From: an uncultured Alphaproteobacteria bacterium
Lineage (GTDB): Bacteria; Pseudomonadota; Alphaproteobacteria; Thalassobaculales; Thalassobaculaceae
Direction: 5' to 3'
DNA: 64,000 nucleotides
Assembly: GCA_902589475.1 (NCBI GenBank)
Contig: CACITD010000001.1
Coordinates: 1 to 64,000 of the forward strand
The translations under genes and the position numbers were made by a program. The notes below the pieces were generated by a model. The model did not search any database, was not told the DNA's origin, and saw only the letters and a program-made list of their open reading frames with translations. Shown piece by piece: positions 1 through 64,000 of the stretch (within the stretch, counting starts at the first letter, position 1; every line of letters begins with the position of its first letter).

Positions 1-102
1 GGGGAACTATCTTTCGATTACGAAAACACTAAAGCCACAGACAGGAGCAAAGAAAAAACAAGCAAAAAGAAGGCAAAAGGAACTAAGCAACTAGCTGACT
101 AA
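1..102 (+). CDS. C-terminal end of a truncated gene, unknown product
   Basis: The first reading frame is open from the first base to a TAA at 100-102 and encodes 33 residues that begin GELSFDY and turn strongly Lys-rich (KKKAKGTK) before the stop. The start lies outside the window. Basic tails of this kind occur on many nucleic-acid-binding proteins, but nothing here identifies the family, so I give no function. It converges with the acyltransferase-like gene that ends at 149. That it is coding is inferred from the open frame and composition only. Confidence 0.5.
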   Translation, partial: GELSFDYENTKATDRSKEKTSKKKAKGTKQLAD

Positions 103-148
103 TTCGCCATGTTTGCGGGACCTAATAATTTACGTACCTTAATAGGAT

Positions 149-1315
149 CTACTGTTTGAAAGGCGACATTTTTGCCAGCTCTTGCTTTTCAAAAAGAACC
201 TGACGCGCCTCTTTTTTGAGAAAATCCCCCACTGCGCTACGAAAACTGAAATCACTTATAAGATGTGCACTGTGGGTCAAGGTGGGCAGATAACCCCGCT
301 GTAACTTATGGTGACCTTGCGCACCAGCTTCTACTCTTTTTAATTTGTTTGAGATTGCGAAATCGATTGCTTGGTAATAACAGGCTTCAAAGTGGAGAAA
401 CTTAAAGTCTGCAGTGCAGCCCCAATTTCTGCCGAACAACGTGCTTTCACCAATGAAATTAAGTGCTCCGCCAACAGGCTGACCGTTATAGTCCGCCATA
501 ATAAGTAAAATTTTATCAGCCATTCTTTCTCCTATTAATTTGAAGAAAGATTTATTGAGGTACGCCCCTCCCCACTTTTTTTCTGTGGTATCTAAATAAA
601 AGTTGTAAAAAGCATGCCAATGCTGTTCTTTGATATCATCACCATTTAAGGCCGTTATTTTTACTCCACTTTCTAAAGCTATTTTACGCTCTTTCTTTAT
701 ATTTTTTCGCTTGCGAGAAGTTAGTGTTGAAAGAAAGTCGTTAAAAGTTTCATAGTCTTTATTTACCCAGTGGTATTGAATGCCGGTTCTGCTAAGAAAC
801 TTTGAAGTCTCAAACAAGCTTATCTCATCTGGCAGAATAAAATTAACATGTAGGGATGAAACGTCTAATTTTTTAGTAACCGAAACTAATGCTTGAATTA
901 AATCGTGTTGTATTGAAGCTTCATCCTGTCCTCGCTTAACCAACAATTTCCTGCAAGTTACAGGCGTGAAAGGTACTGCAGATAATAATTTCGGAAAGTA
1001 TTTATTGCCAGCTCGCTCCCAAGCATCCGCCCAGCTCCAGTCGAAAATATACTCACCATATGAGTGCCCCTTAAGGTAAAGTGGCACCACGCCAATCAGC
1101 TCTCCTTTATCATCCCTGCAAGTAATATGTTGCGGCAACCAGCCTGTTTCCGGGTCAACCGACCCGGAGTCTTCGAGACTTGAAAGAAACTTATACGACA
1201 AAAAAGGGTTTTCATTGCCAGCGCAAGCATCCCACTCAGACTCAGAAACTTCTTTCAAAGAACTTATCGAGCTAAATTTCCTTTGTGATGTCAACTTAGT
1301 TTCTTTTGCAGTCAT
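149..1315 (-). CDS. GNAT/FemAB-like acyltransferase of the COG3146 (DUF482) family
   Basis: The 388-residue protein matches the family annotated as 'peptidoglycan biosynthesis' COG3146, whose members have a FemAB-like double acetyltransferase fold and no settled substrate. Visible hallmarks are the YFPKLL..VPFTPV segment near residue 105, a Lys/Arg-rich stretch (RKRKNIKKERK) near 200-210, and the signature EAGAQG.HKLQRGY.P near 330-345. Length is normal for the family. No signal peptide or membrane segment is visible, so it should be cytoplasmic. It lies 32 bases downstream of the RidA gene on the same strand and could be cotranscribed with it. The family call is secure; the reaction is not known. 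Confidence 0.85.
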   Translation of the reverse strand: MTAKETKLTSQRKFSSISSLKEVSESEWDACAGNENPFLSYKFLSSLEDSGSVDPETGWLPQHITCRDDKGELIGVVPLYLKGHSYGEYIFDWSWADAWERAGNKYFPKLLSAVPFTPVTCRKLLVKRGQDEASIQHDLIQALVSVTKKLDVSSLHVNFILPDEISLFETSKFLSRTGIQYHWVNKDYETFNDFLSTLTSRKRKNIKKERKIALESGVKITALNGDDIKEQHWHAFYNFYLDTTEKKWGGAYLNKSFFKLIGERMADKILLIMADYNGQPVGGALNFIGESTLFGRNWGCTADFKFLHFEACYYQAIDFAISNKLKRVEAGAQGHHKLQRGYLPTLTHSAHLISDFSFRSAVGDFLKKEARQVLFEKQELAKMSPFKQ

Positions 1316-1347
1316 GTGTCTTTGTTACGCAGTCTCAGATCATCAAA

Positions 1348-1815
1348 CTAGTTTTGCAACTCAAACACACCATCCACTTCGACCGCCACTCCTCTTGGAA
1401 GCGAACCCACACCTACAGCGAACCTCGCATGTCGTCCTATGTCACCAAAAACTTCGACCATTAAATCGGAGGCTCCATTGATCACTTCTGGTTGGTCCGT
1501 GAAAGTGTCTATACAATTGACGAAACCGCCTAGTTTTACCACTCGGGATACTCGATCTAGGTCGCCGCCGCTGGCAACCTGTAGTTGTGCAAGAAGATTT
1601 AAAGCACAAACGCGAGCTATCTTAGCTCCCTCTTCAACGGTCAAGTTAGAACCAAGTTTGCCCAGACCAACGAGCTCCCCATTCCAAAAAGGAATTTGCC
1701 CTGAAATCACTACTTGATTACCCGACAATACAAACGGGATATAATTTGCGGCTGGGGAAGCTGCATTTGGTAGTTCAATCCCTAATTCTTTTATTCTGGA
1801 AGCTATCTTCGACAT
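1348..1815 (-). CDS. RidA/YjgF family protein (long form)
   Basis: The 155-residue protein is of the longer RidA-like type. RidA proteins are small trimeric enzymes that hydrolyse reactive enamine/imine intermediates or act in catabolic pathways. The sequence shows the SGQIPF strand, the ARVCALNLLAQLQ helix and, near the C-terminus, R-FAVG.GSLP..V.VEVD, which keeps the conserved Arg that binds substrate carboxylates in active RidA proteins. A GGA-containing ribosome site precedes the ATG at 1815. This is one of three RidA paralogues in the window (others at 6141 and 43774); this one and the 43774 copy are of the same long subtype. The exact substrate cannot be read from sequence. Confidence 0.88.
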   Translation of the reverse strand: MSKIASRIKELGIELPNAASPAANYIPFVLSGNQVVISGQIPFWNGELVGLGKLGSNLTVEEGAKIARVCALNLLAQLQVASGGDLDRVSRVVKLGGFVNCIDTFTDQPEVINGASDLMVEVFGDIGRHARFAVGVGSLPRGVAVEVDGVFELQN

Positions 1816-2196
1816 ATCTTATTCCATTTAATGACTGTTTAAAAACTTTCAATCCGCAGTTTTAAGTTATTTAACGCCTTGGTGATTTTAAACAACTAAA
1901 AAAGGGTGCGTTACAACGTAACGCACCCAAAGCTTTGTTGACAGCCTAATTACGACTGCCTTTTACCTCACAGGGTCGGGAGCGACTATGGGAGGTTGCC
2001 GAACCCGATTTCATCAAAAGCGTGTTACCATGGCCATACCGCTTTCGATAAGTTTAAACTTCAATATATTGTACCTCACATTACGATCTCCTACAAGATT
2101 TATCTTAAATTTCTATATTTAGTATATCTCTCAATACTATAGAGATTAATTAATAGTGCTTGAACTAACCGCAAATAATAACTTACTGCCCCTAAT
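1816..2196. other. Gene-free gap with GC-rich structured element and possible small ORFs
   Basis: This 381-base gap lies between the SMP-30 and RidA genes, both on the minus strand. It holds a strong minus-strand terminator at 1900-1928. About 30-70 bases upstream of it (on that strand) is a GC-rich island at roughly 1974-2010. There TCGGG pairs with CCCGA around an inner GGTT-gccg-AACC hairpin, in otherwise AT-rich DNA. On the minus strand an AGGAGA ribosome site precedes a GTG-started frame of about 21 codons. That frame ends at a TGA overlapping the ATG of a second frame of about 22 codons. An ATCTCT/AGAGAT inverted repeat with a 9-base spacer lies at 2126-2146. A small RNA or leader-peptide transcript is possible; coding is unproven. 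Confidence 0.45.
1900..1928 (-). terminator. Rho-independent terminator
   Basis: A perfect 11-base inverted repeat (1904-1914 pairing with 1918-1928) encloses a 3-base loop. On the minus strand it is followed directly by a run of six T. It would end transcripts coming from the SMP-30/GMC genes, or from the structured element just upstream, before they reach the RidA gene. Confidence 0.85.
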
Positions 2197-3120
2197 TTAT
2201 AAACTCGACTGCATTTTAGCTCCTTTAACAGGTAATTGAGCCTTTAAGATATTACCTGTTTCTGACTCTGTTATGAAAAGTACGTCATTGTTTGGGCCGC
2301 CAAATACTAGGTTCGTTGTCATAAGCCCTTCGCAAGATCGTATCCGATGCAATGGCTGCCCTAGATTATCAAAGTGCCATATAGTCCCAAGACCAGCATG
2401 AGCTACCAGCACCCCTCCATTTGCGTCTAGTGCTAAACCATCAGGTCCCCCATGGCCACCGGATAACTGAATAAAGTTACTTACTTTCGTAGTTGAGCCA
2501 TCGGGTAATAAGGGAATTCTCCAAATCGAATTGGCCCGTGTCATTCCGACATAAAGGACATTTTCTTGAATATTCAAAACGAGACCATTTGGACTTGGAC
2601 CATTCCCGACTAATAATTGCAACTTACCATCTCTAGTAAAGCGATATACACGGCCACTTGGGTCATGCATTCCTGTTTGGCCTTGATCGGTAAAATAAAT
2701 ATCCCCATTAGATGCTAGATGCAGGTCATTGCATCCACGAAAGCTTTCCGACCACCTATGGTCAACAAGTGTTTCCAAGTGCGCGGTTTTTGGATCAATC
2801 TTAAGGATACCTTTCTTGTAATCAGCAACGATGAGATTGCCTTCTCGGTCAACCTTTAAGCCATTGGGCCAACCATCATACTGAGCGACTAGCGAAAAAT
2901 TACCCGAAGACGTTACTTTAAATATTTCACCGTATGGGATGTTTACGAGATACAAATTACCTTCTGAGTCAAAGCTTGGTCCCTCGAGGAAACAGTCAAT
3001 ATCCCGCCCCGGTATATTGGCTTCTCCCCAGGCCGGTCGTCCTCCTGACTTTCTAAATTCATCTGGTACGCGGGCAAAGATCTCTGTTTTTACATCTTTG
3101 GGTGGTGGAAATAAGGACAT
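2197..3120 (-). CDS. SMP-30/gluconolactonase/LRE-like protein
   Basis: The 307-residue protein has the six-bladed beta-propeller pattern of the SMP-30/gluconolactonase family. Repeated blade motifs include EGPSFDSEGNLY, NGLKVDREGNL, NDLHLASNGDIYFTD and PNGLVL. The metal-binding Glu of EGP (near residue 47) and the later Asn and Asp positions (PNGL, GPDGLALD) are present. Members hydrolyse sugar lactones or organophosphates, using a divalent metal. There is no signal peptide. The start is supported by an AGAGGAGA ribosome site five bases before the ATG. It lies 75 bases downstream of the GMC oxidoreductase on the same strand, so oxidation of a sugar or alcohol to a lactone followed by its opening is a reasonable inference. 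The true substrate is unknown. Confidence 0.85.
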   Translation of the reverse strand: MSLFPPPKDVKTEIFARVPDEFRKSGGRPAWGEANIPGRDIDCFLEGPSFDSEGNLYLVNIPYGEIFKVTSSGNFSLVAQYDGWPNGLKVDREGNLIVADYKKGILKIDPKTAHLETLVDHRWSESFRGCNDLHLASNGDIYFTDQGQTGMHDPSGRVYRFTRDGKLQLLVGNGPSPNGLVLNIQENVLYVGMTRANSIWRIPLLPDGSTTKVSNFIQLSGGHGGPDGLALDANGGVLVAHAGLGTIWHFDNLGQPLHRIRSCEGLMTTNLVFGGPNNDVLFITESETGNILKAQLPVKGAKMQSSL

Positions 3121-3195
3121 TAAAATCTCCTCTGCTCAAAACAGCCGTTGTTATTTAAGTTGTTGCGAATAAGGGTCAAATACAATATAGGCGGC

Positions 3196-4824
3196 TCAAC
3201 CTTTCCAGTCCTTCCTAATCATTTCTGAAGCCTTCTCTGCGATCATAAGGGTTGGCGAGTTTGTATTTCCAGAGGTAATGGTCGGCATGACAGATGCATC
3301 CACAACTCTAACACCCGAGATACCATGAAGCCTCAATCGATCATCCACTACTGCGTAGTTATCGGTCTCAGGCCCCATTTTACATGTTCCGACAGGATGA
3401 AATATTGTTGTGCCGATATTACCAGCTTCACGTGCCAGCTCGTCATCCGAGGCAAATTCAATACCAGGCTTAAATTCTTGCGGTTGATATTTTTCCATGG
3501 CCGGAGCTGACACAATTTTCCTTGTAAGTTTTATTGCATCCGCAGCTACCTTTCGGTCTTCCGGAGCAGATAAATAATCTGGTTGAATTAGAGGGGCTTC
3601 ACTCGCATCTGGCGACTTTATTCGAATATGCCCTCTACTTTCCGGTCGCAAATTACATACTGACGCAGTGAATGCCTCGAAGGGATGCAGAGGATCACCA
3701 AGCTTTTCTGTCGATAGCGGCTGAATATGATACTGCAAATTTGCGGACTCTTTTGATGGATCAGATTTAGCAAAACCACCCAGCTGGCTCGGTGCCATCG
3801 TCATCGGCCCACGTTTGAATAAAAAATACTCCATACCCATCCCAATGCGACCAATGAGGCTATTCGCCCTCAAATTAAGTGTTTTGGTATTTTTCACTTT
3901 GAACACCAAACGCATTTGGAGATGATCTTGCAAATTTTCGCCAACTCCGGGAAGTACTCTTATAGGTTTTATATCGAGGTCTTTTAAAAGCTCCCCAGGT
4001 CCGATACCTGATGTCTGCAAGATTTGTGGAGATCCTACCGCTCCTGAGGCAAGAATAATTTCCTTTCTAACTGAAGCAAAAGAGCGTTTTCCCTTTAGCA
4101 GAAAACTTATATCTTTGGCCTTATCATCTTGAAAATTTATTTTTTCAACGTGGGCCTGCGTCATAATTGTAAGGTTGGGCCGTGTTTTAACAGGATGCAG
4201 AAATGCGTCAGCCGCACTCCATCGAACGCCTTTATTTTGATTGACCGAAAAATAACCACAGCCTTCATTATCGCCACGATTAAAGTCGTCAATTTTTGGT
4301 ATCCCTACTTGGTCGGCAGCATCTCTAAAAGCATCTAATATTTCCCATGATAATCTTTGTTCCTCGACCCGCCATTCGCCATCAGCACCATGCAAATCAT
4401 CACCACCGTCAAAATGCGCTTCAGACTTTTTGAAGAATTTTAATGCATCTTCCCATCCCCATCCCGAATTTCCCAACTGACGCCAATGATCATAGTCACG
4501 AGCCTGCCCTCGCATGTAAATCATGCCATTAATTGAAGAACACCCTCCTAAAACTTTTCCACGCGGATAATTAAGGGATCGACCATTCAGTCCAGCGGCT
4601 GGTTCTGTCATGAAACACCAGTCAGTACGTGGATTATTCATCGTATATAAGTAACCCACAGGTATTTTTATCCAAAAATAATTATCGTATCCCCCAGCCT
4701 CTAGGAGTAAAACATTAGAAGATGGGTCTTTCGACAACCTATTAGCTAAAAGACAACCAGCAGTGCCGGCGCCAATTATAATATAATCAAAAGAACCTAA
4801 ATTTTGGCGTGTATCTAAAGCCAT
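3196..4824 (-). CDS. GMC family FAD oxidoreductase (choline dehydrogenase-like)
   Basis: About 542 residues from the ATG at 4824; an in-frame TTG two codons earlier is less likely as the start. The N-terminal dinucleotide fold IIGAGTAGC near residues 15-25 is followed by GG(Y)DNYFW, the PRGKVLGGCSSING GMC signature near 90, and GAVGSPQILQTSGIG near 265. The C-terminal catalytic half has FHPVGTCKMG (active-site His) and VVDASVMP..SGNTN. Family members oxidise primary alcohols with FAD. Substrate specificity (choline, aliphatic alcohol, polyethylene glycol) cannot be told from sequence; no betaine aldehyde dehydrogenase is adjacent. It is probably cotranscribed with the SMP-30 gene. Confidence 0.92.
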   Translation of the reverse strand: MALDTRQNLGSFDYIIIGAGTAGCLLANRLSKDPSSNVLLLEAGGYDNYFWIKIPVGYLYTMNNPRTDWCFMTEPAAGLNGRSLNYPRGKVLGGCSSINGMIYMRGQARDYDHWRQLGNSGWGWEDALKFFKKSEAHFDGGDDLHGADGEWRVEEQRLSWEILDAFRDAADQVGIPKIDDFNRGDNEGCGYFSVNQNKGVRWSAADAFLHPVKTRPNLTIMTQAHVEKINFQDDKAKDISFLLKGKRSFASVRKEIILASGAVGSPQILQTSGIGPGELLKDLDIKPIRVLPGVGENLQDHLQMRLVFKVKNTKTLNLRANSLIGRIGMGMEYFLFKRGPMTMAPSQLGGFAKSDPSKESANLQYHIQPLSTEKLGDPLHPFEAFTASVCNLRPESRGHIRIKSPDASEAPLIQPDYLSAPEDRKVAADAIKLTRKIVSAPAMEKYQPQEFKPGIEFASDDELAREAGNIGTTIFHPVGTCKMGPETDNYAVVDDRLRLHGISGVRVVDASVMPTITSGNTNSPTLMIAEKASEMIRKDWKG

Positions 4825-4903
4825 ATTCAATCTCTATTCAAAGGTATGATCGTTTGCAAAACTGGAATAAAGCAAGTCTCTGCATTCACTAAATTATATT
4901 ACT

Positions 4904-4915
4904 CTTGTTAACAAG
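4904..4915. promoter_or_regulatory. 12-base perfect palindrome in a divergent promoter region
   Basis: The sequence CTTGTTAACAAG is a perfect dyad lying in the 250-base gap between the divergent GMC and amidohydrolase genes. Its position suits an operator controlling one or both genes. No regulator gene is adjacent, so the binding protein is unknown and the call rests on symmetry and position only. Confidence 0.3.
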
Positions 4916-5074
4916 TTTAGCTTTCTATTTAGCGCCATGCCATACCTACGGCTATTTCTATATATGTGAACGAGTCCATTGATTCTGAAAAGTTAGTTAA
5001 CATGTCCATTCACTTAAGACTTTAATACAGAACTAATTAATGTTTATTTTTGTATCTTCTAAGGGAGAACCAAA

Positions 5075-6124
5075 ATGTCTTCAAGGTGCCAACCAGTATC
5101 AGCAACTCATTTCCCGGTGAGAGATGAGTGGCTATCCCAAACATCAGAGGAGATACTAGAGCCTGATCTACCAATAATAGATCCGCATCACCATATATGG
5201 GACAGGCCCAACTGGCGATATATGATCGATGACATTGCGCAAGACCTTGCCAGTGGGCACAACATTATAGCCACTGTATTTGTCCAATGTCACTCGATGC
5301 ATCGTACCAATGGCCCCGAAGAGATGGCACCTGTAGGTGAAACTGAGTTTGTAAATGGCGTTGCGGCAATCGGAGCAAGTGGGTTGTATGGAAAGCAGCG
5401 GCTATGCGCTGGAATAGTTGGGCATGCGAACCTTACCCTCGGAAAAGCTGTAAAACCAATTTTGGAAGCACACATCCGCGCTGGAGGCGGCCGGTTTAGA
5501 GGGATACGACATATTACAGCTTGGGATGATGACGATCGTCTTATTAATAAAAGTTACTCGGTAAAAAAAGGACTTTTAGCAGACCCAAATTTTAGGGCGG
5601 GTTTTGCTGAATTAGAAAAATTGAATTTGTCTTTTGATGCTTGGCTGTATCATCCGCAAATCGATGATTTGACAGACCTAGCTCAAAATTTTCCTGGAAC
5701 AACTATTATATTGGACCACTGTGGTGGCCCGTTGGGCTTAGGAGAGTATGCTAGGGCATCCACAAATGTTTTCGCATCTTGGAGAGAATCGATTAAAAAA
5801 CTAGCTGCCTGTAGAAATGTTAGAGTTAAGCTTGGTGGTCTTGGGATGCGGATCAACGGTTATGACTTTCACGAAAAACACCTGCCTCCAACTTCAGATG
5901 AGTTGGTAAAAGCCTGGTTTCCATACTTTGACACATGTATTCAAGCCTTTGGACCGGACCGTTGTATGTTTGAAAGTAATTTTCCCGTCGACAAAGGATC
6001 TTATAGCTATCCCATCTATTGGAATGCATGTAAAAAATTTACTAATGATTTTAATATTGAAGATAGAGAGTATCTCTTTTCAAAGACTGCTGCCGAGGTT
6101 TATCGTGTAGACCTTGGAGAATAA
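5075..6124 (+). CDS. Amidohydrolase-2 (COG3618) family metal-dependent hydrolase
   Basis: The 349-residue TIM-barrel protein shows the metal-binding start motif DPHHHIWD at residues 36-43, FVQCHS near 70, RGIRHITAWD near 145, LDHCGGPLG near 215 and MFESNFPVDK near 300. These fit the COG3618 branch of the amidohydrolase superfamily, which includes lactonases such as those for 2-pyrone-4,6-dicarboxylate and sugar lactones. A good ribosome site (AGGGAGAA) precedes the ATG. It starts a + strand cluster: the RidA gene follows after 16 bases. The reaction is probably hydrolysis of a lactone or amide ring; the substrate is not identifiable. Confidence 0.88.
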   Translation: MSSRCQPVSATHFPVRDEWLSQTSEEILEPDLPIIDPHHHIWDRPNWRYMIDDIAQDLASGHNIIATVFVQCHSMHRTNGPEEMAPVGETEFVNGVAAIGASGLYGKQRLCAGIVGHANLTLGKAVKPILEAHIRAGGGRFRGIRHITAWDDDDRLINKSYSVKKGLLADPNFRAGFAELEKLNLSFDAWLYHPQIDDLTDLAQNFPGTTIILDHCGGPLGLGEYARASTNVFASWRESIKKLAACRNVRVKLGGLGMRINGYDFHEKHLPPTSDELVKAWFPYFDTCIQAFGPDRCMFESNFPVDKGSYSYPIYWNACKKFTNDFNIEDREYLFSKTAAEVYRVDLGE

Positions 6125-6140
6125 CAATTAGGAGGAAATT

Positions 6141-6500
6141 ATGTCAGTAACTCGAATAGAAAAAACTTCTGGGAGCGGTCCTAGAATGAGTCGATGTGTT
6201 GTAAAAGGGGATATGGTTTATGTGGCTGGCTTAACGGCCTCGGATCGATCCGCTGATATAAAAGGCCAAACACAACAGATCCTCGACAAAATAGATGATT
6301 ATTTGAGCCAAGCAGGTACAGATAAATCCAAACTTCTACAAGCGAATCTTTGGATCACTGACATGGCAAATTTTTCAGCTATGAATGAGATTTGGAATGC
6401 ATGGGTTGACCCCGAAAATCCACCGGTAAGAGCTTGCGTTAAAGCAGATCTTGCCGTTCCCGAACTACTTGTCGAGATCATGGTAACAGCCTACAAATAA
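6141..6500 (+). CDS. RidA/YjgF family protein (short form)
   Basis: The 119-residue protein resembles the short RidA group: YVAGLTASD, a QTQQILDKIDDYL helix, LLQANLWITDM and the C-terminal PVRACVKADLA..ELLVEI. The last segment keeps the conserved Arg and the Glu of active enamine/imine deaminases. A strong AGGAGG ribosome site lies before the ATG, and the gene starts 16 bases after the amidohydrolase stop, so the two are almost certainly cotranscribed. A role in clearing or processing an imine intermediate of the pathway encoded here is inferred. Confidence 0.9.
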   Translation: MSVTRIEKTSGSGPRMSRCVVKGDMVYVAGLTASDRSADIKGQTQQILDKIDDYLSQAGTDKSKLLQANLWITDMANFSAMNEIWNAWVDPENPPVRACVKADLAVPELLVEIMVTAYK

Positions 6501-6521
6501 TTTCGAGAAACAAAGCATCTA

Positions 6522-6551
6522 GGGTGGTTATGCTCGAACCCGTGACCACCC
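6522..6551 (+). terminator. Weak hairpin after the RidA gene
   Basis: GGGTGGTTA at 6522-6530 can pair with TGACCACCC at 6543-6551 (nine pairs, one G-U) around a 12-base loop. There is no T-run after the stem, only a C-rich stretch, so termination would be inefficient. It may instead act as an mRNA-stabilising structure between the RidA and reductase genes. Confidence 0.3.
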
Positions 6552-6700
6552 CCCTTCCAAGATCCTGTTTATACCTCTTCTATTTGCAATATGCTTAATT
6601 TTATCATTTAATCTTCACAAGAATAAATTAGCGGTATTAAATGTAGAATATCGGGCTTCGATAGTTCGACTGGGGAAAATTTTCGATTGGGGGATCAACT

Positions 6701-7765
6701 GTGAAACAAGCTTTCAACATTCTGTTATTGGGAGCCTCATATGGCTCTTTGTTAGCTACCAAGCTTGCTCTTGCAGGCCATAACGCCAAGCTTATTTGTC
6801 TGCCCGACGAAGTCAGCCTAATCAATAAAGAGGGAACCCTTGTGAGAATGCCTGTCAAAGGCCGCGAAGGTCTCTATGATATTAGTTCGAAAAAATTATC
6901 GGGTAAAATTGAGGCTATTGGTCCAGATCAAGTCAAAGCCGATGAATTTGACCTAGCTGTTCTAGCAATGCAGGAACCACAATATCGTTCTGCAGATATT
7001 AAAAATGTACTTAAGGATCTCGCGGCAGCTAAAATACCGTGTATGTCGATCATGAATATGCCCCCGTTAACTTATTTAAAAAGAATAAATGGACTCGATA
7101 CAACTAAATACCGAGATAGTTATGCTGATGCAACCGTCTGGGATCAACTTGACCCAAATCTAATGACGCTATGCAGCCCCGATCCTCAGGCATTCAGGCC
7201 ACCTGACGAGCCTATCAATGTCCTACAAGTAAGACTTCCTACAAATTTTAAGGCCGCGCGATTTGAGTCTGATAAACATACTGCAATTCTAGAAAAACTC
7301 GAGAATGATATAGAGGCAGCAAGGTTCGATACGGGAGATGGTTTGGTAGAACTACCAGTAAAATTAAGGGTGCATAAATCAATATTCGTTCCAATGGCAA
7401 AATGGTGCATGCTCCTTGCGGGGAACTACAGGTGCGTGCAGCAAAATGAAATGAGGACCATCCGTGAGGCCGTTCACACCGACTTGGTTGAAACGCAAGA
7501 AGTATACGAGTGGGTATCAGAACTTTGTGTTTCGCTGGGAGCCTCCAGCTCGGACATGGTTCCCTTCGAAAAATATGCTAATGCAGCTGAGTCTCTCATT
7601 AGCCCTTCATCTGCAGCTCGTGCTCTTGCTGCTGGGGCCCCCAATATTGAGAGAGTAGATAAACTTGTTCAATCAATTGCAAAAAATACAGGCAAATCTC
7701 TACAATCGATTAATGAAACCGTTCAACTAGTTGATGAGTGGTTAGAAAAAAATCGAGCTCAGTGA
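6701..7765 (+). CDS. Ketopantoate reductase-like (ApbA/PanE superfamily) protein
   Basis: The 354-residue protein begins with a GTG preceded by a GGGGGATC ribosome site. It has a Rossmann N-terminus (LLLGASYGSLLATKLALAGH, residues 8-27) followed by a helical C-terminal half, the layout of 2-dehydropantoate 2-reductase relatives. The usual GAGAMGS-type nucleotide loop is shortened to GASYGS. The protein is also longer than the roughly 300 residues of true PanE. It is therefore probably a dehydrogenase/reductase for another 2-oxo or hydroxy acid in the same cluster rather than a pantothenate enzyme. It follows the RidA gene by 200 bases and precedes the LLM enzyme by 50. Confidence 0.7.
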   Translation: MKQAFNILLLGASYGSLLATKLALAGHNAKLICLPDEVSLINKEGTLVRMPVKGREGLYDISSKKLSGKIEAIGPDQVKADEFDLAVLAMQEPQYRSADIKNVLKDLAAAKIPCMSIMNMPPLTYLKRINGLDTTKYRDSYADATVWDQLDPNLMTLCSPDPQAFRPPDEPINVLQVRLPTNFKAARFESDKHTAILEKLENDIEAARFDTGDGLVELPVKLRVHKSIFVPMAKWCMLLAGNYRCVQQNEMRTIREAVHTDLVETQEVYEWVSELCVSLGASSSDMVPFEKYANAAESLISPSSAARALAAGAPNIERVDKLVQSIAKNTGKSLQSINETVQLVDEWLEKNRAQ

Positions 7766-7815
7766 GCTTTATTGTTAAGGCACTTATCGTCACTTAGTTC
7801 AGGTCGCAAAAAGTT

Positions 7816-8874
7816 ATGCAATTTGGAATAACGACCTCTAAAATAGACGAGATAGGCTTGATAGCACGAGCCGAAAATCTTGGCTATGACTTCTGCTGGG
7901 TAACTGACTCACAGATGATTAGGTCAAATCCTTGGGCCGTATTGGCTTTGGCAGCTCAGCAAACCCGTTCAATTCGTATAGGAACAGGAGTTGCTGTAGC
8001 AGGCCTAAGGCTAGCCCCAGTTACCGCCAATGGTATTGCTACGATAAACCGCGTTGCTCCTGGCAGAACTTTCTTGGGTATTGGCACTGGAAATACCGCT
8101 ATGCGCGCGATGGGACAACCGCCAATGGGGATAAAAGATTTTGAAGAATATATAAGGGTTATCCAAGCACTACTTAAAGGAGAAGAGACCGACTATACCC
8201 TAAATGGTGTCACGCATCCGATACAATTTCAAAACCAGGACTTTAAATATATAGATGTTGAAAATCCGATACCTATTCATGTCAGCGGGTTTGGACCCAA
8301 AACTCAAGCTTTGGCTGGTAAAATTGGTGACGGACTAATCACAGGCATACCCCGAGGAGGAACAATTCCTCAGGCTTTAGAAAATGTTAAGAAGGGTGCA
8401 AAAAAAGTAAACCGTTCTCTACACAGTTTCGAGACGTTCGCTTTAGTAAATATTTTAATGCTGAAACCAGGTCAGAAATTAACTGATGAACTCGTCATTC
8501 AGCAGTGCGGCTCTGCCATTATGGCAAATGTACACTTCGTTGTAGATTGGGTAAAGGAAAGTGGCAATCCACCACCAGATTATATCCTACCATTCTGGGA
8601 CGAATATCTCGATTTCCATAAAAAAAGGGACTCGAAGCGTAAGCATATGAAGCTTCATCAAAGTCACTACAGCTACTTGGACCCAGATGAAGCAAAATTT
8701 ATTACACCTGAAATCATCAAAGCATTCACTATAGCCGGGCAACCTGCAGAAATTGTAGAGCAAATTAAAGAGTTAGAAAGTTACGGGCTAGACGGTATAA
8801 ATTTTATAGCGCCACTTGAACAACAATATCGGCTCATCGAAGACTTTGCGTACAACGTAATATCGAAAATGTAA
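7816..8874 (+). CDS. LLM class flavin-dependent oxidoreductase
   Basis: The 352-residue protein belongs to the luciferase-like monooxygenase superfamily (FMN or F420 TIM barrels). Diagnostic stretches are AENLGYDFCWVTDSQ, IRIGTGVAV near 55-65, GRTFLGIGTGNTA near 90, IPIHVSGFGPKT near 155 and a C-terminal GQPAEIVEQI...YGLDGINF. It resembles the CPS_4043-type group more than alkanesulfonate monooxygenase. The partner and substrate cannot be read. It lies 16 bases before the GYD protein gene, so the two form one transcription unit. Confidence 0.88.
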   Translation: MQFGITTSKIDEIGLIARAENLGYDFCWVTDSQMIRSNPWAVLALAAQQTRSIRIGTGVAVAGLRLAPVTANGIATINRVAPGRTFLGIGTGNTAMRAMGQPPMGIKDFEEYIRVIQALLKGEETDYTLNGVTHPIQFQNQDFKYIDVENPIPIHVSGFGPKTQALAGKIGDGLITGIPRGGTIPQALENVKKGAKKVNRSLHSFETFALVNILMLKPGQKLTDELVIQQCGSAIMANVHFVVDWVKESGNPPPDYILPFWDEYLDFHKKRDSKRKHMKLHQSHYSYLDPDEAKFITPEIIKAFTIAGQPAEIVEQIKELESYGLDGINFIAPLEQQYRLIEDFAYNVISKM

Positions 8875-8890
8875 TAAAAGGGGACTGTCC

Positions 8891-9235
8891 GTGGGAATTC
8901 TTGTTTTATATCTCGTGAAATATCACAACGATCAAAAAGTCGGCATGATTAATGATAATACACAGCGCGATCGAGCCGAAGTTCATCGACAAGCGATAGC
9001 AGATTTTGGTGGGAAGCCAATAGCACAGTATGGTTCTTATGGTGAATACGATATGGCGTATATTTATGAAATGCCGGATGAGACATCACTAGCTGCGAAC
9101 CTTCACCTAACTGATTCCCTAGGGTTGGCAAAATATTGTAAGACGATACCGCTTATTGACCAGGATGAATTTGTTGAGTCACTAAAGCTAGCACAAAACA
9201 CTAATACTAATTATCGCTCAGCCACAGCAGAATAG
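8891..9235 (+). CDS. GYD domain protein
   Basis: The 114-residue protein starts with GTG. The pattern RAEVHRQAIADFGG, YGSYGEYDMAYIYEMPDE and a small ferredoxin-like alpha/beta fold fit the GYD family (COG4274), named for the G-Y-D signature, here GEYD. These are small proteins without known enzyme activity, often beside catabolic genes. The gene follows the LLM enzyme by 16 bases. Its last 25 bases overlap the convergent flavin monooxygenase gene. Confidence 0.75.
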   Translation: MGILVLYLVKYHNDQKVGMINDNTQRDRAEVHRQAIADFGGKPIAQYGSYGEYDMAYIYEMPDETSLAANLHLTDSLGLAKYCKTIPLIDQDEFVESLKLAQNTNTNYRSATAE

Positions 9236-10482
9236 TACCTTTGCTTTGATGTGCTCACTCTTTCAGCTATGTATTCTGCATCGTCCGCCACACCATATAT
9301 TATCCCTGACTTTCGCTTATACATCCAATTTAAACCCATAAAATAGAGCCCCGGGACACTAGTTACGCCTCTATTTGTTTTCGGATATCCTGTTTCATCG
9401 AGTACTGGAAATTTGACCCAAGAAAAGTCAAACTCGAATCCTGTCGCGACGATCACTGTTGAAATGTTCTCAGATAAGAGATCCAGATGCTCAATTTCTT
9501 CAAAGTCAAAAGCGCTATCCTTGGGTTCGCCTCGCAATTCCAAACTGGTCGGCAAAGGAACAGTTCGACCTGAATTCGATATGAATTCGTCTACCGACCG
9601 ACGAAATTCCATTGCATATCGATCCGACGCTTGTAGAGCGGTTTTGACATCTCCTCTTAATTTCAGAACTGAACCGTCAAGCGAATCTATCCGCCCCAAT
9701 AACTTAATACCAGAAGATCGTAACTCATGGAGCGATAACGTGTAGCCGCCATTTTTCCCGGATAAATGCGGGTCACCGCTAAACCGCTTATTGGGATCAC
9801 TTAAAAAGTCAGCACGACGATCAAGCCATCCCATTTCTAGCTGCCATTTAATACAATCAGCACCGCGATATCGCCTCGGAAGTCTTCCAGTATGGCCTAT
9901 TGATAAAAAAGTTGAACGTCCAGCATTATTTAATTCTTCAGCTATTTGACACCCACTCTGACCGGATCCGACAACGAGAACTGCTCCTTCTTTCAAGCTA
10001 TCGGGGTTCTTGTAATCAATTGCCGTTTTCAACTCCCACCGCGGATCAAAATTACTTAGCATCAGGGGAATTTTTGGCCTCTGATAAGTAGCCGTAGCTA
10101 TAATAACTTGGTTAGCAAAAAAAACTCGTGAGTCTGTTACAATTTTAAATTCATTTCCCGTTCTACTAAGATCACTGACGCAGACCCCTTCCATTACTGG
10201 TGCACGGAAGCTCTTGGCCCAGTTTTCTAGCAGCCTTACAAAATCATCCTTTTTCATGAAGGCATCTGGGTCAACTGGGCTATCAAGAGCATCTGGCAGA
10301 GTTATGGTCCAATTAGGTGTTACTAGGCAAAAGGAATCCCACCGCTCGTTTTTCCAAGCGTTAGCAATACTTCCGCGCTCTAATATAATGTGTTCGATTT
10401 TAGCTTTAGTGAGATAATAACTTATTGCCAATCCAGCTTGACCAGCTCCAATAACAATTACATCAGTTTTAGTTTTTCTCAC
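9211..10482 (-). CDS. Flavin-containing monooxygenase/NAD(P)-binding oxidoreductase (CzcO type)
   Basis: The 423-residue protein starts with GTG six bases after the DinB stop. It has the FAD fold VIVIGAGQAGLAIS near residues 8-22, the ERWDSFCLVTPNW segment typical of one FMO subgroup (resembling the MSMEG_0569 type), a second dinucleotide site VLVVGSGQSGCQIAEEL near 170, and the C-terminal IVATGFEFDF motif. These enzymes oxygenate N, S or carbonyl groups using NADPH and FAD. It is the last gene of the 14.7-9.2 kb minus-strand run. The substrate is unknown. Confidence 0.85.
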   Translation of the reverse strand: MRKTKTDVIVIGAGQAGLAISYYLTKAKIEHIILERGSIANAWKNERWDSFCLVTPNWTITLPDALDSPVDPDAFMKKDDFVRLLENWAKSFRAPVMEGVCVSDLSRTGNEFKIVTDSRVFFANQVIIATATYQRPKIPLMLSNFDPRWELKTAIDYKNPDSLKEGAVLVVGSGQSGCQIAEELNNAGRSTFLSIGHTGRLPRRYRGADCIKWQLEMGWLDRRADFLSDPNKRFSGDPHLSGKNGGYTLSLHELRSSGIKLLGRIDSLDGSVLKLRGDVKTALQASDRYAMEFRRSVDEFISNSGRTVPLPTSLELRGEPKDSAFDFEEIEHLDLLSENISTVIVATGFEFDFSWVKFPVLDETGYPKTNRGVTSVPGLYFMGLNWMYKRKSGIIYGVADDAEYIAERVSTSKQRYYSAVAER

Positions 10483-10488
10483 AATAAA

Positions 10489-10983
10489 TTAAAGTCCCGA
10501 ACCAAACTGTACGACATCCAATGGAGGTGGTTCCAAGCCCGCATGGCTCAGCATATGATGTGTTTGCCCCCTATGGTGGATCTGGTGCTGAAATAAATTA
10601 GTCAAGCACATTCTCAGGGGTAGACTAAAATATTCGCCCGTCTCTACTGTATCAAAGGAAAGGGTGCCCTCTAATTCTTCGGGGTCCAAGTCATTACAAA
10701 AATCCATATACCAAATATCTTGACTGAATTGTGCCTGTTGCAAACCATCAAAATCTGTGAATAAAATTTCATCTAGTCTTGTAAAGGACGTTGGTTTTTT
10801 TTCTAAACGCTCTCTGTAAATAAGGTCTGCCAAAAGAATGTGATTGAGTGTACCTAATATCGATTTAAAAAAACCTTTTCTATCTTGCGATAACTCTGAT
10901 GCTGATAATTTTCCGGCAACAGCATAAAGTCTTTTATTAGCCCATGAATTATATTTTGCGGCGGTTGGTAGATCTAAAAGCAT
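10489..10983 (-). CDS. DinB family protein
   Basis: The 164-residue four-helix protein shows the DinB/YfiT metal-binding pattern: an N-terminal helix with YNSWANKRLY, GTLNHILLADLIY near 47 (first His) and HQIHHRGQTHHMLSHAG near 140 (the HxxxH pair). DinB-like enzymes include thiol-dependent transferases and hydrolases (mycothiol, bacillithiol or glutathione S-transferases). A GGGGGAA ribosome site precedes the ATG. It sits between the amidase and the flavin monooxygenase in the same direction, six bases from the latter. Confidence 0.88.
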   Translation of the reverse strand: MLLDLPTAAKYNSWANKRLYAVAGKLSASELSQDRKGFFKSILGTLNHILLADLIYRERLEKKPTSFTRLDEILFTDFDGLQQAQFSQDIWYMDFCNDLDPEELEGTLSFDTVETGEYFSLPLRMCLTNLFQHQIHHRGQTHHMLSHAGLEPPPLDVVQFGSGL

Positions 10984-11020
10984 ATATTTCCCCCTAAAAG
11001 ATTATTCTACTGAAATAAAA

Positions 11021-12370
11021 TCAAATTCTTGCCATTTTTGGCTTATAGGTGTGCCAATTTGTGACACGCTGAAAGGCAGCTCCAACCTTTAAAAGAAGAG
11101 GCTCATTCCACCAGCTCGCTTCTAATTGCAAACCCGCAGGTAGACCGTCAGAAGTAAACCCACAGGGAATAGATAAACCAGGAAGCTTTCCAAAGGCGCC
11201 AGCATACGTATTCCGTGTAGCGTCTTTAGTGGCTTCAAGTAATGACTTTTCTTCTTCGACCGGCGGGATCAAAGTTGGTAATGTAGGAGATAGAATAATA
11301 TCTACATCTGCAAATACTTTTGCGAGGTCTCTCTGCCATAGTTCTCTGGCATGCATAGCGTTTGAATAATCTACGTTTGTGTATGACCATCCCGTAATCA
11401 TTCGTTCGAAGACCTGCGCAGAAAATTTCTCCTTGTTATTTTTCAGACGATCATGATGAAAAGCACAAGCGTCTGAATAGATTAAAATGGTCGCCCAAGC
11501 TTGCATCTCAGAAGCACCCGGAACATCTATTTCAACCACTTCCGCTCCCAATCCCTCCAACACGTTTACGGCATCGTGAAATAATTTTTCGATATCTGAA
11601 TTCAGGTTTTCTAAATAAAAGGACTTTGGCAAACCAATTTTTACGCCTTCTATTTCATCATTGAGGCTTGGTAGAAAGTTTAAAAGAGGTTTATTGATAC
11701 TCCAGGGATCACGACTGTCATACCCGGCGATAACAGCAAAAATTCTGGCTACATCTGTAACCGATCGCGCCATCGGTCCGATAGTGTCAAAACTAGCGCT
11801 GACCGGCGTGCTTGCATGATTTGGCACCCTACCATGGGTTGGTCTAAGACCACTAATCCCGTTTATAGACGCTGGCAATCGCACCGAACCACCTGTGTCG
11901 GACCCGAGAGCGCCCACACACATGCCGGCTGCTACAGCGGCGCCTGACCCACCGCTGGAACCCCCGGGGATTCTATCCACATTCCAAGGATTTCTGCATG
12001 GTGGATTTACTGTATTATTCGATCTGATCCCAAAAGCGAATTCGTGCATGCTAGCTTTTCCTATCATCACGGCGCCTGCCTTAAAGAGACGATCGACAAC
12101 AGCGGCATTCTGGTTTGGCACATGATCGTTAAAAAAAACAGATCCGGACGTCGTCCGGACTCCAGCAGTCTCAATATTATCTTTAACAGCTATAGGAATG
12201 CCGTGCAGCAGCCCCAACCATCTGCCTTCTTCCATAGCTTTATCGGCTTCATCGGCCTGTCGCAAAGCATCTTCGGCAGTTACCGTGATCATCGAGTTAA
12301 TTTTGTCTTCGTTTTCCGAAATCGACTCTAAACACGTTTCTACCATTACGCGGGAACTCTTCTCAAGCAT
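11021..12370 (-). CDS. Amidase signature family hydrolase
   Basis: The 449-residue protein has the full Ser-cisSer-Lys machinery: Lys63 in IAVKDNIETAG, PGGSSGGSGAA around 135-145, and the nucleophile Ser162 in GSDTGGSVRLPA. It hydrolyses a carboxamide to acid and ammonia; the substrate is open. The N-terminus is slightly shorter than in GatA-like members and no earlier start exists, because the frame runs back directly to the MFS stop codon. GatA itself is unlikely, as no gatB or gatC is nearby. It follows the MFS gene by 30 bases, which suggests uptake and hydrolysis of the same compound. Confidence 0.9.
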   Translation of the reverse strand: MLEKSSRVMVETCLESISENEDKINSMITVTAEDALRQADEADKAMEEGRWLGLLHGIPIAVKDNIETAGVRTTSGSVFFNDHVPNQNAAVVDRLFKAGAVMIGKASMHEFAFGIRSNNTVNPPCRNPWNVDRIPGGSSGGSGAAVAAGMCVGALGSDTGGSVRLPASINGISGLRPTHGRVPNHASTPVSASFDTIGPMARSVTDVARIFAVIAGYDSRDPWSINKPLLNFLPSLNDEIEGVKIGLPKSFYLENLNSDIEKLFHDAVNVLEGLGAEVVEIDVPGASEMQAWATILIYSDACAFHHDRLKNNKEKFSAQVFERMITGWSYTNVDYSNAMHARELWQRDLAKVFADVDIILSPTLPTLIPPVEEEKSLLEATKDATRNTYAGAFGKLPGLSIPCGFTSDGLPAGLQLEASWWNEPLLLKVGAAFQRVTNWHTYKPKMARI

Positions 12371-12400
12371 CAGAACTATACTCCCTTCATTCTCGTGGCT

Positions 12401-13693
12401 TTAAGATACATAATCTTTTTCAGCAGATGTCGGCTCTTTCAAAAATTGTGTCAGAACACCAGCGATAATTGGCAATCCTGCCAAGGTAAGTAACATAAAT
12501 TGGTAATCTCCAAATAAATCAAACGCTATACCAAGAGGCAATGGTCCTAGGGAGGCTCCTACTACTCCAATCATTTGTCCAGTTCCCTGAATAGAGCCAA
12601 TATGTTTACGTCCAAAGTATCTTGGCCACATATAACCAAAAAGTGTGATATTGAAAGCGTTATTCAAGCCAAAAATTATAGCATAAATCAGAGCAGTTAA
12701 AAGATCACTGACAAAAGCCATTGAAACCAGCGATCCAAATAACGTGGCTAGCGCAACCAAAAACACCCTTGGTGTTGGATACTTATCTAAACTGCGCCCT
12801 ACAAAAGGTTGAGTAATAACCGCAACTACAGCCGACAACGGGAACATCCAAGCCGCTATTACGGGACTTAATCCTTGATGCTCAAAAATAGGGACTTGAA
12901 AGAAGTGGAGAGAAGTTACGAGCATGGACAGCGTGCAAAGGCCTGCGCCCACAATATAAAAGGTAGATGTTTTTAAAGCTTCATTAAGAGTAAAACCAAA
13001 TTCGGCGGAGTGCTTGCCAACATCAGCATCATCGCTTGTCAATTCCGCTTTGATACCATCGGGGTGAAGATTAAGTGCCTCGGGGGCATTATGTAGTAAG
13101 ATCAAAATTAGCGGCAACATTAAAAGCCAAGTTGAAACGCCCAGCCAAAACCAAGCCTGACGCCACCCAACTTGCTCTATAAGCCACTGACAAACTGGGG
13201 GATGGATAGCCATAGAAACGGCAAAACCAAGCAGCATTAAACCCATTGCAACGCCCCGTTTTCGGCTAAACCAATGGGAAATAATATTTGTACAGTTTAG
13301 CATTAGGGAACCTTGGGCAAGAAAACGGAGCGCACCAAATCCAAAGGCCAACCAAACCAGGCCGGGAGCAAAGCCGAAAGCGATGCAAGCAAACCCTAGA
13401 AGAACAACAACCGTTCCCATGACACGGCGAGCCCCGTGCATATCAACAAGTCGTCCAACCATCGGAAGCCCAAGTGCCGCAACTAAGGTTGCCAAACCAT
13501 AAGCAGATGAAATTGCCGTAGCACTGAGGTTTAGATCTTTCGAAATTGGACTAATGAACACACTAAAAGTATGGGATTGGCCGGGCCCACTTACAAAAAT
13601 ACCCACCGCAGCGATAAGAAGAATAATCCAACCGTAGAATATGTAATTGCTTACTGACTTAACAATTTTCCGCCGCAAGTTTTCTAAGGTCAT
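12401..13693 (-). CDS. MFS transporter
   Basis: About 430 residues from the ATG at 13693 (an in-frame TTG at 13705 is possible). There are about twelve hydrophobic segments in two halves separated by a polar loop near residues 200-225. The MFS loop motif G-LVD-HGARR follows the second segment. The first half resembles the oxalate/formate and monocarboxylate-type importers. It should be an inner-membrane secondary transporter. Its position next to the amidase suggests import of an amide or an organic acid. Confidence 0.9.
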   Translation of the reverse strand: MTLENLRRKIVKSVSNYIFYGWIILLIAAVGIFVSGPGQSHTFSVFISPISKDLNLSATAISSAYGLATLVAALGLPMVGRLVDMHGARRVMGTVVVLLGFACIAFGFAPGLVWLAFGFGALRFLAQGSLMLNCTNIISHWFSRKRGVAMGLMLLGFAVSMAIHPPVCQWLIEQVGWRQAWFWLGVSTWLLMLPLILILLHNAPEALNLHPDGIKAELTSDDADVGKHSAEFGFTLNEALKTSTFYIVGAGLCTLSMLVTSLHFFQVPIFEHQGLSPVIAAWMFPLSAVVAVITQPFVGRSLDKYPTPRVFLVALATLFGSLVSMAFVSDLLTALIYAIIFGLNNAFNITLFGYMWPRYFGRKHIGSIQGTGQMIGVVGASLGPLPLGIAFDLFGDYQFMLLTLAGLPIIAGVLTQFLKEPTSAEKDYVS

Positions 13694-13801
13694 TTGATAG
13701 TCCAATATTTTTTAATTTATTTATTGCCGCAGGTGTTTTCGCAACCTCGTGATTTTGCATAGCATTAATTCATCGGTAGGTTGCTTACGGTCCAGTATAA
13801 G

Positions 13802-14686
13802 TTATGAGGCAAGATTATTTTGAATGATTTCTTTAAGGTCAGTTGGGATTGGAGCAGCCCGTCTAGTATCTGGGTTAAAAAATACTTCCGTAACGGACTG
13901 CGATGCATGGACTTCAGATGTTTCAACATTAATCATGCGCTGCGAAAACGTTACACTTTTGTTTCCGCATTCGATAACACCACCTTCTATTTTAAAAAGA
14001 CCACCGGCCTGTACTTCTTTCTGGAAATAGGTCGTTGTTGATGCTGTCACTGTATGCAGGCCTCGCTCTTCCATCGCTTTCCAGTTAACCTTTAATTTAG
14101 GCCATAAGTGAAACATACCATCATCAAAAAAATGAGCGTACCAGCGAACATTCATATGATGAAACTGATCGCAGTGCCAGGGGAAACAAACTCCAGTATG
14201 TGTTTCAACCCAGTTTGATGCTGGCTTAATACTGCGCGGCAACTCGCTCTTCAGTGATATCGACTCCCCATTTTTTATTTGGCTTTCAAGAGCTGGGCGA
14301 AGCTCATCCGGAATGGGTATTGATGTTCGAGTATCGGGATTGAAGAAAACCTCTAAGCACTCAAATGTTGCATGCAACTCGCCAGTCTCTTCATTAAACA
14401 TTCTTAATAAAAATGTGAATGTTTTTGTTGAAGATGCTACCATGCCTCCGTCTATTTTAATTAGAGACCCAGCAGGTAACTCTTTTATGAAAGTTGTTCT
14501 TCCAATAGCAGCGACGCCGTGACCTCCATATTTTAAAGCTACTGACTGTGGAAATCCAGCACGTGCATAAGCAAAGAACTGAGCCTCATTAAAGAGTACA
14601 GCATAGTTTCGAACGTTAAGATGTCCAAATTGATCACAGAGCCACGGGTGAACTACACCCGTATGAAGTTCGTGCCAAACAGTCAT
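13802..14686 (-). CDS. Tandem-duplicated hotdog-fold acyl-CoA thioesterase
   Basis: The 294-residue protein consists of two similar hotdog domains, roughly residues 1-130 and 155-290. Each begins HTGV-PW-CDQF-H-NVR-YA and ends EVFFNPDTR-A/S-PIP. Both copies keep the DQFxHxN motif of 4-hydroxybenzoyl-CoA thioesterase-like enzymes, where the Asp is catalytic. Such enzymes release CoA from acyl- or aroyl-CoA. Single-domain members of about 140 residues normally form oligomers; here the dimer is covalent. It heads the minus-strand run and is divergent from the Baeyer-Villiger-type monooxygenase over 223 bases. The duplication is seen directly; the substrate is inferred only as an acyl-CoA. Confidence 0.85.
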   Translation of the reverse strand: MTVWHELHTGVVHPWLCDQFGHLNVRNYAVLFNEAQFFAYARAGFPQSVALKYGGHGVAAIGRTTFIKELPAGSLIKIDGGMVASSTKTFTFLLRMFNEETGELHATFECLEVFFNPDTRTSIPIPDELRPALESQIKNGESISLKSELPRSIKPASNWVETHTGVCFPWHCDQFHHMNVRWYAHFFDDGMFHLWPKLKVNWKAMEERGLHTVTASTTTYFQKEVQAGGLFKIEGGVIECGNKSVTFSQRMINVETSEVHASQSVTEVFFNPDTRRAAPIPTDLKEIIQNNLAS

Positions 14687-14909
14687 TATTTCACAGCATC
14701 CCGGTAAAAAGTCGTGTCGAAAGGTAACGGAAAAAAGAATAGCTCAACATTAGCCAATTCTGCTAGAAATGTTAGCAAAACTGAGTAATTATCAAGCACG
14801 TATTTACAGATAAGCTTGAGTATCGGGGTGTTTTTTCGTATTTTTAATTATGTGATACACGAACATTGATATTTTTTTAAACTTTAGCGAATTGAGGAAA
14901 TTTTAAGCT

Positions 14910-16640
14910 ATGCCAGACGGAGTTTTGAGCAATCAAAAAAAGATAAACCAAGGAAAAACAACAAAGCTGGATGCTTTAATTATTGGCGCAGGTTTTTCTG
15001 GCCTGTATCAACTACTTTGCCTCCGAGACAAAGTGGGACTATCAGTCAAAGTTGTCGAAGCCGGTGATGGCGTTGGAGGAACATGGTATTGGAACCGTTA
15101 CCCTGGCGCTCGTTGCGACTCAGAAAGTCACTCCTACTCATACTACTTTTCTGATGAAATTTTAAAAGAATGGAAATGGTCAGAGCGATATCCGGGCCAC
15201 GCTGAAGTCGTAAGATACCTAAATTTCGTAGCCGATAAACTCGACCTTAAGCGGGATATAAATTTTAATCTAAGAGTTTGCTCTGCAACATATAACGCAA
15301 GCGAAAACGTCTGGGCAGTTGAGACAGAGCAAGGTGAATGCTTTGAATGCACTTATCTAATAACAGCAGTTGGTTGCTTATCTTCAACCAATATTCCAAC
15401 CATCCCGGGACATGAAAGTTTTGAAGGAGAATGGTATCACACCGGCCAATGGCCTCATGAAGGCGTCGACTTTACTGGCAAGCGTGTTGGACAGATAGGA
15501 ACTGGATCAACAGGGATACAAGCTGTACCGGTAATAGCAGAAACAGCAAAACACTTGACGGTATTTCAAAGAACCGCCAACTACAGCGTTCCTGCAAAAA
15601 ATGGTCCCCTTAGTAAGGAGTTTCAAGAATATCTAGATGCAAACCGAGCAGATATTAAAGAAACTATTAGAACGACACCCAACGGGCACCCATTTGTTAT
15701 ATCTGAGCGAAAAGTTTTTGACGTAAATGATGCTGAACGAGAAAAAATATTTGAAGAAGCATGGGAACATGGTGGCCTAGGGTTTAGAGCCTGCTTTCAG
15801 GACATAGCATTCGACAAAAAGGCCAATGATGTGGCAGCCGATTTCATAAAAAGAAAAATTCGGTCAATAGTTAAGGATCCAAAGACAGCCGATTTGCTGA
15901 CTGACATCGACCACCCCTATGCAACGAAAAGACCTCCAATTGATACCAACTACTTTGAGACCTACAATCGGGATAATGTAGATTTAGTTGACGTCCGCTC
16001 GTCACCGATTGAATGCATCACTCCAAAGGGTGTGAAAACCGGCAACACTGAATATGAACTGGATATAATCGTTTTTGCTACTGGCTTTGATGCGATGACA
16101 GGCCCCTTGTTGCGCTTAAACATCGAAGGACGAGATGGTATAAAGCTTGCGGACATTTGGGAGGCTGGACCCAAAAGCTATCTTGGCCTCCAGATACCTG
16201 GCTTCCCAAATCTGTTTACCATCACAGGACCAGGCAGTCCCTCTGTTCTTTGTAATATGCCAGTAGCCATTGAACAGCATGTTGAATGGGTGACAGATTG
16301 CATCTCATTTCTTGAAGATAATAAAATATCTTCTATAGAAGCGACAGAGGACTCAATGGACAAATGGGTATCTCATGTAAACGAGTGTGCAGATGTAACG
16401 CTTATGCCATATGCAAAACATACCTGGTATTATGGCGCTAACATTCCCGGTAAACCTCGCGTTTTCATGCCGTATGCCGGTGGCATGGCTCGATATCGCG
16501 CGATTTGTGATGATATTGCAAAGCAAAAGTATATTGGCTTTAAATTAGGCGAGACAGATACTGGAGGTGTTTGGTCTGCCCCCTCGATCTCAGTTGATGA
16601 CCTTGTTGAAGCAGCTATGGTAAAAGGTCCCGCTGTTTAG
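14910..16640 (+). CDS. Baeyer-Villiger-type flavin monooxygenase
   Basis: The 576-residue protein has the FAD fold IIGAGFSGLYQL near residues 25-36, GGTWYWNRYPGARCD-ES near 70, the Baeyer-Villiger fingerprint FEGEWYHTGQWP near 170, the NADPH fold GTGSTGIQ near 195 and a late ATGFDAMTG. This is the pattern of class B monooxygenases of the cyclohexanone/phenylacetone type, which turn ketones into esters or lactones with NADPH and oxygen. GAGGAAATT before the ATG is the ribosome site. The divergent thioesterase and amidase/MFS run may handle downstream products, but this is inference. Confidence 0.92.
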   Translation: MPDGVLSNQKKINQGKTTKLDALIIGAGFSGLYQLLCLRDKVGLSVKVVEAGDGVGGTWYWNRYPGARCDSESHSYSYYFSDEILKEWKWSERYPGHAEVVRYLNFVADKLDLKRDINFNLRVCSATYNASENVWAVETEQGECFECTYLITAVGCLSSTNIPTIPGHESFEGEWYHTGQWPHEGVDFTGKRVGQIGTGSTGIQAVPVIAETAKHLTVFQRTANYSVPAKNGPLSKEFQEYLDANRADIKETIRTTPNGHPFVISERKVFDVNDAEREKIFEEAWEHGGLGFRACFQDIAFDKKANDVAADFIKRKIRSIVKDPKTADLLTDIDHPYATKRPPIDTNYFETYNRDNVDLVDVRSSPIECITPKGVKTGNTEYELDIIVFATGFDAMTGPLLRLNIEGRDGIKLADIWEAGPKSYLGLQIPGFPNLFTITGPGSPSVLCNMPVAIEQHVEWVTDCISFLEDNKISSIEATEDSMDKWVSHVNECADVTLMPYAKHTWYYGANIPGKPRVFMPYAGGMARYRAICDDIAKQKYIGFKLGETDTGGVWSAPSISVDDLVEAAMVKGPAV

Positions 16641-16717
16641 TAATCTAATCAAAGGTAGCGATAGCGAACAACATTGCACGGCAATTGCCTGCTCAAATTT
16701 AAGGTTGCGAATAAATA

Positions 16718-18394
16718 ATGAGCGACGAGGCCAGTATCGAAAACAAAAAATCATCTGATTTTATTCGAGAACAAATATATTTCGACCTAAAAAGCGGTAA
16801 CTGTGAGCAAATCGTTACAAGGTTTCCTCCTGAACCTAACGGATACTTGCATATAGGCCACGCGCTATCAATTTGTTTAAATTTCGGGATCGCTGAGGAA
16901 GTTAACGGAATTTGTAATCTCAGGTTTGATGACACAAATCCAGCTAAGGAAGAATTAGAATTTATCAAGTCTATAGAAGAGGACGTGAGATGGCTTGGAT
17001 TTGATTGGTCCGGCCAAACCAAATACGCATCTGACAACTTTCATCAATTTTTTGAATGGGCGGTGTACCTAATTAAGAAAGGGCTTGCTTACGTCGACGA
17101 CCTCACAGCGGATGAAATTCGGGAATATAGGGGCACCCTTACAGAAGTTGGTCGGGATAGCCCTTATCGCAATAGATCGACTGAAGAGAACCTTCAAATT
17201 TTTCATGATATGAGAGATGGTAGGTTTCCAGAAGGAGAGCGAGTATTACGAGCCAAGATAGACATGGGTTCTGGTAATATTAACCTACGCGACCCTGTTA
17301 TCTACCGAATCCTGAATGCACATCATCCTAGGACAGGCGACACTTGGTCTGTTTACCCAACCTATGACTTTGCACATGGACAAACAGATGCGTTAGAGGG
17401 TGTCACCCATTCACTTTGCACATTGGAGTTTGCCGATCATCGGCCGCTTTATGAATGGTTTATCGAAGCTTTGCCTGTTCCATCTGAGCCAAAACAATAC
17501 GAATTCGCAAAATTACAAATTAGCCACACCGTTTTATCTAAAAGAAATCTCACCCGGTTAGTGATGGAACAACATGTGAGTGGTTGGGATGATCCACGAC
17601 TGCCTACTCTTTCAGGTCTGAGAAGGCGAGGCGTTCCAGCAGAAGCAATCAAAGATTTTGTAGCGCGAGTTTCTGTATCAAAAAATGAAGGCGAAGTGGA
17701 GCTTGCGTTATTGGAGCACTGCATAAGAGATAATCTAAATTACAGTGCTGAACGAAGACTTGCTGTATTAAAACCTCTAAAGGTTGTAATAGAAAACTTC
17801 CCAGAAGGAAAAATTGAATGGTTGCCAGCTTTAAATAATCCCAATTCAGATAAACAAGAACAACGCGAAATACCTTTCTCAAGAGAAATTTGGATCGAGC
17901 AAGATGACTTCATGGAAGAACCCTCGAAGAAATTTTTCCGTCTAGCGCCAGGTAAGGAAGTTCGATTACGCTATGCATTTTTTGTAACATGTAATGCTGT
18001 AATCAAAGACGAAGATGGAGAAATCGTTGAACTGCGATGTTCGTACGATCCCGAAACGCGGGGAGGTAACGCGCCGGATGGGAGAAAGGTAAAAGGAACC
18101 ATCCACTGGGTGTCCGCAGAACATGCAAAAAATGCAGAAGTTAGGATCTACAACTCTTTTTACAATACACCATCTCCCGGCCGCGAACGTGATTTCATTG
18201 AGGACATCAATCCAAATTCACTAGAAGTTTTAGAAAACTGTAAAATCGAGCCTGATTTGATTACGTTGGATGACAACGTACCCATCCAATTCGAAAGATT
18301 AGGATACTTTTACAAGGACCCGGATACTACGCCCGAAAAACACATCTACAATCGTACCATTTCTCTACGGGATACCTGGAACAAAAAGCTATAA
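16718..18394 (+). CDS. glnS: Glutamine--tRNA ligase
   Basis: The 558-residue class I synthetase carries RFPPEPNGYLHIGHA (HIGH at 45-48), RFDDTNPAKEE near 70, the Gln-pocket region YPTYDFAHG..D near 215 and VLSKRNL at 272-278, the KMSKR equivalent. Length and C-terminal anticodon-binding barrels match bacterial GlnRS. It charges tRNA-Gln directly. Many alphaproteobacteria lack this enzyme and use Glu-tRNA amidotransferase, so presence here is informative. The PPOX-fold gene follows after 12 bases and is probably cotranscribed. Confidence 0.97.
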   Translation: MSDEASIENKKSSDFIREQIYFDLKSGNCEQIVTRFPPEPNGYLHIGHALSICLNFGIAEEVNGICNLRFDDTNPAKEELEFIKSIEEDVRWLGFDWSGQTKYASDNFHQFFEWAVYLIKKGLAYVDDLTADEIREYRGTLTEVGRDSPYRNRSTEENLQIFHDMRDGRFPEGERVLRAKIDMGSGNINLRDPVIYRILNAHHPRTGDTWSVYPTYDFAHGQTDALEGVTHSLCTLEFADHRPLYEWFIEALPVPSEPKQYEFAKLQISHTVLSKRNLTRLVMEQHVSGWDDPRLPTLSGLRRRGVPAEAIKDFVARVSVSKNEGEVELALLEHCIRDNLNYSAERRLAVLKPLKVVIENFPEGKIEWLPALNNPNSDKQEQREIPFSREIWIEQDDFMEEPSKKFFRLAPGKEVRLRYAFFVTCNAVIKDEDGEIVELRCSYDPETRGGNAPDGRKVKGTIHWVSAEHAKNAEVRIYNSFYNTPSPGRERDFIEDINPNSLEVLENCKIEPDLITLDDNVPIQFERLGYFYKDPDTTPEKHIYNRTISLRDTWNKKL

Positions 18395-18406
18395 AAAAGG
18401 TAGTAA

Positions 18407-18859
18407 ATGCTAACATCTGAGATGAGAACTTTAATATGTGAGAACACAATAGGATTGGTAGCCACTGTGACACCAGAAGGTAAGCCAGCCGTCTCACCAA
18501 AGGCTACCTCCGTAGTCCTTAGCCCCAGCGAGATAGCGTTTCTAGATATTAGATCGCCAAAGACAAGGCAAAATATAAAAGCAAATCCAAATGTCGAACT
18601 AAATTATGTAGATGTTTTTCGCCGTAAAGCCTGTAGACTTACCGGAGTTGCTACTTACGTGAGTCCCGATTCTAATGAATTCACAATATTACAAAACAAT
18701 TTTAGAGAATTTGATTATTTACTAGACGGTGTTCATGGGATTTTCCATGTAACAGTCTCTAAGGCGCAACTTATTTTATCTCCCGCATACGACCATGGAG
18801 CTAAAGAAGAAATTCTAAAAAAAGAATGGTTATCAAAATATACAGAACTTATAAGCTAG
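18407..18859 (+). CDS. Pyridoxamine 5'-phosphate oxidase-fold (PPOX) family protein
   Basis: The 150-residue protein has the split-barrel flavin-binding pattern: IGLVATVTPEGKPAVSPKATSVVL near residues 13-38, IAFLDIRSPKTRQNIKANP near 43-63 and a C-terminal strand-rich half. Relatives bind FMN, F420 or heme; this one is too short for PdxH and lacks its C-terminal signature. An AAGG ribosome site precedes the ATG, 12 bases after glnS. The function is not known; an FMN-dependent reductase is the usual guess. Confidence 0.8.
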   Translation: MLTSEMRTLICENTIGLVATVTPEGKPAVSPKATSVVLSPSEIAFLDIRSPKTRQNIKANPNVELNYVDVFRRKACRLTGVATYVSPDSNEFTILQNNFREFDYLLDGVHGIFHVTVSKAQLILSPAYDHGAKEEILKKEWLSKYTELIS

Positions 18860-18917
18860 TTTCTATAACCAAGATCTATTTTGCTGAAATTACCTGCCTT
18901 ACTTGACATACAAAACT

Positions 18918-20273
18918 TTAGTCAGATCGAGCTTGCCTCATTGTAACGAATTCTTCTGCAGCGGTTGGGTGTATTCCGACAGTGGCATCAAAGTCTAACT
19001 TCGTTGCTTTTGCCTTAATCGCGATTGCAATACCCTGAATTATTTCTGGTGCATCTACCCCGATCATATGCGCTCCGATAACGCGTTGAGAACTTCTCTC
19101 TACAATAAGTTTCTGAAGTCCGCGCTCCATATTTTCTGTCATCGTATATTTCATTGGACGAAATCCCGATACATACACGTCTATTTCATCGAATTTCTCT
19201 CTCGCTGCCTCTTCCGAAAGGCCTACCGAGGAAATCGGCGGCTGACTGAAAACAGCGCACGGGATGTCTTGGTAATCCATATTTTTTGGGGCATTATTAA
19301 ATACTGTTTCGGCAAAAGCTTGGGCTTCTGCAATTGCCACTGGCGTCAAATTAATTCGATCCGTCACATCTCCTAAAGCATAAATATTGCTAATGTTTGA
19401 TTGGTTCCATTCATTTACCACAATGGCACCGTTTTCGCGCAAATTTATACCTACGCTCTCCAGGCCTAAGCCTTTTGTATTTGGAACTCTTCCAGTGGCA
19501 TAAAGTACCTGGTCTGCTTCAATATATTTACCATTTGAGAGGTACACTTTATATCCTGCCTTGTTTTTCTCAATGCGTTCGGGCAAGCACTGCGTCTGAA
19601 TTCTCACTCCTTTCTTCGTCATTTCTTCCATTAACGCGTTACGCAGATCAATATCAAATCCTCTTAATACTTTATCTGCTCTGAAAACAATATCTACTTC
19701 AGAGCCAAACCCTGCAAAGATACCAGCAAACTCAACTGCTATATAACCTGACCCGACTATTACAATACGTTTGGGTTTCTCGTTCAATTCCAGCGCTTCA
19801 TTTGAACTGATAGAGTGCTCAATACCCGGGATATCCGGCTTATATGGCCATCCTCCTACCGCAATTAAAATTTTTTCTGCTGTAATTTCTTTTCTTCCTA
19901 TTTTAACGGTGTGTTTGTCAGTCAATATTCCCCGTCCACTGATCCTTTCTACGCCGGCATTATCCAGAAGATTTACATATATTTGATGAAGCCGATCGAG
20001 CTCCCTGTTTTTTGCTTCGATCATTCCTGCCCAGTTATGATTGACTCCATTAAATTTCCAGCCATAACCCTCTGCGTCTGAAAGCTCTTCGGCGACGTGG
20101 CTCCCATAAACTAATAATTTCTTTGGGACACATCCTCTAAGAACACAAGTACCGCCTTCTCTCAACTCTTCGATAATGGCCACGCGAGCCCCGTAAGCAC
20201 CTGCAAGACGTGAAGCCCGCACTCCGCCAGAACCAGCACCGATTGTTATGAGATCGTAGTCAAACTTTGCCAT
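18918..20273 (-). CDS. gor: Glutathione-disulfide reductase
   Basis: The 451-residue flavoprotein has the FAD site IGAGSGGVRASR, the redox-active disulfide Cys43/Cys48 in GTCVLRGCVPKK, the NADPH fold IVGSGYIAVEFAGIF near 175, the GDVTDRINLTPVA segment near 300 and the C-terminal catalytic HPTAAEEFV. These fit glutathione reductase of the plant/alphaproteobacterial type rather than lipoamide or mercuric reductase. It keeps the cytoplasmic glutathione pool reduced. An AAAGG ribosome site precedes the ATG. It is monocistronic and convergent with the PPOX gene. Confidence 0.93.
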   Translation of the reverse strand: MAKFDYDLITIGAGSGGVRASRLAGAYGARVAIIEELREGGTCVLRGCVPKKLLVYGSHVAEELSDAEGYGWKFNGVNHNWAGMIEAKNRELDRLHQIYVNLLDNAGVERISGRGILTDKHTVKIGRKEITAEKILIAVGGWPYKPDIPGIEHSISSNEALELNEKPKRIVIVGSGYIAVEFAGIFAGFGSEVDIVFRADKVLRGFDIDLRNALMEEMTKKGVRIQTQCLPERIEKNKAGYKVYLSNGKYIEADQVLYATGRVPNTKGLGLESVGINLRENGAIVVNEWNQSNISNIYALGDVTDRINLTPVAIAEAQAFAETVFNNAPKNMDYQDIPCAVFSQPPISSVGLSEEAAREKFDEIDVYVSGFRPMKYTMTENMERGLQKLIVERSSQRVIGAHMIGVDAPEIIQGIAIAIKAKATKLDFDATVGIHPTAAEEFVTMRQARSD

Positions 20274-20520
20274 CGGTGTAACCTTTCAGAAAAATAATTC
20301 CAATTCGTATTTAGACATCAGTTCAATTCAGAATTTAACCTCATCATTGAAGATGAAAAAGAGGATAGTTCAGAAATCATCAAATTTTTAGTTAGAGTTC
20401 ATCTCTAGCCTGCTAAAGTCAAATAAGTGGAGAAATTAGTAAAGATTAATAGTCAAGTTAACTTTATTGCATAATACTTGGTTGAGTTTGTTAAATTTTT
20501 GTAATGATTGGTTTTTGAAT

Positions 20521-21159
20521 ATGATTAATATTCGAAATTTATCAAAACTAACCTTTATCTCACTTTTTTTTTCAATGTTAGTTGTCTCTTATACGATTGC
20601 TGAAAGTAAGATAATTCATCTGGTCAATACCGGATGGCATGTGGGGATCGTCGTGCCGGTAGATGCAATCCTGAAGCGGAACCTACCTGAAACAAAGCAT
20701 TTTTCTAATTCGAACTTCCTAGAAATTGGATGGGGGGATGCCCGTTTTTATAAATCCAAAAACCCAACTGCACGCATGGCTTTTGAAGCAGCCTTTACAT
20801 CAGAGAGCTCGGTAATACATATCTATGCTTTTCAAAGCCCCGTAAATGAGACCTTTATAAATTCCGAGATCCTAAAGCTCGAGGTAAATGCAGAGGGTTA
20901 CAGTGAACTCCTTCGTTTTATTCATAAAAGTATTGTGAGAACCGCAAATGGAGAAGCAAAAAACGTTGGCATAGGATTACATGGTGAAAAAGTAAGTCGC
21001 TTTTATTTAAGTAATGGCGAATTCCATTTGTTTAATACCTGCAACACTTGGATAGCCGAAGCATTACAATCCGCGAAATTAGATATAAGTTCTCAGGGAA
21101 TCATTACAGCGGATAACCTCATGGAAAAAGTCCGAGAATTACCTAACAATACCGATTAA
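20521..21159 (+). CDS. DUF2459 (TIGR02117-like) family protein with signal peptide
   Basis: From the ATG at 20521 the product is 212 residues. An in-frame TTG at 20467 would add 18 residues ahead of the signal peptide and is unlikely. The N-terminus (LTFISLFFSMLVVSYTIA) is a clear signal sequence. The mature part shows NTGWHVGIVVP, EIGWGDARFY and the late signature HLFNTCNTWIAEALQ. The conserved His, Asp and Cys positions suggest a papain-like/NlpC-like active site, as proposed for DUF2459, but no activity is established. It is probably periplasmic or membrane-tethered. It is divergent from gor, with an AAGTTAACTT palindrome at 20455-20464 in the gap. Confidence 0.8.
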   Translation: MINIRNLSKLTFISLFFSMLVVSYTIAESKIIHLVNTGWHVGIVVPVDAILKRNLPETKHFSNSNFLEIGWGDARFYKSKNPTARMAFEAAFTSESSVIHIYAFQSPVNETFINSEILKLEVNAEGYSELLRFIHKSIVRTANGEAKNVGIGLHGEKVSRFYLSNGEFHLFNTCNTWIAEALQSAKLDISSQGIITADNLMEKVRELPNNTD

Positions 21160-21250
21160 AAACATGCTTTTCTAGTTTCCTAAGGGTATCTATGCGTTTA
21201 CAGTTCTTCTACTGACCATATACTTCAAGCCCTGCCGAAAAAGGATTTTC

Positions 21251-21943
21251 ATTATTAGTAAAACAGAAAATGATATAGATAATCTGAAAGCCAAAGCAGA
21301 GGCCGAGAAGCGAATATTAGAAGATACGATAAGGGCGCTTCGTGAAAAACTAGAGAATTCAGCTGCAGATACTCTTGCTCAGATTGAAAACTTGCGCGCA
21401 GCCCAGGATGGAAACCGTAGGGAGGCTGAAGGTAATATCCAGGCCCTCCGCAACAAATTAGAACAGCAGCGGAATCAATATGAAGAAAAATTAGATAATG
21501 AGAGAGCATCACACGAAGCTGCACGGAGAGAGGCAGAACAAAACATTCAAGCACTCAGAGACACCATGGAACAAATGCGTAATAACTATGAAGAAAAGTT
21601 AGATGGCGAACGTGCCGCGCATGGAGGAGTGCAGCGAAATTCCGAAGCCGGAACGCAGGCATTGAGAGACACTATGGAAAAAATGAGAAATGAATACGAA
21701 GAAAAACTAGATAAAGAACGGGCACTCTCCGAAAACGGTCGACGCGAAGCAGAGCAACGGACGCAGGCACTCAGAGACACTATGGAAAAAATGAGAAATG
21801 AATACGAAGAAAAACTAGATAAAGAACGGGCTAGTCATGACGCTACGCGACGGGATTCTGAAGCAAATGTTCAAGCACTCCGGGAGACCATGGATGCAAT
21901 CAGATCCGACTATGTAAAACAATTTCCAACCGACAATAATTAA
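21251..21943 (+). CDS. Repetitive alpha-helical (coiled-coil) protein with 36-residue repeats
   Basis: The open frame runs from 21176 to the stop at 21943 and contains no ATG or GTG. The first standard start is a TTG at 21392. The repeats, however, extend in register to at least 21260, so the protein must begin further upstream. An ATT at 21251 is preceded by AAGGA with a five-base spacer and is the best-placed start (230 residues). Each 36-residue unit follows the pattern EAE-N-QALRDTME-MRN-YEEKLD-ERA-H---RR, very rich in Glu, Lys and Arg with almost no aromatic residues except one Tyr per unit. A period of 36 is ten alpha-helical turns, so the product should be a long charged helix or coiled coil. 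It lies 45 bases before the cyclase and is probably cotranscribed. The function is unknown. Confidence 0.65.
   Translation: MISKTENDIDNLKAKAEAEKRILEDTIRALREKLENSAADTLAQIENLRAAQDGNRREAEGNIQALRNKLEQQRNQYEEKLDNERASHEAARREAEQNIQALRDTMEQMRNNYEEKLDGERAAHGGVQRNSEAGTQALRDTMEKMRNEYEEKLDKERALSENGRREAEQRTQALRDTMEKMRNEYEEKLDKERASHDATRRDSEANVQALRETMDAIRSDYVKQFPTDNN
21314..21940 (+). repeat. Tandem 108-base repeat array inside the coiled-coil gene
   Basis: Units begin at 21314, 21422, 21530, 21638, 21746 and 21854 (the last partial), each 108 bases. The units at 21638 and 21746 share a nearly identical stretch of about 60 bases (from GAGACACTATGG to AAAGAACGGGC), which points to recent duplication. The outer units are diverged at DNA level but keep the protein pattern. 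Copy number may vary between strains. Confidence 0.9.
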
Positions 21944-21988
21944 ATTCGGCAAAAGAAGTTATAAAAGTTTTTAAGAGGGAGTGGATAT

Positions 21989-24271
21989 ATGAAAGCGTCG
22001 GGTAAAAATATCTCAAGCAGCAAGAAGCTAGAAAAAGATAATGTATCAGAACAAACCCGAGACATAGCAAGTGACCTTTCGCGCCTAGGTTCATTCGATG
22101 AAATTCTAGAGTATCTAATCACCTATGTTACCCAGACACTTGAAGCCGAACGGGGTAGCCTATTCCTTCACGACCCAGCCGCACACCAATTATATACCCG
22201 CGTTGCACTTGGCAATTTATCCAGAGAAATTAGAATAGACGAACAATCTGGTGTTGCTGGCTGGGTTTTTATGAATGCCGAGGCTACAATAGTCAACAAT
22301 CCTTACAAAGATGAAAGATTTAATAAAGAAGTTGACGAACGCACCGGTTATCAGACTAAAAGTCTGATATGCGTGCCAATTTTTTCAACAGGCGATATTC
22401 CAATAGGCGTGCTGCAGGTTCTTAATAAGCAGACAGGGCGATTCACAAAGGCGGATCTTGCAAAAATTGAACTTGTCGCCTCTCAATGTGCTTCTACACT
22501 AAATACTTACGCACTTACCGAAAGGATGGAGGCGCAAAAACGACGTGAAGCTGAGTTTATGGAGTTGGTTTCAAAACTCACCACAGAGCTCGACTTATCG
22601 AGACTTTTAAACCATGTTGTCGATGCAGCCACCGACATGCTGGGTTGTGAGAGAGCAACTGTTTTTCTGAACGATGAAAAAACAGATGAGTTATTTTCTA
22701 TGGTAGGCGCAGGCCTAGGTGCTTTTGAAATACGCCTCCCAAATAACGCTGGTATTTCTGGCGCTGTATTTCAGTCAGGGGAAAACGTAAATATTCCCCA
22801 TGCCTACGCTGACCTGCGCTTTAATCCATCCTTTGACAAGCAAACCGGCTTCTTTACACGATCCGTCCTTTGCGTGCCGATTTTGAACAAGGAAGGGAAA
22901 AGAATTGGAGTAACTCAAGCCCTTAATAAAATTGGTGGACCTTTCACCGAGGAAGATGAACATAGGATACAAGCATTCACTGCGCAGATCTCAGTTGGCC
23001 TTGAAAACGCCAAAATGTTTAACGACATGCAAGCAGTAAAAAATTATAACGAAGCGATGCTTCACAGTATGTCTAATGGCGTCATAACTGTGGATGAAGA
23101 TGGCAATCTCAAAAGTGTCAATACTTCGGCCGAAAAAATCGTAAAGATATCAAGCGAGGAAAACCTAGGAAAACCTCTGTCTGATGTCCTAAATGAGCAA
23201 AATAGTTGGCTTGTAGATCAAGTTAACAAGGTACGCGAAACAGGCGAAACCGAAAACCTAGAGGATGCAGATTTAATAACCGGCGATGGAAGTCAGGTAT
23301 CTGCTAATATAGCGTTACAGCCAATGATATCTGGAGAAGGGGAAAATATTGGCGCGCTAATTCTGGTTGAAGATATATCTAGCGAGAAGCGTGTTCGTTC
23401 GACAATGTCGCGCTATATGGATCCACAACTTGCCAATCAACTTCTTGAAGAGGGCGACGGGCAAGCAATGCTGGGAGGGAAAGCAGCTGAAGCGACAGTT
23501 CTCTTTACAGATATTAGGAGCTTTACAACAATAGCAGAAGCGCTTGGGCCTCAAGATACAGTATCCATGTTAAATGAATATTTTGAGATAATGGTAGCTT
23601 GTATTACTGACGCTGGCGGTATGCTAGATAAATTTATTGGAGACGCAATGATGGCTGGTTTTGGCGTTCCTCTCCCAAGTGAAGATGCTGCCGACGCCGC
23701 TGTAAAATCATCCATAGCTATGATTTCTGAACTGCGTAAATGGAACGCTGACCGCTTAAAAACAGATAAAATGCCGGTTGGTATGGGTGTAGGCGTGAAT
23801 ACCGATAATGTTGTGACCGGCAATATTGGTTCCTCTAAGCGCATGGACTTTACGATGATTGGTGACGGCGTAAACCTAGCGGCTCGACTAGAAGGTAGCT
23901 GTAAAACATATGGCGCACAAATAATAATATCAGAGTTCACGCAAACAAAATTAAAAGGTATTTATGCACTTAGAGAGCTTGATCGCATCGTTGTGAAAGG
24001 CAAAACAGAGCCAGTTTCTATTTTTGAGGTGCTCGACTTTCATGACGACGAGACTTTCCCCGCAAGAATGGACGTAGTCGGGCATTTTACAGAGGGATTA
24101 GCACACTATAGGAATACAAAGTTTGATGACGCCATTAGATCCTTTAAAGCTGCTTTGGATGCTAATTCTGAAGATGTTCCAAGCAAGCTTTATATAGAGA
24201 GATGCGAATTATTTAAAAAGTCTCCCCCTCCTAAAGATTGGAGTGGAGAGTGGGTGATGACAGAGAAGTGA
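21989..24271 (+). CDS. GAF-GAF-PAS class III adenylate cyclase
   Basis: The 760-residue protein has GAF domains at about 40-175 and 200-342, a PAS-like domain at about 350-465 and a class III cyclase domain at about 497-680. Metal-binding Asp508 (LFTDIRSF) and Asp552 (GDAMM) are present. Lys548 (DKFIGD) and Asp620 (RMDFTMIGD) mark ATP rather than GTP use, and Asn629/Arg633 (GVNLAAR) complete the site, so it should make cAMP. The C-terminal 60 residues look TPR-like. There are no membrane segments. GAF domains may sense a cyclic nucleotide or small ligand. The start has a GAGGGAG ribosome site. The repeat protein precedes it by 45 bases; the PII/DUF1538 genes converge on it. Confidence 0.93.
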   Translation: MKASGKNISSSKKLEKDNVSEQTRDIASDLSRLGSFDEILEYLITYVTQTLEAERGSLFLHDPAAHQLYTRVALGNLSREIRIDEQSGVAGWVFMNAEATIVNNPYKDERFNKEVDERTGYQTKSLICVPIFSTGDIPIGVLQVLNKQTGRFTKADLAKIELVASQCASTLNTYALTERMEAQKRREAEFMELVSKLTTELDLSRLLNHVVDAATDMLGCERATVFLNDEKTDELFSMVGAGLGAFEIRLPNNAGISGAVFQSGENVNIPHAYADLRFNPSFDKQTGFFTRSVLCVPILNKEGKRIGVTQALNKIGGPFTEEDEHRIQAFTAQISVGLENAKMFNDMQAVKNYNEAMLHSMSNGVITVDEDGNLKSVNTSAEKIVKISSEENLGKPLSDVLNEQNSWLVDQVNKVRETGETENLEDADLITGDGSQVSANIALQPMISGEGENIGALILVEDISSEKRVRSTMSRYMDPQLANQLLEEGDGQAMLGGKAAEATVLFTDIRSFTTIAEALGPQDTVSMLNEYFEIMVACITDAGGMLDKFIGDAMMAGFGVPLPSEDAADAAVKSSIAMISELRKWNADRLKTDKMPVGMGVGVNTDNVVTGNIGSSKRMDFTMIGDGVNLAARLEGSCKTYGAQIIISEFTQTKLKGIYALRELDRIVVKGKTEPVSIFEVLDFHDDETFPARMDVVGHFTEGLAHYRNTKFDDAIRSFKAALDANSEDVPSKLYIERCELFKKSPPPKDWSGEWVMTEK

Positions 24272-24307
24272 ACCTGTTTATCAAAACCGTGCCATTCAGA
24301 TCACTGA

Positions 24308-24607
24308 CTACTTTGGATCAAGCGTTGATTTGATAATCTCAGGTGTCATAAACACCAACCCGCTTTGGTGCCCGTCAAGTTCACACAACTCATAGAGAGC
24401 ATCGAAGACTTTATCTTTTTGAGAAGCATCTGCAATAATGCTAACGATGGCAGCTTCACCAAAAGTACCAAATTGCTTCTCTTCAAAAAGATCGCTAGAT
24501 CTTCCTGTTTCTACGCTTACACTTTTTACACCTTCAAAGTCATTTAGCGTCTCTAGAGCCTTTTGACCAAAGTCTTTGCTAAGCAGTGCACCAATTTCAA
24601 CGGTCAT
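24308..24607 (-). CDS. PII-like protein (second copy), DUF1538-associated
   Basis: From the ATG at 24607, backed by a GAGGAGAG ribosome site, the product is 99 residues; longer in-frame starts would overlap the preceding gene. The beta-alpha-beta pattern TVEIGALLS, KALETLNDFEGVKSVSVETGRS, AAIVSIIADASQKDKVFDALYELC and SGLVFMTPEII is that of GlnB-fold proteins. It lacks the normal T-loop Tyr and the GlnB signatures. It starts 10 bases after the first PII-like gene. Partners of DUF1538 transporters often look like this; a role as a regulatory subunit of the transporter is inferred. Confidence 0.75.
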   Translation of the reverse strand: MTVEIGALLSKDFGQKALETLNDFEGVKSVSVETGRSSDLFEEKQFGTFGEAAIVSIIADASQKDKVFDALYELCELDGHQSGLVFMTPEIIKSTLDPK

Positions 24608-24617
24608 CTTGCTCTCC

Positions 24618-24974
24618 TCAAGCAATCTCTTTGAGAACTGACTCAGGTATATAGGTAGCAACCCGGTCCAGTTTAGTCATAAACATTATTCCTTTTCCTG
24701 GCGTATCAAGGCCGCCCGCGAGATACATAGCTTCAAATACCCTATCCGCTTGTTCTTCTGAGACGATTATTCGGATAACTTCTTTTTGTTCATCAATGGT
24801 TACGCCGAGTAGTCCCATTCTTTCTCGAATGCCCGTCCCTCGCCCATAACTAATGGTTGCACCCTGAGCACCACAATTTTTTGCAGCGTCGAGAACGCCT
24901 TCAGCTAACCCAGTCTGGAGAACGCATGTTATTAAGTTTGCTTCAGATAGATAGGTTATATTTCTTCCAGCCAT
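24618..24974 (-). CDS. PII-like nitrogen-regulatory family protein (first copy)
   Basis: The 118-residue protein has the ferredoxin-like PII fold: LITCVLQTGLAEGVLDAAKNCGAQGATISYGRGTG, then KEVIRIIVSEEQADRVFEAMYLAGGLDTPGKGIMFM. The short region between the second strand and second helix (GTGIRERMG) stands where the T-loop lies in GlnB, without a uridylylatable Tyr. It lies 31 bases after the DUF1538 gene. PII proteins bind ATP, ADP, AMP or cAMP and control partners, often transporters. Here the partner is probably DUF1538. Confidence 0.82.
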   Translation of the reverse strand: MAGRNITYLSEANLITCVLQTGLAEGVLDAAKNCGAQGATISYGRGTGIRERMGLLGVTIDEQKEVIRIIVSEEQADRVFEAMYLAGGLDTPGKGIMFMTKLDRVATYIPESVLKEIA

Positions 24975-25005
24975 GTGTAATATCCTTATCTTATGGTTAA
25001 ACTTT

Positions 25006-26727
25006 TTAACTTTCTTGAGTCACCTTTGTTTTCTGGGTCATTTGTATTACTAGCCCCATCGTCAAAACTGCGACAATCGGGCAAATACTCGCCAGCGATA
25101 GTATTCCAAATCCTTCTATTGCGGAAACAGCATTACCTAACCCTAATCCCATGGCGAGAACCAGGGGAACAGTTACAGGCCCCGTAGTGACACCAGCGCT
25201 ATCCCAGGCGACATTCACAAACTCTTCTGTGGATAAAAAGGTCATAATAATGCCTATTGCATACAGCGGTAATAGCAACATCATAAGGTCGAGGTGAAAA
25301 ATCAATTTAGCAACGCCAAGTGCAATTCCAACAGCCACACCCGTAGCCACACTATACATGAGCATAGACTTTTTAAATGCACCGTTAGTCAATTCCTGTA
25401 CTGTTAGGCCAAGAGCATTTAGGGCGGGCTCGGCTAGCGTAGAACCAAAACCTAATAAAAATGCAAAGCCAACGCATATGACGAAGCCAACAATCTCGGG
25501 ATAGTGCGGTGAGTTCTCAACAATTGGAAGTTGCATAAACGCAGCGGGCAAAGCGCTTCCTGTTTGAGACCCAATTGCCCCAAGCCCGTAAGTTAAGCCT
25601 ACATTGAAAATACACATTCCCAAAATAGATAGAGTGAGACCGTAGATGGTAACCATCCTATTTGGAAGTGTCGAACGTAGCACTATAAACAGAACAAACA
25701 TAAGAAAGATGACTAGAGGCAGAATAGCTCGTACACCCAAAACTATCTCAACTAATGGCGTCTGATCCCAGATGCTTAGCTCTGTCTGCGTCGACCCGCC
25801 GGCACTTGCTGCGGCAGCAATAATTTGTTCCGGAGTGACTGTAAACGAAACAAAAACTGATAGTATTAGGACAGCTAATATGGGAAACAAGGAAGCTAAG
25901 GTAACGACGCCAAAGCCTGAAAGCGATGAATTTCCTTTTCCTGCTGCATTTGCTATTCCGATACCAAGCGATAACACCAACGGCACCGTTACGGGACCGG
26001 TTGTTACGGCGCCACAATCCCACGCTAAGCCTAGTATACTTTGAAGGTTGGGATCACTCCAAGCATATAAAGAGAGTAGGGCAACTGGCGTTAGTGCTAA
26101 ATAAATCATTGGTTTTAGCGACCATCCTTTAACAAACCTTACCGTACCTAAAATTGCTGCAAGCCCCACACCAGCACCAACCATAAGAACAAGTGGCATC
26201 GTCCAATTATTTAGCAATTCATATAAGTAGGGCGCCTTCTTAACGTCCACCGAAGCTCCAAAAGCCTGGAGCGCACCAATTGCTGGTTCTGCAAAGGTAA
26301 CACCGACGCCGAGTATGCCTATAATGATATAGACTACAGTCATTGAGGCCTTTTTCGGCAGATTATCCCCTATAATCTTACCAAATGGCATGAGCCCTGT
26401 ACTGAGCCCTTCCATAAATACAGCCAAACCAATAATAACCGCAGCCAAACCTACAGCAAGGGATGCTGCTGCATCAATTGGCTGTCTTAACACTAATACT
26501 TGGAAAAGGATAAGATACAAGGCTAGAGGTACGACAGCTTTTATTTGATCCATAATTCTTACGTAGCTGTATGGGCCAAGAAGATCCACCGCGCTTTTAA
26601 AGGTAACATTTATTTTTTTTGGTTTTAGGGCGTTAGGGTCTCCATCAACTGGCTTAGGTGTCAGCATATTATAACTCACGGTTTTATAGCTGACATTTGT
26701 TTGTGCCAAGTACTGCGAATAACGCAT
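25006..26727 (-). CDS. DUF1538 family membrane transporter (duplicated)
   Basis: The start at 26727 (573 residues) has a GGAGAG ribosome site; an ATG four codons earlier is also in frame. The protein is hydrophobic with more than twelve membrane segments and two homologous halves. Each half contains an EPA-ALQAFG or EPALNALG motif and the highly conserved WD-(S/C)-(A/G)VTTGPVTVPLVL. DUF1538 proteins are thought to be cation or anion transporters but no substrate is proven. The association with PII-like proteins downstream is conserved in many bacteria. It is the second gene of a probable four-gene minus-strand unit that ends at 24308. Confidence 0.85.
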   Translation of the reverse strand: MRYSQYLAQTNVSYKTVSYNMLTPKPVDGDPNALKPKKINVTFKSAVDLLGPYSYVRIMDQIKAVVPLALYLILFQVLVLRQPIDAAASLAVGLAAVIIGLAVFMEGLSTGLMPFGKIIGDNLPKKASMTVVYIIIGILGVGVTFAEPAIGALQAFGASVDVKKAPYLYELLNNWTMPLVLMVGAGVGLAAILGTVRFVKGWSLKPMIYLALTPVALLSLYAWSDPNLQSILGLAWDCGAVTTGPVTVPLVLSLGIGIANAAGKGNSSLSGFGVVTLASLFPILAVLILSVFVSFTVTPEQIIAAAASAGGSTQTELSIWDQTPLVEIVLGVRAILPLVIFLMFVLFIVLRSTLPNRMVTIYGLTLSILGMCIFNVGLTYGLGAIGSQTGSALPAAFMQLPIVENSPHYPEIVGFVICVGFAFLLGFGSTLAEPALNALGLTVQELTNGAFKKSMLMYSVATGVAVGIALGVAKLIFHLDLMMLLLPLYAIGIIMTFLSTEEFVNVAWDSAGVTTGPVTVPLVLAMGLGLGNAVSAIEGFGILSLASICPIVAVLTMGLVIQMTQKTKVTQES

Positions 26728-26856
26728 GCTTCTCTCCATCCCAAAGCAAAAGTTGTCTGATAATAGTTAAATTTCTAACTTATTACAATAAATTCTAGGT
26801 TTTAGAGACTATTACTAATCTTGCCCCTTAAACGCACAAGCAAGATAACATTTGTT

Positions 26857-27093
26857 TTAGGAGCTAAAATATTGCGATAAACGTTTAACGGCTTGGCAAA
26901 CAACCAAAAAAATTACGGGGGACAGTATCAAAAGAAGTAGGCCACTCAATCCTGGAACATTCGATAAAAATTCGATCCACCTAAGCCACACCTTTATAAC
27001 TTCGCTACGAAAAATGATCACAATAAGGGAAGTAGCAAGCGACACAACTAAAAATGCAATAAAGAATTGTATTTTCTTGGAAGACTTTCTCAT
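26857..27093 (-). CDS. Small membrane protein, unknown
   Basis: The 78-residue frame encodes a basic N-terminus (MRKSSKKIQ) and two hydrophobic segments (about residues 10-28 and 45-67) ending in a basic tail. It lies 129 bases upstream of the DUF1538 gene in the same direction and may be a small partner of the transporter. No clear ribosome site is seen, so the call is moderate. A + strand frame over the same bases is far less protein-like. Confidence 0.5.
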   Translation of the reverse strand: MRKSSKKIQFFIAFLVVSLATSLIVIIFRSEVIKVWLRWIEFLSNVPGLSGLLLLILSPVIFLVVCQAVKRLSQYFSS

Positions 27094-27434
27094 AAGTATG
27101 CGAACAATTCTGGGAAATAATCAAAAAAGGATTTCAAATTTAAAAGATATACATCTACCACTCGGCCAACAACCGCAACCTAATTCAGATAGAAACATCA
27201 CGGGTTCGCAAAATCTATCACCCAAAAAAAACTTTACTACTGACCATGACCTTATCCTCTGCGTTTAGAAGCAAATAATTAGCTAAATAGAGACTATTAC
27301 ATATGACTGAAAATTGCTGCAGCACTAATTGCTGAATCAATAAATAAATGATAGTCCTCATTCATCTGTGAAAGATACTTTTCAGTATAATTTAACATCT
27401 AGGTAAGAGAATAATCTCACCAGGGGACTAACAC
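27094..27434. other. Gene-free intergenic region
   Basis: This 341-base AT-rich gap separates the divergent small membrane protein and adenosine-deaminase-like genes and should hold their promoters. The only striking element is a perfect 10-base palindrome TGCTGCAGCA at 27315-27324. I see no RNA gene and no convincing terminator. Confidence 0.6.
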
Positions 27435-28517
27435 ATGCCCATCAAAAATCTCAGACATCTTCCTAAAGCGCATCTGCATCTGCATTTAGAAGGCGCAATG
27501 CGTCCCGCAACACTCACAGAATTCTGTGAACGTTACAAAATAAAGCGGCCTAGTGATACGAGAGGGAAACAGTTTTCAAATTTCGCTGCTTTCAATGAAG
27601 TCTATAGAGCTGCTTCAGATAGCATTCGCACGAGACAAGATTTGGCCCGGGTTATTCAAGAAGTTGCAGAAGACGCTGCTAAAGATGGTGCAACCTGGAT
27701 TGAGCCAGCCTTTGACGCAGATAGGTATACGATATTACGAGCAGACAGGTCGCTTAGATTATTTGAAACGCCTTACGAGGGATGGCTATTTGTTCTAGAG
27801 GCGGCCGGAATGGCTTCTGAAAAAACTGGAGTGGGAATTAGTTTTATTTCAGCCATTGACCGCACGCGCCCAATAGAACAGGCCAATGAAAGAGCTAAGC
27901 TTACCTCTAATTTGATTTCTTCACAGAAGCACCAGATTACCGCAAAAAATATAAATGGTGGCGAACCTTACGCGGGGATAATAGGCCTCGGCCTCCATGG
28001 AAATGAAGAGGGGTACCCGCCAGAGATTTTTGCAGAAGCTTTCCAAATCGTCACAAAAAAAACAGAAGCCTTATCAATTCCCCATGCTGGCGAAATAGCA
28101 CCAACTCCCGGGAAGGGCCCAGAATCTGTTGAAAAAGCGATGGATATATTAAGCGCATCGCGCATCCAGCACGGTGTTCTAGCAATTCAAGATGAGGTTT
28201 TGATAGAAAAAATTAAAGAAAAAAATATATGCTTGGATGTCTGTCCCTCATCAAACATTCAATTGAGTGTTTTTCCTAATATTCAGGCACATCCATTACC
28301 ACTTTTAATTGAATCAGGGGTCTCGTGTTCGCTGGGTAGTGATGACCCTCTTCTCTTTGGCCCAAGTCTTCTCGATGAGTTTGAACTTTGCCGTGAACAA
28401 ATGCGTTTATCCGATAATACATTGGCGCAATTGGCTCGAAATTCATTTAAATACAGTGGGGCTCCTAAAAAAATCGTTGAGCAAGGTTTAAGAGATATAG
28501 ATGCTTGGTTAAATTAG
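27435..28517 (+). CDS. Adenosine deaminase family protein
   Basis: The 360-residue TIM-barrel enzyme has the zinc motif HLHLHLEGAM at residues 13-22, the IPHAGE motif near residue 217 (zinc/catalytic His and Glu) and SLGSDDPLLFG near 295 with the paired Asp residues. It deaminates adenosine, adenine or a related aminopurine. The family also includes adenine and aminodeoxyfutalosine deaminases, and sequence alone does not separate them here. GAGG-like AGGGG precedes the ATG. It is a single gene, convergent with the amidase at 28556. Confidence 0.85.
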   Translation: MPIKNLRHLPKAHLHLHLEGAMRPATLTEFCERYKIKRPSDTRGKQFSNFAAFNEVYRAASDSIRTRQDLARVIQEVAEDAAKDGATWIEPAFDADRYTILRADRSLRLFETPYEGWLFVLEAAGMASEKTGVGISFISAIDRTRPIEQANERAKLTSNLISSQKHQITAKNINGGEPYAGIIGLGLHGNEEGYPPEIFAEAFQIVTKKTEALSIPHAGEIAPTPGKGPESVEKAMDILSASRIQHGVLAIQDEVLIEKIKEKNICLDVCPSSNIQLSVFPNIQAHPLPLLIESGVSCSLGSDDPLLFGPSLLDEFELCREQMRLSDNTLAQLARNSFKYSGAPKKIVEQGLRDIDAWLN

Positions 28518-28555
28518 ATGCTGAAAAAAATAATGAAAGGTAGCTTGCCAGTTTG

Positions 28556-30001
28556 TTATTGTAGAGGCGGCACCTCACCCGGCTTTGGATCTATAGGGAC
28601 TAACTCACTTAACTTGCTAGACTTTTCGAATAAACTCGCAGCTGCTAGCACAGCTGCCTCGCCACGAGGTCGACCGACTATCTGCAATCCGACGGGCCGT
28701 TGATATTTGTCAAATCCACAGGGTAATGACAGTGCAGGCGATGCACTTAGTGTCACTGCGCCCGTCAAAAGGGATGCTCCCATATAGTGTTCTAGTTTTT
28801 GCCCGTCTATAGTCAAAGGGTGACGCAAATTTACGTCAAAAGCTGGTGTGTTTGCGCCTGGTGTTATCAGCAACTCATATTCTCGGAATACGGCAGCAAA
28901 AGTTTCATATATTTGTTTTCTGGCACGCTCGGCACGTGCTAAGTCGGATGTACTTTGATTAAGGCCTATTTCGGTATTCCAAATGATATCCTTTTTAACC
29001 TGGTCACGATGATTTTTGAGTTGTAATTCTCTATCGATAACAAACTGGTGTGATCGCAATGCAAGAAAAGTTGACTCCAAATCTTCTATTTCTAAAACAA
29101 TCTCATCCACTTCTACGCCCATGGATTTAAAATGCTCCATAGATTTGGCTGCAATCTCCCTTGTCTCCTTATCAACTGGCGCGCCGCCAATAGTGGATGC
29201 ATAAGCAATGCGTCTGGGGGGCACCGCTTTTTGCACAGATTCTGAGAATGACTCAGTTGGCGCATCAAATGTCATAGGGTCCAGAGGGCAAAATCCTGCC
29301 ATAGTGTCAAGAAACAAAGCGACGTCTTCTACCGTGCGGGCCATCGGTCCTTGAACAGATAATGGTGAAAACATTGTGTTCACCGTGCCTCGCGTCACTC
29401 TTCCTGGCGAGGGTCGCAGCCCAACTACCGAACAGTATGTGGCAGGTCGTCGCAAACTCCCACCATGATCACTCCCGTGAGCCAGCCAGACTTGCCCCGC
29501 TGCCAAGGCAGCTGCCCCTCCTCCTGTTGAACCCGCCGGCGTCAATGATGTATTCCAAGGGTTACAGGTTTTGCCAAAAACATCATTAAAGGTCGACCCA
29601 CCAGCGCCAAACTCTGGAGTGTTTGATTTTGCAATTATTATACCTCCCATATTTTCAATTCTCTTGACTAGAGGGTGCGAAGTTTTTGGGATATGATCTT
29701 TGAAGATTGTGGAACCATAAGTGGTACGAACACCAGCCACATCAGTAAGGTCTTTTATTGCAACCGGCAGCCCCGCCAACCAGCCTCTGTTATTTTCTGA
29801 CCCGTGTCGTTCCTTTTCCATCAAAGCCTTTGCTTGGGCTCGGGCTCTTTCTAGACATAATGTTGGCAATGCATTAATAGCTGGTTCTGTTTCCAGGATA
29901 CGAGTTTCAGCTGCTGAGATCAGCTCTAGGGGTGAAATTTCACCCTTTTTCAAACCCTCTACCACTTCTGAGGCAGTCAATTGCACTAAACCTTTATCCA
30001 T
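28556..30001 (-). CDS. Amidase signature family hydrolase (second copy)
   Basis: The start at 30001 (481 residues) is chosen for the GAGGAG ribosome site just before it; ATG codons at 30013 and 30046 are in frame but less well placed. The catalytic Lys83 (PVAIKDLTDVAG), cis-Ser158 (PAGSTGGGAAA) and nucleophile Ser182 (GSDHGGSLRRPA) are all present. The GSDHGGSLR variant marks a different subgroup from the amidase at 11021. It cleaves a carboxamide; the substrate is unknown. It is monocistronic, with a TTGTAAA/TTTACAA dyad in its upstream gap. Confidence 0.9.
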   Translation of the reverse strand: MDKGLVQLTASEVVEGLKKGEISPLELISAAETRILETEPAINALPTLCLERARAQAKALMEKERHGSENNRGWLAGLPVAIKDLTDVAGVRTTYGSTIFKDHIPKTSHPLVKRIENMGGIIIAKSNTPEFGAGGSTFNDVFGKTCNPWNTSLTPAGSTGGGAAALAAGQVWLAHGSDHGGSLRRPATYCSVVGLRPSPGRVTRGTVNTMFSPLSVQGPMARTVEDVALFLDTMAGFCPLDPMTFDAPTESFSESVQKAVPPRRIAYASTIGGAPVDKETREIAAKSMEHFKSMGVEVDEIVLEIEDLESTFLALRSHQFVIDRELQLKNHRDQVKKDIIWNTEIGLNQSTSDLARAERARKQIYETFAAVFREYELLITPGANTPAFDVNLRHPLTIDGQKLEHYMGASLLTGAVTLSASPALSLPCGFDKYQRPVGLQIVGRPRGEAAVLAAASLFEKSSKLSELVPIDPKPGEVPPLQ

Positions 30002-30083
30002 ATTACTCCTCATTATCGTACGCAAATTTAAGAACCAATTTCCCAATTAAAAATTCGTAAATTTAAGGCATCAAAAGATGGGA

Positions 30084-30098
30084 TTGTAAAATTTACAA
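30084..30098. promoter_or_regulatory. 15-base dyad upstream of the amidase
   Basis: TTGTAAA-a-TTTACAA is a perfect dyad with a single central base, about 85 bases before the amidase start. It could be an operator. The DNA is AT-rich, so chance symmetry cannot be excluded. Confidence 0.25.
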
Positions 30099-30257
30099 AA
30101 ACGTGGCCGTAGCCGCCCGCAAATTATTGGTAAATTTCAACCTTTATTGATCTTCTAACCGTTGCACATAAAGATGATGTTTGCTATATCAATCTGCTTG
30201 CCACAATAACAATCTCAATAATCCTTTTGGCGGAATAAAAAAGAGTATCCTGTAGTT

Positions 30258-30578
30258 ATGCCCATACGACAAATTGTACGAGACGCTTTTCAGGTTGACG
30301 AGCTAGTTCACCAATTCACAGTTCTTGATGTCGAAGATGGGCTGCTTCAAACAGGGTCTGAGAAGGAAGTAAATGAGAATAAGGACTACAGCGACCGCTA
30401 CATTATAGAGGAAGCTCAAAATCGTTTAAAACTCCTTGAAAAACAAATCACGAAACTCGATGAAGAACACGAAGACGATAGCACTTACAGAATTGAACTT
30501 CAGTTCCTAGAACAAGAAAAGAATCAACTGCAGCTCTTCTTGAAAAAATGGGGCCCCCAGGAAGTATTTGAAGGCTAA
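30258..30578 (+). CDS. Hypothetical helical protein
   Basis: The 106-residue acidic protein is not recognised. Residues 45-95 (EEAQNRLKLLEKQITKLDEEH...) form a heptad-like, Glu/Lys/Leu-rich helix likely to be a coiled coil. The N-terminus (IRQIVRDAFQVDEL) is also helical. No signal peptide or cysteines are visible. It stands alone between divergent or unrelated genes, with only a weak ribosome site. The real-gene call rests on codon-consistent composition, no overlap with other genes and the amphipathic pattern. Confidence 0.55.
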   Translation: MPIRQIVRDAFQVDELVHQFTVLDVEDGLLQTGSEKEVNENKDYSDRYIIEEAQNRLKLLEKQITKLDEEHEDDSTYRIELQFLEQEKNQLQLFLKKWGPQEVFEG

Positions 30579-30740
30579 CTTAAAAAAGTCCTTTTATTCG
30601 TTTACAGTAAAAACTCCTAACAAACAGCAAATAAATGCTGTGCCACACATGCTTTTTTGGTTATCTGTTGTTAAAAAATATGCCAAGCTTAAGATGTCTG
30701 CTAATGCAATATACTTATCAATCGTCGGGGTAATTCTAAA

Positions 30741-31142
30741 ATGATTACAGGAAGATGTTATTGTGGTGAGCTAGAATACGAATTCGATAAGAGTTCCATA
30801 CAGTCTCAAATGCTTTGCCTATGCAGGGAGTGTAGATACCTTTCGGGCGGAGGACCCAATACTTCTATTGTTATAAAAGAAGAGACTTTTAAATTTACGA
30901 AAGGCAAACCAAAAATCTTTAAACGAGGCGACCTCGAAAACCCAAGAGTTCGTTACTTTTGCGGTGATTGTGGGACGCATATTTGCGTAGAAAGTCCGCC
31001 GCGGCCTGGGATGTTGGTCCTTAAGATTGGAACTTTAAATGATCACTCATGGTTTCGGCCTGAATCAGCCATTTTCTGCGTAGACAAACAAGAGTACCAT
31101 CAAGTCCCTGAAGATATTCCACATTATGAGCGACTTCCATAG
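30741..31142 (+). CDS. GFA family (Mss4-like zinc) protein
   Basis: The 133-residue protein has the zinc-binding GFA fold: CYCGELEYEF near residues 6-15, CLCRECRYLSGG near 27-38 and YFCGDCGTHICVES near 72-85. This family is named after glutathione-dependent formaldehyde-activating enzyme (Gfa), though most members lack proven activity. The many Cys pairs are structural zinc ligands. It is a single gene; gor elsewhere in the window shows that the cell makes glutathione. Confidence 0.88.
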   Translation: MITGRCYCGELEYEFDKSSIQSQMLCLCRECRYLSGGGPNTSIVIKEETFKFTKGKPKIFKRGDLENPRVRYFCGDCGTHICVESPPRPGMLVLKIGTLNDHSWFRPESAIFCVDKQEYHQVPEDIPHYERLP

Positions 31143-31271
31143 TAGTCGATTATTAGAAAAATCGAAGATTGCTTTTCCACTAGCCGTAATTAATGAGCTA
31201 CGGATGGAGAGCTGTTTTGAAACTTTTTTGAGAATTTAAAGTAAATATCCTTAGACATAGGTCAAACGAAA

Positions 31272-33095
31272 CTACTCTACCGTCACACTTTTTGCTAAAT
31301 TACGTGGCTGGTCAATCTCAGTACCCTTTTCCTTTGCCGTATGGTAAGCCAGTAATTGAACTGGCAGGGAATAAAGGATGGGAGTTAATATTGGATGAAC
31401 TCTTGGCATCCTAAAAATCCATGTCGCAGCTTCGTGTAATTTTTCAATGCCTTTATCATCAGAAAGCAAAACCACTCGGGCTCCTCTAGCAAGGGCTTCC
31501 TTAAGATTAGATGACGTCTTTTCAAACCATTCATCATGCGGGGCAACCATAACAACAGGAACACCCCTCTCTAGCAGTGCTATTGGACCGTGTTTCATTT
31601 CGCCTGCCGCATATCCTTCAGCATGAATGTAACTGATTTCCTTTAGCTTCAAAGCGCCTTCGAGAGCGATAGGAAAATTTACCCCTCTTCCCAAATAGAT
31701 GACATCTTGCGACAAGGCTAGCTCGCTACTGGCACCTATCCAATCTAGATCGTCAGATAACACTCTTGCCAGCAAGCTTGGCAAATTCGCAAGGTTATCA
31801 GTTATTTTTTTGGCCTCTCTATCAGACAGAACACCACGCAGCTCGCCCCAATGCACCGCCATAGTCAATAATGTAACCAGCTGTGTTGTAAAAGCCTTAG
31901 TCGAAGCGACGGATATTTCCGGCCCGGCCAGTGTTTTTAGTACAGTATCTGACTCACGTGCTATCGTGCTTTCGGGAACATTAACTAAACTAATAATATT
32001 TTGCCCATTTTCTTTGGCATAACGTTGCGCCATTAAAGTATCCAAGCTTTCGCCCGATTGAGAAATAAAAAGTGCGGCCCCGTTTTTAATTAGTACGGGA
32101 TTCCGATATCGAAACTCGGAAGCGATATCTACCTCGGTTGGAATTCTAGCCAAATTTTCAAACCAATATTTGGCCACCATACCAGCATAAAAACTAGTTC
32201 CAGCGGCAACTATCGTGAGTTTTGGCAACTCTGAAGGACAAAATTTAAATTTAGGTAAAGTAATTTTTCCGGTTGTTGGGCTACAATATGATGCAAATGT
32301 ATACCCGATGACTTCTGGTTGCTCATTAATCTCTTTCTCCATGTAATGAGCGTATTTTCCTTTATCAGGTGTTTTATTTGATGCATCTGTAATTTTAGAA
32401 GGTCTTTCTACGATCTCATTCTTTAGATTAAAAATTTTAGCTTCATCTTTCGTAATGATCGCCCAATCGCCATCTTCAAAGTAACTGATTTTTCTGGATA
32501 AATGTGCCAGCGCCAAGGCGTCTGACCCCAAAAACATTTCGTCATCCCCGTAGGCAATGGCCAGTGGGGAATATTTTCGAGCAGCCAGTAATGTGTCCGG
32601 ATGCTGAGCCATCATAATAAGTAACGCAAATGCTCCTTGTATTTTCGAGAGCAACGCCTGCATCATTTCTTTTGGTTGCATCCCAGCTTGCAAATATGCG
32701 TTAGCTAGATGAGCCACAACCTCTGTATCAGTCTCTGTTTGCATTGTAACGCCGTCGTTGGCCAACTCTTCCTTCAACTGTTGGTAATTCTCTATTATTC
32801 CATTATGAACGACCGCCACTTGCCCTGATACGTGAGGATGTGCATTTTCAATACTGGGCACGCCGTGGGTAGCCCATCGCGTATGTCCAATACCTATTGA
32901 GCCTGATATGGGTTGCTTAACTAACGCTTGTTCTAAATTGCTTAGTTTTCCCGCAGCTCTGCAACGCTCTATTTTTCTATTTTTAATCGCGGAAATACCT
33001 GCAGAGTCATAACCGCGGTATTCTAATCGTTTCAAAGAAGTCAGAATTCTTTTCGTAACACTTTGAGTACTTATGATGCCTACGATGCCACACAT
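31272..33095 (-). CDS. glmS: Glutamine--fructose-6-phosphate aminotransferase
   Basis: The 607-residue enzyme starts MCGIVGI, giving the N-terminal Cys nucleophile after Met removal. It has an Ntn glutaminase domain (HTRWATHG, NGIIENY) to about residue 240, then two SIS isomerase domains (SQSGESLDT near 350, STKAFTTQ near 400) and the C-terminal PRNLAKSVTVE. It makes glucosamine-6-phosphate for peptidoglycan and lipopolysaccharide. It starts nine bases after glmU, so the two are one operon. No glmS ribozyme is possible in so short a gap. Confidence 0.98.
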   Translation of the reverse strand: MCGIVGIISTQSVTKRILTSLKRLEYRGYDSAGISAIKNRKIERCRAAGKLSNLEQALVKQPISGSIGIGHTRWATHGVPSIENAHPHVSGQVAVVHNGIIENYQQLKEELANDGVTMQTETDTEVVAHLANAYLQAGMQPKEMMQALLSKIQGAFALLIMMAQHPDTLLAARKYSPLAIAYGDDEMFLGSDALALAHLSRKISYFEDGDWAIITKDEAKIFNLKNEIVERPSKITDASNKTPDKGKYAHYMEKEINEQPEVIGYTFASYCSPTTGKITLPKFKFCPSELPKLTIVAAGTSFYAGMVAKYWFENLARIPTEVDIASEFRYRNPVLIKNGAALFISQSGESLDTLMAQRYAKENGQNIISLVNVPESTIARESDTVLKTLAGPEISVASTKAFTTQLVTLLTMAVHWGELRGVLSDREAKKITDNLANLPSLLARVLSDDLDWIGASSELALSQDVIYLGRGVNFPIALEGALKLKEISYIHAEGYAAGEMKHGPIALLERGVPVVMVAPHDEWFEKTSSNLKEALARGARVVLLSDDKGIEKLHEAATWIFRMPRVHPILTPILYSLPVQLLAYHTAKEKGTEIDQPRNLAKSVTVE

Positions 33096-33104
33096 CTTCT
33101 ATGT

Positions 33105-34442
33105 TTATTCTTTGGATTGTTTTTTTGCTCGAAAACGAGATGCGCCCCCTGACACCTGACGCGTTTCGGTGCGAGTTAATGCAATTGAATCTTCTGGCAC
33201 CGCCTTTGTAATTGTGCTTCCAGCGCCAACTATCGCACCATTACCAACTTCAACGGGTGCAACCAGTGCCACATTCGAACCTATAAATGTATTAGAACCA
33301 ATTTTTGTCGTGTGCTTGTGAAACCCATCATAATTACATGTTATTGTCCCTGCTCCAATATTACTTGAGGCGCCAATCTCTGCATCACCAACATAAGATA
33401 AATGATTAACTTTTGATCCTTCACCAATTTGTGACTTTTTCACTTCGACAAAATTTCCTATGCGAGCTTCATTCCCAATGTCAGCTCCCTCCCTCAGCCG
33501 AGCGTACGGTCCGATGATGGAGCCATTACCTACTTTCGCTCCTTCTATATGCGAAAAGCTCTTTATTTCACAGTTTTCACCGATATTGACTCCCTTACCA
33601 AAAACGACGTGTGGATGTACTCTAGTGTCACGACCAATTTTTGTATCGTACGATAAAAATACCGTCTCAGGAGCAACAAAGCTTACACCGTTCGACATCA
33701 TTTGCGATTTTAACCGAGATTGCATGATATTTTCTGCTTTAGCTAAATCTTGTTGTGTGTCGATCCCTAATGCTTCGGTTTCGTCACCTTCAACAATACT
33801 TACGTACCCACCATTTTGATTTGAAATTTCAATTATATCGGTAAGATAGTATTCGCCCTTAGAATTACTTGCCTCTAAACAATCCAAAAAGCCGGGGAGC
33901 TTATGACCATCAATTGCCATAGCGCCACCATTGTATAGCTTTATAGATTGATTTATGCACCCTGCTTCAGCAGCCTCCACGATTTTTTGTAATTCACCCC
34001 GAGAATTTTGTAACAATCTACCATACGTGTTAGGTGTTGGCGCTTTAAAACCAAACACCACAACATCCGGAGGATCTTCTATATTACGGGCGTCCGTAAT
34101 TTTCCTTAGAGTTCCGCTTCCAATAAGAGGGTCCGCTCCGAATGTAACCAAAACAGTTCCATCAAATTGACCTAACGCCTCCACTGCAGCCTTTACAGCA
34201 TCACCTGTTCCGAGAGGGTTAACTTGATAAACGACATGGCAACCATCTAACACAGACTTAACTTCCTGCTGTTCAGGCGAAAGTACAACCACAATATCTT
34301 TTGGCTTAAGTTCCTTAACAGACGATAATACATGCGAAATTAGCGGCAAGCCTACCAAATTATGCAAAACTTTTGGTTTACTGGACTTCATCCTAGTACC
34401 CTTGCCGGCAGCAAGAATTACAACAGCTAGCGCATTCGACAT
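33105..34442 (-). CDS. glmU: Bifunctional N-acetylglucosamine-1-phosphate uridyltransferase/acetyltransferase
   Basis: The 445-residue protein has the nucleotidyltransferase start VILAAGKGTRMKSSKPKVLH at residues 8-27, then a left-handed beta-helix of hexapeptide repeats from about 245, with IGAGTITCNYDGFHKHTT near 370 holding acetyltransferase residues. It makes UDP-GlcNAc. It is transcribed into glmS and is divergent from gph, an arrangement common in alphaproteobacteria. Confidence 0.97.
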   Translation of the reverse strand: MSNALAVVILAAGKGTRMKSSKPKVLHNLVGLPLISHVLSSVKELKPKDIVVVLSPEQQEVKSVLDGCHVVYQVNPLGTGDAVKAAVEALGQFDGTVLVTFGADPLIGSGTLRKITDARNIEDPPDVVVFGFKAPTPNTYGRLLQNSRGELQKIVEAAEAGCINQSIKLYNGGAMAIDGHKLPGFLDCLEASNSKGEYYLTDIIEISNQNGGYVSIVEGDETEALGIDTQQDLAKAENIMQSRLKSQMMSNGVSFVAPETVFLSYDTKIGRDTRVHPHVVFGKGVNIGENCEIKSFSHIEGAKVGNGSIIGPYARLREGADIGNEARIGNFVEVKKSQIGEGSKVNHLSYVGDAEIGASSNIGAGTITCNYDGFHKHTTKIGSNTFIGSNVALVAPVEVGNGAIVGAGSTITKAVPEDSIALTRTETRQVSGGASRFRAKKQSKE

Positions 34443-34627
34443 ACTTTCAATAACTCACACTTGTAGAAACGAGGTCGCAAAACAAAATGACACATTCATC
34501 TCACATCAGGAAATAAATATTTATTACTGAATCTTACAATCTGATAAAAACTATTTTGATTTTGAACGTGACAATGATTTATATAAAAATCATCAGTCCA
34601 CAAACAATTTGCTCACATAAAATAATC

Positions 34628-35296
34628 ATGCAACAAAAGGATACCATCATCTTTGATCTTGATGGCACGCTTGTAGACAGCGCTCCGGACCTTCACGCAT
34701 GTGCGAATCGACTTTTGAAAAGATATCACCAACCCACGATTTCACTTAAGCAAAGTCAAAAATTTATTGGGGACGGTGTTCGACAATTCGTTAAATCGGC
34801 CTGGCTTCAATCAAATAAGGAGATGGATGAAAGCCAATTAACAAAACTACAAGATGAATTTTTGCTAGATTATCAAAATCAACCATCACAACTGAGTGAA
34901 ACTTATCCAGAGGTACGTGAAACTTTAGATCAACTATCGCATTTTGGATACAAAATGGCGGTCTGCACCAACAAACCTCAAGTAGCAGCTGAAACTCTTC
35001 TGAAAAATCTTGGTTTAAGAGACTATTTTTCGCAAATAGCCGGTGGTGATTTCTATGGTGTGAAAAAACCCAACAAGTTACACTTGTTAAACTTATTGAA
35101 CGATCTGGGAAAATCCCCATCCTCAGCGGTCATGATTGGTGACAATGAGCATGATGCCTATACTGCAAAAGCCGCAGAGACAATATTTATTATATGCACG
35201 TACGGTTATGCCCGCATTCCTCTGAAAGATATTCATTTTGATTTTAAAATAGACAGGTTTAGTGAACTGCTCACTCTAGAAGTGTTTAGAAGATAA
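34628..35296 (+). CDS. gph: Phosphoglycolate phosphatase (HAD family)
   Basis: From the ATG at 34628 the product is 222 residues; a longer N-terminal extension is possible but unlike the family. Motif I is FDLDGTLVDSAPDLH with the nucleophilic Asp, motif II CTNKP near 115, a Lys in GVKKP near 146 and motif III MIGDNEHDA near 170. The cap region ISLKQSQKFIGDGVRQFV is typical of Gph. It dephosphorylates 2-phosphoglycolate formed from DNA repair or oxygenase side reactions. Its place beside glmU supports the name. Confidence 0.9.
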   Translation: MQQKDTIIFDLDGTLVDSAPDLHACANRLLKRYHQPTISLKQSQKFIGDGVRQFVKSAWLQSNKEMDESQLTKLQDEFLLDYQNQPSQLSETYPEVRETLDQLSHFGYKMAVCTNKPQVAAETLLKNLGLRDYFSQIAGGDFYGVKKPNKLHLLNLLNDLGKSPSSAVMIGDNEHDAYTAKAAETIFIICTYGYARIPLKDIHFDFKIDRFSELLTLEVFRR

Positions 35297-35321
35297 TTTT
35301 ATTGAGTTCTATTTGTTTACT

Positions 35322-36341
35322 TCATGAAGTGCTCTTGACATTAGGAAACACCTCTTCGGCCATTAAATGCATACAGTCGGTTGCTACCGACGCTTCCATA
35401 CCGGCCCACTCCATAGAAAAAATAAAGTGATTAACGCCCAATTTTCTTCTAATAGTCAAGATTTGATCGGAAACTTCCTCGGGGGATCCAATTAAGAACC
35501 TATCACCGACCAATTCATAAAAATCTCCATCTAAACTCTCTCCGTCAGGAAGTTGATCACTTTGACCTGTCCCATGATACGACTGATATTTTTTTGCCAA
35601 GAATGGAGCAGCTAGTTTGATCGCTTCTTCGCGTGTTGGGGCTACAAAAGCTTCCCGCCTAATCGGAAATTCTTTTGGGAATGGTTTATCAAATTTCTCT
35701 AATTCTTTTTTATAAAGGTCTACCTGTTTAGCCAGTGTCTCAATGGTAGTGTGTGGATTGATATACCAACAATCTCCAAATTCTGCCGCGCGCGCAATCG
35801 CAATATTAGCATTTGCGCCAATCCAAATTGGAGGATGAGGTTTTTGAATGGGCTTTGGCCAACAAACAGCGTTATTTAGTTCGAAATGGGTACCTTTCAT
35901 TTGTACACAATCTTCGGCCCAGAGTCGCTTAATCGCTATAAGGTTTTCAGTTGTTCTTGCGCCGCGTTCTTTTTGCGTAGTGCCAAAAGCATTGAATTCA
36001 ACTTCCCTGTAACCAATACCAACGCCAAAGATAAGCTTTCCGTTGCATAAAATGTCTAAAGTGGCTAGTTGTTCGGCTAAATCGAGGGGTTTGTGAAGCG
36101 GTAAAATAACAATACCAGCGTTCAACCTCGCCCGTTTCACTTCACCTGTCAATCTCGCTAGCAGGGGGATTTGCTGCAAGGCTTGATAATCTGGCGTTGA
36201 ATAATGGGAGCCCTTAGTTATTGAATCATACCCTAAACTGTCAGCCAGTCGAGCCTGTTCCAAAAGATCTTCGGCCATATGGGCCATATCTACGCCAAAC
36301 GGATATTGACCTCTTAACATTACGCCAATGTCAATTGACAT
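35322..36341 (-). CDS. LLM class flavin-dependent oxidoreductase
   Basis: The 339-residue luciferase-like protein shows ADSLGYDSITKGSHY, ARLNAGIVILPLHKP near 70-85, GKLIFGVGIGYREVEF near 103 and PHPPIWIGANANIAI near 170. A GGAGGAG ribosome site precedes the ATG. It shares little beyond the fold with the other three LLM enzymes here. It is the last gene of the minus-strand hydantoinase-type cluster, 119 bases after the M20 gene, and may oxygenate an intermediate of that pathway. Confidence 0.87.
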   Translation of the reverse strand: MSIDIGVMLRGQYPFGVDMAHMAEDLLEQARLADSLGYDSITKGSHYSTPDYQALQQIPLLARLTGEVKRARLNAGIVILPLHKPLDLAEQLATLDILCNGKLIFGVGIGYREVEFNAFGTTQKERGARTTENLIAIKRLWAEDCVQMKGTHFELNNAVCWPKPIQKPHPPIWIGANANIAIARAAEFGDCWYINPHTTIETLAKQVDLYKKELEKFDKPFPKEFPIRREAFVAPTREEAIKLAAPFLAKKYQSYHGTGQSDQLPDGESLDGDFYELVGDRFLIGSPEEVSDQILTIRRKLGVNHFIFSMEWAGMEASVATDCMHLMAEEVFPNVKSTS

Positions 36342-36460
36342 TTCTCCTCCTGATAAAACTCCTACTTAATATAACAAAAACCGTGAAACGCCAGAATTCC
36401 GTCTCGAGGTTCTTTTTTGCGTTGCTTTTGCAATAACTGCCTTGACTATGATTTATATTA

Positions 36461-37630
36461 TTAAGGAGATTTAGGTAACCTTTTCTCCACTAATCTAGCC
36501 CAATAACTGGCACCAACCGCGATTGTTTCATCATTGAAATCATACTCTGGATGATGTAGACCCGCAGTATCGCCGTTGCCCGTCCAAATGTAGCAACCCG
36601 GCTTCTTCTGCAACATATAGGAAAAGTCTTCAGCGCCCATAGACGGTGCCGGCTTTAAATCGACAGCCTCATTAGAACCTGCTATCTCTTTCGCTACTTC
36701 AGCACAAAACTCTGAAGCTTGTTCGGAGTTTACAGTGGCGGGGTAGCCCTTGTGATAGACGAGCTCCGCTTTTGCTCCAAATGTTGATGCAACTCCATCC
36801 ACGATGCGCCCAAGCCTCTCTGGAAGCGTTTCTTGTATTTGAGGGTCTAGAACTCGGCAAGTCCCTCTCAGTATAATTTCGTCAGGAATAATATTAAATG
36901 CTTCACCCGCATGGAATTGTGTAACACTTACCACAAGGGATTTTTGAGGGTCCATATTTCTGCTTGTAATAGTCTGCAGGGCCAACACTATATGAGACCC
37001 AACGACTACCGGGTCTACTCCCTGATGCGGCATAGCCGCATGCGATCCCCGTCCTTTAACAAAAACCTCAAAATTATCCCTAGCGGCCATAATAGGCCCA
37101 GAACAAACTGCAAATTCTCCGACTTTGATACCCGGGATATTGTGCATTCCATAGACTTCATCCACTGGGAACAACTCAAACAGGCCGTCTGCAATCATCT
37201 TTTCACCGCCACCTTTACCTTCCTCGGCAGGTTGAAATATGAACTGAACCGTACCATCGAAATTTTTAGTTTCCGCAAGATATTTTGCTGCACCCAAAAG
37301 CATTGTTGTATGACCATCGTGGCCACAAGCATGCATCACGCCCGGTTTTTTTGACGCATGCTCGAATTCGGAACGCTCCAGGATCGGCAAAGCATCCATG
37401 TCTGCTCTTAAACCAATTTTAGGCCCATTTCCCGAACCAACTGTTAGCGTAGCAACCACACCGGTACCAGCTAATCCTTTATTAACTTCAAGTCCCATTT
37501 GATTAAGCTTTTCAGCGATAAATTCAGCCGTCTGGTGTTCCTCGAAACCTAATTCAGGAAACTTGTGTAATTGATGTCGCCATTCAATTAATTCTGCTTC
37601 GAATTCTGCTATCCTGTTTACAATTGGCAT
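36461..37630 (-). CDS. M20 family metallopeptidase/amidohydrolase (hippurate hydrolase-like)
   Basis: The 389-residue enzyme has HKFPELGFEEHQTAE near 22-35, GLRADMDALPI near 75, the metal ligand HACGHDGHTTM near 100-110, QPAEEGKGGGEKMI near 135 and MGAEDFSYM near 330. These are the hallmarks of the aminoacylase/carboxypeptidase Ss1 branch, which cleaves N-acyl amino acids or hippurate. It is 25 bases after the cupin gene and in the same direction as hyuA/hyuB, so it probably works on an N-carbamoyl or N-acyl product of ring opening. Confidence 0.9.
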   Translation of the reverse strand: MPIVNRIAEFEAELIEWRHQLHKFPELGFEEHQTAEFIAEKLNQMGLEVNKGLAGTGVVATLTVGSGNGPKIGLRADMDALPILERSEFEHASKKPGVMHACGHDGHTTMLLGAAKYLAETKNFDGTVQFIFQPAEEGKGGGEKMIADGLFELFPVDEVYGMHNIPGIKVGEFAVCSGPIMAARDNFEVFVKGRGSHAAMPHQGVDPVVVGSHIVLALQTITSRNMDPQKSLVVSVTQFHAGEAFNIIPDEIILRGTCRVLDPQIQETLPERLGRIVDGVASTFGAKAELVYHKGYPATVNSEQASEFCAEVAKEIAGSNEAVDLKPAPSMGAEDFSYMLQKKPGCYIWTGNGDTAGLHHPEYDFNDETIAVGASYWARLVEKRLPKSP

Positions 37631-37655
37631 CGCTGAAGTGGCTCCAACTTTCTAA

Positions 37656-38240
37656 TCAGCTGTTTTCCTTCTGAAGTTCTTCCCAACGTTTGTTTGACAG
37701 CTCGAAAAGTCCAACATTTTTTTCTACATCGTAAGGAGCTTCCTTATACGTTTCGGGATCCCATTCGCTTCGAGGCGCTCCAAAAAAATCCCCGCCGTAA
37801 ACGTGTAACGCACTAGTCAATTTTGAGAGTGGGTTGTAGACACCGTGGATCGCCGTCTCGTCTAAAAAGCTACAGTCTTTAGCTTCCATTACTTTTAGCC
37901 CCAATTTTGTTAGACCATCATCAGGAGACCTTCTGTAAAATGTGTTCTCTTCCCTTCCATCGTAAATGCCTATCACAGCCCACATATTATGGTCGTGCGG
38001 CATTAAAGACATCTCCGGCCCCCATATCAAATTCAAAACCGTTAGATCTTCCGATCTATGCAGGGTATTTACGCCAGCTTGCTCTGGTTCTCCAATTGCT
38101 TTCATAAGACTAATGGGATCTGCCACTTCGCGAGCGACAATTTCTCTCACCGCACGTTGTGGGTCTGTTTCCTTCATCGCCTTTCGGCAATCCAAGCAAA
38201 ATTGCTCTAGTTCAAACAAATTCTCACTCCTTAGTGTCAT
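37656..38240 (-). CDS. Cupin protein, cysteine dioxygenase-like
   Basis: From the ATG at 38240 the product is 194 residues; a GTG at 38264 is also in frame. The double-stranded beta helix contains MPHDHNMWAVIGIYDGREENTFY (two metal-binding His) near 80-100 and a third His in DETAIHGVYNP near 133. It resembles COG5553/cysteine dioxygenase-like thiol dioxygenases, iron enzymes that oxidise thiol groups. Whether the substrate is cysteine, 3-mercaptopropionate or something else is not clear. It lies between hyuB and the M20 gene. Confidence 0.8.
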   Translation of the reverse strand: MTLRSENLFELEQFCLDCRKAMKETDPQRAVREIVAREVADPISLMKAIGEPEQAGVNTLHRSEDLTVLNLIWGPEMSLMPHDHNMWAVIGIYDGREENTFYRRSPDDGLTKLGLKVMEAKDCSFLDETAIHGVYNPLSKLTSALHVYGGDFFGAPRSEWDPETYKEAPYDVEKNVGLFELSNKRWEELQKENS

Positions 38241-38298
38241 TTTAAAATGTTTTTGGAAGACCACATTAGACTAAAACTTAAACACCACATGATACAAT

Positions 38299-40026
38299 CT
38301 ATTTATCTACTAAATACCGGATATTTTTTACGCCGTAATGCGTATCTGCCGCTTCTTCACTTATATACCCATCTAATACATCTTCTTTGATCGCATCTAT
38401 ATCGCGCTTGGACGGATCCCCAAACCCACCTGAACCCGGGACTCTGAGATGAATTTTACCGCCGTTTGGAACGTCAAAGCCACCTTTTCCAGCAGCGATG
38501 CCTTTGTCACCGTTGGGAGCCTCTGTCCAAATTTTTGCGGCAAGTCCGGGCTTCCCACCCGAAAGTCCAAAAGGCGCCGATTTAGTTCGTTCTAAGCAAG
38601 CTGATGCTCGTGCTTTATGATCTAAAACAGTCCAAGTTCGACTTGCTCCCAAACCACCTCTAAAGCGACCAGCTCCCCCACTATCAGTCACGAGAACGTA
38701 CTCATCAACCCTTACGGGAAAACTCATTTCGAGTATCTCGATTGGCGTATTCATTGTGTTAGATATACCACTGGCAATTGCATTGATGCCATCCTTGTTG
38801 GGACGTGCTCCAAACCCTCCCTTAATGGTTTCATAACTAACGTATCGCTGTTTATTTCTCGGGTCTTCACCTCCAAACGTAACAACTGCCGAAGTACCTT
38901 GACTGCATGCCATTGTGTTGTTGGGCCAAAACTCTGCGACTGCCCCAAAGGTCATATCACAAACGCGGTGAGAAATTTCATGGTTAGCGTAGACAACAGG
39001 CGATGGAAACTCAGCATTCAAGACGCACCCTTTTGGCGCACTAACGGTTATTGTCCTCCAACAACCAGAGTTAGGGGGGATCAGTCCATCCGGATCTATT
39101 ATTGTTTTAAGAGCACAGAAAACACCCGAGGCGGTAACAGAAAGAGGTGCATTCATAGGACCGGATACAGCATCGTCGGTGCCAGCAAAATCCACCGATA
39201 TATGCTCTCCGGTCTTTTCAACTGTCATTTTAATTTCAAATGTTTGGTCTTCTGCGTCCCCTTCTTCAATAACCCCATCTCCATCGCAAAAATCTTCAAA
39301 TGTTGATTTTCCATCGGGAAGCCGTGCCAAAAGCGTACGCATCATTTTTTCTGAATAGTCCAGGACTTCGGCCATAGTTGCAACTAAGACGTCGACACCG
39401 TATTTATCCGCCAACGCCCCAAGACGTTCTGTTGCTCTCCGATTAGCAGCAATCTGAGCACCTAGGTCTCCCCTTCTTTCATCTGGTGTTCTCACATTGG
39501 CAAAAATAATGGCGTCTACATCTTTATTGAGAAATCCTTTAGAGTAGAGTTTAACTGGTGGCAGCCTGAGCCCTTCACCATATATCTCAGTAACAGCGCC
39601 ATAACTGCCGGGAGAGGCACTACCCACGTCCGGCCAGTGTGCTCTGATGCAAGCAAACCCAATCAGTTTATCATTATAAAATGCAGGTGAAACCACATTC
39701 ACATCTGGCAAGTGGCTTCCGCCAAAATATGGGTCATTATGGATAAAAACATCACCTTCTTCAAAAGTTTCGAAGGCAGAAACCACAGCCTTTACCGCGT
39801 CGGGCATAGAGCCTAAATGGATAGGTAAATCGGGCCCTTGAGCAACCATCTGCCCAGATATATCAAAAATACCGCACGAATAATCACCCGCAACTTTCAA
39901 TATCGGAGAATAGGCAGTTTTAGCTAACACTACCTTCATCTCCTCTGCTGCAGCGTACAGACTATTTTTAATGACAACAAAAGTGGCAGGGTCTGAAAAA
40001 GCTTGATCTTCTCTCTTATTAACCAT
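38299..40026 (-). CDS. hyuB: Hydantoinase B/oxoprolinase subunit B family
   Basis: The 575-residue protein matches HyuB: DPATFVVIKNSLYAAAEEM at the N-terminus, GDYSCGIFD, HNDPYFGGSHLPDVNV near 96-112, YANHEISHRVCD near 348 and the Gly-rich C-terminal SGGAGRFRGGLG and PGSGGFGDPSKRD. With HyuA it forms the ATP-dependent hydrolase that opens hydantoin, 5-oxoproline or acetone/acetophenone-type substrates. Its ATG follows directly on the hyuA stop codon, so translation is coupled. Confidence 0.94.
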   Translation of the reverse strand: MVNKREDQAFSDPATFVVIKNSLYAAAEEMKVVLAKTAYSPILKVAGDYSCGIFDISGQMVAQGPDLPIHLGSMPDAVKAVVSAFETFEEGDVFIHNDPYFGGSHLPDVNVVSPAFYNDKLIGFACIRAHWPDVGSASPGSYGAVTEIYGEGLRLPPVKLYSKGFLNKDVDAIIFANVRTPDERRGDLGAQIAANRRATERLGALADKYGVDVLVATMAEVLDYSEKMMRTLLARLPDGKSTFEDFCDGDGVIEEGDAEDQTFEIKMTVEKTGEHISVDFAGTDDAVSGPMNAPLSVTASGVFCALKTIIDPDGLIPPNSGCWRTITVSAPKGCVLNAEFPSPVVYANHEISHRVCDMTFGAVAEFWPNNTMACSQGTSAVVTFGGEDPRNKQRYVSYETIKGGFGARPNKDGINAIASGISNTMNTPIEILEMSFPVRVDEYVLVTDSGGAGRFRGGLGASRTWTVLDHKARASACLERTKSAPFGLSGGKPGLAAKIWTEAPNGDKGIAAGKGGFDVPNGGKIHLRVPGSGGFGDPSKRDIDAIKEDVLDGYISEEAADTHYGVKNIRYLVDK

Positions 40027-42114
40027 TTAGTTGAACCTCGCAAAGGAAAGTATAATAAAACCATTGGGGTCCATTAGAGCAGTCCAATCCGGCGGAATTA
40101 CAAGGGTTGATTCTAATGATTCAATTATAGCAGGGCCCTCTATGGTTGTTCCAAGTTGAATGTTTGCTCTATCAAAGACCACCGTTTTAATTTTGCCAGT
40201 TTTTTCAAACCATACTTCTCTGAGCCGTTTTTTGGTCACATCTGCCAAATCTATTTTTGCGGTTTGCTGTATCTTTAATTCAGGGAGTTTTGCCTTTGCA
40301 GAAAGACGCAATGTAACTATTTGTATCCGCTCCTCTTTATTGGCATGCCCATAAGTGGTCGCATGTTTTTCATGGAACAACTCTGGGAGTGCAGAAAAGT
40401 TTTGAGACGTGATTGGATTAGATACGTCAACGTTCAATTCATATGCCTGTCTAACATATCGAACATCCATGCTTCGTCTTAAAATCCAGTTTTCCTCAGG
40501 AACATTAGTTTTGGAAAGCATCTCTCTCGCGCTTTTTTCTAATTCAATATAGCTTGCTTCAAGAGTATTGGACTCTGTCTCATCTAATATTGAAAAAAAA
40601 GTTTTTCCATAATCGCGACTTATATCTGAGCCGATTAATCCGAGAGCCGAGAATGCCCCAGGGATTGGAGGAACTATAACCTCTTTGATTTGTAATTCCT
40701 CTGCCAGGGCTGCCGCGTGCAGAGGTCCCGCACCCCCGAAACAAATTAGCGCGAATTCTCGTGCGTCATGTCCTCGCTCAACAGAAACTATTCTGAGTGC
40801 TTCACTCATTGAATTGTTTACTATCTGTATTATCGACGAAGCTGCTTGTTCGATTGAAACATTTAAGGGATCGGCGATCTTTTCCTTAATTGCCTGCTCC
40901 GCTTTTGAAAAATCAATTAAGAGATCTCCGCCCAAAAGAGTAGTTGAATCAAGCCTGCCCAGAATAAGATTAGCATCTGTAACTGTTGGCTCTGAACCAC
41001 CCCTATCGTAGCAAACTGGTCCGGGTACTGCCCCAGCACTTTTTGGACCTACCCTGAGTGATCCAGCCGGGTCCACCCAGGCAATGCTTCCACCACCCGC
41101 GCTCACTTCAGCTAAATCTATAACCGGCACTCTTATGGGGTGCCCGGTTCCATGTAACCATCGACTGCCACTTCCCTCGCCCCCAACCTCATATTCGGGC
41201 GTTGTTTCAATAATCCCATCTTGTATTAGGCTAGCCTTAGCTGTTGTCCCCCCCATATCGAATGATAATAGTTTTGACCTATCCATTTGTTTACCCGCAA
41301 GAGCAGCAGCTATAACCCCCGCAGCAGGACCTGACTCGGCGGCCATTGCCGGCATCTTTAAACTTTCCTCAATTTCAAATAATCCACCTCCAGATCCCAT
41401 AATGTATGGTGCTGGAAGTCCTTTACTGGTTATAGCGCCTTTTAAACGTTGCAGATACGATGAAAGAATTGGTCCAACATAAGCGCAAATCGCAGTGGTA
41501 CTGGTGCGCTCAAACTCTCTAATTTCTGGCAACACTTCAGAGGATAAAAAGATTGGAATATCGGGTAATGCCGCCCGTAAACGTCGACCTAATAATGCCT
41601 CGTGCTCGTCATTTAGAAAGGAGAAGAGAAGCGAAACAGCAATCGCTTCAACTTTAGATGCCTTGAGTTTAACAACCAGTTCAGCAATTTCATCTTCAGC
41701 TAACGGAATAACAACCTCTCCATCAGCTCCAATTCTCTCAGTAACCTCCAAGCGGTTACGCCGCTGCACCAATGTAGAAGGCGGGTCTTGAAATAGATCA
41801 TACAAATCTGCCCTGGCAGATCTTCTTAGTTCCAAAATGTCGCGAAATCCTCTAGAAGCAATCAAACCAACCTTCGCTCCTTTTTCTTCTAGAATAGCGT
41901 TTGTAACAACGGTTGTTGCATGTGCTAACAAATTTACTCTATCTACTTGTATATCGAATTTACTAAGCGCTTGTTCCAAAGCTATTAGTACCGCCTGTCC
42001 AAAATTACCTGGCGTTGATGAAACCTTTGTGACCCCAATGGTACCATCTTTTTCATTTACAACTGCAACATCAGTGAACGTACCTCCAATATCAACGCCA
42101 ATTCGCCAGCTCAT
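40027..42114 (-). CDS. hyuA: Hydantoinase A/oxoprolinase subunit A family
   Basis: The 695-residue protein has the ATPase-like GVDIGGTFTDVAVV at residues 6-19, HATTVVTNAILEEKGAKVGLI near 65-85, LSSEVLPEIREFERTSTT near 190, MGSGGGLF near 240, FDMGGTTAKASLI near 290 and ICFGGAGPLHAAALA near 465. All are standard for HyuA. It has an AGGAG ribosome site. It partners HyuB; the substrate ring is not predictable. Downstream M20, cupin and LLM genes suggest nitrogen or sulfur heterocycle use. Confidence 0.95.
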   Translation of the reverse strand: MSWRIGVDIGGTFTDVAVVNEKDGTIGVTKVSSTPGNFGQAVLIALEQALSKFDIQVDRVNLLAHATTVVTNAILEEKGAKVGLIASRGFRDILELRRSARADLYDLFQDPPSTLVQRRNRLEVTERIGADGEVVIPLAEDEIAELVVKLKASKVEAIAVSLLFSFLNDEHEALLGRRLRAALPDIPIFLSSEVLPEIREFERTSTTAICAYVGPILSSYLQRLKGAITSKGLPAPYIMGSGGGLFEIEESLKMPAMAAESGPAAGVIAAALAGKQMDRSKLLSFDMGGTTAKASLIQDGIIETTPEYEVGGEGSGSRWLHGTGHPIRVPVIDLAEVSAGGGSIAWVDPAGSLRVGPKSAGAVPGPVCYDRGGSEPTVTDANLILGRLDSTTLLGGDLLIDFSKAEQAIKEKIADPLNVSIEQAASSIIQIVNNSMSEALRIVSVERGHDAREFALICFGGAGPLHAAALAEELQIKEVIVPPIPGAFSALGLIGSDISRDYGKTFFSILDETESNTLEASYIELEKSAREMLSKTNVPEENWILRRSMDVRYVRQAYELNVDVSNPITSQNFSALPELFHEKHATTYGHANKEERIQIVTLRLSAKAKLPELKIQQTAKIDLADVTKKRLREVWFEKTGKIKTVVFDRANIQLGTTIEGPAIIESLESTLVIPPDWTALMDPNGFIILSFARFN

Positions 42115-42169
42115 TTTGACTCCTAAAAAATATGTTCGCTTGATAATTTAATATGTTATATACGAAAAT

Positions 42170-42562
42170 TTAGTCTGTGCTTTCCGACGAGAGAAGGCCC
42201 TTTTCTGTCAGAAATTCTTCCGCCACCTTGATCGCGTCTAGCGTAGCCGGGATCCCGCAATATGGCACCGTGTGCAGTAAAGTTTCCCTGATTTCCTCAA
42301 CAGTACAACCATTATTGATTGCACTTTGTAAATGAAGAGATAGTTCGTGAGGTCTATTTAAAGCCGTTAACATGGCCAGACAGAGCATACTTCTGAATTT
42401 CCTCTCAAGCCCCGGACGACTCCATACCATGCCGAAAGCTGCTGTTTCTGAAAATTCCCTTAAAGGCCCGTTAAAAGAATTTGTGCCTTTGTCACGTGCT
42501 TCAAGATAATCCGCACCCAAAACGTCCGCCAAAATCTTTCGGCCGTTCTCTCTCGTAGACAT
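42170..42562 (-). CDS. Carboxymuconolactone decarboxylase family protein
   Basis: The 130-residue all-helical protein has the family core: AFGMVWSRPGLERKFRSMLCLAMLTALNRPHELSLHLQ and NGCTVEEIRETLLHTVPYCGIPA. It aligns with the PcaC branch, without the CxxC of AhpD. Members decarboxylate 4-carboxymuconolactone or act as helper enzymes. It starts the hyuA-to-LLM run, 55 bases upstream of hyuA. A GGGAG ribosome site is present. Confidence 0.87.
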   Translation of the reverse strand: MSTRENGRKILADVLGADYLEARDKGTNSFNGPLREFSETAAFGMVWSRPGLERKFRSMLCLAMLTALNRPHELSLHLQSAINNGCTVEEIRETLLHTVPYCGIPATLDAIKVAEEFLTEKGLLSSESTD

Positions 42563-42797
42563 CTATACCAACTCCCAGTTAGATAACAAAGATCTCTAGT
42601 CTGCCTGTTTAATTTAAAAAGGTCGACACCGACATTCCCATTTTCTGATGTAGATCAACATCATCAGACATCTGAACAATAGGATTTAATACACAGAGAC
42701 AATAGTTTACGTTGCCGAAAGTACTCTGGGTGATAGCTTTCTCTCGCCTAGAACTTCAACCAACAATTCTAGAAATCTTGAAAAATGGTACTATGCC

Positions 42798-43754
42798 ATG
42801 GAAAAACAGAAAGACACATCAACTGATAATATCAATGGCATCTATTGCATTTTAATAGGGATGTTAGTTGTAACGCTGCAAGATTGCACGGTTAAATGGC
42901 TCAGTCCAGACTACGCTCTGCATCAAATAATGCTTATTAGAAGCGTTATAGCATTACTCATAATCTTTTTTATCATCGAATGGGAAGGTGGGTTAAGACT
43001 TCTTAAAACTAGGTATCTAAGCTGGCACTTGTTTAGAGCAGGTTTATTGATTGTAGCAAATTTATCTCTATTCATGGCGGTTGCAGCCATGCCATATGCA
43101 GAAGCAATAGCCATCTTTTTTGTGGCCCCTTTATTTATCACCCTTCTATCCATACCTATTTTAGGAGAACAGGTGGGGCTTCGTCGTTGGGCCGCCATCA
43201 TTATTGGTCTCGGTGGAGTAGTGTTAATGATACAACCCGGCCGGGCAGTTTTCGACTGGTCAAGTCTCTTACCACTGGCTGCCGCCCTTTCGTATGCCTC
43301 AATGCAAACGATTACTCGAAAGATCGGTAAGACCGATAAAGCTTCGACCATGGGTTTTTACATGCAGGCAACGATGATAGTTACGAGCATAGTAATCGGC
43401 ATCTTGATCGGTGATGGCAGGTTTTCCGGCGCGGGTCACTCCAGTCTTGAATTTCTTCTAAGGGCCTGGGTGATTCCTAAAACAGAACACCTCTGGATCC
43501 TTTTATCGTGCGGCCTACTGAGTGGTATTGGAAGCTACCTTTTAAGCCAATCCTATCGCCTTGGACAAGCAACCTTGATTGCCCCGTTTGAGTACACTGC
43601 TCTTCCGCTTTCAGTCGTTTTGGGTTTCATTATATGGGATGAAATCCCAACTTTTCACGGCGCTATCGGAATGTTACTTATTATTGGAGCCGGCCTATAT
43701 ACGCTTTATCGGGAACGATCAGTTAGCCAAGCAAATACAGTAGGCGATGCCTAA
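42798..43754 (+). CDS. EamA/DMT superfamily exporter
   Basis: The 318-residue protein has ten predicted membrane segments in two EamA halves. Repeated motifs include RAGLLIVANLSLFMAVAAMPYAEA, FVAPLFITLL-IPILGE and PFEYTALPLSVVLGFIIWDE. Members usually export amino acids or metabolites in the inner membrane. It is divergent from the decarboxylase-like gene and convergent with the RidA gene after 19 bases. Confidence 0.88.
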   Translation: MEKQKDTSTDNINGIYCILIGMLVVTLQDCTVKWLSPDYALHQIMLIRSVIALLIIFFIIEWEGGLRLLKTRYLSWHLFRAGLLIVANLSLFMAVAAMPYAEAIAIFFVAPLFITLLSIPILGEQVGLRRWAAIIIGLGGVVLMIQPGRAVFDWSSLLPLAAALSYASMQTITRKIGKTDKASTMGFYMQATMIVTSIVIGILIGDGRFSGAGHSSLEFLLRAWVIPKTEHLWILLSCGLLSGIGSYLLSQSYRLGQATLIAPFEYTALPLSVVLGFIIWDEIPTFHGAIGMLLIIGAGLYTLYRERSVSQANTVGDA

Positions 43755-43773
43755 ACCCAACATTCGAAAAACG

Positions 43774-44238
43774 TCATTCAGCCAGGATCTTTATGGTAAT
43801 TTCAACTTCTACAGGAATATTAAAGGGTAACGAACTCATTCCCACTGCCGAACGAGCACCTCGGCCCTTCTCTCCAAAAATATCAATAAATAAGTTAGAA
43901 AATCCATCTATTACCCGAGGATGTTCCGTGAAACCTGGGGCCGCGTTTACCATGCCGAATGTCCTGACGACTTGCTCAACCCTATCTAGTGACCCAATAG
44001 CATCCCGAAGCGCAACAAGAGTATAGAGGCCAACATTTCGAGCCGCTAAGATGGCTTCATCTATAGACAAGTCCGTTGGGACCTGTCCAGTTAATGGCTT
44101 ACCATCATTGTCACGCGGGCCTTGACCGGATAAGTGAGCATAACCATCCAAAATTACCGCTTTTGCGTAAGCACCAGCCGGGGGTGAAGACTTCGGCAGG
44201 ATAATTTTTAATTCTTCTAAACGTTTTTCTATATTCAT
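43774..44238 (-). CDS. RidA/YjgF family protein (long form, second copy)
   Basis: The 154-residue protein shows SGQGPRDNDGKPLTGQVPTDLS, RNVGLYTLVALRDAIGSLDRVEQVVRTFGMVN and GARSAVGMSSLPFNIPVEVE, where the Arg is the conserved substrate-binding residue. It resembles the long-form RidA at 1348 in length and layout. A CGGAAG ribosome site precedes the ATG. It is 14 bases downstream of the DUF2000 gene in the same direction. Nearby RutA-like LLM enzyme suggests a role similar to RutC, by analogy only. Confidence 0.9.
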   Translation of the reverse strand: MNIEKRLEELKIILPKSSPPAGAYAKAVILDGYAHLSGQGPRDNDGKPLTGQVPTDLSIDEAILAARNVGLYTLVALRDAIGSLDRVEQVVRTFGMVNAAPGFTEHPRVIDGFSNLFIDIFGEKGRGARSAVGMSSLPFNIPVEVEITIKILAE

Positions 44239-44252
44239 AGTATCTTCCGATG

Positions 44253-44684
44253 TTAAGGATGCATTTTCGCACCTTTAAAAATTTTATCGACTAATTTTTT
44301 CTCTTCTCTTAGTCCCAAACCGACAATAGGCAGATCTTCTGACTTTCTCTTTTTTACGGTTGCACGATTAGCATTGTCGTGTCCTGTTTGAAACATATCT
44401 TCTATGTATAAACAAAATTTTACTCCGCGTTCCAGCCCCCTTCGATGGATTGTTTTCATTTTAATATCGTCACAAGTCAACACTATTACAGGTTGAATTA
44501 GTAAGGGTGCATATTTGATCGCTGAAGCATCCTCATATTCATCACCTAGCAAAGCCCCGTGCTGTCCTGTAATGCCGGAAGTTATGAACGCTGTAACATT
44601 CAACTTTTGCCAAACAACTAAATCATCCCGAACAGCAATTGCTATTTTTGTATCAAAATCCATTATTGCGAAGCCATTAAGCAT
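44253..44684 (-). CDS. DUF2000 family protein
   Basis: The 143-residue protein resembles DUF2000 (PTH2-like fold): KIAIAVRDDLVVWQKLNVTAF-TSGI, DASAIKYAPLLIQPVIVL near 55-70 and LPIVGLGLREEKKLVDKIFKG at the end. The start could also be the ATG at 44663, which would remove seven residues. The family has no known function. It is cotranscribed with the RidA gene downstream and is divergent from the RutA-like gene. Confidence 0.8.
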   Translation of the reverse strand: MLNGFAIMDFDTKIAIAVRDDLVVWQKLNVTAFITSGITGQHGALLGDEYEDASAIKYAPLLIQPVIVLTCDDIKMKTIHRRGLERGVKFCLYIEDMFQTGHDNANRATVKKRKSEDLPIVGLGLREEKKLVDKIFKGAKMHP

Positions 44685-44815
44685 TGACTCATTTAATTAC
44701 CGACTGGAAGAATATTAAAAAGACAAAAACGATTAATTTCAAATTAAATTTCATCAGGCGTTACTAGACTTGAAATTTTTTTGAATAAAACATTCATGGC
44801 GCTGAAGGTTTTCTA

Positions 44816-45934
44816 ATGGGTAACCCTCTATTTAACAAAAACCGGATTAAACTTGGAGTAATGGCATTTAATTGTTCTCACGGTTCAACCGTAACTACAG
44901 CCGAAAACAGCTGGCGCATGACATGGGAAGAAAATAAACAGCTCGCGCAAATGATAGACGGCTCAGGGATGGAGGTTTTGCTTCCGGTCGGCAGATGGAA
45001 AGGTTACGGGGGGGAAACCAACTTTAACAACAAAACTTTTGAAAGCTTCACTTGGGCATCGGGTATAGGCGCTGTAACGGAACATTGCACCGTATTCGCG
45101 ACGATACATGCCCCTCTAATACATCCTGTAGCAGCCGCTAAAATGGCTGCTACAGCGGATCATATCAGTAATGGTCGATTTGCAATTAATGTGGTTGCTG
45201 GGTGGTTCAAAAACGAATTTGATATGTTCGATACAAAATGGCGTGATCATAAGAACAGATATAAATATCTTGAAGAGTGGACAGTCCTATTAAAGCGCCT
45301 TTGGCAAGCAGACGAATCATTTGATTTTGAGGGCGACTTTTTTCAAGGCAAATCGCTCTGGAGCCAACCTAAGCCGCTACAAACCCCCTACCCTCCCATA
45401 ATGAATGCTGGATCATCGCCAAACGGGCAACTATTTTCGGCCAAACATGCAAACATGAATTTCGTGATGCTAAAACAAAAGGACCGCGATAGCGACGCCG
45501 CCCAAATTAACCATCTTAAAAACCTTGCATTAGATTTAAATAGATCGTCGCAATGCTGGATCCATGGATATGTTGTATGCAGGGAAACAGAACAGGAAGC
45601 AAAGAGATACCTTAACCATTATGTCATTGAAAAAGGTGACGATGTAGCGGTGAGTAATATGCTTGATATCTTTGGAATTGAATCGCAAACACTCGACGAG
45701 TCTGTTCTCAATAAATTTAAGTTTCATTTCAAAGCGGGGCACGGAGGTTATCCACTTGTTGGCACCCCAGATCAAATTGTTTCAAAAATGCAAGACCTTT
45801 CAGCTATGGGGGTAGATGGCATCCTATTATCCTGGTTAGATTATATCGATGAAGCCCATTACTGGATCGAAAATGTATTACCAAGATTAGAGCAGGCTGG
45901 ATTGCGTGACCCCTTCACGCCTTCTCTTCTATGA
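44816..45934 (+). CDS. LLM class flavin monooxygenase, RutA-like
   Basis: The 372-residue protein resembles the RutA/alkanesulfonate monooxygenase branch: GYGGETNFNNKTFESFTWASGIGAVTE near 65-90 parallels RutA's gfGGkTefWdhnLEsFT region. ISNGRFAINVVAGWFKNEFDMF near 120-140 and GVDGILLSWLDYIDEA near the end also match. RutA opens the uracil ring with FMN and oxygen. No rutB, rutC pair or flavin reductase adjoins, so a different heterocycle or sulfonate is possible. Its stop overlaps the following exporter's ATG by four bases. Confidence 0.85.
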   Translation: MGNPLFNKNRIKLGVMAFNCSHGSTVTTAENSWRMTWEENKQLAQMIDGSGMEVLLPVGRWKGYGGETNFNNKTFESFTWASGIGAVTEHCTVFATIHAPLIHPVAAAKMAATADHISNGRFAINVVAGWFKNEFDMFDTKWRDHKNRYKYLEEWTVLLKRLWQADESFDFEGDFFQGKSLWSQPKPLQTPYPPIMNAGSSPNGQLFSAKHANMNFVMLKQKDRDSDAAQINHLKNLALDLNRSSQCWIHGYVVCRETEQEAKRYLNHYVIEKGDDVAVSNMLDIFGIESQTLDESVLNKFKFHFKAGHGGYPLVGTPDQIVSKMQDLSAMGVDGILLSWLDYIDEAHYWIENVLPRLEQAGLRDPFTPSLL

Positions 45935-46812
45935 ACATTTTTTTTTCTCCTAAATGGGGACTATTTTTTTTAATTATTGTTTGGTTCTGTTGGGGTTTCA
46001 GTTATCCAGCGACCAAGATTACGCTCCGCGGTTTCGATGTTTGGACAAGCCGTCTAATTATCATGGCTGCCGGCGGGTTTCTTCTTTTATGTTTAGCCAA
46101 GCTTAATAAGGAACAGATACAAGTACGACGGGATGATTGGTGGGACCTAATATTGGCGTCAATCTTCAACATGACAATTTTTCAATTGGGGATGACTTTG
46201 GGTGTGCATTTTTTCAGCGCAGGCCGGACTGTAGTGATAGTCTACACAATGCCACTTTGGGCAATGCTATTTGCTTGGATTTTATTAAAAGAAATCCCAA
46301 GTCGACGACAGCTATATGGTCTAGGACTGGGTCTATTCGGTTTATTTTTCTTAATGGGCCAAGATTTCAAAGATTTACCCCATGCATATTTAGGGGCGAC
46401 TTGTACACTTGTAGGTGCTGTCTCTTTCGGCCTGGGCACAGTTTGGATGAAGCGAAAGAAATGGCGGAACAATCCGACTGTTATCGCAGGATGGCAGTTA
46501 GTTTTGGGTTCCTTGCCCGTTATTCCCTTTTGGTTTTTTCTTGGAGAAGAAACAAATTGGAACGAGCTAACACCAGATATTTGGGCAAGTTTCTTGTTCC
46601 TCATTTTAATAGCGAACGTTCTTGCTTATTTTGCTTGGTTTAGAGTCTTGTCAATTTTTCCAGCCTCAATATCAGGACTTGGGACACTTGCAGTACCTAT
46701 CGTTGGCCTTTTGGCAAGTTATCTAATACTGAATGAAATTCTAGGTTGGCATGAGATAGTAGCTGCTACTTTGATTGTGTCAGCTCTATTTTTTACCCTT
46801 AGACAAACTTAA
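45931..46812 (+). CDS. EamA/DMT superfamily transporter (second copy)
   Basis: The 293-residue protein has about ten membrane segments in two EamA repeats, starting NIFFSPKWGLFFLIIVWFCWGFSYPATKI. Further marks are FSAGRTVVIVYTMPLW and the second-half FPASISGLGTLAVPIVGLLASYL with ILNEILGWHE. ATGA overlap with the RutA-like gene gives translational coupling, so it probably moves a substrate or product of that enzyme. Confidence 0.88.
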   Translation: MNIFFSPKWGLFFLIIVWFCWGFSYPATKITLRGFDVWTSRLIIMAAGGFLLLCLAKLNKEQIQVRRDDWWDLILASIFNMTIFQLGMTLGVHFFSAGRTVVIVYTMPLWAMLFAWILLKEIPSRRQLYGLGLGLFGLFFLMGQDFKDLPHAYLGATCTLVGAVSFGLGTVWMKRKKWRNNPTVIAGWQLVLGSLPVIPFWFFLGEETNWNELTPDIWASFLFLILIANVLAYFAWFRVLSIFPASISGLGTLAVPIVGLLASYLILNEILGWHEIVAATLIVSALFFTLRQT

Positions 46813-46946
46813 TACACAATACATTATTAAAAAAAGGACCGTGAAGAAATCTACTATATGATTGCCGGAAGCTAACTCACAATTCATGTTCTATGTTCGG
46901 TCTAATAGCAGTATCTTATCTTACTACAATAAATAGGAGATAAAGG

Positions 46947-48119
46947 ATGATCAACGATCGATTGCGTTTTGGTATTTTTTTAGCTCCATTTCACACTTTA
47001 AATGAAAACCCAACAAATGCTTTAGACCGAGATTTTGAACTTATAGAGCATCTCGATAAGCTAGGCTATGACGAGGCTTGGATTGGAGAACATCATTCTG
47101 GTGGTTTCGAGATTATCGCCTCACCCGAAGTATTTATGGCCGCCGCTTTTGAACGCACTAAAAATATTAGAATAGGAACGGGGGTCGTATCTTTACCGTA
47201 TCATCATCCCTTCATGGCAGTTGATAGGATGATCCAGTTAGATCATCAATCAAAGGGCAGGGCTATGTTTGGAGTTGGACCTGGTGCCTTAGTTGGAGAT
47301 GCGTTTCGCATGGGAATCGATCCCTCCACCCAAAGAGATCGTATGAATGAAGCCCTAGATGTGATCCTACCTTTGCTGAGGGGTGAAATCGTATCGAAGA
47401 AAACAGACTGGTTTGAAGTCCGTGAGGCTCAAATACAGCTACCTTGCTATACCCAACCTCACATCGAAATGGCAGTAGCCTGCGCACGCTCACCTTCTGG
47501 CGCTTTGGCCGCAGGTAAACACGGTCTCGGAATGCTATCAATTGGGGGAACATCAGATGATGCACTCACTCATCATGCTAACAATTGGAAAATTTGTGAA
47601 GAGACGGCCACGGCGAATGAAAAACATGTTGATCGTAAAAATTGGCGAGTGGTAACGCTAGCTCATATTGCCGAGACTAGAGAACAGGCGCTGGAAAATG
47701 TGAAATTTGGTATTGAGCACTTTGCAAGATATTTTCGTGAGATTGCTACATTTCCTATTGTACCGGACAATATTCATAATGCCGCCGAATATCTAATGGA
47801 AAATAACATGGCATGCATTGGCACGCCCGATGACGCAATTAAATACATCGAGAAACTACAGAAAGGCACCGGGGGTTTTGGAGCTTATATGGAGTTAGCT
47901 CATAATTGGGCTGACTGGCAAGCTACTAAGCGTCATTATGAGTTAATGTCGCGCTATGTTGTCCCGCATTTTCAGGGGCTCAATGGCCTGCGTCAGGCAA
48001 GTTATGACTATAGTTTTGAGAATCGAGATGTTTTTGTAGGAAAAGCCGCAGCTGCCGTACAAGAAGCTATTGATACACATCAAAAAGCGAGTAGCAAAAA
48101 AAATATAGCAGCGGAGTAG
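46947..48119 (+). CDS. LLM class flavin monooxygenase, limonene-monooxygenase-like
   Basis: The 390-residue protein shows LRFGIFLAPFHTLNENPT at the start, LGYDEAWIGEHHSGGFEIIASPE near 38-60, IRIGTGVVSLPYHHP near 70-85, GRAMFGVGPGALVGDA near 105 and MARSP-like ACARSPSGALAAGKHGLG near 175. These fit the group containing Rhodococcus limonene 1,2-monooxygenase LimB. Terpene use is not established. The TAGGAGAT ribosome site is clear. It is convergent with the TauD gene. Confidence 0.85.
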   Translation: MINDRLRFGIFLAPFHTLNENPTNALDRDFELIEHLDKLGYDEAWIGEHHSGGFEIIASPEVFMAAAFERTKNIRIGTGVVSLPYHHPFMAVDRMIQLDHQSKGRAMFGVGPGALVGDAFRMGIDPSTQRDRMNEALDVILPLLRGEIVSKKTDWFEVREAQIQLPCYTQPHIEMAVACARSPSGALAAGKHGLGMLSIGGTSDDALTHHANNWKICEETATANEKHVDRKNWRVVTLAHIAETREQALENVKFGIEHFARYFREIATFPIVPDNIHNAAEYLMENNMACIGTPDDAIKYIEKLQKGTGGFGAYMELAHNWADWQATKRHYELMSRYVVPHFQGLNGLRQASYDYSFENRDVFVGKAAAAVQEAIDTHQKASSKKNIAAE

Positions 48120-48150
48120 ATCCGTAAAATGAGATATGAATAATTTGTCT

Positions 48151-49017
48151 CTAGACTGGGCGGGTTCCCTGAAGAAGAATGCGTTGATGCTCCCTTCTTT
48201 GACCAACAGGAAAATCAACGTTTACGGAATGCAGAAGACATCGGTTATCCCACAATAATAAATCACCCCTCCGCCAATTATGTTCATATTGAAAATCCTC
48301 TTTGATCAACCACGCATAAAGGACGTCTAATATCGCATCACTCTCTTTTCTGGACTTCCCCTTTATATGATCAGTTCTGTTAGGATTAAAATAGATAGCT
48401 TGGCGCCCTGTTTCCTCGTGCGTTCTCACAAGCGGATGCACCACATCTCTTGTTTTCTGGTGTTCCTCAGGAGTTAATTTTTGTGCCCTAGCCGCGGCCC
48501 TAACCGTATCATAACAATGTGTGGCTTCTAATTTTGCAATGTTGTTTTTTACAGATTCAGGCATTCTATCGTAAGCGAGCCGCGTGTTTATAAATCTCGT
48601 TTGACCTCCTTTATCTGGTACATGTAAAGCTTGAAGGAGTGTTGCCTTTGCTGGTTTTTCAAAATACGAGTCATCGGTGTGCCAGCCAGACAACCTCACT
48701 TTTGCGAGGTCCTTGGGTTTGTCATCCCGCGTTTTATAAGTGCTATTCAGGATTGATACTTCCGGGAAATTATTGTCTTGCAGATTTGAAAGAAGCTGAA
48801 GCTGAGGTGTACCAAAAACTCTCGCGAAAACTAAAAATTTTTCCACCGATAAAGGATGGCTCTCAAAACAAAGCAAATGATAGTCTAAAAAAGCCGCTTT
48901 CAACGCATTTTCGGCAGTGTCCGAGATGGGTTGGCTTAGGTCTAAGCCAGTTATCCTAGCCCCCATAACACTTGATACCGGCCTTATCTCGAATGGCATT
49001 TTTATAAAATCTTCCAA
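48151..49017 (-). CDS. TauD/TfdA family alpha-ketoglutarate dioxygenase
   Basis: The 288-residue protein (an internal ATG at 48999 is possible) has the Fe(II) motif WHTDDSYFEKPAKATLLQA near 115-135 (His and Asp) and the distal His/Arg in DLLLWDNRCLLHSV and REHQRILLQG near 258-282. These enzymes hydroxylate sulfonates such as taurine, or aryloxy acids, using oxygen and 2-oxoglutarate. It follows the DUF2062 gene in direction; no transporter genes for taurine are adjacent. Confidence 0.9.
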   Translation of the reverse strand: MEDFIKMPFEIRPVSSVMGARITGLDLSQPISDTAENALKAAFLDYHLLCFESHPLSVEKFLVFARVFGTPQLQLLSNLQDNNFPEVSILNSTYKTRDDKPKDLAKVRLSGWHTDDSYFEKPAKATLLQALHVPDKGGQTRFINTRLAYDRMPESVKNNIAKLEATHCYDTVRAAARAQKLTPEEHQKTRDVVHPLVRTHEETGRQAIYFNPNRTDHIKGKSRKESDAILDVLYAWLIKEDFQYEHNWRRGDLLLWDNRCLLHSVNVDFPVGQRREHQRILLQGTRPV

Positions 49018-49042
49018 TTAAATCAGACACGTAAAAAAATTT

Positions 49043-49576
49043 TCAAACGATGCTTCGACCACGGCGTCTCTTACTCTCTTGGTACTTTAACGTCCAATAA
49101 TATCCAACTAAACCAGAAAATATAGCCCATGGAATGCAACCAATAAAAAGAGGTATTCCCCATAATGATACCATCGCTGCCATTATGTCCCAAGCAGCCG
49201 TTACGCCACCACCGCCAATGGAAAGAATATCTTCAAGCCTCTTAGCGAATTCTTCAAATCCAAGAAATTCTTCCCACCACCCCAACATTAATCTGCCTGT
49301 GATTAAAAAAACATAATAAACAATAGGAACGGTAAAAATATTGGTCACCCATGTCCACGCCAACGCTGCTATGAGGTTAAACCTCCAATTGGGTAAAACT
49401 AGTTTTTGAAATGCCCAAAAAGCCCCTACTAATGCCATTTGAATACCCACAAACGGGTTCATTGCAGATACTAAACCAACGGCCACGCCCCGAGCCGTTT
49501 CAACTGGCGGCGAATTACTTCGTAATATAGGAACCAATAGTCTATATTTTAAAATACGAGAAAATTTTCTTAACAT
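49043..49576 (-). CDS. DUF2062 family membrane protein
   Basis: The 177-residue protein contains the DUF2062 pattern: SNSPPVETARGVAVGLVSAMNPFVGIQM near 20-47, WRFNLIAALAWTWVTNIFTVPIVYY near 63-88 and a third hydrophobic stretch near 140-163. It is an inner-membrane protein without known function. It lies 25 bases upstream of the TauD gene in the same direction. The start lacks a strong ribosome site. Confidence 0.85.
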   Translation of the reverse strand: MLRKFSRILKYRLLVPILRSNSPPVETARGVAVGLVSAMNPFVGIQMALVGAFWAFQKLVLPNWRFNLIAALAWTWVTNIFTVPIVYYVFLITGRLMLGWWEEFLGFEEFAKRLEDILSIGGGGVTAAWDIMAAMVSLWGIPLFIGCIPWAIFSGLVGYYWTLKYQESKRRRGRSIV

Positions 49577-49789
49577 TGGCTTATCAAAGTGTTAATCGAC
49601 TTGTAGGTAGACTCAATAATTACAAATTACACCAATATTTGTAAGAAATTTTTTCAATTACCCATAGTTGCCATGTATTCCTTTTAAAAAGTATAGACTT
49701 TACATCCTAACATTTTTGAAAAAGACAAATAGTTACTCTTCTATTTACAAAATGATTTCCTTAAAGGTTACGCATTATCGTCTTTGCAG

Positions 49790-49990
49790 CTAATGACTTC
49801 GACATTTAGCTGGCTGTTCGTAAAGAGCGTAATTCTCACAGTTTTTTCCGAAAAAATCTGCTATAAATTGTATTGGTGGTTTATCGTAAATATACTCTGA
49901 TGCCACGTAAGCTGCAGCAGAAAATGGGTTGGCCAAACCTGAGCAGCCAGAAAGTAAAATTAAGCTTATGAATATTACCGAACGATACAT
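49790..49990 (-). CDS. Small lipoprotein, unknown
   Basis: The 66-residue product has a lipoprotein signal MYRSVIFISLILLSGC with the lipobox LLSGC at residues 12-16, so the mature protein starts at Cys16. Two further cysteines lie in the mature part (KNCENYALYEQPAKC). An excellent GAGGAGGAG ribosome site precedes the ATG, which decides that this small frame is real. It stands alone between DUF2062 and a divergent orphan gene. The function is not recognised. Confidence 0.75.
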   Translation of the reverse strand: MYRSVIFISLILLSGCSGLANPFSAAAYVASEYIYDKPPIQFIADFFGKNCENYALYEQPAKCRSH

Positions 49991-50159
49991 AACTTCTCCT
50001 CCTCTTGAAAATCATTCGCTCCATTAAGGCCTCTAGAAGACTTGCCGAAGCAATTTTTGGGCCAGTTGGCATGTATATTGCTTGTGATTGCTCGTCCAGT
50101 TTTAATACAACTCGACTAAAGGTTTGTAATTGGCATAGACTTTAAAGAACGGATGAATT

Positions 50160-50657
50160 ATGGGATTTACTTGGAGTGTAAAAGAATTAAGGATATTAGA
50201 AGATCCAAATTTTATCGATCGTTTAGGACATTATATTCACGATCAACAATCAAAGAATTATAGGTTTGCCATGGATGTTATGGGTTACAAGGCAATGTAC
50301 TATAGCAAGGAATTTGAAGAATTAGTCAAGAGTGAGAGCACTATCTCCAAACTTAAGACAGAGGTTCAGCAAGTTTGCCGTGGCGCATTTTCAAAACTTG
50401 GTGCAGAATCTTGGGAAGTGAGTTTCAAAGCCGAAGCGTTAATAAGAAATGAGCTAGATTCAAAAACACATTTACCAATAGGGGAGATAGATTACGCTAC
50501 TGATCTAATTTATTCAAATACGATACTGTATTCAGTATCTGAAAATGGCGATGCGTTGTTTATGGATTGGTTGAAGACGCACGGATTGATAACAAAGCCG
50601 GACTTTTCAAGCGATGTCTTCTCAAAACCAGAATCAGAGTTTGCACTTGCGCTTTAG
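50160..50657 (+). CDS. Hypothetical protein
   Basis: The 165-residue protein is not recognised. It is soluble-looking, with mixed helix and strand, Tyr- and Phe-rich segments (HYIHDQQSKNYRFAMDVMGYKAMYYSKEFEE) and no signal peptide. Only a weak AACGGA ribosome site is seen. It is divergent from the small lipoprotein and convergent with the PagL-like gene. It is not covered by any longer frame. Confidence 0.55.
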   Translation: MGFTWSVKELRILEDPNFIDRLGHYIHDQQSKNYRFAMDVMGYKAMYYSKEFEELVKSESTISKLKTEVQQVCRGAFSKLGAESWEVSFKAEALIRNELDSKTHLPIGEIDYATDLIYSNTILYSVSENGDALFMDWLKTHGLITKPDFSSDVFSKPESEFALAL

Positions 50658-50733
50658 GGTAATCTCGCCCTTCAGAGTTTCGAACTTTGTTCTTGTTTCG
50701 CTTTCTTAAATCCGTAGTGCTTTGAAAATCTTT

Positions 50734-51267
50734 TCAAAACAAATCGGTTATAGGAACTGAATAAAGCAGCAGAATTGATTCTTCACCCGGGTTGCGCTCG
50801 TTCAAACCCGCATTGGAAATATGATGAAAGGTTATACCGATTCTACTATAATCTGATAATCGGGCCGCAAAAGTGATGCCGGATCTAAATTCTAATGGAT
50901 TTCCTAGGTCCTTGCCATCGCCATTCCCATAAAGCCCAGCCCCAAAACTTGGTGTAACAACGAAGTTGTTACCAAAAAATAGATCTACTCCTATTCCACT
51001 ATAAACATAACTTCCCGAGTTAGCTGTTCCACTAAATCCTATAAAAGGCGTAAAAATCCCAATCTTCTGCCTTTCTGGAAAAATATATTCCAACCTGAAC
51101 TCAGCCGTTGTTTCATCGTCGAAGATATCAAAAGCGCCCACACCAACCGTAAAAAGACTAGGTTCTTGTGCTAATACTGAAGACGTATTCACAGAGAGAA
51201 CCGTAAGCGTTATAACCAATAACGTCCGTTTATAAATATTGATGACTTTCTGCAATAAAGTAGCCAT
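50734..51267 (-). CDS. pagL: PagL-like lipid A 3-O-deacylase
   Basis: From the ATG at 51267, with GGAGAG before it, the product is 177 residues; a TTG at 51303 is unlikely. A signal peptide ends near Ala33 (SSVLA-QEP). The mature part is a beta-strand-rich outer-membrane barrel ending in Phe. The C-terminal segment HHISNAGLNERNPGEES holds His149, Ser151 and Glu163, spaced exactly as the PagL catalytic His-x-Ser and Glu. PagL removes the 3-position acyl chain of lipid A in the outer membrane. It lies 22 bases after the proline iminopeptidase gene. Confidence 0.85.
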   Translation of the reverse strand: MATLLQKVINIYKRTLLVITLTVLSVNTSSVLAQEPSLFTVGVGAFDIFDDETTAEFRLEYIFPERQKIGIFTPFIGFSGTANSGSYVYSGIGVDLFFGNNFVVTPSFGAGLYGNGDGKDLGNPLEFRSGITFAARLSDYSRIGITFHHISNAGLNERNPGEESILLLYSVPITDLF

Positions 51268-51289
51268 CCTATTTCTCTCCCAATCTAAA

Positions 51290-52246
51290 TTAAGCTGACA
51301 CAACTTTTTTCATCATTTCAGTTGCTAGAACCAACTCTCGTTTTATCCCGGGTTCGAGCGCTGAATGGCCAGCATCTGAGATAACTTTGTACTGAGCGCT
51401 CGGCCAATTACTCACTAACATATTCGCGGATATAATTGGACACACAACATCGTATCTACCCTGAATAATCGTTGCTGGTTTATTCTGAATACAAGCTAAA
51501 TTTTTAATGATTTCGTTTTCCGATAAAAAATTTTTATTTACAAAATAATGTGCCTCCAATCTGGCTAAAGATAATTGATCGCCAATATCGGAGAAATTAA
51601 GTGACAAACTATCAGCGGGTCTTAAAGTAGAACATGACTGTTCATAGAGGCTCCAAGCACGAGCAGCTTGAGATTGTACAGCCGGATTAGGATCCTGTAA
51701 CCGCTGTAGGTAGGAAAATAGTGGATTTTTTTGCTCCTTTTCGCTCAAGATGCTCAAAAATCGTTGCTTTGCCTCGGGGAAAAAATTTCCCATTCCGTTG
51801 ATAAACCAGTCTATCTCACGTTGTTCACCGAGAAAAATTCCTCTCAATATAAAGCCGAGGCAACGTTCTGGGTATGTTTCTCCATAAACTAAACCCAGTG
51901 TACTTCCCCAAGAGCCTCCAAAAACGAGCCAACGTTCTATCGCAAGAAATTTTCGTAATTTTTCGATGTCACTTATCAAATCTTGCGTTGTATTTTCTCT
52001 AATCTCTGCTCTTGGTCGTGATTTTCCCGCGCCTCTTTGGTCGAAAAGAATTACCCGGTAGAAATTTGGATCAAAGAAACGACGATGTATTGGGGCAATA
52101 CCCGCACCTGGACCGCCATGCAGAAAAATTACAGGGACCCCGCAAGGGTTACCTATCTCCTCCCAGTAAATTTCGTGCAGCCTGGAGACACTTAAAAAAC
52201 CAGATGTTCTGGGCTCAGTAGCAGGATAGAGTTCTGCCAATGCCAA
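51290..52246 (-). CDS. pip: Proline iminopeptidase (alpha/beta hydrolase)
   Basis: The 318-residue enzyme starts with a TTG preceded by AAGGA seven bases upstream; no ATG lies nearby. It has FLHGGPGAGI near 40-49, FDQRGAGKSRP near 70, the nucleophile elbow FGGSWGSTLGL near 108-118, an acidic residue in QGRYDVVCP near 268 and a late His in SDAGHSALEPG near 294. The length and HGGPGAG motif match Pip, which removes N-terminal proline. It is cytoplasmic. It is followed by pagL in the same direction. Confidence 0.93.
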   Translation of the reverse strand: MALAELYPATEPRTSGFLSVSRLHEIYWEEIGNPCGVPVIFLHGGPGAGIAPIHRRFFDPNFYRVILFDQRGAGKSRPRAEIRENTTQDLISDIEKLRKFLAIERWLVFGGSWGSTLGLVYGETYPERCLGFILRGIFLGEQREIDWFINGMGNFFPEAKQRFLSILSEKEQKNPLFSYLQRLQDPNPAVQSQAARAWSLYEQSCSTLRPADSLSLNFSDIGDQLSLARLEAHYFVNKNFLSENEIIKNLACIQNKPATIIQGRYDVVCPIISANMLVSNWPSAQYKVISDAGHSALEPGIKRELVLATEMMKKVVSA

Positions 52247-52385
52247 TGTGGATTCCTTTTTTAGACCCTAAACATAAGTTTGGGATTTATGAATAACGCT
52301 CAATAATTCTAAATAAGCGGTGAGATGGCAGGCTTTCAATCGGCAATAAATTGGTAAGTGCCATAATCAACCAAATCTTACCTTG

Positions 52386-52943
52386 CTATTCTACTTCTTC
52401 TTCAAAATCATCTTCGGTTTCTATATCGGCAACTTCGTCAAGCGTTTTATCGATATTCATCAACTTTTCGAGTCGAGATATTGCTGTTTCTTCATCAATT
52501 TTTTCTATAGCCGCAAATTCGCGGGCTAAGCGGTCTAGCGCGGCTTGATACATCTGCCTCTCACTGTAAGATTGCTCTGCCTGGGATGAGTTCCTTCTGA
52601 GATCTCTTACAACCTCAGCTATAGACACAGGGTCTCCCGAATTGATTTTAGCCTCATATTCCTGAGCCCGCCTCGACCACATTGTCCGACGCACTCTTGC
52701 CCTACCCTTCAGTTTCACTAAAGCGAGGTCCATTTGCTTTTTAGAACTCAAGGGGCGCAAGCCCGACTCCTGAGCCTTGGATAATGGAATCCGTAACGTC
52801 ATCCTTTCATGTTCAAAATCAATGACAAGAAGATCTAGTTCTGTACCCGCAATCTCTTGCTTTTCAGTTCCCAAAACTTTCCCCACGCCATGCGTAGGAT
52901 AGACTACGAAATCTTCTGTTTTAAAATCACTACTTTTAGCCAT
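52386..52943 (-). CDS. carD: CarD family RNA polymerase-binding regulator
   Basis: From the ATG at 52943 the product is 185 residues; upstream in-frame starts would add an atypical N-terminus. The RNA polymerase-interacting Tudor-like domain is FVVYPTHGVGKVLGTEKQEI at residues 10-29, followed by LVIDFEHERMTLRIPLSKA. The helical DNA-contacting C-terminal half includes the WSRRAQEYEAKI segment. CarD stabilises promoter open complexes, notably at rRNA genes. A very acidic tail (EDDFEEEVE) closes it. The pip gene downstream is separate. Confidence 0.93.
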   Translation of the reverse strand: MAKSSDFKTEDFVVYPTHGVGKVLGTEKQEIAGTELDLLVIDFEHERMTLRIPLSKAQESGLRPLSSKKQMDLALVKLKGRARVRRTMWSRRAQEYEAKINSGDPVSIAEVVRDLRRNSSQAEQSYSERQMYQAALDRLAREFAAIEKIDEETAISRLEKLMNIDKTLDEVADIETEDDFEEEVE

Positions 52944-53030
52944 TCCTACGTTCCTTTTACAACACTCCGCCATCAGAACTTTAACGTTCCAATCAACCAA
53001 GCAATTTTCACAAGTCTAAAACAGAAAACT

Positions 53031-53075
53031 ACCTATAGGTTTTAAACCCACAAATACCTTTTAGTTTATAAGGTA
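53031..53075. promoter_or_regulatory. Two short dyads upstream of carD
   Basis: A perfect palindrome ACCTATAGGT (53031-53040) and an inverted repeat TACCTT/AAGGTA with nine-base spacer (53055-53075) lie in the 254-base gap between fdxA and carD, 90-130 bases before carD. They may belong to the carD promoter region. No binding protein can be named. Confidence 0.3.
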
Positions 53076-53197
53076 GTCCTTCGTCTGTTATCGATAATCA
53101 ACCACGGGGCCGCGACTATAGCACACTTTTCAGTGAAAAAGTAGGGTTGATTTCTTCCTAATTTGATATAATCGCCCAGAAGTAAACAGCATCTAAC

Positions 53198-53536
53198 TCA
53201 ATTACCTTCACCCGGTTTTTCACTGAAGTATTTTTTGAATTTGTCTGCAACACCCTCAAACGATGAAGCATCAGCACTATGCTCTATCATTCGCGTAATG
53301 TTCGGCCACTCCTCGGCATACTTACGGTTGTGCTCAACCCAATCTTCTGCACCAGGTTCCGTGTCAGGCAGAATTGCCTCTATAGGACATTCCGGCTCAC
53401 ATACGCCGCAATCAATACACTCGTCGGGATGGATTACCAGCATGTTTTCACCTTCATAAAAACAATCGACTGGGCACACTTCAACACAGTCAGTATATTT
53501 ACATTTAATACAATTTTCATTAACAATATAAGTCAT
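53198..53536 (-). CDS. fdxA: Ferredoxin FdxA (7Fe, 3Fe-4S/4Fe-4S)
   Basis: The 112-residue ferredoxin has the N-terminal Cys array [17 protein letters not shown] and the second array [12 protein letters not shown], which together bind one [3Fe-4S] and one [4Fe-4S] cluster, as in Azotobacter FdI-type ferredoxins. The C-terminal extension WPNITRM is typical of FdxA in alphaproteobacteria. It is an electron carrier. It is followed by carD, as commonly seen. Confidence 0.95.
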
Positions 53537-53588
53537 TTACCAATTTCCCAGATCCATCAGAACCTGCCCCACCTATTTATAGAACGAG

Positions 53589-54053
53589 TCAAACTCGCAG
53601 CCCTAGCTTATGCATCGCGCGTTTTTTTGCTTCGCCGCTATCACGATCGTCCACATAAAGAAGTCCAGCTAACCTTCTCATGAGTGTCGCCTCAAAATCG
53701 TGAAGAACTCCATCCGCATAAACCACTTCCCAGATCATTTCAATCAATTTCAACCTTTCGTCAGCATCAAAGTTATCTCTAAGATCTTTCGTGTAACGAT
53801 AAAGATCGTTACTTGTATCTAGGTCATCCGCTGCTGCCTTTAATATTTCATCGGCTCCTTCAGGGGAAATTTCAAATCTCTTCATCATTAAATCGCGCAA
53901 GGCCCTCTCTTCAACTTCGTCGAGCGTTCCATCGAGCCACGCTGCTCTCGTCATCAAGGCTGCGCAAGCCAACGCACCTTCTTGATCGACAGAAAAGTTT
54001 TCATTCTCGTTTTCTTTCCTCAAGCTCATTAATTTTCCAAGTGCGGCCAACAT
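53589..54053 (-). CDS. TerB-like (COG4103) family protein
   Basis: The start at 54053 (154 residues) has a AAAGGA ribosome site; earlier in-frame starts overlap the divergent DUF938 gene's start. The helical protein has acidic motifs of TerB-type proteins: AAWLDGTLDEVEERALRDLM near 38-57 and VVYADGVLHDFEATLMRRLAGLL near 113-135, each with the Asp-rich, metal-binding loop. The COG4103 group is not shown to give tellurite resistance. It is followed by fdxA after 52 bases. Confidence 0.85.
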   Translation of the reverse strand: MLAALGKLMSLRKENENENFSVDQEGALACAALMTRAAWLDGTLDEVEERALRDLMMKRFEISPEGADEILKAAADDLDTSNDLYRYTKDLRDNFDADERLKLIEMIWEVVYADGVLHDFEATLMRRLAGLLYVDDRDSGEAKKRAMHKLGLRV

Positions 54054-54118
54054 AATTTGTCCTTTTCTTGATTTCTTTGGTACTATCCTGGTTTCTTTAT
54101 TTAGGTTGAAAGAGTTCA

Positions 54119-54754
54119 ATGTCTAGCAAATCAGACCCTCCAGATAATCTGCTTTGCAAAAAAACGCAAGCTGCGGAGAGCAATAAAAATGCTATTTTAG
54201 AAGTTTTAAAAAAAGAACTTTCCATAAATGCAACTGTATTAGAAATCGGGAGTGGTACTGGCCAACACGCAGCAACTTTTTGCACATGTCTCCCAACTAT
54301 TAACTGGATACCAAGTGATTTAAACAGAGGATCCTTTGAAAGTATAACTTCTTGGAAAAAAGTTGTTAGTGCCGAAAACATGGAACCTCCAAGATTAATA
54401 GATGCAGCATCACCAAACTGGAACATCGGCGATGTAAATCAAATTTCTGCTATTGTAGCCATCAATGTAATTCATATTTCTAGCTTTGATGTTACTTTGG
54501 GTATTTTGAAAGGTGCTAATAAATATTTAGACAAGGGGGGGATTTTATATTTTTATGGACCTTTTTTTCAGAATAATGTTGAAGCAAAGGAAAGTAATAA
54601 AATCTTCGATCAATACTTGCGAAATCAAAATGAGTATTGGGGCATTCGAACACTAGATGAGATAGAAAGTTTAGCCAAAGATCTCAGTTTGCATTTGGAT
54701 AAGATAATTCAAATGCCTAAAAATAATTTGTCAGTAATTTTCCAGAAAAATTAA
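54119..54754 (+). CDS. DUF938 SAM-dependent methyltransferase-like protein
   Basis: The 211-residue protein has a class I methyltransferase core: VLEIGSGTGQHAATF near residues 40-54, WIPSDLN near 63, IVAINVIHISSF near 115-126 and GGILYFYGPFF near 142. It matches DUF938, whose substrate is unknown. The start is 65 bases from that of TerB on the other strand, so the two share a promoter region. It is convergent with the aminotransferase gene. Confidence 0.88.
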   Translation: MSSKSDPPDNLLCKKTQAAESNKNAILEVLKKELSINATVLEIGSGTGQHAATFCTCLPTINWIPSDLNRGSFESITSWKKVVSAENMEPPRLIDAASPNWNIGDVNQISAIVAINVIHISSFDVTLGILKGANKYLDKGGILYFYGPFFQNNVEAKESNKIFDQYLRNQNEYWGIRTLDEIESLAKDLSLHLDKIIQMPKNNLSVIFQKN

Positions 54755-54777
54755 AAGAAAACTTTCACATGCAGTGA

Positions 54778-55959
54778 CTATGCAACAAGTTGCCTGATTT
54801 TTGATAGAAAGTGTTCCAACTCTTCTTCAGAGTTGTAATAGTGTATGCTGGCACGGACCACAGCTTCAATTCCTCTTTCCATGAAGCTAAGCCGTGAACC
54901 AGAGCCACTTGAGACAGAAACGTTTATCTTCCTCCGTGCCAGCTCTGATTTTATAGTCGCAGCATCCAGTGCTTCATGCCTGAACGTAACAATCCCACAT
55001 TTTAATCTACCTTGGTCAGTCACCTCTAGTTCAGGAATTTCCTGCAACCTCTCTCTTAATTTATCTGCCATTTTAAATATTCGATGCTGAATTTTAGGCA
55101 GACCAAAATCCATGGCATATTCTATTGCTCTTCCAAATGCGGCTTGGCCTGCAAAATATCGCTCCCAGTTTTCAAATTTCCTGGCATCTCGACGCAACAA
55201 ATATGTCTTTTCATCAAGTAAGTTTGCCGCAAACTGATCAATTAGTGGTGGTTCCAACCGCTCAATCCAATCTTGCTTTACATACAAAAAGCCAGTACCC
55301 CGCGGCCCTCTCAAGAATTTTCTGCCGGTTGCGGAAAGAAAATCACAGCCAATATCTGCAACATCAACGCTCATCTGCCCAACCGACTGACATGCATCCA
55401 ATAAATATGGCACACCATATTCATTCGCGATCGCGCCAATTTCACTTGCTGGGTTTACTAGACCTCCCCCTGTTGGAATATGGCTCATGGAAATTAATTT
55501 CGTTTTCTTGTTTATTAGCTTTCTAAGCTGATTTGTATCGGGTTCTCCATCATCGTTATTTTCCAGGATAACAAGTTCGGCGCCAGTTTGCTTTGCTCTA
55601 TGTAGGTAGGCTATTACATTGCTACCGTACTCTGACCTTACAGTAATAATCTGATCTCCGGCCCTGAGAGGAATTGAATAAAAAATCATATCCCATGCCC
55701 GGGTAGCATTTTCCACAAACGCAATTTCTTTTGGCTTCGCATTAATTAATTCAGCGACCCGCACGTAAAAATTCTCGAGCTCCATGCTCCGCGAAGCAGC
55801 GGTCTCATAACCACCCCTCATTTCCTCTTCTTGTAAAAACTCATAAAGATAGTCCGCTACAGGCGCAGCCATCAAAGATGAACCTGCGTTATTAAAGTGA
55901 GTGACGTACTCGCATCCTCGCGTTTCATTGCGCGCTCTTTGAATTTCTCTTTTATTCAT
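54778..55959 (-). CDS. Aminotransferase class V family protein
   Basis: The 393-residue PLP enzyme has the fold type I pattern: THFNNAGSSLMAAPV near the start, ENATRAWDMIF near 83, MSHIPTGGGLVNPASEI near 157, LLDACQSVGQM near 187 and the PLP-Lys region ATGRKFLRGPRGTGFLYV near 208-225. It resembles cysteine-desulfurase/isopenicillin-epimerase-like members. Whether it desulfurates or transaminates is not clear. It is 19 bases downstream of the MFS gene in the same direction. Confidence 0.88.
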   Translation of the reverse strand: MNKREIQRARNETRGCEYVTHFNNAGSSLMAAPVADYLYEFLQEEEMRGGYETAASRSMELENFYVRVAELINAKPKEIAFVENATRAWDMIFYSIPLRAGDQIITVRSEYGSNVIAYLHRAKQTGAELVILENNDDGEPDTNQLRKLINKKTKLISMSHIPTGGGLVNPASEIGAIANEYGVPYLLDACQSVGQMSVDVADIGCDFLSATGRKFLRGPRGTGFLYVKQDWIERLEPPLIDQFAANLLDEKTYLLRRDARKFENWERYFAGQAAFGRAIEYAMDFGLPKIQHRIFKMADKLRERLQEIPELEVTDQGRLKCGIVTFRHEALDAATIKSELARRKINVSVSSGSGSRLSFMERGIEAVVRASIHYYNSEEELEHFLSKIRQLVA

Positions 55960-55978
55960 TCATGTTCTCATTTTTTAT

Positions 55979-57169
55979 TTAGGAATTTCGCAAAACTGAT
56001 AAGAAGATACCTATTATAACTGCCGGCAAAGAGATAATTAAAAAAGCAAAGCCATAGCCTCCGACCCAATATCCCAAGCCGAACAGTAAAGGAAAGATGA
56101 TTTGGCCAATAGCACCAAAAGCTAAAACTCCACCTGTAATTCGCCCCGCTTCCCCAACCGGTGCAAGCCGAGCGACCTCAGCTAACAAAACTCCATGCCA
56201 CGAAAGAACAGAGAGACTTACACTGCAATTCACAAGCAAACAAGCCGTTCTGCTCCAATCCGCCTCTAAGGCCCCCATAAAACTTGTCGAACATGCCATA
56301 ACCAATGCCAATAATCCCATCAATAATCTTGGCTTAACCAATGTGCTTCCAATCCAACCCCAAAAGATCCGTCCCGGTATGGCAAGAACGGTGGCCATGC
56401 CTACAATTTTTCCGGCCTCTTCCAGACTATAGGCAAGGTCTTCGAATAGGTAAGTTATTGTGAAACCCATATATATCGACTGCATTCCAACAAAACTAAA
56501 AGCTACTAAGCCCAACACTCTCCTTTCACTATGGTTAAGCACATCGCAAAGGTTATCTTTAAAGTCTTTAAGTCTCGGGCGCGCAGTTTCCTCTCTATCT
56601 TTATCGAACCGTTCCCTGAGAGGTTGCAGTATTATAGCTATGAAAACACAGAGTGTAGCCATACCTATAAGCGCCCCGCGCCAACCATAAGTTACAGCTA
56701 TTGGCACAAGAAGAAGGCCAGAAATTACTACACCAGCTGGAACGCCCGTTTGCTTTATTGAAAAAACTAAAGGTGCCCATTTTGGAGGGGCGTACACGGC
56801 TAAAATTTGAGAACTTGCGGGCGTCGCAGCTGTTGATCCCAGGCTAATAAAAGATGCGGCTAATGTTAAAAACAAAAACGCGAGAACAGCGCTATCCGCA
56901 AACGGCACGAGCGCTAGGCCAAGCCCCATAAGAACGCATCCGAACTGGCTTGTTCGAAGTGCACCAAAGCGTCTTATGACGCCGCCACAACCTGCCATGC
57001 ATAGAAGAGAAATAAAGGCATAGAAAGCCGTGTATAACAGAACGAGTTCTGCATCGAAATGAAGTTCGCGTGCTACCGCAGGTATCAAGGATGGAATGCC
57101 CACTTTTGCTGTTGTCGCAACGGTCTGTTGAATTAGCATTGCTGTGATGGCTACGAATAATATCGGCAT
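55979..57169 (-). CDS. MFS transporter (second copy)
   Basis: The 396-residue protein has about twelve membrane segments, a GGVIRRFGALR loop after the second, and a polar central loop near 195-215 (DKDREETARPRLKDF). The ligand is unknown. Being cotranscribed with the class V aminotransferase, it may move its substrate or product. It starts 42 bases downstream of the S4 protein gene. Confidence 0.88.
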   Translation of the reverse strand: MPILFVAITAMLIQQTVATTAKVGIPSLIPAVARELHFDAELVLLYTAFYAFISLLCMAGCGGVIRRFGALRTSQFGCVLMGLGLALVPFADSAVLAFLFLTLAASFISLGSTAATPASSQILAVYAPPKWAPLVFSIKQTGVPAGVVISGLLLVPIAVTYGWRGALIGMATLCVFIAIILQPLRERFDKDREETARPRLKDFKDNLCDVLNHSERRVLGLVAFSFVGMQSIYMGFTITYLFEDLAYSLEEAGKIVGMATVLAIPGRIFWGWIGSTLVKPRLLMGLLALVMACSTSFMGALEADWSRTACLLVNCSVSLSVLSWHGVLLAEVARLAPVGEAGRITGGVLAFGAIGQIIFPLLFGLGYWVGGYGFAFLIISLPAVIIGIFLSVLRNS

Positions 57170-57211
57170 ATTAATTATCTCGAAGAATGAGACCTTTTGT
57201 TAATTATATAC

Positions 57212-57613
57212 TTATCCATTGCGCCCCATTAATTTATCGATAGCTCTTCTATCACTTTTGGTAGGTCGTCCTGCCCCGGGTTCTCTTTTAATCAAGTTGT
57301 TGCTAAAATTAACAGAGCTATTTTCAATGGCTCTTTGTTTTGTTGGAGGGGCCAAATCTTCAAACAGTAATTCAGCCTCCTTTGCTGGACCTCGACGATC
57401 CGCAAGAAACAGAACTTTAACGACTCGGATTACATGCCCTTGCGGAAAAGTGAGGATGTCGTTGGGCCGGACTAACTGGTTTGACTTAGTGACAACTCTT
57501 CCAGAAAGACGCAATTTTCCACTACCGAGTAATTTTGTAGCTAAACTCCGGCTCTTAAAAAATCTCCCGCACCAAAGCCACTTATCCAACCGTTGAGAAA
57601 CTTTATCAGTCAT
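57212..57613 (-). CDS. S4 domain RNA-binding protein (Hsp15-like)
   Basis: The 133-residue basic protein has a single S4 domain at its N-terminus: QRLDKWLWCGRFFKSRSLATKLLGSGKLRLSG-V-T-SN. The C-terminal tail is basic (GAGRPTKSDRRAID). Hsp15-type proteins bind stalled 50S-nascent chain complexes. Its start codon overlaps the helicase stop (ATGA), a coupling found widely in alphaproteobacteria. Confidence 0.93.
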   Translation of the reverse strand: MTDKVSQRLDKWLWCGRFFKSRSLATKLLGSGKLRLSGRVVTKSNQLVRPNDILTFPQGHVIRVVKVLFLADRRGPAKEAELLFEDLAPPTKQRAIENSSVNFSNNLIKREPGAGRPTKSDRRAIDKLMGRNG

Positions 57614-60168
57614 CCTGATTGCTCTAACCGAACGTTTTTTAAAACGGCAAATGGCGAGTTAGACTTTGCATTTTGCCCTTTTTCTTTTGGCGCTATTTGA
57701 TTTCGGTACGATTTCGTCTCGTCAACTTTTTTTGATCGATAGCTACCTTTTTTGCGCTTAGAATGTCTCCTTTGACTTTTACGTTTGAACATTCTTTTGC
57801 CAGGCACGGACTGTTCTTCAATATATCCAATCCCTCTAAGGATAAGCTTAGTTTCCTCATACCCTAACCCAAGGAGCGATAAAATTTTGTCCTCGATAAC
57901 GAAAGGTTGCACTTTGGATTGTTGTCTTAAAATAACAGCTACGCGTTCTAAAATGTCAGCTCTAACAGCTCGGTTCCCAAGCGGAACAAACCCTAGTGCT
58001 AAATAGTATTTATCCGATACAGCCGCTTTCTTCTCGACAGTGACCTGTCCGGGTAGAGGCAGATTTAAAGTGCTATTTGGGGAGTTATGTATCCGCCATA
58101 ATACGGATAAAAGTTCTATGGCTTTTGGTTTAAGTAATTCAGGGAAGTACAAGACCTCAGTTCCAAACCTTAGACCAAGTTTTGTTAAGCAGTTGCGATC
58201 CACCTGAGATACATTTTTTAGCAGATTTTTCACTTTATTCTGTAAAACCGTACCAAGATTTTCACTTATTTGAAAAAGAATGCCTCTCGCAGGACTGGCG
58301 ACATCTACTTTTTTTATTCGCACCAACGGATTTAGGAATTCCTTTATGTGGTGGTCCAGCCAAATTCTTAATCTTGAAATTATTAACTCTTCTTGCTGAG
58401 GTGATATTAAGTCAGATGCTCTTAGTAAAATTTTTGGCGATAGGGGAGTGTGGCCTAATGCTAGTTGAGCTATTAGATTCGATCTCCAAAAAATTGAGGC
58501 ACTAGTATCGATAGAGAATTTTTCGTCAATATCGTTATTAATATCCTGAGCACGCTTTTTTAACTCAGTTGGTAAGACGCGGCGAACTGCTGCTAACACC
58601 GGCTTGGGATCCGATCCCTTAATCAAATTCGGACTGAATGATAAACCATTTAAATTTCCAACTTTATAACCTTCTACAGACACCTCGCCCTTTGCCGAGA
58701 TTCCTGCTAATAGCTGATGACTATCTTGCATTTTCCTAACAAGAACAGACGCACGAAGGTCTACAAATCTTTGAGTTAACTTCTCATGCAAAGCGTCAGA
58801 TAATCTATCTTCCACTGCGCGGGTTTCCTCCTGCCAACGTAAGGGGTCCCTTGTCCAATTATTTCGATTGGATATGTATGTCCAATTTCTAACATGAGCA
58901 AGTCTGCTTGATAACGTATCTATATCGCCATCAGTGCGATTAAAGCGTTGTATTTGTTTTGCTACCCAATTCTCGGGTAGTTCACCGTCGTTGTCTAAGA
59001 GATGGTTAAAAACCTTTTCTAAAAAATAGCTATGCGACTCTGATAACGTCTTGCTAAAATCAGGTATCTGGCAGACATCCCACAATAATCTTACTGCCAG
59101 TTTATTCGACGCTCTTGACGCAATATTTTTATTTTTAGACAGGCCTACAAGATGAGTATGGTCAGCAGCATCACGTTTTTTGGTCATAAAAGAATATGGA
59201 GGGCTTAATTCCAAGGAATGGATCAACGCAGATAAACTTTCAAAGGATAGATCTGTATTTCGCCAGTATGCTCTCAGCTGAGGTTTGAAATTATGGTTTT
59301 CTATCGCTTCTACCACTGAATCATCTAGCATAGAGCAATCTGCTGTAACGCCGAAAGTTCCATCATTCATATGTCGACCAGCGCGACCGGCTATCTGAGC
59401 TAATTCCTGGGGAGATAGGTGCCTAGACCTTTTACCATCGAATTTTACGCGCTGAGCAAATGCAACGTGATTAATATTTAAATTCAGCCCCATTCCAATA
59501 GCGTCTGTGGCAACCAGATAGTCAACTTCCCCATTTTGATATATTTCGACCTGTGAGTTCCTGGTTCTTGGAGAAAGCGCTCCTAATACAACAACCGCTC
59601 CCCCTTTTTGTTTTCTGATTAAGTCAGCGAGCACGTAAACATCTTGAGCGGAAAATGCCACTATGGCTGTCTTTTTTGGTAATCGAGTAATCTTCTTTGA
59701 TCCAGAATATTTCAATTTAGATAAACGAGGACGATTAATATACCTAATGCCCGGCAAGACCTTTTTCAGAGTAGTTTCTACAGTTGATGCACCCAAAAAA
59801 ATTGTCTCTCGTGTTCCTCGCGCATTAAGTAACCTATCCGTAAACACATGCCCTCTTTCTTGATCAGAAATAAGCTGTATTTCATCGACCGCGAGAAACT
59901 CCGTAGATTTGTCGGTTGGCATGGATTCTACAGTGCACAAAAAATATCGTGCCTTCTTAGGAAGAATTTTCTCTTCGCCCGTGATCAAAGCTACCGCTTG
60001 TTTCCCTTTTTGCTCAACCACTCGATCGTAGTTTTCTCTGGCTAGCAATCTTAAAGGGAATCCAATGATACCCGACTGATAACTCAACATCCGTTCTATA
60101 GCGTAATGCGTTTTTCCTGTATTCGTGGGACCAAGAACGGCAGTTATTATTGGTGAAGCTGTATCCAC
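57610..60168 (-). CDS. SUV3-like DEAD/DEAH helicase
   Basis: The 852-residue protein starts with GTG. Walker A is GPTNTGKTHYA at residues 13-23, motif II DEIQLISD at 95-102, motif III GAST near 127 and motif VI QIAGRAGRHM near 263-272. This is the mitochondrial SUV3-type RNA helicase family common in alphaproteobacteria. A basic C-terminal tail (KRKSQRRHSKRKKGSYR) is seen near 795-815. A role in RNA turnover is inferred from SUV3. It is divergent from htpG and coupled to the S4 gene. Confidence 0.93.
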   Translation of the reverse strand: MDTASPIITAVLGPTNTGKTHYAIERMLSYQSGIIGFPLRLLARENYDRVVEQKGKQAVALITGEEKILPKKARYFLCTVESMPTDKSTEFLAVDEIQLISDQERGHVFTDRLLNARGTRETIFLGASTVETTLKKVLPGIRYINRPRLSKLKYSGSKKITRLPKKTAIVAFSAQDVYVLADLIRKQKGGAVVVLGALSPRTRNSQVEIYQNGEVDYLVATDAIGMGLNLNINHVAFAQRVKFDGKRSRHLSPQELAQIAGRAGRHMNDGTFGVTADCSMLDDSVVEAIENHNFKPQLRAYWRNTDLSFESLSALIHSLELSPPYSFMTKKRDAADHTHLVGLSKNKNIASRASNKLAVRLLWDVCQIPDFSKTLSESHSYFLEKVFNHLLDNDGELPENWVAKQIQRFNRTDGDIDTLSSRLAHVRNWTYISNRNNWTRDPLRWQEETRAVEDRLSDALHEKLTQRFVDLRASVLVRKMQDSHQLLAGISAKGEVSVEGYKVGNLNGLSFSPNLIKGSDPKPVLAAVRRVLPTELKKRAQDINNDIDEKFSIDTSASIFWRSNLIAQLALGHTPLSPKILLRASDLISPQQEELIISRLRIWLDHHIKEFLNPLVRIKKVDVASPARGILFQISENLGTVLQNKVKNLLKNVSQVDRNCLTKLGLRFGTEVLYFPELLKPKAIELLSVLWRIHNSPNSTLNLPLPGQVTVEKKAAVSDKYYLALGFVPLGNRAVRADILERVAVILRQQSKVQPFVIEDKILSLLGLGYEETKLILRGIGYIEEQSVPGKRMFKRKSQRRHSKRKKGSYRSKKVDETKSYRNQIAPKEKGQNAKSNSPFAVLKNVRLEQSG

Positions 60169-60327
60169 GATTTAAACCATCATTGCTTTGTTTTATTTAA
60201 CCACAAAAGAAAAACTTGCAATTTGACCCGAGATTGCACATATGACAACTGGCAAAATTTTTTTGTGGTTCCATGATACGCAAATTGTCAAAATAGTTCT
60301 ACCCAAGTTAGCTGGAGAAATTAAAAA

Positions 60328-62211
60328 ATGACGTCGACAAAACGTTCTTTTCAGGCGGAAGTTAGTAAACTTCTTAACATCGTTGCTCACTCACTATACA
60401 GCGAGCGCGAGGTCTTTCTGCGTGAGTTAATATCTAATGCGGCAGACGCATGCGATAAACTAAGGTATTTGGCTCTTACGGACGACACGTTGGTGTCTGG
60501 GGATACTAATTTTAATATAAAAATCAGTGTAAACCAGAAAGATAAAACGTTAATCATTTCCGACAATGGTATCGGGATGAACGAAAGCGAACTCGATGAG
60601 AACTTGGGAACAATAGCCCGTTCCGGAACTGGAGCATTTGTAGAAAGTTTATCTGGAGATGAATCAAAAGATGTTGGCTTAATAGGCCAATTCGGCGTTG
60701 GATTTTATTCTGCCTTTATGGTTGCGGAGAAAGTAGATGTAATCACAAGAAAAGCGGGGGAGAAAGATGCATGGAGATGGAGTTCTGATGGTTTGGGAGA
60801 ATATACAGTAGAAAAGGCTTCTAAAGAAGATCGCGGCTCGAGCATAACACTCTACTTAAAAAAGGATGCTAAAGAATTCCTCGAAGATTTGCGACTTAGG
60901 ACAATTGTTAAAGCGTATTCAGATCATATCTCCATTCCAATCGTACTTGTAAAAGATAAAGAGGAAGAAAGCCTCAATGAGGCCTCTGCTATTTGGACAC
61001 GGCAAAAGAAAGATATTACGCAGGATCAATATACTGAATTTTATCGCCACGTAAGTAGTGGTTATGATGAGCCATGGATGACTTCACATTGGCGGGCGGA
61101 AGGAAGGTTTGACTATAGTGCACTCTTATTTGTCCCGTCTAAAAGACCTTTCGACCTTTTTCATCCTGATAGAAAACACAGAGTTAAATTATATGTTAAA
61201 AAAGTGTTTATAACAGATGATTGTGAAGGGCTTGTGCCGGAATATCTAAGGTTCGTGAAAGGTATAATAGACTGCGAAGATCTTCCATTGAACGTTAGCC
61301 GGGAACTTTTGCAAAAGAACCAGATGCTGACCTCCATTAGTACTGCTGTTACTAAAAGAGTTCTTAATGAGTTAAAGAAGAAGGCTGAAAAAAAGCCCGA
61401 AGAATATGCGGAATTTTGGGAAAACTTTGGCGCCGTCCTAAAAGAAGGACTTTATGGAATTCCTAATGAACATAAAAATTCCCTTTTGGAATTAGTGAGG
61501 TTTAAGTCCTCAACGAGGGATGGCTTGGTTAGTTTGAAAGAGTATTTAGCAGGGATGAAAGACGGCCAAGAAAACATTTATTACATAACGGGCGAATCGC
61601 AAGAAGCTATAAAAAACTCGCCGCATCTTGAGGGCTTCGCTGCGAAAGGGATCGAAGTGTTATTACTCTCAGATCCAATTGACGACTTTTGGATTTCTAG
61701 CATGTTCGAGGGTTATGAGGATAAAAAATTCAGCTCGGTTACCAAAGGTTCCGCAGAACTAGAAAACATCGAAGATGCCAAAGACAAAAGTGCCAAAGAC
61801 AAAAAAGGCGAAAAGAAATCCAAGAAAACTGACGTTTCACTATTAATCGCCTCAATTAAACTTACACTGGGAGAATCAGTCAAAGACGTTAAAGAATCCA
61901 TACGCTTAACTGACTCGGCATGTTGCTTGGTAGCTGATGAGGGTGATATGGATATGAACTTGGAGCGCATATTACGTCAACACCAGCAAGTTGCGGATGC
62001 GGCTCCCCGCGTCCTTGAAATCAATCCAACACACCCGCTTATAAAGGGCTTAGTTAAGAAAGTTAAAGACGGGGAAACTGATCCGATACTAGAAGACGCA
62101 GCTTTACTTCTATTCGATCAGGCTAAGATTATGGACGGTGAACCCGTTAAAGATGTAAAGGCCTTTGCACAGCGAATGTCTAAAGTTATGGAATTAAGTC
62201 TTCAAGTATAA
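60328..62211 (+). CDS. htpG: Molecular chaperone HtpG (Hsp90)
   Basis: The 627-residue chaperone has the GHKL ATP site: HSLYSEREVFLRELISNAADAC near 17-38, DNGIGMNE near 79, GTIARSGT near 94 and GQFGVGFYSAFM near 115-126. Middle-domain IDCEDLPLNVSREL near 313-326 and a C-terminal dimerisation region follow. An acidic/lysine linker (KDKSAKDKKGEKKSKK) lies near 490-505. It folds and refolds client proteins in the cytoplasm. GGAGA before the ATG is the ribosome site. Its stop lies six bases from the convergent acyl-CoA ligase stop. Confidence 0.97.
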   Translation: MTSTKRSFQAEVSKLLNIVAHSLYSEREVFLRELISNAADACDKLRYLALTDDTLVSGDTNFNIKISVNQKDKTLIISDNGIGMNESELDENLGTIARSGTGAFVESLSGDESKDVGLIGQFGVGFYSAFMVAEKVDVITRKAGEKDAWRWSSDGLGEYTVEKASKEDRGSSITLYLKKDAKEFLEDLRLRTIVKAYSDHISIPIVLVKDKEEESLNEASAIWTRQKKDITQDQYTEFYRHVSSGYDEPWMTSHWRAEGRFDYSALLFVPSKRPFDLFHPDRKHRVKLYVKKVFITDDCEGLVPEYLRFVKGIIDCEDLPLNVSRELLQKNQMLTSISTAVTKRVLNELKKKAEKKPEEYAEFWENFGAVLKEGLYGIPNEHKNSLLELVRFKSSTRDGLVSLKEYLAGMKDGQENIYYITGESQEAIKNSPHLEGFAAKGIEVLLLSDPIDDFWISSMFEGYEDKKFSSVTKGSAELENIEDAKDKSAKDKKGEKKSKKTDVSLLIASIKLTLGESVKDVKESIRLTDSACCLVADEGDMDMNLERILRQHQQVADAAPRVLEINPTHPLIKGLVKKVKDGETDPILEDAALLLFDQAKIMDGEPVKDVKAFAQRMSKVMELSLQV

Positions 62212-62217
62212 ATTAGC

Positions 62218-63861
62218 TTATTCTTTCGACCTCCGTTTTAAATCACGGAGGTCGAAGGTGAGCTGGCCACTTACCGGATCATCAGTACCACTGACAATTA
62301 AGTGTTTCTGAATTTTCTGCGACCCAGTTTTTGGGAGCGAGCCCAGGAATTTGATCCAGCCTGGAGACTTGAAATACGATAATCTTTCGTTGACATAGGT
62401 AAACAACTTTTTAGCAAGATGTAGATCAGGTGTATTTCCGGGCTTTAAAACAATACAGGCCATAACCTCTTCTTCTCTTATCGCGTCAGCTACTGCAATT
62501 ACAGCGACCTGCTCTACTTCGCTGCATTCTTGAAGGACCCCTTCCACCTCAACCGCAGCTATGTTTTCGCCAGATCGCCTGATAATATTTTTTAGTCTAT
62601 CAACGAAATGCAACATCCCGTCCGTTGCTTGGTAAACGATATCGCCGGTATGAAACCAACCACCACGCCACGCTTCTTCTGTAGCTTCCACATCTTTTAG
62701 ATATCCCGAAAATGCTCCCAGTCGCGGGGTCTTACCCGAATATCGAACAACTAATTCGCCTTTTTTCTCTGGTGGTAACTTATTCCCGTTTTGATCATGC
62801 ACTTCTGCTTCTAAGCCCGGCTTTGATCGTCCTATTGCTCTGGTTCCCCTTTTTCTAGGTTCCGTATTTGCTGCTAATACTCGAACCATTTCAGTCATGC
62901 CCCAAATCTCTACAAGAGGAAAACCGAAGCGGTTTTCAAAAATCTCATGTAAACCTGGTTCAACTCCTGCTCCAAAGCCAAATTTGACAAAGTGACTTTT
63001 TTCAAAAGGGGTTTTTTGCTGATTTAGTAACATAGGTGCAACAACCCCTAGGTAGTGGATTATACTTGCTTTTGTCTCATTTACATCTTGCCACCAACTT
63101 TTTGGATGAAACCGATCAGGTTGTATTTGACAACCACCTGTAAGCATCATCGCCATAGTCGATACTGTTCCAGAATTTACATGGTATAGAGGTAAAGGAT
63201 TGAAAACACGTTCTTGGCCGTGGATTATCTCACAAAAGCCACCTAAACTTGCATACCACGCCCCTGACATAAGTTCGTATTGATGCGAGAGCATACATCC
63301 TTTTGGAGTCCCAGTTGTACCTGATGTATACAAGAGACTACTCTCTGTTGCTGGCTCGACTTCGCCATCCTTCGGAGGCTTTTTTGCCCGAGGGAATTCT
63401 CTCTTATTATCATCTAGACACCAAAGCGATATGGGATGTTGCAGGAGTTGAGTAGTCTGGTCTACTTTAGTTTTTTGCTGTTGAAGATAAATTAGGAGTT
63501 CGGCTTCTGAGTGTTGCAACACAAATGATAGCTCATTTACACTGTAATCTGGATTAATGGGAACGCACGATGCACCAATTTTATTGAGTGCAAGTCTAAA
63601 AATTATTTGCTCAGGCCGATTGTCCAGAGCGACTGCAACACGGTGTCCAAGACCGTATCCTGCTTGTCTTAAACTTTCCTCCAAAGCGTTAGTCTGCTCG
63701 AACGTATCTTGATAGTTTATTTCGAAGCCGTCGTTATAATAATTTCTCTCATTAGAAGACGGGACAGCAATGAAGGAGTTCTTAGAATATTTCTCTTTAG
63801 TTTTCTCAAACTCCCTGCCAATCGTAGAATTTAAAACATTTCGAACCAGGTCACTGACCAC
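62218..63861 (-). CDS. AMP-dependent acyl-CoA synthetase/ligase
   Basis: The chosen start is the GTG at 63861 (547 residues), preceded by AGGGG with a seven-base spacer and located just after the upstream stop. An in-frame GTG at 63903 would lie inside the upstream gene. The enzyme has the AMP-binding P-loop LLYTSGTTGTPKGCMLSHQY, WGMTEMVRVL as the A5 motif, WFHTGDIVYQATDGMLHFVDRLKNIIRRSGENIAAVEVE covering A7-A8, and a final GSQKIQK with the catalytic Lys. It activates a carboxylic acid to acyl-AMP and then CoA ester; chain length is not readable. Translational coupling with the upstream amidohydrolase is likely. Confidence 0.92.
   Translation of the reverse strand: MVSDLVRNVLNSTIGREFEKTKEKYSKNSFIAVPSSNERNYYNDGFEINYQDTFEQTNALEESLRQAGYGLGHRVAVALDNRPEQIIFRLALNKIGASCVPINPDYSVNELSFVLQHSEAELLIYLQQQKTKVDQTTQLLQHPISLWCLDDNKREFPRAKKPPKDGEVEPATESSLLYTSGTTGTPKGCMLSHQYELMSGAWYASLGGFCEIIHGQERVFNPLPLYHVNSGTVSTMAMMLTGGCQIQPDRFHPKSWWQDVNETKASIIHYLGVVAPMLLNQQKTPFEKSHFVKFGFGAGVEPGLHEIFENRFGFPLVEIWGMTEMVRVLAANTEPRKRGTRAIGRSKPGLEAEVHDQNGNKLPPEKKGELVVRYSGKTPRLGAFSGYLKDVEATEEAWRGGWFHTGDIVYQATDGMLHFVDRLKNIIRRSGENIAAVEVEGVLQECSEVEQVAVIAVADAIREEEVMACIVLKPGNTPDLHLAKKLFTYVNERLSYFKSPGWIKFLGSLPKTGSQKIQKHLIVSGTDDPVSGQLTFDLRDLKRRSKE
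62225..62256. terminator. Bidirectional-type hairpin between convergent htpG and ligase genes
   Basis: An 11-base perfect inverted repeat, TTCGACCTCCG (62225-62235) and CGGAGGTCGAA (62246-62256), encloses a 10-base AT-rich loop. It starts 13 bases after the htpG stop and lies within the last codons of the ligase. Neither side has a good T-run, so it may terminate weakly or protect both mRNA ends. Confidence 0.45.
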
Positions 63862-63871
63862 AAAATAACCC

Positions 63872-64000
63872 CTAGGTGGTTTCAAAAAAACGGACGGCTG
63901 CACCTAGCGGTTCACCAAGGATTTCGTCGTCTTGCATAACTATTTTACCCCGCAAAATTGTTGTGATTGGCCAACCTCTTACTTTCGTGTCATTAAATGG
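63872..64000 (-). CDS. C-terminal part of a dihydropyrimidinase/dihydroorotase-like amidohydrolase
   Basis: The minus-strand frame enters the window at its end and stops at 63872. The 42 residues (KVRGWPITTILRGKIVMQDD then ILGEPLGAAVRF) match the usual last segment of cyclic amidohydrolases (dihydropyrimidinase, hydantoinase, allantoinase, dihydroorotase): F-G..v.GwP..T..RG..v..dg...G.P.G..vrf. The catalytic part is outside the window, so the exact enzyme is open. Its stop is 10 bases before the ligase start; the two are probably one operon. Confidence 0.75.
   Translation of the reverse strand, partial: PFNDTKVRGWPITTILRGKIVMQDDEILGEPLGAAVRFFETT

Follow-up and report, generated by a model that had tools for sequence, protein, structure and literature searches.

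Which signal governs a transporter whose gene is followed by genes for two different PII-like proteins and faces an adenylate cyclase gene? The question is raised by a locus in the window, the 64,000-nucleotide stretch of DNA analyzed here, for which a first-pass annotation had proposed a PII-controlled transporter gated by cAMP from the neighboring cyclase. The features of the locus are compiled in Table 1. Two different PII-like genes do lie on one strand, PIIa being recognized by Pfam and PIIb by profile comparison and fold, and they converge, as annotated, with the gene of an intact class III cyclase, the stop codons of the cyclase and PIIb genes being 36 bp apart. The small membrane protein that had been listed with them is present, but its gene is kept only in the nearest relatives and lies 117 bp from the DUF1538 gene; it is outside the conserved module. 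The DUF1538, PIIa, and PIIb genes (24308-26739, minus strand) are spaced 10 and 31 bp apart, as one operon-like unit.

Table 1. Features of the DUF1538-PII locus in the window and coiled-coil genes that precede the cyclase at related loci
Feature	Coordinates	Strand	Basis or remark
Coiled-coil protein gene	21392..21943	+	Just upstream of cyclase
Class III adenylate cyclase (P0005), GAF-GAF-PAS-cyclase, weak TPR match	21989..24271	+	Pfam, motifs
PIIb, divergent second PII-like protein, 99 aa	24308..24607	-	Profile comparison and predicted fold
PIIa, PII-like protein, 118 aa	24618..24974	-	Pfam P-II match
DUF1538 membrane protein, UmpA-like and UmpB-like halves fused	25006..26739	-	PF07556, NCBIfam
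Small two-helix membrane protein	26857..27093	-	Closest relatives only
Adenosine deaminase gene	27435-28517		Pfam A_deaminase; divergent, upstream of operon
Coiled-coil gene before cyclase, locus L136	L136:17640-18257		
Coiled-coil gene before cyclase, locus L141	L141:15336-15950		
Coiled-coil gene before cyclase, locus L144	L144:12042-12614		

The start of PIIb was placed at the ATG at 24607, which is preceded by the Shine-Dalgarno-like sequence TTGAGGAGAGCAAG; the TTG at 24661, which gives the longest frame, was rejected in its favor. The true start of the DUF1538 protein is probably Met5 (26727), since the proteins of relatives begin with MRYS. An Rfam search of window positions 20000-29000 gave no match, and a promoter and terminator scan returned matches no more numerous than in shuffled sequences. 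The divergent position of the adenosine deaminase gene relative to the operon is also seen in the window's nearest relatives.

A scan of 84,980 species, each represented by a single genome, yielded 181 confirmed stretches, of which we kept the best 80, each with a close relative of the window's DUF1538 protein. These best 80 loci are mostly from marine Alphaproteobacteria (SAR116 and others), and the remaining loci of the clade are from Gammaproteobacteria, Nitrospinota, and one Nitrospirota genome. The order DUF1538-PIIa-PIIb was found in 76 of them, and in the other 4 the contig ends first; the association is therefore not due to chance. As controls, we used 20 other DUF1538 loci across the phylum, 15 of which contain split pairs and 5 of which are centered on a fused chain of another type; in one of them (L111) a split pair lies beside the fused chain. 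A single PII-like gene was directly beside each DUF1538 unit at all 20 control loci, indicating that one PII is the rule for DUF1538 and that two are special to the window's clade. The same was true for an adjacent PII-like gene at 8 of 8 further UmpA loci, one of which repeats a control genome (G095). Since all 28 DUF1538 loci sampled outside the clade have an adjacent PII, one per transporter, DUF1538 looks like an obligate PII partner, and the proposed PII control of the transporter gains support. At L111 (3255-7446), the split and the fused DUF1538 systems stand side by side, each with its own PII gene.

PIIa scored 33.6 bits against a Pfam P-II cutoff of 25, and PIIb alone matched no Pfam or NCBIfam family. 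Profile alignment of the two proteins (hhalign) gave a probability of 98.3 and an E value of 1e-14 over 102 columns. The AlphaFold2 model of PIIb (pLDDT 83) has the beta-alpha-beta-beta-alpha-beta topology of the ferredoxin-like PII fold; PII proteins make up the overwhelming majority of its best Foldseek matches (probability 1.00), and VIA-align returned Z scores of up to 10.8 (91 aligned, rmsd 4.1). A sequence search of the PDB with the PIIb profile found weak matches only, the best of which is a PII (E value of 0.058). On the strength of the PIIa-PIIb profile comparison and the predicted fold, PIIb is a true member of the PII superfamily. Its sequences in the deepest branches still contain ITCFLPKG close to the N terminus and retain a PGGG loop (L080), as is consistent with an ancient duplication of PIIa. 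Homology extends to all three kinds of protein, PIIa, PIIb, and the PII that occurs singly at the other DUF1538 loci; the last of these matched PIIa with a probability of 98.7 versus 96.1 for PIIb and is thus the counterpart of PIIa rather than of PIIb.

The ligand-binding regions of both proteins depart from the canonical pattern. PIIa keeps the B-loop GxG and is devoid of the canonical Lys90 and the C-terminal RxR, and the B-loop of PIIb is degenerate, with one of two glycines kept. In an alignment with the genome's own canonical PII, the B-loop GDGK and the RxR were absent from both PIIa and PIIb; canonical phosphate-binding residues are thus missing in the window's PII proteins, and the same genome contains two separate canonical PII genes. 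An arginine pair (R50 and R52) at the base of the PIIa T-loop resembles the phosphate contact R43xxR46 of SbtB, a likeness that is suggestive only. SbtB also has a redox R-loop with the motif CGPEGC (PMC10117731); neither PIIa nor PIIb has a C-terminal cysteine pair of this type.

The DUF1538 protein contains two PF07556 stretches (349.8 bits; Pfam cutoff, 22.6), and its halves are homologous (32% identity; E value of 1.6e-25). The motif reported for both halves was recovered as VTTGPVTVPLVL, once in each (residues 245-256 and 517-528), and the surrounding region is almost invariant in both halves of 40 sequences down to about 30% identity. The top NCBIfam match is UmpA (E value of 2e-61; best stretch, 62-296), followed by UmpB (2e-51; 336-572). 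Scores in the corresponding equivalog tests (NF041627 and NF041628) were 207 and 175 bits, below the cutoffs of 490 and 500, and no UmpA equivalog above the cutoff was found in 295 genomes of one order. As judged from these profiles, the window's fusion is related to the UmpA/UmpB equivalogs but a separate form. The first-pass annotation had regarded DUF1538 substrates as unproven, a view that does not hold for the family as a whole: UmpAB, a DUF1538 pair, showed Na+(Li+,K+)/H+ antiport after expression in Escherichia coli KNabc (PMC5484666). From this activity of the one DUF1538 pair assayed, cation/proton antiport is the most likely activity of the window's protein. The UmpAB paper makes no mention of PII (PMC5484666), and our literature search, limited mostly to open-access papers, found no link between DUF1538 and PII; within the same scope, DUF1538 is named in five papers and treated at length only in the one on UmpAB. 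Comparison of the AlphaFold2 model of the DUF1538 protein (pLDDT 79) with solved structures gave no Foldseek match with an E value of ≤0.001 and no VIA-align match with a Z score of ≥8, which is no evidence of a new fold.

The convergent cyclase, P0005, matched Pfam Guanylate_cyc with 83.6 bits, and its catalytic motifs are intact, including the metal-binding aspartates, the adenine-recognizing Lys (DKFIGD), and the Asn and Arg in VNLAARLE; its nearest orthologues have the same motifs by pattern. Na+ sensing has been proposed for some GAF domains. For the tandem GAF region of P0005, the best solved match is 1ykd, the GAF tandem of Anabaena CyaB2 (PMC4411481). Orthologues that are 50 to 95% identical to P0005 are missing from many genomes and number about one in each genome that has them. 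The GAF-GAF-PAS cyclase adjoins the module in the window's lineage (W); elsewhere on the same contig it was found at distances of 6.4 kb (L144), 8.1 kb (L141 and L142), 9.8 kb (L143), and about 11 kb (L136 to L138), and in other genomes cyclase and module fall on separate contigs. In all contexts compared (the window, L136 to L138, L141, L143, and L144), the gene of this cyclase follows one for a coiled-coil protein, a possible partner of the cyclase. The locus L004 (L144) has a module 95% identical to that of the window in a different context, with no convergent cyclase; the same-type cyclase found there is 52% identical to the window's.

We then surveyed cAMP-related genes with cNMP-binding and class III cyclase domain profiles, checked against Pfam. 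A cyclase and/or cNMP-binding gene lies within 3 kb of DUF1538 in 39 of the 80 loci kept, compared with 0 of the 20 control loci, among which L112 shows a weak cNMP match at a distance of about 5 kb. These 39 loci fall into five groups on the DUF1538 tree that differ in their arrangement, namely, (i) the window type (W), with a convergent GAF-GAF-PAS cyclase; (ii) group P, with a cyclase and then one or two cNMP-binding genes, codirectional and upstream; (iii) group S (SAR116), with a cNMP-binding gene downstream; (iv) group G (Gammaproteobacteria), with a cNMP-binding gene and a CHASE2-cyclase downstream; and (v) group N (Nitrospinota/Nitrospirota), with a Na+/H+ exchanger that has a cNMP domain. 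The condition under which the first-pass annotation would have been refuted, a cyclase neighborhood absent from all relatives, thus does not hold, the GAF-GAF-PAS type recurring also 6 to 11 kb away in several other lineages. One lineage has the genes for cyclase, cNMP, cNMP, DUF1538, PIIa, and PIIb in this order, codirectional and with short gaps, and at L038, L041, L044, and L047 of this lineage the module locus holds the sole class III cyclase detected in the genome. In the P lineage, about 40 to 90 bp separate the cNMP genes from DUF1538 on a single strand. Most of the cNMP-binding proteins of the P, S, and G lineages have phosphate-binding cassettes that look intact. The exchanger of group N is of the NhaP type with a C-terminal cNMP-binding domain (L074 and L078 to L081) and occurs in at least three orientations relative to the module.

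As background, 26 genomes of the clade contain 3 to 25 cNMP domains and 1 to 12 cyclases per 0.9 to 3.2 Mb, which corresponds to a chance expectation of about 3% per locus. A cAMP gene in 5 of 15 lineages then has a P value of about 6e-5 (6e-4 at a rate of 5%), which is indicative only, since the lineages were grouped post hoc with the data already seen; this strict count leaves out L033, where the cNMP gene encodes a CRP-type transcription factor, and L075, where the cNMP gene is more than 3 kb from DUF1538. About half of the 80 loci kept, some of them with short flanks, lack a cAMP gene in the 3-kb range, among them L004 with its 95%-identical module, and this counts against the explanation that we favor. 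So do the scores of the fusion far below the UmpA and UmpB equivalog cutoffs, the lack in PIIa of canonical nucleotide contacts and of the SbtB R-loop, the place of the neighboring cyclase in an adhesin/type I secretion/FecR island in several lineages, and the failure of the DUF1538 model to match any clear fold relative among solved structures. The cyclase link in the window's clade is a real genomic association; the cAMP mechanism is putative.

The explanation that we favor, with a confidence slightly above even, is a PII-gated antiporter of the Ump type that probably has a two-PII sensor and is coupled to cAMP in the window's clade. The operon-like unit would encode a UmpAB-type secondary cation/proton antiporter as a single UmpA-UmpB fusion, together with dedicated PII regulators. 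PII proteins control transporters by docking, an example being GlnK and AmtB. A PII trimer would likewise dock via its T-loops on the cytoplasmic face of the transporter, as GlnK does on AmtB and SbtB on SbtA, and docking would be set by a small ligand, probably an adenyl nucleotide. PIIa is the ancestral partner of the transporter and PIIb a diverged extra copy unique to the clade, which probably forms mixed oligomers with PIIa or provides a second layer of control. Because cyclases and cyclic-nucleotide-binding proteins recur beside or inside the operon, we propose that the antiporter is functionally tied to cAMP signaling in this clade; the target of cAMP would be either a PII itself or separate cNMP-binding proteins, which could read the signal in the P, S, and G lineages. 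A more specific version, in which a mixed PIIa-PIIb trimer binds the cAMP of the neighboring cyclase and gates an Ump-type Na+/H+ antiporter, with GAF domains of the cyclase that possibly sense Na+, is in our judgment unlikely. Overall, the interpretation given in the first-pass annotation is partly supported.

The PII-controlled transporter may instead read ATP, ADP, AMP, or another metabolite, the cyclase and cNMP-binding genes acting only on transcription or on other targets; this reading is possible, if doubtful. It draws on the finding that one PII accompanies each transporter at 28 of 28 other DUF1538 loci and a cAMP gene lies within 3 kb at none of 20 loci with long flanks, so that PII control extends beyond any link to cAMP, and on the fact that SbtB and canonical PII proteins read ATP, ADP, and AMP (PMC10117731). 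However, it leaves unexplained why cAMP genes recur in five arrangements beside the two-PII clade and why cNMP-binding genes are inside the apparent operon of one lineage. A fortuitous linkage, in which the cAMP genes are part of a type I secretion/FecR/adhesin island fixed near the antiporter and the linkage is genomic rather than functional, appears quite unlikely. Genes for FecR, HlyD, ABC exporters, and large adhesin-like proteins do lie between module and cyclase in P, G, and L143, so the cyclase linkage may partly reflect such an island, and the neighbors in the P, S, and G lineages and at L075 include FecR, CHASE2-cyclase, HlyD (some with a cNMP domain), ABC exporters, and very large proteins. 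Yet the window's lineage has the cyclase without the island, the Nitrospinota carry the NhaP-type exchanger with a cNMP domain instead, and the P-lineage cNMP genes are on the same strand as DUF1538 and close to it (about 40 to 90 bp).

The cargo of DUF1538 may also be different, with bicarbonate or an organic anion, for instance, in place of alkali cations, and the KNabc phenotype of UmpAB would then be an indirect or member-specific effect; we hold this to be rather unlikely. A single DUF1538 pair has been assayed (PMC5484666), the model search recovered no fold relative, and ammonium or bicarbonate is the cargo of the best-studied PII-controlled transporters; against this stand the antiport reported for UmpAB (PMC5484666) and the Na+/H+ exchanger next to the module in Nitrospinota.

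Comparison with known systems places the PII-gated antiporter proposed here among several precedents. (i) Like UmpAB of Halomonas zhaodongensis, the window's protein has halves that match the UmpA and UmpB profiles and a nearly invariant VTTGPVTVPLVL region, but it is one fused chain below the equivalog cutoffs and is accompanied by two PII genes. (ii) As in SbtA-SbtB, a Na+-dependent bicarbonate transporter and its PII-like protein, a transporter gene is followed by a dedicated PII-like gene, and R50 and R52 at the T-loop base of PIIa resemble R43xxR46 of SbtB (PMC10117731); the transporter sequence families are unrelated, however, and the window has two PII genes, neither with the C-terminal cysteine R-loop. 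The SbtB-SbtA complex is favored by AMP and prevented by cAMP (PMC10117731). (iii) AmtB-GlnK shares with the window a PII gene beside a membrane transporter, and by analogy plug-like docking would be expected for the window's pair, whereas PIIa and PIIb are without the GDGK B-loop and RxR and two canonical PII genes exist elsewhere in the genome. (iv) NifI1/NifI2 show that two different PII proteins can be encoded together (PMC8809328), both homologues lying in one operon with their target; that target is nitrogenase, and the likeness of the window's pair lies in its co-encoding in a fixed order. (v) Anabaena CyaB1/CyaB2 combine, as does the window's cyclase (best solved match, 1ykd), tandem GAF domains with a class III cyclase, but the window's cyclase gene sits beside an antiporter gene. 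(vi) The sperm Na+/H+ exchanger SLC9C1 is gated by voltage and cyclic nucleotide (PMC6052114); it is eukaryotic and has a voltage sensor, and its likeness to the DUF1538 module and to the Nitrospinota NhaP-type neighbor with its C-terminal cNMP-binding domain lies in the concept of cyclic-nucleotide control of Na+/H+ exchange.

One pair of the widespread DUF1538 transporter family has been characterized, and the presence of a PII gene at every DUF1538 locus sampled provides the family with a regulator and with a mechanism that can be tested. Members of the two-PII, cAMP-flanked clade are frequent among marine Alphaproteobacteria (SAR116 and relatives), and the clade's recurrent siting beside genes for making or binding cAMP suggests that this conserved gene set of marine bacteria may be a bacterial cAMP-linked ion transporter. 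If so, it would represent a rare dedicated two-PII sensor on a transporter and a rare case of bacterial cAMP action on ion homeostasis.

Several minor observations were made on the surrounding genes. A contig-end fragment in a Planktomarina MAG (G474:C61:1-858) is 85% identical to the window's cyclase and possibly reflects misbinning or transfer. One lineage of marine Alphaproteobacteria has, between module and GAF-GAF-PAS cyclase, an adhesin/type I secretion/FecR island that contains cyclases of its own (L136:7145-17625 and equivalents). Control of type I secretion by cAMP is suggested by membrane fusion proteins of the HlyD family that have a cNMP-binding domain at the N terminus (L035:957-2687 and similar; L025:559-2319).
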